A stretch of DNA of 32,354 nucleotides from a virus, in the IMG/VR virus record IMGVR_UViG_3300022934_000092, positions 1 to 32,354 of that record; one strand, given 5' to 3'. The notes beneath the pieces were generated by a model that was given only the letters and a program-made list of their open reading frames with translations, was not told the DNA's origin and made no database searches. Both the position numbers and the translations under genes were made by a program. Of the stretch, positions 1 to 32,354 are shown one piece after another; the stretch's first letter is position 1, and each line of letters begins with the position of its first letter.

Positions 1-230
1 TTTATAAGGAAGGGTATCAGCAAGTTCAAATAAAAATAAAAAACTTTAATCCATACAACTCATTAAGTTGGTGGTATCCAGTAAAAACCGGCGATTTAGT
101 TTTATTTCCTTCTCACTTTGCTCATTCAGTAGAGCCTGTAAAAGTAAAACGTAGGATAAGTTTAAGTTTTAATACATTTCTTAAAGGTAATTTAGGTGTA
201 GATAGTTCGTTTACGGGTTTAAAGCTATGA
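1..230 (+). CDS. 2OG-Fe(II) oxygenase, C-terminal part (5' end cut by window)
   Basis: The reading frame is open from base 3 to a TGA at 228-230 and gives the last 75 residues of a protein. It contains G-D-L-V-L-F-P-S followed by the distal iron-binding histidine (FAHSVEP) and then KRRISLSFNTF, whose arginine would bind 2-oxoglutarate. That order is typical of the 2OG-FeII_Oxy_5 family, non-haem iron dioxygenases common in marine phages. The HxD half of the site lies upstream and is not in the window. The stop overlaps the next ATG (ATGA), so the two oxygenases are translationally coupled. The fragment beginning at 32169 at the other window end looks like the N-terminus of the same gene. The substrate is unknown; it lies in the tail-fibre region. 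Confidence 0.8.
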   Translation, partial: YKEGYQQVQIKIKNFNPYNSLSWWYPVKTGDLVLFPSHFAHSVEPVKVKRRISLSFNTFLKGNLGVDSSFTGLKL

Positions 231-796
231 ACTATGACCTAAAAACATATGCAAAAGTATATAAAAAAGTATTAACTCCTAGTTTTTGCAACAAAATTAT
301 AAAGGGTTTAGAAAACGTAAACTGGGAGAAACATCAGTTTTATAACCCTAATACAGATACATTATCTAATAATAAAAATGAATTGTCTGTAACATGTGAT
401 TCTTCTGGTTATGTTGAAGAACTTAATAAGTTAGTTTGGGAAACAATAGAAAAATATGTTTTAAAAGATTTTAAAGAATGTAAAAAATGGTGGAATGGTT
501 GGCAAGGATTTACGCCTGTACGTTTTAACAAGTACGAAAAGGGTGAATTAATGAAATTACATTGCGATCATATTCATACTGCGTTTGATGGTGAACGAAA
601 AGGTGTGCCAATATTATCCATCGTTGGGGGTTTAAATAATAACTACACAGGGGGTAAATTTATAATGTGGCAAAAAGAACATATAAAAATTGACCAAGGA
701 GATATTTTAATTTTTCCATCAACATTTATGTACCCGCATGAGGTAACAAAAATAGAAGATGGGTGTAGATATAGTTTTGTTTCATGGACATGGTAA
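227..796 (+). CDS. 2OG-Fe(II) oxygenase (prolyl-4-hydroxylase-like)
   Basis: This 189-residue protein has a complete 2-oxoglutarate/iron dioxygenase signature. H112 and D114 (LHCDH) and H171 (YPHEV) are the iron ligands, and R181 (CRYSFVSW) is the likely 2-oxoglutarate anchor. The N-Y-T-G-G-K-F motif (139-145) and G-D-I-L-I-F-P-S before H171 are typical double-stranded beta-helix strands. The family hydroxylates protein side chains, nucleobases or small molecules; the substrate here cannot be read from sequence. Its ATG overlaps the stop of the preceding oxygenase fragment, so the pair is cotranscribed at the end of the fibre module. Possible roles are modification of virion or host surface proteins, or of DNA. 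The family call is solid, the substrate open. Confidence 0.88.
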   Translation: MNYDLKTYAKVYKKVLTPSFCNKIIKGLENVNWEKHQFYNPNTDTLSNNKNELSVTCDSSGYVEELNKLVWETIEKYVLKDFKECKKWWNGWQGFTPVRFNKYEKGELMKLHCDHIHTAFDGERKGVPILSIVGGLNNNYTGGKFIMWQKEHIKIDQGDILIFPSTFMYPHEVTKIEDGCRYSFVSWTW

Positions 797-806
797 GGAA
801 AGAAAA

Positions 807-1742
807 ATGGTAGGTATACATCAAATTTTAATTGGTTCTGGCGGTGGTGCTGTAATAACAGATGTAGAATTATTGATTCTTGCTGGTGGTGGAGCGGGAG
901 CTGGATTTATCGGAGGTGCTGGTGGTGCTGGAGGCATGTTGGAAGAATCAACATTTGAAATGGCTGTGGGTAGTGTTTTTACCGTTACTGTTGGAGCAGG
1001 TGGTGCGGGCAATAATGGTGTAAATCAGCGAGGGGGCATAGGAAATAATTCAGTGTTTTCTACTTTTACTGCAATCGGTGGCGGTGGCGGGGGTGCTGGA
1101 AACCATCCTAATGCTTTGGTTGATGGAGATGGAATTAATATTAAAATAGGAGAAGAAGGCGGTTCTGGTGGGGGTGGCAGTTCATCTGATAACCCAAAAA
1201 ACGGAGCTGGTGGCCCTGGAACTACTGGACAAGGAAACGCTGGTGGAACTGGAAACGGTGCGCCTGGGGCGGCAAATGGTTCTGGCGGTGGAGGAGGTAA
1301 AAACGCCGCTGGTGGCGATGGCTCGGCTGGTGCTAGTCCAAATTCAGGGGTAGCGGGTTCTGGAGGAGTAGGAAAAAATAGTTCGATTACCGGAGCTACA
1401 GTTGGTTATGCCGGAGGTGGCGCTGGCGGAGTTCACGGAAACCCCGCAGGTGGTTCTAAGTTTGGGCCAGGATTTGGAGGTGGAAATGGTTCTAATACTA
1501 CAGGAAGAAACCTAGATGGCGGCACTAACCAAGGTGGTGGAGGCGGGGGCGGTGGCTATGCTAACCCGCCCGGAACAAATTTCAATGGCGGAAATGGGGG
1601 GTCAGGAATTGTTGTAATTGCTTATCCAGATTCTTTTCCGGCTATTACAACTATAGGCGGTGGATTAACATATAACGAACCATCGAGATCAGGTTTTAGG
1701 GTGTATAGATTCACAGCGGGTACAGATACAATAACAATTTGA
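807..1742 (+). CDS. Glycine-rich tail tip / adhesin-like protein
   Basis: About 311 residues dominated by long Gly, Gly-Ala and Gly-Ser runs. The N-terminal beta strand (VELLILAGGGAGAG) and the C-terminal GSGIVVIAYPDSF and FRVYRFTAG strands bracket the glycine core. This is the layout of the Gly_rich domain found in phage tail tip and receptor-binding proteins, where polyglycine II helices display variable loops. ATG 807 is chosen over an in-frame ATG at 759 because AAGGAAAG (795-802) precedes it at correct spacing and the longer form would overlap the oxygenase by 38 bp. Its place after the fibre genes suggests a distal fibre or adhesin role. Host range function is inferred. Confidence 0.72.
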   Translation: MVGIHQILIGSGGGAVITDVELLILAGGGAGAGFIGGAGGAGGMLEESTFEMAVGSVFTVTVGAGGAGNNGVNQRGGIGNNSVFSTFTAIGGGGGGAGNHPNALVDGDGINIKIGEEGGSGGGGSSSDNPKNGAGGPGTTGQGNAGGTGNGAPGAANGSGGGGGKNAAGGDGSAGASPNSGVAGSGGVGKNSSITGATVGYAGGGAGGVHGNPAGGSKFGPGFGGGNGSNTTGRNLDGGTNQGGGGGGGGYANPPGTNFNGGNGGSGIVVIAYPDSFPAITTIGGGLTYNEPSRSGFRVYRFTAGTDTITI

Positions 1743-1752
1743 GGTATGAACA

Positions 1753-2121
1753 ATGGCACATTACGCATTACTCGATGAAAACAATGTTGTTACACAAGTT
1801 TTTATAGGTAAAGATGAAACCGATACGTCGCAAAACTGGGAGGAATATTACGGCAACGTACACAACTGTGTTTGTAAAAGAACGTCTTATAATACGTTTG
1901 CTAATACCCATTCCGTAGAAGGAAAAACACCATTTAGAAAAAATTATGCGGGCGTTGGGTATACTTACGACGAATCTAAAGATGCTTTTATTCCGCCAAA
2001 ACCTTTAGGAGCAGATTCATGGACATTAAATGAAACTACTTGCACATGGGAACCGCCATCAGCAATGCCGGCAAATTCAGTTGGGTTGGGTTGGAACGAG
2101 GAGTTGCAAACATGGACGTAA
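1753..2121 (+). CDS. Conserved marine-phage protein, unknown function
   Basis: 122 residues starting MAHYALLDENNVVTQVFIG. Recognisable blocks are CKRTSYNT, TPFRKNYAGVGYTYD and DAFIPPKP, then a Trp-rich tail (SWTLNETTCTWEPP). I recall similar proteins from many marine myo- and podoviruses, usually beside fibre genes, without a known function. GAGG at 1741-1744 precedes the ATG. It sits between the glycine-rich tip protein and the lysis-type membrane proteins, so it is expressed late. A small virion or tail-associated component is the simplest guess. Confidence 0.75.
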   Translation: MAHYALLDENNVVTQVFIGKDETDTSQNWEEYYGNVHNCVCKRTSYNTFANTHSVEGKTPFRKNYAGVGYTYDESKDAFIPPKPLGADSWTLNETTCTWEPPSAMPANSVGLGWNEELQTWT

Positions 2122-2261
2122 GACGTAATCCTTTTATGTATTCAACAAAAACAGATAAAACTATTACAGATCATGAATTTGATAAAGTGTTGTTAAAATT
2201 AGAATCTAAACGTATAAAAAATGAACATGAACGAATTAGACAAAAGACTAACAACGCATGA
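2112..2261 (+). CDS. Small basic protein, unknown function
   Basis: 49 residues (MDVRRNPFMYSTK...), charged and predicted helical in the second half. The ATG lies inside the last codons of the preceding gene (10-base overlap, ATGGACGTAA), and the frame ends inside the next small gene. Such nested overlaps are typical of translationally coupled late phage genes. An earlier in-frame ATG at 2040 would lie deep inside the upstream gene and is less likely. I do not recognise a family. Confidence 0.55.
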   Translation: MDVRRNPFMYSTKTDKTITDHEFDKVLLKLESKRIKNEHERIRQKTNNA

Positions 2262-2385
2262 AGCAGTTTGCTCGGAGCGTTGGTTAGAAATTCTATCGAG
2301 GGTAAGACGGCTAGAAATGATATTGATAGGTTCGTTTGGCTCAATCATAATTATTTTAATCACGATTATCTTAAAATTACAATAA
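2221..2385 (+). CDS. Small one-TM membrane protein (XhlA/holin-accessory-like)
   Basis: A 54-residue frame starting MNMNELDKRLTTHEAVC and ending ILKLQ. An amphipathic N-terminal helix with ERWLEIL and RVRRLE heptads is followed by one hydrophobic segment at residues 33-51 rich in Ile and Leu. The 'T-H-E ... C-S-E-R-W ... R-R-L-E' pattern followed by a TM helix is characteristic of small phage proteins related to haemolysin XhlA, which occur in lysis modules and assist holins. It overlaps the previous gene by 41 bases and lies two genes before the 3TM holin. Start 2221 or the second ATG at 2227 are both possible. Confidence 0.75.
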   Translation: MNMNELDKRLTTHEAVCSERWLEILSRVRRLEMILIGSFGSIIIILITIILKLQ

Positions 2386-2397
2386 TGGTTATACAAA

Positions 2398-2910
2398 ATG
2401 ATAGATCCAATTACGGCTATTTCGGCGGCTTCTACGGCGTTTACGCTTGCGAAAAAAGCAGTAGCAGTTGGGCGAGATATGGAGGATATGTGGGGGCATC
2501 TTAGTAGATGGGCTTCCAACATAGAAGATGCAAAAGAATATTTAAACCAGGAAAAAGAATACGGCAGTAGCAAACCAAAAGTATTAAAAAAATTACAAAA
2601 ATCAGCAACACAGGAAGCATTAGATAGCATTGTTTTAGAAAATAAAATACGTGAGCAAGAAAAACTTTTACGCGAATTTTTTACGGCCAATTGGACAACC
2701 GAATGGGGAGGCATCGAGGGATATCGCACATTTCTTAAAAAACGGCGGGAGATTAAAGAGCGTAGACAAAAACAAATTTACAATAAGATGCGAGCGCGGC
2801 GTAATTTTATTTATAAAACCAAAATGGGAATCGCTATTGTTTTCCTAGTAAGTGTTTTAATAACGTTGTTGTGGTTTTTAATTGATTCAGTAATAGAAGC
2901 GAGTAAATAA
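2398..2910 (+). CDS. Conserved late protein with C-terminal TM helix
   Basis: 170 residues starting MIDPITAISAASTAFTLAKKAV, a pattern I associate with a widespread but uncharacterised marine-phage family. The middle is highly charged and helical. Residues about 140-164 form one strong transmembrane helix near the C-terminus, preceded by a very basic stretch (KERRQKQIYNKMRARR), so the bulk should face the cytoplasm by the positive-inside rule. It ends exactly where the holin gene starts (TAATG). A lysis accessory or membrane-associated virion role is inferred from position only. Confidence 0.7.
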   Translation: MIDPITAISAASTAFTLAKKAVAVGRDMEDMWGHLSRWASNIEDAKEYLNQEKEYGSSKPKVLKKLQKSATQEALDSIVLENKIREQEKLLREFFTANWTTEWGGIEGYRTFLKKRREIKERRQKQIYNKMRARRNFIYKTKMGIAIVFLVSVLITLLWFLIDSVIEASK

Positions 2911-3359
2911 TGATAAATTTATTAACAGGATTGTTGCCAGTAGCAGAAAAAGTAATTGATCGGGTTATTCCTGACCCTAAAGCCAAAGAACGTGCGTTAA
3001 AGGAGTTGGCCACGTTAGAGCAAAAAGGTGAACTAGCAAAAATAGAAGCTGAATTTGCAGATAAACAAAGTGCGCGTGAACGTGAAATGAAAATAGCGAA
3101 CAGCGAATTTGCACCAATGTTAAATAAAATCGTGACCCCCGTATTAGCATTAGGAACGGTGATACTGGCGTTTGGTTTGTTTTTGGTAATTATTTTTGTA
3201 GAAGTTGACCCAGCGAGTAAAGATATTTTAATTTACGTCCTGGGTACGCTTAGTTCCGCAGTAACCATGGTGTTAGGATATTATTTTGGAAGTAGTTTAA
3301 GTAGCAAGGACAAAACGAAAGAATTAGCGGAAGTAATGAAAAAAGAGCCAAAAATATGA
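2910..3359 (+). CDS. Holin, 3TM / GTA-type family
   Basis: 149 residues. The soluble, charged N-terminus contains IPDPKAKERALKELATLEQ, then hydrophobic segments at about 75-97 and 104-127 and a short charged tail. This matches the Holin_3TM family best known from alphaproteobacterial gene transfer agents and phages, where the protein permeabilises the inner membrane to release endolysin. Only two clear TM helices are visible by eye. The next gene overlaps its end by 4 bases (ATGA) and encodes an M15 peptidase, completing a holin-endolysin pair. The family match supports an alphaproteobacterial host weakly. Confidence 0.8.
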   Translation: MINLLTGLLPVAEKVIDRVIPDPKAKERALKELATLEQKGELAKIEAEFADKQSAREREMKIANSEFAPMLNKIVTPVLALGTVILAFGLFLVIIFVEVDPASKDILIYVLGTLSSAVTMVLGYYFGSSLSSKDKTKELAEVMKKEPKI

Positions 3360-3730
3360 ATTTCGGAAAATATTTTAGTGAAGATGAATTAAAATGTAGC
3401 CATACGGGTTTTTGTAATATGCAACAAAGTTTTTTAGATCAATTAAACATATTACGTGAAACGTTTGGTAAACCCTTAACCATTACGAGCGGTTTTAGAG
3501 ATGTTACCCACCCAATCGAAGCTAGAAAAAAAACCCCTGGCGCGCATACTACTGGGCAAGCTGTAGATATTGCTGTTAGCCGCGAAGATGCGTATAAACT
3601 ACTTTTAATTGCACTAAACAGCGGGTATACAGGAATCGGCATAAACCAAAAAGGTAATGGCCGTTTTATTCATTTGGATACATTGGTAACAACCAATAGC
3701 CGGCCTAGACCGACTATTTGGAGTTATTAG
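3356..3730 (+). CDS. M15 family peptidase, probable endolysin
   Basis: 124 residues of the Peptidase_M15_3 type (D-Ala-D-Ala or L-Ala-D-Glu carboxy/endopeptidase fold). The zinc ligands are visible: H64 and D71 in AHTTGQAVD, and H106 in FIHLD, with the upstream substrate-binding ITSGFRD (43-49). The length is that of a single catalytic domain without a cell-wall binding module, as usual for phages of Gram-negative hosts. No signal peptide is seen, so release through the preceding holin is expected. It is the last gene of the late operon and its 3' end overlaps a leftward gene tail to tail by 17 bases. Confidence 0.88.
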   Translation: MNFGKYFSEDELKCSHTGFCNMQQSFLDQLNILRETFGKPLTITSGFRDVTHPIEARKKTPGAHTTGQAVDIAVSREDAYKLLLIALNSGYTGIGINQKGNGRFIHLDTLVTTNSRPRPTIWSY

Positions 3731-3872
3731 TACCCTTTGTTTGTTTTATAACCTTGTTTAAAAACAACTGGCCGTTTTCTATGGTTAAAGGTAGTTTAGC
3801 ACGTTCCAAAATAGTTAAGGATTCCAACGGCTGTTTAAAAGGTTGTTTGTCAATAATGTAAAAGTTGCTCAT
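3714..3872 (-). CDS. Small protein at the end of the leftward early operon
   Basis: A 52-residue frame on the minus strand starting MSNFYIIDKQPFKQPLESLT. Its ATG overlaps the stop of the upstream gene in a TAATG junction (3870-3874), the classic sign of translational coupling. It fills what would otherwise be a 141-base gap between two convergent operons and ends inside the 3' end of the endolysin gene. No known family is recognised. Confidence 0.6.
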   Translation of the reverse strand: MSNFYIIDKQPFKQPLESLTILERAKLPLTIENGQLFLNKVIKQTKGTNNSK

Positions 3873-4177
3873 TATCTGTAATCAGTTTTTGGTTCAGGTT
3901 TATTCAAAAAACAAGTTATTTCGGGCCTATCTGAACTTGATAAAGTTCGTTGACATATCCCAAGCAAAATGGGGGTAGATAACGATAGTGTTAGAGAACC
4001 GTCTTGTTGCCTAAACACTTTACCAACATCGTAATTGCGATATTTGGTTTCGCCTGATTTTTTATCTGTATAAGCAATACTGGATTTTACATTAAATTCA
4101 ATATTATTCATTGGTTGCGTTTGTTCTGATTCTACACTTTCCCTTGAATAACCTTCGTTTCTTCTATCATAATTCAT
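3872..4177 (-). CDS. Early protein, unknown function
   Basis: 101 residues (MNYDRRNEGYSRE...). The start at 4177 is chosen because a perfect GGAGG lies 8 bases upstream (4184-4188 on the plus strand). A longer frame reaching 4240 would ignore this site. The central stretch KSGETKYRNYDVGKVFRQQDG looks like a beta-rich small domain, but I do not recognise a family. It sits downstream of the ERF/YqaJ recombination pair and upstream of a coupled 52-residue protein, so a DNA-metabolism accessory role is possible but unproven. Confidence 0.65.
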   Translation of the reverse strand: MNYDRRNEGYSRESVESEQTQPMNNIEFNVKSSIAYTDKKSGETKYRNYDVGKVFRQQDGSLTLSLSTPILLGICQRTLSSSDRPEITCFLNKPEPKTDYR

Positions 4178-4203
4178 ATTATTTCCTCCGTTTTTATAAA
4201 TGC

Positions 4204-4458
4204 TCATTTTGACAACCTCCGATTGTGTTCGTTTATCCATTCATAATCAATTAACATACATTTAGCGGCTAACATTTCTGGTGTATTTTCAGTTTTTAAC
4301 AACCGTTCATATTCACCGCGAGTTACATCAACACCTAAACTATAGGCATCAACATACCATTGCTGGTGGCGGCCTATCACATCAATATATATCCACCAAC
4401 CAGAAAATAATATACTGTTAATACACGCAAAAACAGTTACAAGTTTAATTAGCGCCAC
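4204..4458 (-). CDS. Small membrane-anchored early protein
   Basis: 84 residues with one N-terminal hydrophobic helix at about 5-25 (LVTVFACINSILFSGWWIYI), followed by a charged soluble part with conserved-looking CMLIDYEWINEH. It could be a signal anchor with the C-terminal part outside or inside the membrane. The start overlaps the end of the YqaJ gene by 10 bases, so it is coupled to it. No family recognised. Possible jobs are superinfection exclusion or host membrane takeover, on position and topology only. Confidence 0.6.
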   Translation of the reverse strand: MALIKLVTVFACINSILFSGWWIYIDVIGRHQQWYVDAYSLGVDVTRGEYERLLKTENTPEMLAAKCMLIDYEWINEHNRRLSK

Positions 4459-5171
4459 CCTGTTAACCCCAAGGTTTCATCGTCCATATTTTGAATTTGC
4501 TGAAACCTATGTTCTATAATCCCAGAAAAATAATCAATTTTATTTAACATTTGTTCAAATTCTTTTGTTGTCCATGTAAAAACCCTGGTACACAATTGCA
4601 AAGATTCTGGTGCTTCTGCGCAAAAACTTATAAAAATACTTTCATTAATATCACATAAATGCGCTTGCGCTACCATTTGCCATTTGTAATCAGGTTTCAA
4701 AACTTCATAATCAGTTGTACGCCATTGCACATTTCGTAAATGATTTTCTAACCTGGGGCATTTTATTTCTATATTGTAATTACGATTTTTTATAGTAACC
4801 ACGCCATCAGGTGAAGCGCCAAAATAAGTGCGTTTTGGGTCAACCATAAACCCGCGCTGTTCAACCTCCACACCAGCTAAACATTCAAACGCCATGCGTG
4901 CATACGGCTCATGTTCTTTACCACGCACCACATCAGGTATGTTGTTAAACTTTGCCTGTTCTTCCTCATAAATTAATTGCAGTTTTTCGCGTTCTACAAA
5001 ACGTTTATATATTAAATCGCACGCCTTTTTATCAATATACGCTGTTTGGGTTTTGGTAAATTCTTCTGTTTTAGATCGAGGTTCTACCATAAGAACCCCG
5101 ATTTCACTTGCAGTTATTTTGCCTAAACGTTCCAACCACCAATCAAACGTATTTTGTTCAGCGCTACCCAT
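4449..5171 (-). CDS. YqaJ-family viral recombinase (exonuclease)
   Basis: 240 residues from the chosen start (MGSAEQNTFDWWLERLG). YqaJ-type lambda-exonuclease-like nucleases resect double-strand ends during phage recombination. Visible motifs are RLGKITASEIG, GKEHEPYARMAFE (E88), ASPDGV (D122) and IEIKCP (E135 and K137), the PD-(D/E)XK active site. Length is normal for the family. A longer frame from 5207 would overlap the ERF gene by 44 bases; the start at 5171 overlaps by 8. It directly follows the ERF annealase, the usual exonuclease-annealase partnership. Confidence 0.88.
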   Translation of the reverse strand: MGSAEQNTFDWWLERLGKITASEIGVLMVEPRSKTEEFTKTQTAYIDKKACDLIYKRFVEREKLQLIYEEEQAKFNNIPDVVRGKEHEPYARMAFECLAGVEVEQRGFMVDPKRTYFGASPDGVVTIKNRNYNIEIKCPRLENHLRNVQWRTTDYEVLKPDYKWQMVAQAHLCDINESIFISFCAEAPESLQLCTRVFTWTTKEFEQMLNKIDYFSGIIEHRFQQIQNMDDETLGLTGWR

Positions 5172-5670
5172 GATTTTTAGGGAACTGCGTTTGATGTTTT
5201 TGTGCAATACGGTTTAAGGAAGTAGCAGAGTTATTTTTTACTGGGTGTTGTTTTTCTTGATCTAAGGCATCTAATAACTCAAAATCAGTTAATGCCAAAG
5301 CATTGTACCAAAGGTAACGGCGCGCATAAGTAATTACTGCGCCAATAACTTGCATCGGTTGCATCTTGCCCGTTGGGGTATAATCCACCGGTATGGTAAA
5401 TGTAGTGGAACTTGCGCTGGGGTGATGAATAATTGTTAATTCAGCAACATCACGAGGCGGTAAGCCATCAACATTTGTTGTGTAAAAATTTTCTACCCAA
5501 GATAAATTTAATGCCTGGCTTTTTTCAATTACTAAGGGTAAAAAGTCAGCTAAATTAAAATAATTAAAATTTTGAAATTTATTTTCCCCGCTCATGTGTG
5601 GGTTTGCTTGTCTTATTTCCTCACGTAACTGGTTTAACTTATTGTGTACTTCCATCTGAATTTGGGCCAT
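5164..5670 (-). CDS. erf: ERF-family single-strand annealing protein
   Basis: 168 residues. ERF proteins anneal complementary single strands during phage recombination and genome circularisation. The family signature is visible in the middle of the protein: MQVIGAVITYARRYLWYNALAL is the core GxxxTYxxRY segment, preceded by a beta-rich region (AELTIIHHPSASSTTFTIP). The N-terminus is helical with KFQNFNYFNLADF typical of the family. AAGGAGG lies 5 bases before the ATG. It pairs with the overlapping YqaJ exonuclease. The Lys/Gln-rich C-terminus is probably disordered. Confidence 0.87.
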   Translation of the reverse strand: MAQIQMEVHNKLNQLREEIRQANPHMSGENKFQNFNYFNLADFLPLVIEKSQALNLSWVENFYTTNVDGLPPRDVAELTIIHHPSASSTTFTIPVDYTPTGKMQPMQVIGAVITYARRYLWYNALALTDFELLDALDQEKQHPVKNNSATSLNRIAQKHQTQFPKNHG

Positions 5671-5679
5671 GTTGCCTCC

Positions 5680-6111
5680 TTATTTAAAATCTGGTTTGGT
5701 GTAATAACTTCTAAATATCGAGTCAAACAATTTCACCGTTTGGTTAATGGTTTGATATAAATCACCGTCAGAATATTCCATTGGGCGTACATCACAACCA
5801 GTATTACCACCAACAAAGTAGTAACAGGGTTGCATTTGTTCGCCATCATGGGACATATAAACATCAACTGGTTTGTTTGTTGATGGCATATAAAGTGAAC
5901 CCCAAATAGTGAAAATAAACTTACAGTCAGGGTCGCTTGCAATTTCGTTGGCCAACCATTGTGGCTCAGCATTAAAACTAGGAAAACCGCCGCTGGTGTA
6001 CAAATCCTTCATGCGCTGTTCGTAAGATTCCATTAAATGTTTTTTTTGCTGATTAGATGGCCCTGTGCTGAAATTGGTTTTTGGTTTGGGTTTTCTTGTT
6101 TTTGTTGTCAT
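5680..6111 (-). CDS. First gene of leftward early operon, unknown function
   Basis: 143 residues starting MTTKTRKPKPKTNFS. The ATG at 6111 is preceded by GGAG at proper spacing; an upstream ATG at 6135 would lie in the promoter. The N-terminus is basic and disordered, and the rest has aromatic-rich segments (FIFTIWGSLYMPS, CYYFVGGNTGCDVRP) and two cysteines. No family recognised. As promoter-proximal early gene ahead of ERF and YqaJ it may be a recombination accessory, for example a single-strand DNA-binding protein, but no OB-fold signature is clear. Confidence 0.62.
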   Translation of the reverse strand: MTTKTRKPKPKTNFSTGPSNQQKKHLMESYEQRMKDLYTSGGFPSFNAEPQWLANEIASDPDCKFIFTIWGSLYMPSTNKPVDVYMSHDGEQMQPCYYFVGGNTGCDVRPMEYSDGDLYQTINQTVKLFDSIFRSYYTKPDFK

Positions 6112-6230
6112 AATATCTCCATAAGTATGAAACAATTATAATAATACACCAAAAAATATAAAAAATTAACTTTTTTTAAGGTATATTATTATCTGTCCAG
6201 AAAAAGAATTTTTTTATCTGGACACTTATA
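6112..6230. promoter_or_regulatory. Divergent early control region
   Basis: This 119-base AT-rich gap separates the leftward and rightward early operons. A leftward -10 TATAAT lies at 6135-6140 on the minus strand, preceded by T-rich sequence with no strong -35. On the right side a TATAAT occurs at 6227-6232, very close to the start codon, and another TA-rich block lies at 6181-6190. The region also holds a 31-base palindrome described separately. Promoters are inferred from motif and position only. Confidence 0.55.
6194..6224. promoter_or_regulatory. Palindromic operator candidate
   Basis: TGTCCAG and CTGGACA form perfect 7-base inverted arms around a 17-base A/T core that is itself mostly A then T. 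The site lies directly before the regulator gene and next to its TATAAT. The size and symmetry fit a dimeric helix-turn-helix repressor site. The neighbouring regulator at 6246 is the obvious candidate ligand. Confidence 0.6.
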
Positions 6231-6245
6231 ATGAAAAGGGGAATG

Positions 6246-6494
6246 ATGACTAATACAGAATGTATAAAACGTTATGGAGTAACACGGGCCAAAATGGCTG
6301 AATTATGTGGTGTTCACCCGCAAACCGTGGATAAATGGTTTATGGAAGATGGAGAAATACCGGCAAAATATTGTCCGTTGTTACGTTTAAAAATTGGCTT
6401 GCCTTTAAATATTCTTAACCCAACTGTTTTTAATGCTGATTGGGTTGCGTTTGAGGAAAATAAAAAAATTAATAAAACGTATGACGTTAACTAA
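6246..6494 (+). CDS. Small HTH regulator (Cro/YdaS-like)
   Basis: 82 residues. The segment TRAKMAELCGVHPQTVDKWF is a clear helix-turn-helix (GVHPQTV turn and recognition helix), followed by GEIPAKYCPLLRLKIGLPL, a pattern seen in YdaS/Cro-like phage repressors whose helix is followed by 'IPaeYc..le...g'. The start at 6246 (or ATG 6243) is preferred to 6231 because AAAAGGGG at 6234-6241 then serves as ribosome site. The palindrome 6194-6224 just upstream suggests autoregulation of the divergent promoters. It could act as the early switch; no CI-type second repressor is seen. Confidence 0.75.
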   Translation: MTNTECIKRYGVTRAKMAELCGVHPQTVDKWFMEDGEIPAKYCPLLRLKIGLPLNILNPTVFNADWVAFEENKKINKTYDVN

Positions 6495-6786
6495 TAGAAG
6501 TGTTTTAAAATTACGTGATGATGGATATTGTGCGCAAGTTGTGGAACGGTGGAATGCGTTTACAAAAACACGGCATGATTTATTTGGGTGTATTGATATT
6601 ATTGCAATTGGCCAGGGTAAAACATTAGCTGTACAAACCACATCAAAAACAAATATGAATGCGCGTATTAAAAAAATTGAAAATAATGAATATCTAAATG
6701 AAATGATACGTGCTAATTGGTGTATTTTAGTTCATGGTTGGTATAAGGAAAAAAATAGATGGAGGTGCAAAGAATTTGAATTTTAG
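6481..6786 (+). CDS. PD-(D/E)XK-like nuclease/resolvase-type protein
   Basis: 101 residues from ATG 6481, which overlaps the end of the regulator gene. The pattern LRDDGYCAQVVERW (E22), HDLFGCIDIIAI (D33, D39) and LAVQTTS resembles small phage proteins of the endonuclease/Holliday-junction-resolvase superfamily. The usual E-x-K is Q-T-T here (Q52). The family is common in marine phages and usually labelled hypothetical or resolvase. It may cleave branched DNA made by ERF/YqaJ, or be inactive because of the changed motif. A longer frame from 6433 would run through the regulator gene and lacks a ribosome site. Confidence 0.6.
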   Translation: MTLTNRSVLKLRDDGYCAQVVERWNAFTKTRHDLFGCIDIIAIGQGKTLAVQTTSKTNMNARIKKIENNEYLNEMIRANWCILVHGWYKEKNRWRCKEFEF

Positions 6787-6967
6787 CCGCAAAATGTGAG
6801 CGGGATAGAAAAAAACTGGGCGGGCTAGAGGTTGTGGAATAGGTAGCCACAAAGCGAGGGACGACCCCTGTTATAGCCAACCGTATTGGAGTTGTGCCAA
6901 CGGTTAGAAAGATGTTACTGGATACGCCGCGCAATTAGAACCCGTAAGGGTCTTTGCGTTTTTTTTT
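6787..6967 (+). ncRNA. Candidate structured RNA ending in intrinsic terminator
   Basis: About 180 bases without a coding frame, visibly richer in G and C than its flanks. Complementary arms are CCGC/GCGG (6787-6790, 6800-6803), GGCTA/TAGCC (6823-6827, 6874-6878) closing a multiloop that holds TTGTGG/CCACAA (6832-6837, 6847-6852) and GGG/CCC (6858-6867), then a hairpin AACCG-TTGG/CCAA-CGGTT (6879-6905), and last the terminator at 6930-6967. No known RNA family is recognised; it is not a tRNA. It could be a small RNA or a leader of the gene at 6992. Confidence 0.5.
6930..6967 (+). terminator. Intrinsic terminator with GNRA tetraloop
   Basis: CGCAA (6930-6934) pairs with TTGCG (6954-6958), then AG with CT and ACCC with GGGT, closing a GTAA tetraloop; nine T follow (6959-6967). 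This is a strong Rho-independent terminator on the plus strand located 24 bases before the next gene. Confidence 0.85.
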
Positions 6968-6991
6968 AATGTTTACATGGAATGAGACAAC

Positions 6992-7420
6992 ATGGAAATG
7001 AAAGATGAATTTGATAAATTGTGGCAAGTAAATGACCGCAAGGTTAATAAACAGCAAGCATATAAGGCGTTTAAAAAAAATTACAAAGAATTTAAAAAAT
7101 ATTGTTTGCAAAATAAATGTAGTTTTGCCCAGGTTTATGAAAACTGGAAAGTTGCAGAATATAAAAGCAAAGATTTGTTAGATGAAGAGGGTAATGTTGA
7201 TAAAACAAAATTGCAATTTGTTTGCCATTTATCTACCTGGTTAAATGGTTGGCGTTGGGAAGATGAAATAATTGTTTTTGAATCAGAAGATGAAAAGTGG
7301 TTTAACAGTTATACCGGCATAATAGAAATGGGGGCAAGTATAGGTTTAATTTTTGATGAAGAAAAACAAACATTTCCAGAATTTAAAAAAGTAGTTTTTG
7401 CAAAAGTACCAAGGGAGTAA
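6992..7420 (+). CDS. Putative replication/helicase-loader-like protein
   Basis: 142 residues. The N-terminal half is helical and lysine-rich (KQQAYKAFKKNYKEFKKYC) and is followed by FVCHLSTWLNGWRWEDE. A 'xHLSTWLNxxxWED' block is frequent near the C-terminal part of phage and plasmid replication initiators and helicase loaders. The C-terminal 45 residues are acidic with hydrophobic strands. It follows the RNA/terminator region and precedes NinB. If it is a loader it would recruit host helicase, since no phage helicase is seen. Two in-frame ATGs (6992, 6998) are possible. Confidence 0.5.
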   Translation: MEMKDEFDKLWQVNDRKVNKQQAYKAFKKNYKEFKKYCLQNKCSFAQVYENWKVAEYKSKDLLDEEGNVDKTKLQFVCHLSTWLNGWRWEDEIIVFESEDEKWFNSYTGIIEMGASIGLIFDEEKQTFPEFKKVVFAKVPRE

Positions 7421-7421
7421 A

Positions 7422-7835
7422 ATGAAGAATTATTTTATTTTGATAGACGATAAAGCAAAAAAAATTTGTTGTGATGCAGTTAAAACAGCGCCAAATAATT
7501 ATGTTGTAACAATAGAACCACGTAATAGAACAATAGAGCAAAACAGGTATTACTGGGCATTATGTAAAGCGGTTGCAGAACAAAAACCGGAAAATGGTGT
7601 TTTTTACCGCGCTGACGTGTGGCATGAAATGTTTAAAAAAGCCTTTGTACCCTCGCAAATAGAAGAATTGCCAGATAAAACAACAATAACAATGTATAAG
7701 AGCACAACAAAGTTGACACTGAAAGAATTTTCTATTCTAATTGAAAGTGTTATGGAATTTTGTAGAGAAAATAATATAAATATTTCACATTTGAATACGG
7801 ATATGCCTTATGCCACTGGGGACGTTTCGATCTAA
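7422..7835 (+). CDS. ninB: NinB-like recombination protein
   Basis: 137 residues. The pattern RTIEQNRYYWALCKAVAEQ, ADVWHEMFKKAFVPS and STTKLTLKEFSILIESVMEF matches lambda NinB (Orf), a DNA-binding recombination mediator that loads annealing proteins on single strands. Length is close to lambda NinB (about 146). The ATG at 7422 is preceded by AAGGGAG; an upstream ATG at 7398 lies inside the previous gene. It probably works with the ERF annealase and the adjacent DUF1364 nuclease, much as in the lambda nin region. Confidence 0.82.
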   Translation: MKNYFILIDDKAKKICCDAVKTAPNNYVVTIEPRNRTIEQNRYYWALCKAVAEQKPENGVFYRADVWHEMFKKAFVPSQIEELPDKTTITMYKSTTKLTLKEFSILIESVMEFCRENNINISHLNTDMPYATGDVSI

Positions 7836-8136
7836 AAAATTACTAAATATGGCCCGTGATGCGCCGTATTGTTTCTCCTGTGGCAAAACAAATGATTGCG
7901 ATATAGTGGCCGCACATTCAAATTTTCTAAGTGATGGTAAGGGAAAAGGCATAAAAGCGGTGGATTATAGGATTGCTTATTTGTGTGCAAAGTGCCATCA
8001 AATAGTTGATACAAGCCACAAACATAGTAAAGAAGAAAAAAAACAATTATGGGAAAATGCGCATAGAGCAACTATAGGTTGGCTGTTTGATAGTGGTCGG
8101 CTAAAAGTTGTTGAACCACCTAAATTTGATTTGTGA
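7810..8136 (+). CDS. DUF1364/Rap-type nuclease-like zinc protein
   Basis: 108 residues. CFSCG (C21, C24) and LCAKCHQ (C59, C62, H63) are paired zinc knuckles with H36 in AAHSN and GKGKGIKA between them. The layout matches the DUF1364/Rap family of HNH-like endonucleases which in lambdoid phages sits beside NinB and resolves branched recombination intermediates. It overlaps NinB by 26 bases and ends in a GTGA overlap with the next gene. The C-terminal RATIGWLFDSGRLKV is typical of the phage subfamily. Confidence 0.78.
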   Translation: MPLGTFRSKKLLNMARDAPYCFSCGKTNDCDIVAAHSNFLSDGKGKGIKAVDYRIAYLCAKCHQIVDTSHKHSKEEKKQLWENAHRATIGWLFDSGRLKVVEPPKFDL

Positions 8137-8495
8137 ACATAGAAGACGAATTGCAAAATTGGTTTTTGTACTTAAAAAATTTACCAAAACCAGGCCCACA
8201 ACCTGACAGTACTTGCCGTAGTATAGAACATAGATATCAACCAGAAGCGGGGGAAACATTTGAAGAAGAACCAAAAGAACAAGAATTTTACGATATTAAA
8301 CAAGCTGAAAGAATGGAAGAATTGGTTTGTAGGCTTCCTAAAAAATTTAAAGAAATAATTGTTTTTAGATATGTTAAATTTAGGGGAATGGCTGATAACC
8401 AATTGGCCAAAAAATTAAAAATAAGCAAATATGAATACAAACGTGATTTATTCGTTGCTAAACAAATGTTAAAAAGGTTATTAGATGGAATTTGA
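8133..8495 (+). CDS. Antiterminator Q-like / sigma region 4-like regulator
   Basis: 120 residues from a GTG start overlapping the previous stop (GTGA). The C-terminal half reads 'ERMEELVCRLPKKF' then 'RYVKFRGMADNQLAKKLKIS' then 'KYEYKRDLFVAKQMLKRLL': a region-4-like helix-turn-helix with the 'LP...vi..rYv' entry and terminal helix common to phage late regulators of the Q, RinA and ArpU type. These act on late transcription by antitermination or activation. Position after NinB and DUF1364 mirrors lambda Q, which follows the nin region. The promoter-terminator arrangement at 11817-11931 before the late genes is a fitting target. Confidence 0.55.
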   Translation: MNIEDELQNWFLYLKNLPKPGPQPDSTCRSIEHRYQPEAGETFEEEPKEQEFYDIKQAERMEELVCRLPKKFKEIIVFRYVKFRGMADNQLAKKLKISKYEYKRDLFVAKQMLKRLLDGI

Positions 8496-8736
8496 ACAAC
8501 CACAAGAATTTACAATTACGCCAATGAATATCGAACAACCAAGTGTTGATAACCAGTTGGCAAAACAATTAATTGAGTTAAGCCAAGAATTTAATGCTGA
8601 TCATAATTTTGTAATTATGTATGTAGATAAAGAAGGTGTTTTTAGAATGAAAGCAAAAGACAGCGACAGAAAAAGTATTTTAGAAATGCTTTTAATAACA
8701 CAAAAAACAGTAATTGATAGTTATTCAAAAAAATGA
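8485..8736 (+). CDS. Small early protein, unknown function
   Basis: 83 residues (MEFEQPQEFTITPMN...). The start overlaps the previous gene by 11 bases and the end overlaps the next by 4 (ATGA). The C-terminal half has the pattern NFVIMYVDKEGVFRMKAKD followed by a helix. I do not recognise a family. Confidence 0.65.
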   Translation: MEFEQPQEFTITPMNIEQPSVDNQLAKQLIELSQEFNADHNFVIMYVDKEGVFRMKAKDSDRKSILEMLLITQKTVIDSYSKK

Positions 8737-8927
8737 GTTTAAATAGAAAAATATTGGAAGTATTAGGTGATAAAAAGTTAACAGTTGATGAAATTTATGA
8801 GCAACTAAAAAATGACCATGAAAAATATGAAATTAATAGTAGAATGGCAGTTTTAGTAAAACAAGGTAAGGCGCTTAAAGAATATACAGCGCCAAACCCT
8901 AAACCCTTTTACACCGCTGTTAAATAA
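8733..8927 (+). CDS. Small winged-helix-like protein
   Basis: 64 residues. 'NRKILEVLGDKKLTVDEIYEQL' followed by 'INSRMAVLVKQGKALKEY' resembles a minimal winged-helix fold (helix, turn, helix, wing ending YTAV), as in small DNA-binding regulators. It overlaps the upstream gene by 4 bases and its 3' end overlaps the convergent leftward gene by 8 bases. Regulatory DNA binding is inferred from the fold pattern only. Confidence 0.6.
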   Translation: MSLNRKILEVLGDKKLTVDEIYEQLKNDHEKYEINSRMAVLVKQGKALKEYTAPNPKPFYTAVK

Positions 8928-9369
8928 AAATGTTTTCGTAAATTACGCGGTCAAAACAACTTTTGCGCACCTCAAAAAATTTATCAAATTGCGGGAAACG
9001 GTGCATAAACAACCGTGCATAAAACGCAACATAATCATTATTCAATTTATAATCCATATCTGGATGTGCCAAATCAAAAACAATATACCAGCGCATTTTT
9101 TCCCAAACACCCTGTGAGCCATAACAAGCAGTTTTGGTTGATGCTTCTAATGCAAAACGTTTGAATGTTTGCCACACAACTGGGTTTTTTTCAGCAAAAG
9201 CAATGGTTTTTTTTATTTTGTTTTTTTCTTTAAATGTTAAAGGGTTATCTAAATCATCGTTCCACAACTCCTCAACCGCTGGTTTCGGGTCTGTTTCACA
9301 ATGTGCAGCATTTAATTTTTCCATCATTTCATGGGCCTTTCCACTTACGGCATAAACCATTTTACGCAT
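8920..9369 (-). CDS. Lone leftward gene, conserved family of unknown function
   Basis: 149 residues on the opposite strand to its neighbours. AAGGAGAT precedes the ATG. The features WQTFKRFALEA, GVWEKMRWYIVFD, YKLNNDYVAFYARLFMHRFP and FFEVRK are a set I recognise from an uncharacterised family widespread in bacteria and mobile elements ('IxExIRW...fKxNxxxxxYARxxxxxxP...FFxxR'). Its orientation, own ribosome site and own promoter region resemble a moron-type insertion. No catalytic motif is evident. It converges with the preceding gene with an 8-base overlap. Confidence 0.72.
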   Translation of the reverse strand: MRKMVYAVSGKAHEMMEKLNAAHCETDPKPAVEELWNDDLDNPLTFKEKNKIKKTIAFAEKNPVVWQTFKRFALEASTKTACYGSQGVWEKMRWYIVFDLAHPDMDYKLNNDYVAFYARLFMHRFPQFDKFFEVRKSCFDRVIYENIFI

Positions 9370-9428
9370 TTTATCTCCTTTTCCGAAAAATATTTAGAAC
9401 ATCGTAACACACTAAATTATAAAAAGCT

Positions 9429-9456
9429 ATACTTTTTTATAAAGGTATGGTATAAT
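9429..9456 (+). promoter_or_regulatory. Extended -10 promoter with overlapping palindrome
   Basis: TGGTATAAT at 9448-9456 is a perfect extended -10 element for sigma-70. The -35 position reads TATACT, weak but acceptable for an extended -10 promoter. An imperfect palindrome ATACTTT...AAAGGTAT covers 9429-9448, directly upstream, and could bind a regulator. It would drive the gene at 9528 and the accessory block. Confidence 0.65.
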
Positions 9457-9491
9457 GGTTTATAAGTTGTAAAAATTGTTCTTTAAAAATT

Positions 9492-9907
9492 TGGTGGGTT
9501 TGTTTTTTTCAGATGAAAGGAAGTGTAATGGGAAAAATAAACTATTTGGCAATAGTACTGGAAGCACTAAAAATTCCTGAAATGGTACATCAGCTACAGG
9601 AAATCGATGTGGAAGATGGATTACATGATGGAACGCCAGAAGGTATTAGAAAGCATTATACCGATGAGGAACTTTTAAAAGAAGTTTATTACCGGTGTTG
9701 CCTTTTGAATGATAACCGTGAGCCGGATGGGAGCTGGGACCCAGCATGGGACGACCCAAAAAAGCTGAAAAAAGAATACGGGCAAATGAAAAGGCTCGTA
9801 ACCAAATGGCGAAACAAAATAAAAATTACTGATGAAACATTGAACAGTAAATTAGATGAAATTTTACAGTTTTAAATAAATACAATTAAACCCAAACAAA
9901 CCCACCA
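9492..9907. repeat. 14-bp perfect inverted repeat flanking one gene
   Basis: TGGTGGGTTTGTTT at 9492-9505 and AAACAAACCCACCA at 9894-9907 are exact reverse complements, 388 bases apart, and bracket the gene at 9528-9875. In the transcript they would pair the 5' leader, just before the ribosome site, with the 3' untranslated region. Confidence 0.8.
9528..9875 (+). CDS. Accessory early protein, unknown function
   Basis: 115 residues starting MGKINYLAIVLEALK; charged and mostly helical (HYTDEELLKEVYYRCCLL, KKLKKEYGQMKRLVTKWRNKI). ATG 9528 is chosen because AAAGGA of the repeated AGATGAAAGGA leader (9511-9521) sits 6-7 bases upstream; the ATG at 9513 is part of that leader motif, which recurs without coding before two other genes. 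It follows a strong promoter and is bracketed by the 14-base inverted repeat. No family recognised. Confidence 0.65.
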   Translation: MGKINYLAIVLEALKIPEMVHQLQEIDVEDGLHDGTPEGIRKHYTDEELLKEVYYRCCLLNDNREPDGSWDPAWDDPKKLKKEYGQMKRLVTKWRNKIKITDETLNSKLDEILQF

Positions 9908-9943
9908 TATTTATTAAAAGTTATAAAAAAGTATTGCAAGTTA

Positions 9944-9949
9944 TATAAT
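9944..9949 (+). promoter_or_regulatory. -10 element upstream of the rod-like RNA
   Basis: TATAAT in the context TTATATAATAAG. A start point near 9956 would put the rod-like RNA of 9972-10076 at the 5' end of the transcript. The -35 region is not convincing. Confidence 0.45.
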
Positions 9950-9956
9950 AAGATGT

Positions 9957-10081
9957 TACGATGGTTTTAAGGTTGGGTGGTTGTTTAGATAACCGCGTTA
10001 ATACCGTTTGCAAAATACTGCATTAGAAGTTTAATGTCTATGAATTTGCAAATGGCAACGGCGCGGAACACTCAACTTTTT
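9957..10081 (+). ncRNA. Candidate rod-like structured RNA
   Basis: Nested complementary arms form one long rod: GTTGGGTG (9972-9979) with CACTCAAC (10069-10076), CCGCG (9993-9997) with CGCGG (10062-10066), and CCGTTTGCAA (10004-10013) with TTGCAAATGG (10046-10055), around a 32-base apical loop. A TTTTT follows at 10077-10081. A TATAAT lies at 9944-9949. No coding frame spans it. The general shape recalls 6S-type rods or a leader attenuator of the gene at 10107. I recognise no named family. Confidence 0.55.
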
Positions 10082-10086
10082 ACTTT

Positions 10087-10098
10087 AGATGGAAGGAT
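10087..10098 (+). repeat. AGATGRAAGGAT leader motif, copy 2 of 3
   Basis: The same element AGATG(A/G)AAGGA occurs at 9511-9521, 10087-10098 and 10367-10378, each directly after a T-rich tract and each carrying the ribosome site of the next gene (9528, 10107, 10383). Confidence 0.7.
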
Positions 10099-10106
10099 AA
10101 AAAAAG

Positions 10107-10349
10107 ATGAAAACAACCAAAGTAAGAACAAAGTTGTTAGGCCAAAAAAAACTAACAAAAAGAAATTTGTTTAGGTTAGTTCAAGGTTGGAAGCGGACTG
10201 GCGCAAGTATGAAATTAACCGCTGAGTTTTTGAGAATATATTTAGAAGAAAAGGTTTACAGAAATTCAGCCAAAACTGTACTTAAAATTTCTATTGCGGA
10301 AATAAAAAGAAGAATTAAAATTCTTAAAGAAATTGAAGCGGGTGTTTAA
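10107..10349 (+). CDS. Small basic helical protein
   Basis: 80 residues, strongly basic (MKTTKVRTKLLGQKKLTKRN...), mostly helical, ending in a Lys/Ile-rich helix (KISIAEIKRRIKILKEIEA). GGAAGGA at 10091-10097 is its ribosome site. The charge suggests nucleic-acid binding. It is preceded by the rod-like RNA candidate and its stop codon lies inside the terminator hairpin that follows. No family recognised. Confidence 0.65.
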   Translation: MKTTKVRTKLLGQKKLTKRNLFRLVQGWKRTGASMKLTAEFLRIYLEEKVYRNSAKTVLKISIAEIKRRIKILKEIEAGV

Positions 10350-10366
10350 TGCACCCGTTTTTTTTT
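10339..10366 (+). terminator. Intrinsic terminator
   Basis: CGGGTG (10339-10344) and CACCCG (10352-10357) form a perfect 6-base stem with a short loop, followed by nine T (10358-10366). The stem overlaps the end of the coding frame before it, and the next gene begins only 16 bases after the T tract. Confidence 0.88.
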
Positions 10367-10382
10367 AGATGAAAGGATAGAA

Positions 10383-10700
10383 ATGAGCGAAAATATAGAC
10401 TACCTTTTTGCCCGTGAAATTACCGATGATGCTAGGGCCGATATTTTGGCCGAAAAAGAATCGGAATGGTTTGAGGTTTTTAAAAAAAGAATGCTGGAAC
10501 TGGGCATAGCAAAACCAGGGATAATGATAATTTGGAATCAACTTAACTGTGTTGAAAACTTTATCCCGTTAGTTAAAACGCTGGAAATTTTAACCACCGG
10601 CACTATGGAGGAAATTGCCGATGAGTTAACGGGCTGGCATTACGTAACTGGCGAAAAAGCATTTAAAGGAGAAAATAATGATAGTTCAATTACACGATAA
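10383..10700 (+). CDS. Accessory protein, unknown function
   Basis: 105 residues (MSENIDYLFAREITDDARAD...), acidic and helical. The AGATGAAAGGAT leader (10367-10378) gives its ribosome site. It overlaps the next gene by 23 bases. Reading requires passage through the terminator at 10339-10366, or an unrecognised promoter. No family recognised; linkage to the ArdA-like gene suggests a counter-defence role, as inference only. Confidence 0.65.
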   Translation: MSENIDYLFAREITDDARADILAEKESEWFEVFKKRMLELGIAKPGIMIIWNQLNCVENFIPLVKTLEILTTGTMEEIADELTGWHYVTGEKAFKGENNDSSITR

Positions 10701-11232
10701 AAAACGGGCCGGCACACAAATAGAAAAGGCGTGCCGTGAGGTGTATGGAGATGCAATTGTTGACCGGTTGATAAATTGCGGTTTTAAGCAAGAATTAATC
10801 GATGGTGAGTACGGCGTGCCATTGTTTGCGTTTATTGAGTATATGCAAAGTGAAAGTGGCGAATGGATTGATTTGGCCAAATGGTTGCTTGAATTTAATG
10901 ATGAAGAAGTTGCCGATTACATGGCTCGCATCGAGGGTGAATACGTGGGAAATTATATTACTGATGTGGCGTTTATCCATGATCACTTTGAAGAAAAATG
11001 GCGGCTTAGTGCATCACTATGTGAATTTATTGATTGGGAATTGGTTGAAAGGGATTATCACAGGAAATATTATTTTGTGTGGTGTAACGGCGAAGATGAG
11101 CCAACCAGCTACCTTTTTAACTTTGGGGTATGTGTATTTAAAGCTGATGTAATACCGCATGGGAAGTGGCAAGAAAAAGGCATAGACCCAGTAAAAAGCA
11201 TTAAAACAACCAACATTATTGCAAAAGATTAA
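10678..11232 (+). CDS. ArdA-like antirestriction protein (candidate)
   Basis: 184 residues, very acidic (many Asp/Glu, few Lys in the core), as expected of DNA-mimic proteins. The part 'GEWIDLAKWLLEFNDEEVADYM' and later 'EYVGNYITDVAFIHDHFEEK' plus 'FIDWELVERDYHRKYYFV' resembles the order in ArdA, where a 'G-x-Y-x-S-xx-x-F-A' helix is followed by 'y-i-D-y-e-a-x-a-r-d' and a final 'v-F' strand. ArdA mimics B-form DNA and blocks type I restriction. Length is close to ArdA (about 165). GGAG lies before the ATG. The match is by eye and moderate. Confidence 0.5.
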   Translation: MIVQLHDKKRAGTQIEKACREVYGDAIVDRLINCGFKQELIDGEYGVPLFAFIEYMQSESGEWIDLAKWLLEFNDEEVADYMARIEGEYVGNYITDVAFIHDHFEEKWRLSASLCEFIDWELVERDYHRKYYFVWCNGEDEPTSYLFNFGVCVFKADVIPHGKWQEKGIDPVKSIKTTNIIAKD

Positions 11233-11244
11233 AGGGGGTAATCT

Positions 11245-11703
11245 ATGACGACAGTAGCGCAACCAGTTAACACGGAAGATGGTGAATATAATGATATTTG
11301 TGCATTGCGGGATAAATTGCTCATTGTTAGAAAAACCCTAACGCCAGATAGAGCCGAAGAATTAGCGTTATTTGCATTAAATTATTTGCAAGTTAGCAAC
11401 GAAAACCCAAACAACTTTAAGCAATTACCGGCAACACAAAGGGCATCACGGCCAATATATGCGGTAATTAGGCATCAATCAAAAGCGCACATAAAAAAAG
11501 TAATTTCATTTTTTGTAGTTCACAACACCAGGTTAATTAATATTGATTGGTTTATTGCTGAAGTTACGGAATATACGTACTGCAAAAAGCATAAAGGGGT
11601 AATTATTAAAGGTACTGATGGTTGTTTGGCCTGGCAAGTAATATATAGTATCAGCCGGCTGTTATACGATGAAGGTTATGTGTTTTCTAGGGAATGGATA
11701 TAA
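11245..11703 (+). CDS. Last gene of the accessory block, unknown function
   Basis: 152 residues (MTTVAQPVNTEDGEYNDIC...). AAAGGGGG at 11231-11238 is a strong ribosome site. It has a helical start and a beta/alpha C-terminal half with YCKKHKGVIIKGTDGCLAWQV. No family recognised. A perfect AT-rich terminator begins 25 bases after the stop, so it closes the operon. Confidence 0.68.
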   Translation: MTTVAQPVNTEDGEYNDICALRDKLLIVRKTLTPDRAEELALFALNYLQVSNENPNNFKQLPATQRASRPIYAVIRHQSKAHIKKVISFFVVHNTRLINIDWFIAEVTEYTYCKKHKGVIIKGTDGCLAWQVIYSISRLLYDEGYVFSREWI

Positions 11704-11727
11704 TTAGGTTTCCCGTGAAACATTTAG

Positions 11728-11762
11728 GACAATTAACCCCCGACCTTAATTGTCTTTTTTTT
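11728..11762 (+). terminator. Intrinsic terminator ending the accessory operon
   Basis: GACAATTAA (11728-11736) and TTAATTGTC (11746-11754) are a perfect 9-base inverted repeat with a 9-base C-rich loop, followed by eight T. It argues against a coding frame running across 11694-11879. Confidence 0.85.
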
Positions 11763-11816
11763 GAAATGCTAAATAAGGTGGGGTGTTATTTATCATTTCG
11801 TTATGGTAGTAAAATA

Positions 11817-11845
11817 TTGCACATTAATTTTTTTTCATGCAAAAT
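11817..11845 (+). promoter_or_regulatory. Candidate late promoter
   Basis: TTGCAC (11817-11822) and CAAAAT (11840-11845) are separated by 17 bases, a plausible sigma-70 layout though the -10 is weak. It lies between the terminator of the early block and the terminator just before the first late gene. The 11704-11944 gap holds no supported gene. Confidence 0.45.
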
Positions 11846-11904
11846 AGAGGTGGGTTATTACGGCCACAACACGTATTAACCTTGTCTCTTTCATCTGAAG
11901 TACT

Positions 11905-11931
11905 GGGGTCTTTTATGACCCCTTTTTTTTT
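11905..11931 (+). terminator. Strong intrinsic terminator before late genes
   Basis: GGGGTC (11905-11910) and GACCCC (11917-11922) form a perfect stem with a TTTTAT loop followed by nine T (11923-11931). It lies about 60 bases downstream of the candidate promoter and 14 bases before the first late start codon. Confidence 0.92.
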
Positions 11932-11944
11932 GGGGAAAACAAAC

Positions 11945-12076
11945 ATGGCTGGATATAAAAAAGGCGCGGCCACCGGCGGCAAGAAAAAAGGTGCGGCAAT
12001 GGGTGGTAAAAGTATGACAATGAAACAAAAAATGGCTAAAATGAGAAAAATGAAAAAGCCAACCAAACGAGCCTAA
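11945..12076 (+). CDS. Small Lys/Gly-rich basic protein
   Basis: 43 residues from ATG 11945: two imperfect copies of a GAATGGKKK-type block followed by a Met/Lys helix (KQKMAKMRKMKKPTKR). GGGGA at 11932-11936 is the probable ribosome site. A longer frame from 11837 would cross the terminator and is not supported. It is the first late gene and abuts the next start. The charge suggests binding to DNA or RNA; it is the first of several basic late proteins. Confidence 0.65.
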   Translation: MAGYKKGAATGGKKKGAAMGGKSMTMKQKMAKMRKMKKPTKRA

Positions 12077-12784
12077 ATGGCATATTTGAACAGCGATTTG
12101 TATGAACAAAACATACCGCTGTTTAAAGTTTGGGTGCGTAAAGAATTTACAAAAGGTTTAAAAGAATATCAAGGTGAGGCCGTCCATGCCATTGTTTGTG
12201 GCGTGCGTACTGAACCTGATAAATGTTTAGCGTTTCATGTGGTGTTTACAGGATATGAAGCTGATGACGGTATAACGCCAAATGTAACAGGTGGGGCAAT
12301 GTGGGCCAAAATGCCGCTTATAGCGCTAATGGCTGATATTCCGGTAGATGATTGGCCACCGCGTTTACAAACGCATTTGGCACAACCCTGGGACTGTTCT
12401 AGTTATCATCATAGTGTAACCAGATATAGTCGTTTACAGCCATCGCCGTGGTTATGTAAAGTTGGTGGCGAGTTTTACAAAGGGCGTTATTATTTCACGG
12501 TAGATTATGCGCAAAGTACAGTAAGTGAAGACCCAGCACAACATAAACAAAGCCACGTTTTAGCAATTACGGAGGGTAAGTATAAAGGGGCTATAGTTGC
12601 TTTACCAAATAACAGGGTACGTGTAACTAGTCCAGCATATTGGGTAACTGGCACAGGTGCGCCAGATTTTGAACCAAATAATGCTAGTTTTTGTGCTGAG
12701 CAAGATGATTCCTATACTGACCCTGAGATAACCTTTAATAATTTATACGCCAAAGGAAATACGAATGACCGTAAAAAGAAATGA
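12077..12784 (+). CDS. Conserved late protein, unknown function
   Basis: 235 residues starting MAYLNSDLYEQNIPLFKVWVRKEF. Later blocks are AIVCGVRTEPDKCLAFHVVF, QPWDCSSYHHSV and ALPNNRVRV. I recall a conserved marine-phage family with this N-terminus and 'PNNRV' segment located upstream of the terminase, with no assigned function. The start codon directly follows the stop of the preceding gene. The C-terminus becomes basic (NTNDRKKK). Confidence 0.75.
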   Translation: MAYLNSDLYEQNIPLFKVWVRKEFTKGLKEYQGEAVHAIVCGVRTEPDKCLAFHVVFTGYEADDGITPNVTGGAMWAKMPLIALMADIPVDDWPPRLQTHLAQPWDCSSYHHSVTRYSRLQPSPWLCKVGGEFYKGRYYFTVDYAQSTVSEDPAQHKQSHVLAITEGKYKGAIVALPNNRVRVTSPAYWVTGTGAPDFEPNNASFCAEQDDSYTDPEITFNNLYAKGNTNDRKKK

Positions 12785-12905
12785 AGTAGAAAAAATGCAA
12801 GCATATTTGCTTACAAAAAAACCGGTTGCGATAGATAAAAAAGTTGCCTATGGGCCAAAATTGACCAAAGGAAAAACAAATGGCCGCAAAAGCAAAAAAA
12901 AGTAA
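12765..12905 (+). CDS. Small basic protein
   Basis: 46 residues (MTVKRNEVEKMQAYLLTKK...), ending in a Lys/Arg-rich tail. AAAGGAAA precedes the ATG by 5 bases. It overlaps the preceding gene by 20 bases and the next by 26, filling the gap between them. The C-terminal DNA segment repeats the ribosome-site context of its own start (ACCAAAGGAAA). No family recognised. Confidence 0.62.
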   Translation: MTVKRNEVEKMQAYLLTKKPVAIDKKVAYGPKLTKGKTNGRKSKKK

Positions 12906-13074
12906 AAGCACAGTAAATGCGGCGAATAATTACACGAAACCAACAATGCGCCGCCGGTTATTTTCTAAGATAAAAGCCGGTTCAAAAGGCGGCAAACCTG
13001 GCCAATGGTCGGCAAGGAAGGCACAAATGCTGGCACGTGAATACAAAGCAAAAGGCGGGGGCTATAAATCGTGA
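12880..13074 (+). CDS. Small Lys-rich protein, conserved in marine phages
   Basis: 64 residues with 'KPTMRRRLFSKIKAGSKGG' then 'KPGQWSARKAQMLAREYKA' and a GGGY end. I recognise the 'GKPGQWSARKAQxLAxxYKxxGGGY' ending from many marine phage and bacterial small proteins of unknown role. AAAGGAAAA precedes the start. It overlaps the next gene in a GTGA junction. It is very basic, suggesting nucleic-acid binding or DNA packaging support. Confidence 0.78.
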   Translation: MAAKAKKSKSTVNAANNYTKPTMRRRLFSKIKAGSKGGKPGQWSARKAQMLAREYKAKGGGYKS

Positions 13075-13307
13075 GTTTAAAAAAAAGCCAACGTGATTTA
13101 AAAAATTGGACGGCGCAAAAGTGGAGAACATCAGATAACAAACCCAGTAAGGGCAAAAAGCGGTATTTACCTGATGCGGCCTGGAAAGCGCTAACACCAG
13201 CTGAAAAAGCGGCAACCAATAGGGCCAAGGCAAAAGGTAATAAAAAAGGTAAACAACACGTATCACAACCTAAAAAAATTGCGGCTAAAACAAGAAAGTT
13301 TAGGTAA
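13071..13307 (+). CDS. DUF5872-like basic protein
   Basis: 78 residues from a GTG start overlapping the previous stop. 'SQRDLKNWTAQKWRTSDNKPS' and 'RYLPDAAWKALTPAEKAATN' and 'QPKKIAAKTRKFR' match the DUF5872 pattern (K-W-T-xQ-K-W ... RYLP ... QPxxIAxKTxxxR), small basic proteins encoded in many phages and giant viruses. Function unknown. Stop overlaps the next ATG (TAATG). Confidence 0.8.
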   Translation: MSLKKSQRDLKNWTAQKWRTSDNKPSKGKKRYLPDAAWKALTPAEKAATNRAKAKGNKKGKQHVSQPKKIAAKTRKFR

Positions 13308-13597
13308 TGACAAGAGTAAATAAAAGTAAAATGGCTTGTAATAAGCCGCGCCGCACACCAAACCACCCCAAAAAATCACACGTTGTTAAGGCGTGTTATG
13401 ATGGGAAGGAAAAATTAATACGGTTTGGCCAGCAAGGTAAAAAAGTTGGTACGTTAAGTGGTACAGCCGGCAAAGCCAAAAAGAATGAATCAGATCGTAT
13501 GAAAGCCAAAAGGAAAAGTTTTAAAGCGCGCCACGCCAAAAACATAGCAAAAGGCAAATCATCGGCGGCATATTGGGCAGATAAAGTTAAATGGTAA
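13307..13597 (+). CDS. Basic conserved protein before the methyltransferase
   Basis: 96 residues. 'KPRRTPNHPKKSHVVKAC', 'KLIRFGQQG' and 'RKSFKARHAKNIAKGKSS' followed by AAYWADKVKW are conserved signatures of a small phage family of unknown function. It is Lys/Arg-rich and likely binds nucleic acid. It overlaps the methyltransferase gene by 7 bases. Confidence 0.82.
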   Translation: MTRVNKSKMACNKPRRTPNHPKKSHVVKACYDGKEKLIRFGQQGKKVGTLSGTAGKAKKNESDRMKAKRKSFKARHAKNIAKGKSSAAYWADKVKW

Positions 13598-14853
13598 TAG
13601 ATTGGGTGAAAGTAGATGAAGTTGTACCCTATGAAAAAAATGCACGGTTGCACTCGCCAAAACAAGTTAAACAAATAGCGCAAAGTATTGACGAATTTGG
13701 TTTTACAAACCCGTTGTTAATTGATGAAAAAAATACGGTTTTAGCGGGCCACGGTAGGTTGTTAGCCGCAAAACATTTGAAATTAGATAAAGTGCCTTGC
13801 ATACAGGCAAAGAATTTAACAGAAACGCAGAAAAAAGCATACATACTGGCTGATAACAAAATTGCAGAAAATAGCAGTTGGGATAACGGTATGTTGCTGG
13901 GGGAGTTAAAAACACTTGAAGAATTAGGTGTTGGAATAGAATTTACAGGTTTTTCGCCTGGTGATTTTGCAAAACTAAAATACACGGCCGCTGATGCAAT
14001 ACACGGTATTTTACGTGAAAAGTATATAGAGCCGCCATTTAGTTTGTTAGATAGCCGTTCAAAAAATTGGCTTGATAGACGGCGTAAGTGGTCAGAATTA
14101 ATTAACGATAATACCGAAACACGGGAAGATTTACTAATTAAATCACTAAGTGAGGTGATTGGAGTTAATGCAACAAGTGTTTTTGATGCTACGTTGGCGG
14201 AAGTTATTTGCCATTGGTTTAGCACTTCAACTGACACGGTGTTTGACCCATTCGCCGGTGATACGGTTATTGGGTTTGTTGCTGGGTTTTTGGGTAGGGA
14301 ATTTAAAGGTATAGAATTAAGAAAAGAGCAAAGTGAATTAAACCAAAGCCGTTGTGATGCGCACAAATTGAATTGTGAATATTTTACAGATACGTGCGTA
14401 AACATGGATAAATACATACTTGATAATAGTGTTGATTTAGTATTTAGTTGCCCTCCTTATGCTGATTTAGAGCAATATAGTGATTTGGAGGAAGATGTAA
14501 GTAACATGACCCACGAACAGTTTTTTGAAACAATGAAGCTGGTGTGTGAAAATGCTGTACGCAAATTAAAAAATGATAGGTTTTTTGTGTTGGTGTTAAG
14601 TGATGTGAGAAATAAAAAGGGTGAATACATTGGTTTAGTATCAAAAATTATAGAAATGGTAGCAAGTTTAGAAAATATGTCTTTCCATAACGATTGTGTT
14701 TTGTTAAACTCTGTGGGAAGCGCAAGATTACGCGCAAATAACAGTATGACGGCAACACGTAAAGTAAGCCGTATGCACCAGAATGTTTTGGTGTTTTTAA
14801 AAGGTGACGCAAAAAAAGCGGCAAAACGTTTAAATGGAAGCGCAGATACATAA
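13591..14853 (+). CDS. ParB-domain / DNA methyltransferase fusion
   Basis: 420 residues in two parts. Residues 1-130 are a ParB/Srx-like domain: VVPYEKNARLHSPKQVKQIA, AGHGRLLAAKHL (52-63) and LADNKIAENSSWD (86-98). From about 148 (EPPFSLLDSRSKNWLDRR) a methyltransferase follows, with FDPFAGDTVIGF (218-229, AdoMet binding) and VFSCPPY (284-290, catalytic motif IV of amino-methyltransferases). Motif I comes before motif IV. The fusion is common in phages and modifies adenine N6 or cytosine N4. It is an orphan enzyme here; protection against host restriction is the likely role. It overlaps the next gene by 20 bases. Confidence 0.88.
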   Translation: MVIDWVKVDEVVPYEKNARLHSPKQVKQIAQSIDEFGFTNPLLIDEKNTVLAGHGRLLAAKHLKLDKVPCIQAKNLTETQKKAYILADNKIAENSSWDNGMLLGELKTLEELGVGIEFTGFSPGDFAKLKYTAADAIHGILREKYIEPPFSLLDSRSKNWLDRRRKWSELINDNTETREDLLIKSLSEVIGVNATSVFDATLAEVICHWFSTSTDTVFDPFAGDTVIGFVAGFLGREFKGIELRKEQSELNQSRCDAHKLNCEYFTDTCVNMDKYILDNSVDLVFSCPPYADLEQYSDLEEDVSNMTHEQFFETMKLVCENAVRKLKNDRFFVLVLSDVRNKKGEYIGLVSKIIEMVASLENMSFHNDCVLLNSVGSARLRANNSMTATRKVSRMHQNVLVFLKGDAKKAAKRLNGSADT

Positions 14854-15124
14854 CACAACATTTTGGATTTCATGCACTAACCCAAAATTATTAATTAAAT
14901 TTTTTGATGAAGCATTACAAAAAAGTGGGTTTACAGTATTAAAAACAATAGAGCATGAATTTGAGCCGGTTGGGTTTACACAATTATGGTTATTAGCTGA
15001 AAGCCATTTTGCTATACATACTTTTCCGGAAAAACAAACAACGTATGTTGAGTTAAGTAGTTGTAATTATGATAAATATTGTAATTTTGTGGGGTATTTC
15101 TTAAATAATAAATCGGAGTTATAA
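14834..15124 (+). CDS. speD: SpeD-family pyruvoyl decarboxylase (AdoMetDC-like)
   Basis: 96 residues. The core 'HEFEPVGFTQLWLLAESHFA' then 'IHTFPEKQTTYVELSSCN' is the S-adenosylmethionine decarboxylase signature. E56-S57 is the expected self-cleavage site producing the pyruvoyl group, H62 and C77 are the processing/catalytic residues; spacings of 5 and 20 from the serine equal those of bacterial SpeD (S63, H68, C83). SpeD makes decarboxylated AdoMet for spermidine; some homologues decarboxylate ornithine or arginine instead. The protein is shorter than the usual about 125 residues, mostly at the C-terminus. It lies between the methyltransferase and TerS, overlapping one and 2 bases from the other. 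Confidence 0.88.
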   Translation: MEAQIHNTTFWISCTNPKLLIKFFDEALQKSGFTVLKTIEHEFEPVGFTQLWLLAESHFAIHTFPEKQTTYVELSSCNYDKYCNFVGYFLNNKSEL

Positions 15125-15126
15125 AA

Positions 15127-15480
15127 ATGGCACGTGCAAGCAAAGGACGACCAGCCCATGAGCCTAATGACGAAAAAAGAACATTGGCGCGCACTCTTGC
15201 GGCTGTAGGGGTAACACATGAGGATATTGCTAGTAAATTGTCAATATCAGCGGACACTTTAACCAAATATTATAAAAAAGAATTAGATAATGGCCGCATC
15301 GATGCTAACGCTACAATTGCCCAAAGTTTATTTGAACAGGCAAAAGGCGGTAACACATCGGCACAAATGTTTTGGTTAAAAACACGCGCTGGGTGGAAAG
15401 AGCGCCAGGTTAATGAATTGGTTGGTGCTAATGGTGACCCAATAGAAATTACAACGAGTATTGAAGTTGTCGGCGTATAA
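15127..15480 (+). CDS. terS: Terminase small subunit-like protein
   Basis: 117 residues. 'GRPAHEPNDEKRTLARTLAA' leads into an HTH: 'VTHEDIASKLSISADTLTKYY', the DNA-recognition part of small terminases. 'ATIAQSLFEQAKGGNTSAQM' and FWLKTRAGWKE form the oligomerisation segment seen in this phage subfamily. It recognises phage DNA for packaging. CGGAG precedes the ATG. Its end overlaps the TerL start by 20 bases. Confidence 0.85.
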   Translation: MARASKGRPAHEPNDEKRTLARTLAAVGVTHEDIASKLSISADTLTKYYKKELDNGRIDANATIAQSLFEQAKGGNTSAQMFWLKTRAGWKERQVNELVGANGDPIEITTSIEVVGV

Positions 15481-16720
15481 ACTGCAATTGCCGAAAAAAT
15501 TATTGCCATTATTTGAACCGTATAGAATTAAATGTTTATATGGTGGCCGTGGTAGTGGCAAATCCTGGGGTGTTGCCAGAGCAATTGTAGCAAAATGCGC
15601 AGAAAAACCTTTGCGGGTGTTAGCGGCAAGGGAAACCCAACGTAGTATACAAGAATCGGTTCACAGGTTATTACGTGACCAAATTGATTACATGGGTTTA
15701 AATCATGTGTTTGATATACAAGAGCAAAAAATATTAGGAAAAAACGGGTCGGAAATAACGTTTATAGGAATAAGACAACAAGGTGTAGCAAATTTAAAAT
15801 CTTATGAAGGTACGGATATTTGCTGGATTGAGGAGGCCCAGGTTGTTTCCCGTAAAAGTTGGGATATTTTAATACCAACTATTAGAAAAGACCAGAGCGA
15901 AATATGGCTAACATTTAATCCAGAATTGGATACTGATGAAACGTACACCAGGTTTGTTTTAAACCCACCAGCTAATTCATGGATTTGTGAAATGAATTAT
16001 TACGATAATCCATTTTTTCCAGATGAATTAGAAAAAGAACGTAAGCAATGGCAAGCACGTGACCCAGTTGGTTATGAAACTGTATGGGAGGGTAAGTGTA
16101 GGCCAACTATTGAAGGGGCTATTTATACCGGCGAAATACAAGATGTGATAAGCGAGGGCAGAATAAGGGAAGTGCCTTATGACCCACAACTCAAAGTACA
16201 CACGGTTTGGGATTTAGGATGGAATGATGCTATGGCCATTATTTTCTGTCAAGTGGCGGCAAGTGAAATACGTATAATTGATTTTATTGAAGATACCCAT
16301 CGTACATTGGAATCATACGTTAAAGAAATTACGGATAAAAACTGGAATTGGGGTACAGATTATTTGCCACATGATGCCAGCCATAAAGACTTTAAACATG
16401 GTCGCAGTACTGAAGAAATGTTAAGGAGCATGGGCCGTAACCCATTTGTATTAGCCAGGGGAGATGTAGAGCAAGGTATAAAAAAAGTACGTATGACGTT
16501 GCCACGTATTTGGTTTGATAAAACACGTAGTGTTGAATTGTTAAACCATTTAAAACGTTACAGGCGCACAATTAACAGCGCCGGCGAACCGTCATCGCCT
16601 TTACATGATATACACTCCCATGCTTCGGATTGTATGCGGTATCTTGCAATTGCAGTTGATTTCATGTCCAATGATACCTGGGGGCATTTGCCGGAATCAA
16701 ATACAAGGTGGGTGGTTTAA
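15461..16720 (+). CDS. terL: Terminase large subunit
   Basis: 419 residues from a TTG start overlapping TerS. Walker A is GGRGSGKS (28-35), Walker B ICWIEEAQ (120-127, E124-E125), coupling motif TFNP (151-154). The RNase H-like nuclease has D251 (VWDLGW), D305 (PHDAS) and D390 (HASDCMRY). This is the PBSX/Terminase_3 type motor that translocates DNA and cuts concatemers. Length is typical. The TTG start is the only one upstream of the N-terminal ATPase strand. Confidence 0.95.
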   Translation: MKLSAYKLQLPKKLLPLFEPYRIKCLYGGRGSGKSWGVARAIVAKCAEKPLRVLAARETQRSIQESVHRLLRDQIDYMGLNHVFDIQEQKILGKNGSEITFIGIRQQGVANLKSYEGTDICWIEEAQVVSRKSWDILIPTIRKDQSEIWLTFNPELDTDETYTRFVLNPPANSWICEMNYYDNPFFPDELEKERKQWQARDPVGYETVWEGKCRPTIEGAIYTGEIQDVISEGRIREVPYDPQLKVHTVWDLGWNDAMAIIFCQVAASEIRIIDFIEDTHRTLESYVKEITDKNWNWGTDYLPHDASHKDFKHGRSTEEMLRSMGRNPFVLARGDVEQGIKKVRMTLPRIWFDKTRSVELLNHLKRYRRTINSAGEPSSPLHDIHSHASDCMRYLAIAVDFMSNDTWGHLPESNTRWVV

Positions 16721-16882
16721 ATGTATTTACAAAAACAGGGTATAGACCCAACGAAAAAAATAAAAGAATTGGAAGAACGTATACAGGTGTTGGAAGCAAT
16801 TGTATTAAATTCAGCCAAACTAAAACGCGGAAAAAAGGCTAATGGAACAACAACTAAAATCAATAATTCAATCAGAAATTGA
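16721..16882 (+). CDS. Small coiled-coil protein between TerL and portal
   Basis: 53 residues (MYLQKQGIDPTKKIKELEE...), with the heptad-like 'IKELEERIQVLEAIVL' helix and a basic tail. The ATG directly follows the TerL stop (TAAATG) and the frame overlaps the portal start by 41 bases. Small coiled-coil proteins at this place occur in other marine podoviruses. It fills the only gap in the packaging operon. Function unknown. Confidence 0.6.
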   Translation: MYLQKQGIDPTKKIKELEERIQVLEAIVLNSAKLKRGKKANGTTTKINNSIRN

Positions 16883-18833
16883 TGCCAGCATTGGTTATAT
16901 AGAATCTGAAACCACTACTGAAAGGCGCAAAGCGTTAGAAAGTTATATGCGCCGTCCATACGGCACGGAAGTGGAGGGCCGTTCACAAATTGTTACTGGT
17001 GAAGTTGCAGAAGCAGTTGACGGAGCGTTACCACATTTAATGCGTATTTTTGCAAGTAGTGAAGAAGCGGTAAAATTTGAAGCAAAAACAGCGCGTGGAA
17101 TAGAAGCGGCTAAACAAGCTACTGATTATTGCAACTGGGTGTTTTATGTGGAAAACGATGGTTTTCAAATATTGCACGAAACAATGAAAACTGCGTTGTT
17201 GCAAAAAGTGGGTATTTTTAAAGCATATTATGATGAACGCATAGAAGTTAATACAGAAAAATATGAAAAACTGACCGAAAACGAAATGGTTATGTTGCTG
17301 GAAGATGGCACGCGGGAAGTTGTTAGTCAAGAGGAAGTAATTGAGCAAGAAATAAATGAAGTAAACCAGGAAACAATGGTGCGGTACTTTAATGTTGAAG
17401 TTCGCAAAAAAAACGAAATAGGCAAAATTGTTGTAGAATCTTTGCCACCTGAAGAATTTTTAATTAGTAAAAAAGCAAAAACCGTTCAAGACAGTCCATT
17501 TACAGCACATAGAAAATTACTGACACGAACAGATTTAATGGAGTTGGGTTTTGAAAAAGATATTGTAAACAGGTTGCCGGCTTATGATGAATTAGCATAT
17601 ACGCCAGAACGTGTGGCCAGGTATAGTGAAGGGGAGCAACCGCACGATGCCGAATCACTTGATTACAGTATGCAAGAAATAGAAATATATGAATGTTATT
17701 TGCGTACAGATTTTAATGAGGATGGTGTAGCAGAATTACGCCGTGTGGTGTATGCCGGAAATGAGGTGCTAAGTAATGATGAAATAGATTTTATACCGTT
17801 TCACAGTATTTGCCCTTATCCACTACCACACAAATTTTTCGGCCAATCCTTAGCAGATAGGGCAATAGATTTACAAGAACAAAAAACAGCAATAACACGT
17901 AGTATTTTAGATAGTTTGTATTTGAGCCTTGCGCCTAGAGTTGGCGCGGTGGAGGGTCAGGTAAATTTAGATGATTTGTTAAATGTAACGGCTGGCGGTG
18001 TTGTAAGGTTAAAAAACCCAAATGCCATTGTGCCAATGTCAGTACCTTTAGTAGCAAACCAGGCATTTCCAATGCTCGAATATTTAGATGCGGTACAGGG
18101 TAAAAGAACCGGCATAAGTGATGCAATGCAAGGTTTAGCGCCTGATGTTTTACAAAATGTAACCGCGGCGGCAATAGCCGCTTCAACCAATGCCGCAACT
18201 GGTAAAATAGAATTAATTGCGCGTATTTTTGCGGAAACGGGTTTAAAAAGTTTATTCCAGGGCATTTTGCAACTTGCTTGTAAATATCAAGACAAACCTA
18301 GAACGGTACGTATGCGCGGCAAATATGTTGAGATGGACCCCCGTACATGGTCAAACCAATACGATGTATCAATTAATGTTGGCCTGGGTACGGGCGATCA
18401 AAAACAACAAATGTCATTGCTACAAATGATAATGGCTAAACAGGAAGAAATTTTGCAGAAATTTGGGCCAGCAAATCCATTGGTTTCAGTTGGTCAATAT
18501 CGGGAAACGTTAAGTAAGTTTATTAACACGGCTGGGTTTAAAGATACCAAATCGTTTTTTAAAGAAATTACACCGGAAATCGATGCAATGTTATCAAACC
18601 CGCAAGGTAAACAAGGCAAACCAAATCCAATGGTACAAGCGGCTATGCAACAAGCGCAAGCGCAAATAGCTATTGATAAACAAAAAGCCGATGCAGAAAT
18701 TGCTTTGAAACGTGAAAAAATGTTGAATGAATTACAGTTGAAAAAAGAAGAAATGCTGGCTGAGTTAGATTTAAAGCGCCAAGAATTAATGGCAGAAGCA
18801 TCTTTAAAAGTTAATATCCCGCGACCCAATTAA
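16842..18833 (+). CDS. Portal protein (head-tail connector)
   Basis: 663 residues. The start (IESETTTERRKALESYMRRPYG then EGRSQIVTGEV) and 'DGALPHLMRIFASSEEAVKF' are typical of podovirus portals of the SU10/P22-like sort, as are 'FFGQSLADRAIDLQEQKTA' and 'GISDAMQGLAPDVLQNVTAA' in the middle. The dodecameric portal is the DNA entry channel. The last 75 residues or so are a charged Lys/Glu/Leu coiled coil (KREKMLNELQLKKEEMLAEL), as in barrel-like portal extensions. A scaffold gene two positions later supports the assignment. Confidence 0.93.
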   Translation: MEQQLKSIIQSEIDASIGYIESETTTERRKALESYMRRPYGTEVEGRSQIVTGEVAEAVDGALPHLMRIFASSEEAVKFEAKTARGIEAAKQATDYCNWVFYVENDGFQILHETMKTALLQKVGIFKAYYDERIEVNTEKYEKLTENEMVMLLEDGTREVVSQEEVIEQEINEVNQETMVRYFNVEVRKKNEIGKIVVESLPPEEFLISKKAKTVQDSPFTAHRKLLTRTDLMELGFEKDIVNRLPAYDELAYTPERVARYSEGEQPHDAESLDYSMQEIEIYECYLRTDFNEDGVAELRRVVYAGNEVLSNDEIDFIPFHSICPYPLPHKFFGQSLADRAIDLQEQKTAITRSILDSLYLSLAPRVGAVEGQVNLDDLLNVTAGGVVRLKNPNAIVPMSVPLVANQAFPMLEYLDAVQGKRTGISDAMQGLAPDVLQNVTAAAIAASTNAATGKIELIARIFAETGLKSLFQGILQLACKYQDKPRTVRMRGKYVEMDPRTWSNQYDVSINVGLGTGDQKQQMSLLQMIMAKQEEILQKFGPANPLVSVGQYRETLSKFINTAGFKDTKSFFKEITPEIDAMLSNPQGKQGKPNPMVQAAMQQAQAQIAIDKQKADAEIALKREKMLNELQLKKEEMLAELDLKRQELMAEASLKVNIPRPN

Positions 18834-18844
18834 TAGGAAAAAAA

Positions 18845-20002
18845 ATGAGTAATGTAGCTGTAGCGTTAGCAGATGCCAAAAATATTGCGTATAGCCAAGG
18901 ATTTTTTGGTGAAGCAAATGAACAATGGGTAAGAAATAATTTTCCCGAAATTGCTGAGCTTAATGATTTAAAAAATCAAGGCGTAGTTGATATATTTGGT
19001 AACAGGATAGATGACCCTAATTATTCTTTGTCTACGTCGCAAGATAACCCCAATCCCGTTGTTTTTAGTGCGGCGAATATTAATTTACCTCAACCGGATA
19101 ATTTTGAAATAATTACTGACCCAAATAGGGTTGAAGGCGGTACAACAAATACAAACACAACTACAACCACAAATACTGTTACGGCACAAACACCGAGCAA
19201 TTCAAGTAATTCATTAACAGAATTTGGTTTAAATGAATTATATAAAGAAATATTAGGACGGCCATTTACTGACGGCGATGATATTGCATCGGTTTATTTA
19301 AGTATGACCCCTGATGAAGCGCGTGAATATTTAGTTGCGCAACCGGAGGCGCTAATTTACCAACAAGCTGGCGATTCGTTAAATTTAGCAAATAGAACAG
19401 AATTGTTAGGTGAATATAGTGGCGGGTTATTGAATACGGAGGATAGTAATTTAGATGGTGTAGTTGATATAAATGATTTGTTATTTGACATGGGAAGGGC
19501 CGGTTATGGGCCAGAATTACCAACGGCAAATGTTGGGGCTAATAATGCTGGTGCAAATAATGTAATTACGAATAATTTGCCGGCGGCACAATCAGGATTT
19601 GGAACAACACCAACAACACAGGTATTAAGTCCGTATTATGGCAATTTAGTACCAATGCAAATAACACCAGGTAGCGATATAATGGCTTCCAATTTAAGCG
19701 GTAATTTTTATGGGATTAACCCACAAACAAATCAATTAGGTTTATTAAGTGATCCACAACAACAAGATTTGATGTTTAGATCGGGTGTTGCTGGGTTTAC
19801 TGAAAATTTACCAACTGGGTTTGAATTTGGTATACCGGCGGTAGTTGCTGATGTACCAATATTTTTACCAGCGAATTATCAAGATTTTTTATCAGACAAA
19901 GAAACAAAAGAAGCAGAAGCAAAAAAGAATAGATATACATTTTCCGGAATGGGTTCAGATTTTGATCAAGCAAGGTTAAACGAAACATATACAGGCCCAT
20001 AA
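18845..20002 (+). CDS. Head-region protein with dockerin-like EF-hand
   Basis: 385 residues. An N-terminal helix is followed by a Thr/Asn-rich linker (101-123), then 'LNELYKEILGRPFTDGDD', similar to the first part of DUF4214 repeats. Residues 200-211 form a calcium loop D-x-N-x-D-G-x-x-D-x-x-D, as in dockerins. The C-terminal half is Asn/Gln/Pro-rich with few charges, like virion surface or internal proteins. AGGAAA precedes the ATG. It sits between portal and scaffold; it may be an internal or head-decoration protein. No complete family match. Confidence 0.7.
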   Translation: MSNVAVALADAKNIAYSQGFFGEANEQWVRNNFPEIAELNDLKNQGVVDIFGNRIDDPNYSLSTSQDNPNPVVFSAANINLPQPDNFEIITDPNRVEGGTTNTNTTTTTNTVTAQTPSNSSNSLTEFGLNELYKEILGRPFTDGDDIASVYLSMTPDEAREYLVAQPEALIYQQAGDSLNLANRTELLGEYSGGLLNTEDSNLDGVVDINDLLFDMGRAGYGPELPTANVGANNAGANNVITNNLPAAQSGFGTTPTTQVLSPYYGNLVPMQITPGSDIMASNLSGNFYGINPQTNQLGLLSDPQQQDLMFRSGVAGFTENLPTGFEFGIPAVVADVPIFLPANYQDFLSDKETKEAEAKKNRYTFSGMGSDFDQARLNETYTGP

Positions 20003-20003
20003 C

Positions 20004-20231
20004 ATGACAGAACAGGAAGCACGTGAATTATTAGAAAACACGGCATTTAAAAAATCAGTTGAAACAATTGTTAATGAATACCTTTCTTTAATTGCTAATA
20101 GTGCGGTTGAAGATTTTGAAGGAAGGGAAGAAGCATACAGGATGATAAAGGCATTACAAAAGATTATTGGACATTTTGAGGGCATTGCATATTCTCAAGC
20201 TGTTCAAAAAAGCAAATGGAAATTTTTTTAA
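20004..20231 (+). CDS. Small head-module protein, unknown function
   Basis: 75 residues, helical (MTEQEARELLENTAFKKSVE...). 'EAYRMIKALQKIIGHFEGIA' resembles short proteins found before scaffold genes in marine podoviruses. The start is one base after the previous stop. Function not known. Confidence 0.7.
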   Translation: MTEQEARELLENTAFKKSVETIVNEYLSLIANSAVEDFEGREEAYRMIKALQKIIGHFEGIAYSQAVQKSKWKFF

Positions 20232-20242
20232 AAGGAAAATAA

Positions 20243-21271
20243 ATGAGCGAAACTGTTAACCAGGAAACACCACAAACAGATCAAGGCATGGAATCGCTAA
20301 GTTTAGAACAAGCGGCGGGCAAATTTTTAGAACGTATGGAACAGGCCGAGGCATCGCAAGATCAACCTCAAAGTGAACCAACCAAAGAAAATGAACCTGT
20401 TAATGAAGCAGTAGAAGCTACTGAAGAAACCGCGCAAGCGGGTGATGAGGTGGTGGAGGAAGGTGTTGATGATAGTGTTGAGGAAGGCGAGGCACAAAGT
20501 GAACGCACCTGGCGTATAAAAGCCGAGGGCGAAGAACATGATGTTACCGAATCAGAATTAATACAAAATTATCAACTCCAGGCTAATGTTCGAAAAAAAA
20601 TGGAGAAACTTGCACATGAAACAAAGGAAATTGAACAATTAAAAAGCAATTTGCAAAATGAAAAACTTACACTTGACCAGTTAACGCAAACGCGGGTTGA
20701 TTATGATGCAAAGTTACAACAAATTGCAGATTTTCTAAATAAACAAGAGCAAGATTTTTCACATTTACAAGAAACTGACCCAACCCAATACGCAATAAAA
20801 TTAGGGGAAGCAAATCAACGTAAAGCGCATTTAGCGCAGATTGAACAGGAACGGGCGCGCCTTGTCAGAGAACAACAAGCGCAAAACCAGGCAATGTTTG
20901 AGCGGCAAAAAATGACAGAACGCAAAAGGTTGTTAGAGCGGATACCAGAATTACAAGATGCAAACGCACGCAATAAAGCAAGGGAGGAAATGCTTGCTTA
21001 TGCCAAATCAAAAGGAGTAACAGAACAAGAATTTGGTACTTTAATTGATAGCCGTTTGATGGAAATTTTGTATGATGCTACGTTTGCCAAAAAGGTACGC
21101 GAATCGAAACCGGAAATAATGAAAAAGGTTAAGAAAGCGCCAAAAATGGTAAAAAGTGGTGTCGCCACCCCTAGTAATGCTGAATTGGATAGGATTGGAC
21201 AAATTAAAAAACAGGCTAAAAAAACAGGCAATTTAAAAGATGCCGCAAAGTATTTTGAAGCCATAATTTAA
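20243..21271 (+). CDS. Capsid assembly scaffold-like protein
   Basis: 342 residues. Acidic, low-complexity N-terminus (1-90, Glu-rich), long coiled-coil centre (about 108-220, KMEKLAHETKEIEQLKSNLQ), basic C-terminus (KKVKKAPKMVK, about 290-325). This order and the place directly before the major capsid gene are those of phage scaffolding proteins, which drive procapsid assembly through a basic C-terminal helix. AAAAGGAAA precedes the ATG. No protease motif seen. Confidence 0.82.
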   Translation: MSETVNQETPQTDQGMESLSLEQAAGKFLERMEQAEASQDQPQSEPTKENEPVNEAVEATEETAQAGDEVVEEGVDDSVEEGEAQSERTWRIKAEGEEHDVTESELIQNYQLQANVRKKMEKLAHETKEIEQLKSNLQNEKLTLDQLTQTRVDYDAKLQQIADFLNKQEQDFSHLQETDPTQYAIKLGEANQRKAHLAQIEQERARLVREQQAQNQAMFERQKMTERKRLLERIPELQDANARNKAREEMLAYAKSKGVTEQEFGTLIDSRLMEILYDATFAKKVRESKPEIMKKVKKAPKMVKSGVATPSNAELDRIGQIKKQAKKTGNLKDAAKYFEAII

Positions 21272-21286
21272 AAAGGAGTTATAACA

Positions 21287-22243
21287 ATGGCAGTATTTTC
21301 AAATCATGCCGCGGTTGGCTCAAGGGAAGATTTACAAGATGTAATATACTCGATTAGCCCAACCGACACCCCATTCATGAATAGTATAGGCACAACCAAA
21401 GCCGCCTCAACTTTACATGAATGGCAAACCGATTCGCTTGCGAGTGTAAACGTTAGTAATGCCGCAATAGAAGGCGCGGACGCATCAACATCAACACTGA
21501 GCGCGACAACACGATTAAACAATCAGTGTCAAATCCTACAAAAAACCATTAGTGTATCCCGTACATTGGAAGCGGTGGATAAAGCTGGCCGCAAGAGTGA
21601 ACAGGCGTACCAAATGGCTAAAGGTAGTAAAGAATTAAAGAGGGATTTGGAGGCAATTGCTTTATCAAATCAAATTAAAGATGCTGGTTCAGCCGCAGAA
21701 GCAAGAACGATGGGCGGGCTACAAACCTGGTTGAATACAAATGGAGATTTTGGTTCAGCCGGTGTTGCTGGTTCTTTGGGTTCAACTGCAAGAACAGATA
21801 GTACAGAAGCGGAAAGAACGTTCACTGAGGATATGTTAAAAACCGTTGTTAAAGAAGTTTATGAGGCCGGTGGTGACCCATCTATTTTAATGGTTTCACC
21901 AGCACATAAACAGACAGTTAGCGGCTTCGCAGGAATTGCGGCTCAACGTTATATGGCCCCTCAGGACACGCCAACCACTATTATTGGCGCGGCTGATATT
22001 TATATGTCCGATTTTGGAACAATATCAGTTGTACCTAATAGATTTATGGTAGCGGGGAATTCGGCTGATGATGTGGCGCTGGTTTTAGATCCGGAGTTTT
22101 TGGAGTTGGCGTATTTGCGACCGTTCCAAACGAACGATTTAAATGTTGCTGGCGACCAGGCGGCAAAACAGCAAATAGTAACTGAAGTAACCCTTGCTGT
22201 ATTAAACGAAGGGGCATCAGGAATTATTGCTGATTTATCGTAA
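21287..22243 (+). CDS. Major capsid protein, SU10/HK97-fold type
   Basis: 318 residues. 'YSISPTDTPFMNSIG' near the N-terminus, 'NNQCQILQKTISVSRTLEAV' and 'DKAGRKSEQAYQMAKGSKEL' (98-117) are hallmarks of the SU10 major capsid family. 'DPSILMVSPAHKQ' and 'GTISVVPNRFM' are the P-domain strands. AAAAAGGAGT before the ATG is among the strongest ribosome sites in the window. The gene is followed by a large stem-loop. Length agrees with the family (about 310-350). Confidence 0.93.
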   Translation: MAVFSNHAAVGSREDLQDVIYSISPTDTPFMNSIGTTKAASTLHEWQTDSLASVNVSNAAIEGADASTSTLSATTRLNNQCQILQKTISVSRTLEAVDKAGRKSEQAYQMAKGSKELKRDLEAIALSNQIKDAGSAAEARTMGGLQTWLNTNGDFGSAGVAGSLGSTARTDSTEAERTFTEDMLKTVVKEVYEAGGDPSILMVSPAHKQTVSGFAGIAAQRYMAPQDTPTTIIGAADIYMSDFGTISVVPNRFMVAGNSADDVALVLDPEFLELAYLRPFQTNDLNVAGDQAAKQQIVTEVTLAVLNEGASGIIADLS

Positions 22244-22253
22244 TTAACTAGGT

Positions 22254-22305
22254 AATGGGGGGCTACCACAATCTCCATAAGTTCCTAAAAACCCAGCCCC
22301 CTATT
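22254..22305 (+). terminator. Stem-loop after major capsid gene (weak terminator or mRNA stabiliser)
   Basis: AATGGGGGGCT (22254-22264) pairs with AGCCCCCTATT (22295-22305), 11 base pairs including one G-T, with a 30-base loop. Only a short T tract (CTATTTTG) follows, so it is not a classic terminator. The next gene starts 23 bases on without a clear ribosome site. Confidence 0.6.
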
Positions 22306-22328
22306 CCTATTTTGAAAAAAACAAAAAA

Positions 22329-22631
22329 ATGAATAATTATAAAAACACTATTTATCACAAAATAGACGGCCAATGTATTGTTGAAGATGTACAGGATTGC
22401 ACCGAAATAATTGAAAAGAACAAAAAAGAATTTAATTCATACGATGAGCGTGCAACGTGGTCTGATCATTTGTTTGGGAATAAAATTGCAAGTATACCTA
22501 TGACTGTTATTGATAGTTTAAATAAAAAAGGTATATTACGTGGTTTTAAGGTATTAGATGAAAAAGCGTTTAAGGCATGGTTGAATGACAGCGAGAACCG
22601 GTTTTTTAGAACCAGAACAGGACGGGTTTAA
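22329..22631 (+). CDS. Conserved protein after capsid gene, unknown function
   Basis: 100 residues (MNNYKNTIYHKIDGQCIV...). Notable parts are 'WSDHLFGNKIASIPMTVID' and 'SENRFFRTRTGRV'. I recall similar short proteins behind SU10-type capsid genes in marine phages. No Shine-Dalgarno is visible; the leader is A-rich. The stop is followed at once by the adaptor ATG. Confidence 0.72.
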   Translation: MNNYKNTIYHKIDGQCIVEDVQDCTEIIEKNKKEFNSYDERATWSDHLFGNKIASIPMTVIDSLNKKGILRGFKVLDEKAFKAWLNDSENRFFRTRTGRV

Positions 22632-23240
22632 ATGGCATTTAGTACATATTCAGAATTGCAAACAATGGTTGCAAATTACCTGGGACGTGATGATTTAACA
22701 ACCCAAATTACGGATTTTATAAAATTGGGTGAATTGCGTATGCGTAGGGATTTGCGGTTGCGGCAAATGTTAACTAATGTTGATTTAACAATTAATGCGG
22801 CTAATGTTTCTATACCTAGTGATTTTTTAGAATTACGGGAATTGCATATACAAAGTACACCGGTTACGCAATTGGATTTTTTGCCACCAACAACGTTTTT
22901 TAGAACGGCAAGAACAACTGAAACCGGTAAACCGGTTTTTTATACAATGGATGGTACTAGTTTTGTATTTGGGCCAACACCAGATACAACGTATACGGGA
23001 AAGTTGTTGTATTATGCCGCGCCTGATTTTTTAAGCGATAGCAATACTAGTAACACATTTTTGGTGAATGCACCGGATTGTTTATTGTATGCAACGTTAT
23101 CAGAAAGCGAGCCTTTTTTGATGAATGACCAAAGACTAGCGGTGTGGGCAAGTTTATATGATCGGGCAAGAATACAATTAACATCGAGCGATGATCGCGC
23201 TGAATTTAGCGGCAACCCAATGGCAATGAGTGTTACGTAA
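22632..23240 (+). CDS. Head-tail adaptor (gp6-like)
   Basis: 202 residues. 'TYSELQTMVANYLGRDDLT' then 'ITDFIKLGELRMRRDLRLR' and 'IPSDFLELRELHI' are typical of the gp6-like/SU10 adaptor domain that docks below the portal. 'GPTPDTTYTGKLLYYA' is the beta-sheet part, and the helical C-terminus ends near 'LMNDQRLAVWASLYDRA'. It is the tail adaptor in short-tailed phages. The next ATG follows the stop directly. Confidence 0.9.
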   Translation: MAFSTYSELQTMVANYLGRDDLTTQITDFIKLGELRMRRDLRLRQMLTNVDLTINAANVSIPSDFLELRELHIQSTPVTQLDFLPPTTFFRTARTTETGKPVFYTMDGTSFVFGPTPDTTYTGKLLYYAAPDFLSDSNTSNTFLVNAPDCLLYATLSESEPFLMNDQRLAVWASLYDRARIQLTSSDDRAEFSGNPMAMSVT

Positions 23241-24662
23241 ATGGAAAAAATTACTTTTACAGAATGGTTACCTGATCAACCGCCGGTTGCTGGTGCGTTG
23301 GTAGAAGCTAAAAATGTTATACCACAACAAATAGGGTATGGGCCTTTGCCAACGGTATCAGAAATTAGTAATGATGCTGGTGAAAATTTAAATGGGGTAT
23401 TTTCGGGTAGATTTGGTGAAACCACCAAAGTGTTTGCAAGTTCAAACACAAAATTATATGAATATAGTTCATCTACATTAGATTTATCTAATATAAGCCA
23501 AGCCGGTAATTATAGTGCGGGTGAAAGTGGTAGATGGTCAACGGCACAATTTGGTAAAGTAGTTTTAGCGGCAAATGGGGAAGAAATCGTTCAGGCGTAC
23601 ACAATTGGTACAAGTAGTAATTTTGCTGATTTAGCAAGTGCCGCGCCAACCGCGCATTTTGTAAGCGTAGTTAGAGATTTTGTAGTTTGCGGTAGAACAA
23701 ACGAAGAACCTAACAAAGTTTTATGGTCAGATATAAACGACGAAACAGATTGGTCAAGTGGGCCAACAAGCCAATCAGATTTTCAGATAATACCCGATGG
23801 CGGGAATATACAAGGAATTAGCGGAGGTGAATTTGCGCTAATATTTTTGCAAAAAGGTATTTCAAGAATGACCTATGCCGGCGCACCATTGTATTTTCAG
23901 TTTGATACAATTAGCCGTGGTTTGGGTTGTTTAGAATCAAAATCAATTGCACAGTACGGTAATTTATCATTCTTTTTATCTGATGATGGTTTTTATTTGT
24001 GCGATGGAACAAAAGTGCAACCAATTGGCGCTGAAAAAATAGATAGATTCTTTTTTAATGATGCTGAGTTAGCATTGTTAAATAATATGAGTGTAGCGGT
24101 TGACCCTGTAAGGCGTTGTGTGTTTTGGTTGTATACAAACAATAGTTCTGTTCAATCAATATTAATTTATAATTGGCAAATTCAAAAATGGTCTAGGGGT
24201 GAAACAACCGCTGATTTTATTGCAAGTGTTGAAACAGAAGGTATAACACTTGAATCGTTGGATAATTACTCTACAAGTTTAGATGATTTGGGCATTAGTT
24301 TAGATGATAGATTTTGGGTTGCAAATAATACTTTGTTGGCCGGTGTGGAAGATCAAAAAATTGTTGCTTTTAGTGGCACTAATGCAAATTCAGAAATTAT
24401 AACCGGTGATTTAGTTGGCCAAAACAGTATCATTACATTAGCAAAACCACAAATAAATGGTGGTACGGCAAATGTATCTATTGCAAGCCGCGCAAGGTTA
24501 GATGGGGATGTTACGTTTGGAAGTGTTGCAAGTGCTGATGAAGAAAACCGGTGCGCAGTTAGAAGCCATGGAAGATATCATAGAGTTAAGGTGTTGCCAA
24601 GTGGTAGTTATACATCAGCGGTGGGCGTTGAATTAGATATAAAACAAAGGGGTAATAGATGA
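23241..24662 (+). CDS. Tail nozzle/DNA-stabilisation type protein
   Basis: 473 residues. 'TEWLPDQPPVAGALVEAKNV' is the start typical of packaged-DNA stabilisation/tail tube B-like proteins in marine podoviruses, followed by repeated beta-propeller-like strands such as 'RDFVVCGRTNEEPNKVLWSD' and 'NLSFFLSDDGFYLCDG'. Such proteins form the nozzle at the end of the short tail. It overlaps the next gene by 4 bases (ATGA). Confidence 0.82.
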   Translation: MEKITFTEWLPDQPPVAGALVEAKNVIPQQIGYGPLPTVSEISNDAGENLNGVFSGRFGETTKVFASSNTKLYEYSSSTLDLSNISQAGNYSAGESGRWSTAQFGKVVLAANGEEIVQAYTIGTSSNFADLASAAPTAHFVSVVRDFVVCGRTNEEPNKVLWSDINDETDWSSGPTSQSDFQIIPDGGNIQGISGGEFALIFLQKGISRMTYAGAPLYFQFDTISRGLGCLESKSIAQYGNLSFFLSDDGFYLCDGTKVQPIGAEKIDRFFFNDAELALLNNMSVAVDPVRRCVFWLYTNNSSVQSILIYNWQIQKWSRGETTADFIASVETEGITLESLDNYSTSLDDLGISLDDRFWVANNTLLAGVEDQKIVAFSGTNANSEIITGDLVGQNSIITLAKPQINGGTANVSIASRARLDGDVTFGSVASADEENRCAVRSHGRYHRVKVLPSGSYTSAVGVELDIKQRGNR

Positions 24663-24973
24663 CCCAGTACCGTGTTTTGCCTTATAGTGGCGCTGAACCG
24701 AGGCAAATATCTGAAGTTGTAAACAATGCTATGGGTGGCAAAATAAATGCAACTGGCACAATTAATTTAAATGCAAATAGTGCTACGGCTACAAGTATAA
24801 TTGATAGTAGGTTAGGTGCTGAAAGTGTAGTTTTGTTTATGCCAACAAATACAGCATCAGCAACATTTATGAATGATATGTTTGTAACTGAGAAAACAGA
24901 TGGGTCAGCAACAATTGCGCATAGTATTAATACCGCGGCAAGTGCAACATTTAGTTACCTGGTTATTGGGTGA
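24659..24973 (+). CDS. Small tail-region protein, unknown function
   Basis: 104 residues. 'QYRVLPYSGAEPRQISEVVN' and 'GKINATGTINLNANSATAT' lead to a Ser/Thr/Ala-rich beta region ending FSYLVIG. The N-terminus resembles short proteins that begin marine phage fibre or neck genes. It overlaps the genes on both sides by 4 bases. Probably a virion component. Confidence 0.72.
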   Translation: MTQYRVLPYSGAEPRQISEVVNNAMGGKINATGTINLNANSATATSIIDSRLGAESVVLFMPTNTASATFMNDMFVTEKTDGSATIAHSINTAASATFSYLVIG

Positions 24974-25374
24974 TTGACAAAAAATTTGTTCAACCCGCAG
25001 AAATACGAACGTATTGGGGTTATGTAAAACCCAGGTTAGAAATTGTACTAAAAAAAAGTCCAGAGCCGTGGATTCCTGAAGATATCTATGCGGACGTGGT
25101 GATGGGTTCATCGTTGCTCTGGCTAATGTTAAATGAAGAAAAACCCGCTGGTTTTATTGTTGGTAGAAAACAAAATGACGGCGTGTTTTTTTTATGGGCG
25201 GGTTATTGTGAACCGCATATTGATGATTTAATTAAATGGACTTTAATTGAACAAGCAACCATTTCAGTAGGTTGTAAAAAAATTGCTTTCGAATCCTGGC
25301 GAAAAGGTTGGGAGAAAAAAGCAAAAAAACTGGGGTTCAGACCCCGAAAATATATTAAGGAGTTGAAAATATGA
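24970..25374 (+). CDS. GNAT-like fold virion-module protein
   Basis: 134 residues from GTG in a GTGA overlap. 'PAGFIVGRKQNDGVFFLWAG' and 'KKIAFESWRKGWEKKAKKLG' with FRPRKYIKEL resemble acetyltransferase-like proteins seen in the internal-virion gene block of many marine podoviruses. The acetyl-CoA binding loop (Q/RxxGxG/A) is not clear, so catalysis is doubtful. It overlaps the following gene by 4 bases. Confidence 0.68.
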   Translation: MIDKKFVQPAEIRTYWGYVKPRLEIVLKKSPEPWIPEDIYADVVMGSSLLWLMLNEEKPAGFIVGRKQNDGVFFLWAGYCEPHIDDLIKWTLIEQATISVGCKKIAFESWRKGWEKKAKKLGFRPRKYIKELKI

Positions 25375-26213
25375 GCGGCGGCGGCAGTCAAACGGTTTAT
25401 CAAAAATTAGACCCAACCCAAGCGCCATTTGTTGAATATGGTTTGGAGGAGGCGCAAAGGTTATATGAGGGTGGTATGCCTACTTATTTCCCTGACCAAA
25501 CGTATGTTGGGGCAAGTGAGCAAACACGCACGGCATTAGATGCGGCACAAAATAGAGCGGCAATGGGCAACCCTTTAGTACCAGCGGCGCAACAACAATT
25601 TTTAAATACCATTCAAGGTGATTATACAAGTGCTACCAACCCGTATTTCCAAAATAGGTTTCAAACGGCAAGTGATGCGGCAACACAAAGTTTTTTTGAT
25701 GCGGTTAACCAAATTAATAGCCAGGCATCAATGGCCGGCCGTTATGGGTCAGGCGCACAAAATGATTTAATTGATAGGGCAACTGGCCAACTGGCAACAA
25801 CGTTAAGTGATACGGCTGGTGCATTAGCATTTGATAATTATAACCAGGAACGTGCGCGGCAATTAGCTACGGCGCAAGGCGCACCAGCAATGGCGGCAAC
25901 TGATTATGATGATATAAACAAAATGATGCAATTAGGCCAGATAGGTGAAGGGTATCAAGAATTAGCATTAAAAGATTCAATAAACCGGTTTAACTTTCAA
26001 CAAGGTTTACCAGGTGCGCAATTGCAACAATACCTATCAGCGGCATACGGTGCGCCATTAGGCACAGTAACAACACAACCGGTAAGCCGTGGTGGTTTAG
26101 GCGGTGCGTTAGGTGGTGCGGCTATGGGTGCTGGTTTAGGCCAGGCATTAGCTTTATCTAACCCATATACCGCGGCTCTTGCTGGCGTAGGTGCGTTAAC
26201 AGGAATACTTTAA
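25371..26213 (+). CDS. Internal virion / DNA ejection protein A
   Basis: 280 residues, rich in Gln, Ala and Tyr. The pattern 'QAPFVEYGLEEAQRLYEGG', 'YFPDQTYVGASEQTRTALDA' and 'GRYGSGAQNDLIDRATGQL' is common in marine phage ejection proteins (T7 gp14-like position). The C-terminus is a glycine-zipper hydrophobic stretch (about 240-280), suggesting membrane insertion during ejection. AAGGAG precedes the ATG. Function by family and position. Confidence 0.75.
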   Translation: MSGGGSQTVYQKLDPTQAPFVEYGLEEAQRLYEGGMPTYFPDQTYVGASEQTRTALDAAQNRAAMGNPLVPAAQQQFLNTIQGDYTSATNPYFQNRFQTASDAATQSFFDAVNQINSQASMAGRYGSGAQNDLIDRATGQLATTLSDTAGALAFDNYNQERARQLATAQGAPAMAATDYDDINKMMQLGQIGEGYQELALKDSINRFNFQQGLPGAQLQQYLSAAYGAPLGTVTTQPVSRGGLGGALGGAAMGAGLGQALALSNPYTAALAGVGALTGIL

Positions 26214-26225
26214 AAGGAATATAAA

Positions 26226-27602
26226 ATGAGTGGAATGCCACCAGTTTTTAAACAACCTGGGCAAGCCGGTACGAATTTAGGTATGGCCCAAGCACAATCA
26301 CAATTCGATGAAACGTTGCGCAAACAAGGAATGCCAGCAATGTTTTCACAACAACAAGGGCCAGCATTTAACCCATCAGTTATAGGGCAAGGGCAAGGCG
26401 CAATAGCGGGTAGACCAAAGTTGCCCCAACCTAGTGATTTTTTGGCGGCTAATAACGCCAGCATAAGTGGCTCAAAAGGCGCGCAACAACGAAGCGGGTT
26501 ATTGGGTACTGCGTTAGGCGTTACACCACCAGCGCAACAAGCGCCAAAGCCAATGGGGTTTGCAGATAAACTTGTTAGTGGTTTAGCTAATTTGCCGCAA
26601 AACCAATTATTTATGTTGGGTACAGCGCTTAGTAACCCAAAACAAAATTTTGCAGAAAATTTGCAAGACTATACAAAAAGCGCAATGCAACAACAATTAT
26701 TTAAACAACAATTAGCCGACAGCGAGTTTGATAAATTATATAAACAGGGTATGTTAGATGTAAATAAACTAACCGCAGAAGCGGCTTATAAAAAAGCTGG
26801 GTTAGGTGATTACAAAGCAATTTCAATGGCTGATGAAAAAGGCAACAAATTTACAGCAATGTTTGATAAACGTGGCCAATTTTTGTATGCAGATGGAACG
26901 CCGATACCGCAAGATATTTTAGCAAAATCGAGCATTATACAAAAGCCACCAGTATCTTTAACAACTGTTAAATCCCCCGCTGTTATTAAAGCTGAGCAAG
27001 ATGCCGCAATTACTTTAAAAGAAAGAGAAAATACCCTTGAGTTACAAAAAATGGGGCGTGAAAAAAATTATGATTATTTGATGGAAAATTACGTAAACCC
27101 AGGGGCAAGCGCGGTAAAGTTTTCCAAAGGTGTTGATAATTTAATGGAAACTTTTCAAGCATTAAAAATGGATGAAAAAGGTGGTGTGTTTACTGGTACA
27201 AAAGCGCAAATGAAAAAATTATTTGGTATAAATGATACTGATGTTACGGCACTAGAAGCGGCTGAAGCATTTAGAAATCAATACGCACCACAATTACGCG
27301 TACCAGGTTCAGGCGCAACCACAGATTTTGAAATGCAAAAGTTTTTAGCGGCATTCCCATCATTAAGTATGACGGCAGACGGCCGCAGAATGCTAAAAAA
27401 AGCGGCCAATGTTTTTGCAGACCGTGAAAAACACGTAGCGAAAAAATTACAAGACGATATGAACCAGGGTAAATTGTTAACTGATGCTGATGGCCAACGT
27501 TATTACGAGGAAGCACGTGAAATGTTTAAATTAGACCCTTATTTTATGTCGGTTAATTCTGGCTCAGGTTTGCAAGGTAATTACCCAGGCATTAATAGTT
27601 AA
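26226..27602 (+). CDS. Internal virion protein B
   Basis: 458 residues. A disordered Gln/Pro/Gly N-terminus (1-120) is followed by a charged helical body (LFKQQLADSEFDKLYKQGML), and a C-terminal 'VPGSGATTDFEMQKFLAAFP' domain. This last block is frequent in internal core proteins of marine podoviruses. AAAAGGAAT precedes the ATG. Likely packaged in the head and ejected with DNA; no lytic transglycosylase motif is evident. Confidence 0.72.
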   Translation: MSGMPPVFKQPGQAGTNLGMAQAQSQFDETLRKQGMPAMFSQQQGPAFNPSVIGQGQGAIAGRPKLPQPSDFLAANNASISGSKGAQQRSGLLGTALGVTPPAQQAPKPMGFADKLVSGLANLPQNQLFMLGTALSNPKQNFAENLQDYTKSAMQQQLFKQQLADSEFDKLYKQGMLDVNKLTAEAAYKKAGLGDYKAISMADEKGNKFTAMFDKRGQFLYADGTPIPQDILAKSSIIQKPPVSLTTVKSPAVIKAEQDAAITLKERENTLELQKMGREKNYDYLMENYVNPGASAVKFSKGVDNLMETFQALKMDEKGGVFTGTKAQMKKLFGINDTDVTALEAAEAFRNQYAPQLRVPGSGATTDFEMQKFLAAFPSLSMTADGRRMLKKAANVFADREKHVAKKLQDDMNQGKLLTDADGQRYYEEAREMFKLDPYFMSVNSGSGLQGNYPGINS

Positions 27603-27620
27603 AGGCAAAAAGGCTAAGAA

Positions 27621-29777
27621 ATGACAAAAGAAGAAATACAAGCAATTTTGGAAGCGCAGAAAAGTACGCCTGATATTGGTACTGGTTTTAGCGAAAAAGA
27701 TTTAGAAGCGATGAGCCAACCAGCGGCAGATTTGGGTAACATACAAAAACAACTAAACACAATACGTAAACTTGCGCCTGAACAGGGTTTAGATCCTGAA
27801 AGCGAGGTTTTTAGGCATTTAGATGATTTGCGTAGACAAAATAAACTTAGTGTTGATGATTTTAGATCGCTATTAAGTGCAAAAACACTTGACCAACAAT
27901 ATGGCATGGGACGTGCCTTATTGCAAACCCCAACCCTGGGGGCGGCTGATGAAATTGAAGCGTTAATGAAATCTACTTTCGGCGATAGAACGTATGATGA
28001 AAATTTGGCGCAAATTAATTTAGCCAGAAAAATGTTTGAAAAACAAAACCCACGCGCTGAAACAGCGGCCGAAGTTACCAGTACGGTTGCAAGTTTACCT
28101 ATGTTTGCAAAAGGCGTAAGTTCAATTATTGATAAATTTCCAAAACCCAAAAACATTGGTGCTGGCACAAAATTAGCAAGTTATATTTTGGGTGGTGCGG
28201 CAGTAGGTGGAACAGAAGGTGGTTTGCGTGAATTACCTGGTAAAAGGGCCACGGGTGCTAGAACGGGTGCGCTGATTACTGGTGGGTTAGGTGTTGGGGG
28301 TGAATTGGCTGGCAAGGTAGCAAGCAAAACCCCGTTGCCTGATTTTTTAAGCAAACAATATGACAAGTTATTTGGGACTGATAAAAGTGATGCCATACAA
28401 AGATTAGCTGAATTAGAAGTATTAGGCGCAATAAAAAGGGATAAAAAAGATATAAGTGAAATTAACCCATTATTGCAAGAATTTAGGGGTGATGACTTTT
28501 TAACACGTGGTGCGGGTACATATTCACCCAAGCCAGTTATTTTGGCTGATGTTATTGGGCCAGAAACAGAATCGCTCGCCGCACTAACCGCAAGATATCC
28601 AGGAAGTATAAAAACAACGCAAGATATTTTAGATATTCGAGAAGGCGGGCAATCATCGCGTTTAATGGGTGATTTTAAAGAAGCATTAGATGTGAATCAA
28701 TCTGCATTTGATTTAAAAGAACAGCATTTAAATAATGTGGAGGAAGTTGCAAGAAAACAGTACGATAAGTTAATGACAAATGACGAATATATTTACAACG
28801 ACACAATTCGCGAAATCGTCATGCGGCCAGGTTTTAAGAATATTTATGATAAGTATAGACAAAATAAGGTGGAATTTGGAAAACGGAGTGAGATACCACC
28901 AACGTTTGAAGAAATTTTAAAAGACCCAGAATCAGGTATAAGTTTGGCTGGCATAAACTTCTTTAAAAAAGGGTTAGATAAACAAATTCAAACATTAAAG
29001 AAAAGCCGTAACCGTTCGCCAGCGGACGATGATAGGTTAATTGAATTACAAGGCATACGCCGTGAATTTATGAGTGAAGTTGATAGGGTTGCGCCGCCAG
29101 AATATAAAGCGGCACGCCAAATTTATATTGATAGATATGAAGCAGAAGATGCAATAAACCTGGCGCGTAAAACAATGTTGAAAAGGGATACAAGTGCGCA
29201 AGAGTTTGAAAAACTATACAAAAATTTAAGAAATGATGCTGAACGTGATGCGTTTAAAGTTGGTATGTATGATTTGGTTCGTGAAAAAATACAAACCGCA
29301 CGTATGAACAAAGATGATGGTACAAACGTTTTAGGTGATTTGTATAGGAATGAACAGATACGTGATAAATATGAAAGTGTTTTGGGTAAAGATTCTTATG
29401 AAAAATTAATTAAAAAGTTAGACCAAGAATTACAAATGAAGAATGTTGATATTGCGTTAACAAGTGGTAGTGTTACACAACCAAAATTAGCACAGGAAGA
29501 ATTTTTTAAAGACCAAAAACGTGTTGAAGTTACGCAAGACCCTAAAACAAATTTATTACGCGGGATATTAAGTTACGTTATAAAAAGCACAGACCCAACA
29601 CCAGATAAAGCTAATAGGGTTGCATCTATGTTATTAGAATTAAACCCAACAAGACAACAAGAAATATTGGCTAATTTATCTAAACTTGATCAAACAATTT
29701 ACAACGAGATTTTGCGGCGCATGGGTATAAATGTTGCTGGCGCGGCAAGTGGTTCAAGAGTGATAACACAGGAATAA
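27621..29777 (+). CDS. Internal virion protein C (large)
   Basis: 718 residues, the longest protein in the window. A helical N-terminal region is followed by a hydrophobic glycine-rich segment (about 170-240, LASYILGGAAVGGTEGG and TGALITGGLGVGGELAG), then a long charged helical body with few hydrophobic stretches. In place and shape it equals the large core/ejection proteins of short-tailed phages, which pass through the envelope. No peptidase signature seen. It ends 3 bases before the tail-fibre gene. Confidence 0.75.
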   Translation: MTKEEIQAILEAQKSTPDIGTGFSEKDLEAMSQPAADLGNIQKQLNTIRKLAPEQGLDPESEVFRHLDDLRRQNKLSVDDFRSLLSAKTLDQQYGMGRALLQTPTLGAADEIEALMKSTFGDRTYDENLAQINLARKMFEKQNPRAETAAEVTSTVASLPMFAKGVSSIIDKFPKPKNIGAGTKLASYILGGAAVGGTEGGLRELPGKRATGARTGALITGGLGVGGELAGKVASKTPLPDFLSKQYDKLFGTDKSDAIQRLAELEVLGAIKRDKKDISEINPLLQEFRGDDFLTRGAGTYSPKPVILADVIGPETESLAALTARYPGSIKTTQDILDIREGGQSSRLMGDFKEALDVNQSAFDLKEQHLNNVEEVARKQYDKLMTNDEYIYNDTIREIVMRPGFKNIYDKYRQNKVEFGKRSEIPPTFEEILKDPESGISLAGINFFKKGLDKQIQTLKKSRNRSPADDDRLIELQGIRREFMSEVDRVAPPEYKAARQIYIDRYEAEDAINLARKTMLKRDTSAQEFEKLYKNLRNDAERDAFKVGMYDLVREKIQTARMNKDDGTNVLGDLYRNEQIRDKYESVLGKDSYEKLIKKLDQELQMKNVDIALTSGSVTQPKLAQEEFFKDQKRVEVTQDPKTNLLRGILSYVIKSTDPTPDKANRVASMLLELNPTRQQEILANLSKLDQTIYNEILRRMGINVAGAASGSRVITQE

Positions 29778-29780
29778 GAA

Positions 29781-31250
29781 ATGGCAAAAACAAAATTATC
29801 CGAATACAATTCGACCGCATCATCAAACACGGATATCGATGGTATCAACCTGGCCGAAGGCATGGCCCCGTCATTAGTTAATAATGCGTTAAGAGAATTA
29901 ATGGCGCATTTAAAAGATTTTCAAAGCGGTAGTAGTTCAGATACATTAACGCTGGGGGGCAAATTAACAGTCAACGCATCGGCTGTAATGACCGCTGGTT
30001 TAAGTGTCGATGGTTCATTTACCGCAAGTGGTGAATTCAGCCCAAGTGCATTAACAACATCATTACTTACCGTTAGTGGTGGTAGTTTAGATAATGTAGT
30101 TATAGGGGCATCAGCCGCTACAACCGGTACATTTTCAATAATTACTGCTAATACTAAAATTAACGGCCCAGTTTCGGCTAACAGCGTAATTGCAACGACT
30201 GTTTCGGCTGGGAATGTTTTTGGTACATTTCATGGTTCATATAGTGGTGATTTAACAGGAAATGTAAATGCCAGTAATGGCACATCAACATTTAGCAATA
30301 TGATTATAAACGGTAGCCTGAATATGGACGCGACAACCACTGCGACTATAACTGGGTTATCTGAACCGATAAATAACAGCGATGCCGCGACAAAGAATTA
30401 TGTGGATACGGAAATTGCGGCTTTGGTAAGTTCAGCGCCGGCCCTTTTAGATACACTAGGTGAATTAGCCGATGCGCTCAACGATGATGCCGATTTTGCG
30501 AATACGATGAATTCCGTGTTAGCAACCAAATTAACGTTAACGGGCGGTTCTATGACCGGTACGCTCCACATGGGTAGCAATACGATATTAGAAATTGCAA
30601 GCGCAAGCACCACCAGCGGCGTGGTGAATAAAGGACAGATGGAAACGCAAGATGCGCTGAAATTATCCTTATCAGGTGGAACGATGTCTGGCGACTTAGC
30701 AATGGGGGGCAACCGTATTACTGGTTTGAATGAAACCCCGACGGCATCAAGCCACGCGACAAGTAAAGCGTATGTGGACGATATATTAGGTAGTGCAACA
30801 TCAGCGGCAAGCAGTCAAGCGGCGGCGTTATTATCAGCGCAATCTGCTGAATTATCTGCTCTTGCGGCGGCATCTTCTCAAGCAGTAGCACTTGCCCATT
30901 CACAAAACGCATCAGGTTTTGCAACATCAGCGGCAAATTCATTTGATTCCTTTGATGACATTTATTTAGGGGTGAAAGATTCGAATCCAAGCGTTGATAA
31001 CGATGGAGATGCGTTGCAAAAAGGAGCTTTGGTATATATTTCAAGTGCTGGGGCGTTGCGAATATATGATGGAGCAAATTGGAACTCAGCGGCATTTGAT
31101 GTGGGTAGTGCTGTTACCAGCTTTAATACTAGGGGAGGTGATGTAACGTTGCAAACAGCGGATGTTACAAACCTTGTTGATAATACATACGAGCCAAAGG
31201 GTGAATCAACGACTCAAGCCGTCGCCATGGCGTTAGTTTTCGGAGGATAA
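29781..31250 (+). CDS. Tail fibre protein with phage-tail repeats
   Basis: 489 residues. The N-terminal 'DIDGINLAEGMAPSLVNNAL' followed by RELMAHLKDF is the virion-attachment pattern of many marine podovirus fibres. The middle is Ser/Thr/Gly-rich with beta-strand repeats; 'ITGLSEPINNSDAATKNYVD' and 'ITGLNETPTASSHATSKAYV' are two copies of a tail-fibre repeat. The C-terminus has a helical Ala/Ser region and 'FNTRGGDVTLQTADVTNLVD'. AGGA before the ATG. It probably sets host range. Confidence 0.85.
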   Translation: MAKTKLSEYNSTASSNTDIDGINLAEGMAPSLVNNALRELMAHLKDFQSGSSSDTLTLGGKLTVNASAVMTAGLSVDGSFTASGEFSPSALTTSLLTVSGGSLDNVVIGASAATTGTFSIITANTKINGPVSANSVIATTVSAGNVFGTFHGSYSGDLTGNVNASNGTSTFSNMIINGSLNMDATTTATITGLSEPINNSDAATKNYVDTEIAALVSSAPALLDTLGELADALNDDADFANTMNSVLATKLTLTGGSMTGTLHMGSNTILEIASASTTSGVVNKGQMETQDALKLSLSGGTMSGDLAMGGNRITGLNETPTASSHATSKAYVDDILGSATSAASSQAAALLSAQSAELSALAAASSQAVALAHSQNASGFATSAANSFDSFDDIYLGVKDSNPSVDNDGDALQKGALVYISSAGALRIYDGANWNSAAFDVGSAVTSFNTRGGDVTLQTADVTNLVDNTYEPKGESTTQAVAMALVFGG

Positions 31251-31254
31251 TATA

Positions 31255-32169
31255 ATGGCATTAGTAGGACAACCAATAGAGATCGGAACCGCATCGACAA
31301 CCTTGATGACAGTTCCGGCGACTCTTGAAGCATCTTTACATAGTTTATTAATTTCAAACCCTACTGGTGGGAATCTTGATGTAACGTTATCGTATTTTGA
31401 TTCAAGTACCAGTAGCGAATTAAGTTTATTAACACAAACCGTTACTGGGGATACTACGTTAAAAGCGTTTGATGCCCCGATAAATATGGCGGCTGGGGAT
31501 AAAGTAAACGCATCGGCCACGGGTACTGGGTTAGTTGCTCTTGTAAGTAGATTTGAAAATAGTTCAACACCGGCTGAAACGGGATTTCGTGCGCAAGGAA
31601 ATTATACCGCGACGACCACATATCAGACCAACGATGTAGTGTTTCTTGAAAGTGATAGCAATAGTTATCTTTCCAGAACAGACTCTAATCTAAACAATAC
31701 TCCAAGTAGCAGTCCAAGCAACTGGCAAATATTTGGCGCTAAGGGTGATACGGGAGATGTTGATTTAAATTCAGCACAAACACTTACTAATAAAACAATT
31801 GATTCAGCGGTAAGCGTAAGCGCATCAGGTACGTTATCGGACGGCGATGGCAATTTACGAGATGTACCTAAATCCGGTACAACGAAAACAGATGCGTATA
31901 CGTTTGCAATTGGCGACGTAGGGAATCACGTTTTGTATTCTAGTGCGAATGTAAACTTTACCGTTCCGGCTTCTACGTTCGATACCGGTGATGTAATTTC
32001 AGTAATTAGCACCAATGGGGCTACTGGAACAATTAGTGCCGCAGTAACGACCATGTTTGTTGCTGAGGGTGCTAGTGCAACTGCAACGGCTACGGTCGGG
32101 GCAAACGGTTTATGTAATTTAGTCTTTATAAGTGCTTCGCATGTTTTATTAACAGGAAATGTTAGTTAA
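31255..32169 (+). CDS. Fibre-associated protein with CBM-like module
   Basis: 304 residues. N-terminal beta domain of about 110 residues (VGQPIEIGTASTTLMTVP...). Residues about 112-160 (FRAQGNYTATTTYQTNDVVF ... SPSNWQIFGAKGDTG) resemble a carbohydrate-binding module of the CBM5/12 sort followed by a very short collagen-like GAKGDTG. The C-terminal 130 residues are a beta-rich domain seen in other marine phage tail proteins. CGGAGG precedes the ATG. It overlaps the following oxygenase fragment by one base (TAATG). Confidence 0.75.
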   Translation: MALVGQPIEIGTASTTLMTVPATLEASLHSLLISNPTGGNLDVTLSYFDSSTSSELSLLTQTVTGDTTLKAFDAPINMAAGDKVNASATGTGLVALVSRFENSSTPAETGFRAQGNYTATTTYQTNDVVFLESDSNSYLSRTDSNLNNTPSSSPSNWQIFGAKGDTGDVDLNSAQTLTNKTIDSAVSVSASGTLSDGDGNLRDVPKSGTTKTDAYTFAIGDVGNHVLYSSANVNFTVPASTFDTGDVISVISTNGATGTISAAVTTMFVAEGASATATATVGANGLCNLVFISASHVLLTGNVS

Positions 32170-32354
32170 TGCCAGAAGGAATAGTACAGAACACTTTTCC
32201 AATTCCTGTTTGTTTTTACACTTTAAACGAACCAATAAAACAAAGTGTAAATACATTTATTAAAAAAATAAAATATAAAGCAAACGAACTTAATTCCAGT
32301 TCTACGGATTCATTTGTATTTGCTCATAAAGAAATGAATCAAATAAAAGTATTC
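32169..32354 (+). CDS. 2OG-Fe(II) oxygenase N-terminal part (3' end cut by window)
   Basis: The frame is open to the window end, giving 62 residues (MPEGIVQNTFPIPVCFYTLN...). 'NTFPIPV' and 'SSSTDSFVFAHKEMNQIKVF' are of the type that starts marine-phage 2OG-FeII_Oxy_5 proteins. Together with the 75 residues encoded at 1-230 it would make a protein missing only about 60-70 central residues, including the HxD iron site. Frames do not join directly end to end, so sequence is missing. Confidence 0.65.
   Translation, partial: MPEGIVQNTFPIPVCFYTLNEPIKQSVNTFIKKIKYKANELNSSSTDSFVFAHKEMNQIKVF

Follow-up and report, generated by a model that had tools for sequence, protein, structure and literature searches.

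We describe a structured RNA, RNA A, that lies between a nuclease-like gene and a short replication gene in the virus record IMGVR_UViG_3300022934_000092 of IMG/VR. This record is 32,354 bases long, and its whole length is called the window here. RNA A occupies approximately positions 6787-6952 of the + strand, and it is a previously undescribed, well supported RNA family. Comparison of related sequences showed that selection acts on its structure and that the RNA is read from the + strand. Its probable role is in the onset of phage replication, as a control element or as a participant.

The early region of the window has a lambda-like layout. The leftward early genes are of the Erf and YqaJ types, and the rightward order is Cro-like HTH gene, nuclease-like gene, RNA A, replication gene, NinB, HNH and a Q-like gene (Table 1). 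The nuclease-like protein has relatives in at least 80 contigs, and the replication protein matches positions 174-250 of phrog_270 (length 383). GC content is 0.51-0.53 over positions 6800-6949 and 0.25-0.36 in most of the flanks, which agrees with the distinct base composition remarked on in the earlier note. No convincing reading frame was found within 6787-6967.

Two features elsewhere in the window were also observed. Two strong + strand terminator-like hairpins (10335-10361 and 11905-11922) lie inside the rightward gene run, where early or late transcription would need to read through them. The ORF at 759-1742, where the GC content of the record's start is highest, encodes a very glycine-rich product of 327 aa, perhaps a tail-tip or other structural protein.

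Table 1. Coordinates of features in the window and in related loci
Feature	Record	Position	Strand	Description
Cro-like HTH gene	window	6231..6494	+	matches PHROG transcriptional repressor families; early rightward operon, upstream of RNA A
Nuclease-like small protein, conserved	window	6481..6786	+	no family match; 79% identity in L002
Short replication protein gene	window	6992..7420	+	C-terminal domain only of initiator/primosomal proteins
H0, 5' hairpin	window	6787..6803	+	CCGC 6787-6790 / GCGG 6800-6803
P1, multiloop-closing	window	6819..6928	+	GGCG 6819-6822 / CGCC 6925-6928
P2	window	6823..6878	+	GGCTA 6823-6827 / TAGCC 6874-6878
P3 hairpin	window	6832..6852	+	TTGTGG 6832-6837 / CCACAA 6847-6852
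P4 hairpin	window	6857..6869	+	AGG 6857-6859 / CCT 6867-6869
P5, 9-bp hairpin	window	6879..6905	+	AACCG/CGGTT + TTGG/CCAA
P6, small hairpin	window	6910..6919	+	AG/CT, loop ATGTTA
Pseudoknot 2 (PK2) 3' strand CGCAAT	window	6930..6935	+	pairs with P5 loop GTTGTG 6891-6896
Pseudoknot 1 (PK1) 3' strand GGTC	window	6949..6952	+	pairs with GAC 6863-6865, P4 loop
Intrinsic-terminator-like hairpin + T9	window	6930..6967	+	GUAA loop, -11.8 kcal/mol
RNA B	L102	10087-10236	+	promoter-proximal rod, pattern match
RNA B	L103	1171-1313	-	promoter-proximal rod, pattern match
RNA B	L107	8847-8991	-	also in L108-L145
RF02932 (Betaproteobacteria-1 RNA)	L005	3764-3884		Rfam model match
RF02932 (Betaproteobacteria-1 RNA)	L007	4687-4807		Rfam model match
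Type C, third candidate structured RNA	L003	4060-4290		same slot
Type C, third candidate structured RNA	L006	4005-4260		same slot
Type C, third candidate structured RNA	L008	3560-3815		same slot
Type C, third candidate structured RNA	L030	4303-4530		same slot

A search with the replication protein revealed one close relative, L002, in which the RNA A stretch is conserved at the same place, and NinB as the query returned L002 only. The nuclease-like protein led to a second relative, L019, and the core pattern GTAGCC....AGCG.G.GA.GAC to L100, L102 and L103 in IMG/VR. A covariance model of the 119-nt core (R1) matched 41 IMG/VR contigs including the window, with E values from 1e-11 down to 1e-28. 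Of 91 further loci that carry related nuclease or replication genes, it matched none. Since the collections were searched by patterns and distant members were missed, 41 is a minimum count. By this model RNA A occurs once per contig, with no copy in the leftward operon, and in every case with neighbours read it lies on the same strand and in the same operon. A second, weak R1 match in L145 (E 0.01) was judged to be chance. We also rejected as chance the pattern matches in L105 (from genome contigs) and L106, where the RNA is absent around the motif; L011-L015, L017, L099 and L104 carry the motif with none of RNA A around it. All RNA A relatives are metagenomic contigs. DNA searches among cultured phages and plasmids returned no relative, the sampled bacterial genomes contained none, and none of 369 genomes from one class of a pseudomonad MAG was matched by the R1 and RF02932 models, which were run without a positive control.

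RNA A is about 165 nt long and is built as a P1-P6 multiloop tied by two pseudoknots, with at least eight helices. On an alignment made blind to structure (A4), 36 pairs including both pseudoknots were scored; 92.3% of the cells are paired, and 24 of the 36 pairs show changes on both sides. The covariation score was 0.537, compared with 0.150 +/- 0.014 for shuffles and 0.04-0.16 for slid registers. In a MAFFT alignment that ignored structure, P1, P2, P3 and P4 were paired in 100% of cells, and both-sided changes were seen in 20/30 pairs over all helices (24/30 in the model-based alignment). PK1 and PK2 were spotted by eye and then counted on A4. Furthermore, the helices contain 26 G-U cells against 13 A-C cells, an excess that fits the + strand as the RNA and is supportive only. 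Free energy alone did not distinguish RNA A of the window from chance (z -0.74; 40/200 shuffles reached an equal or better energy); folding one sequence by itself would therefore not reveal the structure. The corresponding z-scores were also not significant for the RNAs found at the same position in L030 and L006, and single-sequence z-scores were excluded from the evidence.

The individual helices show how this pairing is maintained. The H0 stem covaries (CCGC/GCGG, CGCCC/GGGCG, AGCGT/ACGCT, CTGCAC/GTGTAG, CACAC/GTGTG, CGATGCGC/GCGTATTG), and a motif of the (N)AAA(U/A/C)GC type is conserved in its loop. P1 is fully paired in all 20 sequences, with double changes between AU and GC and between UA and CG. 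P2 is 100% paired with both-sided changes in 3/5 pairs, and P3 is 98-100% paired with both-sided changes in all scored pairs. P4 sits in a near-invariant block, AGCGAGGG..GACACCTG, and is paired in 100% of all sequences, with A-U/G-C changes; its loop holds the 5' strand of PK1. P5 is paired in 85.5% of cells of the model-based alignment, with both-sided changes in 7/9 pairs, and its loop (6890-6896) holds the 5' strand of PK2. P6 reads CCG/CGG, GGG/CCC, GAG/CTC or GCC/GGC in relatives; its central pair is 100% paired and changed on both sides in 10/20 sequences, and its outer pairs show register shifts in some sequences. The 3' strand of PK2 is formed by the six bases directly behind the 3' strand of P1. 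PK2 is paired in 96.7% of cells, with both-sided changes in 5/6 pairs (GTCAAG/CTTGAC, GCATGG/CCATGC, ATTGCG/CGCAAT, TTCTAG/CTAGAA), and PK1 in 97.5%. The pair neighbouring PK1 is C-G in 15 of 20 sequences, A-U in 3 and unpaired in 2 (C.U in the window, A.A in L002). Sequences other than those of L002, L019 and the window have a further 3' hairpin, P7. The RNA A copy in L125 (5028-5213) lacks 13 nt that are present in L110/L141, with the loss of parts of P3 and P4, and is either a defective copy or an assembly error.

These results bear out the earlier note, which had proposed from the letters alone a structured non-coding RNA between the two genes. It had named conserved pairing in homologous phages as the point on which the proposal could fail, and that pairing is kept, with compensatory changes. 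Its GGCTA/TAGCC arms correspond to P2 and its 9-bp hairpin to P5. All the elements that it named were found, and its estimate of at least five arm pairs is exceeded by the actual eight or more helices. The extent that it gave, 6787-6967, contains a real structured RNA, but the functional unit ends near 6952 and the two pseudoknots had been missed. It had also named no known phage RNA of this kind, and we likewise found no matching family: Rfam 15 at gathering score gave 0 matches for the window, L100, L102, L103, L019, L002, L107 and L133. At the weakest threshold the matches were chance snoRNA scores of 13-14 bits, and ARAGORN found 0 tRNA or tmRNA genes. The RF02932 model matched none of the A-bearing records searched, and only L005 and L007 among related phages.

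A conserved element directly upstream of RNA A in L102 and L103, RNA B, is a second undescribed RNA and is pseudoknotted. Its pattern retrieved 41 contigs, in nearly all of which RNA A follows; RNA A stands directly after RNA B in 37 relatives. RNA B starts just behind a -10 box, contains the invariant segments TGTAG and GCCCATGCCAAGGG, and ends in AACCCC...GGGGTTTTTC, which resembles an intrinsic terminator. Its 5' strand forms a hypervariable pseudoknot helix with a loop: 19 sequences have 18 distinct helices, and the best helix of a sequence with itself averages 8.1 bp, compared with 5.2 for cross pairs. We also observed that the upstream AGACAAA and an inner ATAGACAG compete for one ATTTGTCT strand, an arrangement that looks like a switch. 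In these phages the leftward recombination genes are usually followed by a Cro-like gene, to which the nuclease-like gene or another gene may be added, and then by the promoter, RNA B, RNA A, small genes and short rep. In L134 and L130 the non-coding stretches after RNA B are not RNA A by the model; that of L134 still ends in TTGGTCTTTTTG, as RNA A does.

The slot before the short replication gene is filled by other RNAs in related phages. RF02932 lies between a phage HTH gene and the short replication gene in L005 and L007, behind a pseudoknotted rod with a U tract. RF02932 thus shares the slot with RNA A and differs in helix layout, with no sequence or model match between them. The type C candidate has the common sequence CACGATAG(C/T)A...GCG(T/A)GAACT, of which L030 has only part in common with L003, L006 and L008, and it has no Rfam match. 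RNA A, RF02932 and type C show no sequence resemblance to one another.

We propose that RNA A is a cis-acting leader RNA that controls transcription into the replication operon, a reading that we rate first and hold tentatively. It is rated first because of its early-leader position, the terminator-like elements in RNA B and in RNA A of the window, the mutual exclusion of fold and terminator described below, and the parallel with putR. In these tailed phages RNA A belongs to the leader of the early rightward transcript and precedes the short replication gene. In the window, positions 6930-6967 hold a GC-containing hairpin directly before a T tract, as in an intrinsic terminator or attenuator (CGCAA-UUAGA-ACCC-GUAA-GGGU-CU-UUGCG-U9; hairpin CGCAA...TTGCG at 6930-6958, T9 at 6959-6967); a simple terminator scanner did not report it. 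Its stem uses CGCAA, the 3' strand of PK2, and GGGUC, the 3' strand of PK1, so the terminator and the RNA A fold are mutually exclusive. This overlap is the best mechanism hint for this phage. The terminator of the earlier note is present with its hairpin, GUAA loop and nine T, but it overlaps the pseudoknot strands and belongs to the window only. L002 and L019 have neither an equivalent hairpin nor a T tract, which indicates a local addition in the window phage. No conserved terminator was found in L002, L019, L114, L119, L121, L132 or L133, and only part of the remaining relatives have a T tract after RNA A.

RNA A would thus act in cis on the nascent transcript and control RNA polymerase elongation into the replication operon, and its likely form in the window phage is an attenuator. 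With RNA A folded and both its pseudoknots formed, the terminator hairpin would be deprived of the CGCAA and GGGTC strands, and the replication, NinB, HNH and Q-like genes would be transcribed. If this fold is blocked or does not form, transcription would stop at the T tract. Where relatives lack the T tract, the folded RNA may act on the polymerase itself, in the manner of HK022 put, or on translation of the adjoining gene. A ribosome-binding site and start (GGTCGTTCTATGGAG..ATG) lie about 10-20 nt past the RNA A 3' strand in L114, L119 and L132, so the RNA continues into the mRNA in part of the family. Control in cis is weakened by the restriction of the attenuator overlap to the window phage, and a put-like form of it by the single copy per genome and the lack of one in the leftward operon.

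The put RNA of HK022 is about 70 nt long with two stem-loops and occurs in two copies per genome, putL and putR, and putR lies about 270 nt behind PR (PMC9378689). Both put and RNA A are RNA elements of early phage transcripts, located a few hundred nt downstream of the early right promoter, and RNA A is proposed to act likewise in cis. In contrast to put, RNA A is a single-copy RNA of about 165 nt whose 8 helices include two pseudoknots; it is neither a ~70-nt element with two stem-loops nor repeated behind both early promoters. The two share no similarity in size or helix layout, and antitermination by RNA A, meaning the suppression in cis of termination and pausing that characterises put, is putative only.

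A structured leader also precedes the replication operon in phage P4, with its leader/CI RNA immunity, and in the rep leaders of IncI/IncB plasmids, where control is by transcription stop or a pseudoknot. The hypervariable complementary strands of RNA B recall these systems. Their likeness to RNA A and RNA B is one of arrangement, and any homology or antisense RNA would be putative.

The main rival, because of the short Reps, is that RNA A is an RNA component of the replication origin, which we consider rather unlikely. RNA A would form an R-loop or RNP near rep and recruit a short Rep that keeps a helicase-loading-type domain and lacks the N-terminal DNA-binding domain, so that the RNA replaces origin recognition. 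Wherever a slot RNA precedes rep, the encoded protein is short (122-168 aa) and matches initiators over their C-terminal part only. The N-terminal domain is absent from all 33 distinct Reps of this group (27 with RNA A, 2 with RF02932, 4 with type C), and no slot RNA was recognised for the 11 distinct long Reps that keep it. These loci have a common ancestry, and searches with Rep itself supplied several of them; the association therefore does not represent independent events. The link to short Reps is unexplained by a pure elongation-control role. It also fits an origin RNA that the same slot is filled by dissimilar RNAs in related phages, and that RNA A directly adjoins rep upstream in the window, L002, L019, L100 and L133. 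However, five short Reps have no recognised RNA (L146, L155, L010, L066 and L079; a sixth, L004, was left out), and GC skew, uninformative here as an origin map, does not switch at RNA A. We rejected a strict rule that a short Rep needs an RNA, given L146, L155 and L010. The ColE1 RNA II primer is a structured transcript upstream of a replication start, where the primosome works with no sequence-specific initiator, and as an origin component RNA A would stand in for origin recognition likewise. The likeness to RNA II is one of arrangement. What connects RNA A to an origin is its association with N-terminally short Reps; homology to RNA II, a cleavage or hybrid site, an R-loop, RNase H processing and replication dependence would all be putative for RNA A.

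Quite unlikely, in our view, is a trans-acting small RNA with the early promoter and its own terminator, which would regulate host or phage genes or block a defence. The compact independent fold and the T-rich stretches behind RNA A in the window and part of its relatives are consistent with such an RNA. It is weakened because terminators are missing from the seven relatives named above; moreover, genes begin directly behind RNA A, which lies in sense inside one operon wherever neighbours were read. We also regard as improbable a ligand- or protein-sensing leader, either a riboswitch or a Rep autoregulatory site, that would control rep translation and not transcription. Its place in the rep 5' leader of the five loci where it adjoins rep and the near-invariant unpaired segments of the P4 region would suit a sensor, but in many relatives RNA A is separated from rep by other small genes.

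L019 has an open frame through the RNA A region, and the window reads similarly apart from one TAG; gene decay was therefore tested. A decayed protein gene folding by chance is refuted by the even spread of differences between the window and L019 over codon positions (18/20/19) and by compensatory changes throughout, leaving it next to no probability. The frame has no start codon at its head and no protein relatives in Pfam, PHROGs or phages; the codon at which it stops is shared by the window and L002, and L002 has a 1-nt shift. The degraded gene that the earlier note had offered as its own counter-reading of 6787-6967 thus does not apply.

The slot before the short replication gene holds at least three structured or candidate structured RNAs in related phages, and RF02932, an orphan Rfam family, gains a genomic context there. 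We suggest, as an unlikely reading, a replication module whose phage initiator has had its origin-recognition domain replaced by a structured RNA. The origin would be defined by RNA, and the short Rep would work with interchangeable, unrelated early-transcript RNAs (RNA A, Betaproteobacteria-1 and type C). Either mechanism, transcription control or origin RNA, is directly testable. RNA A adds a two-pseudoknot RNA family to a part of the phage genome where RNA is rarely sought.
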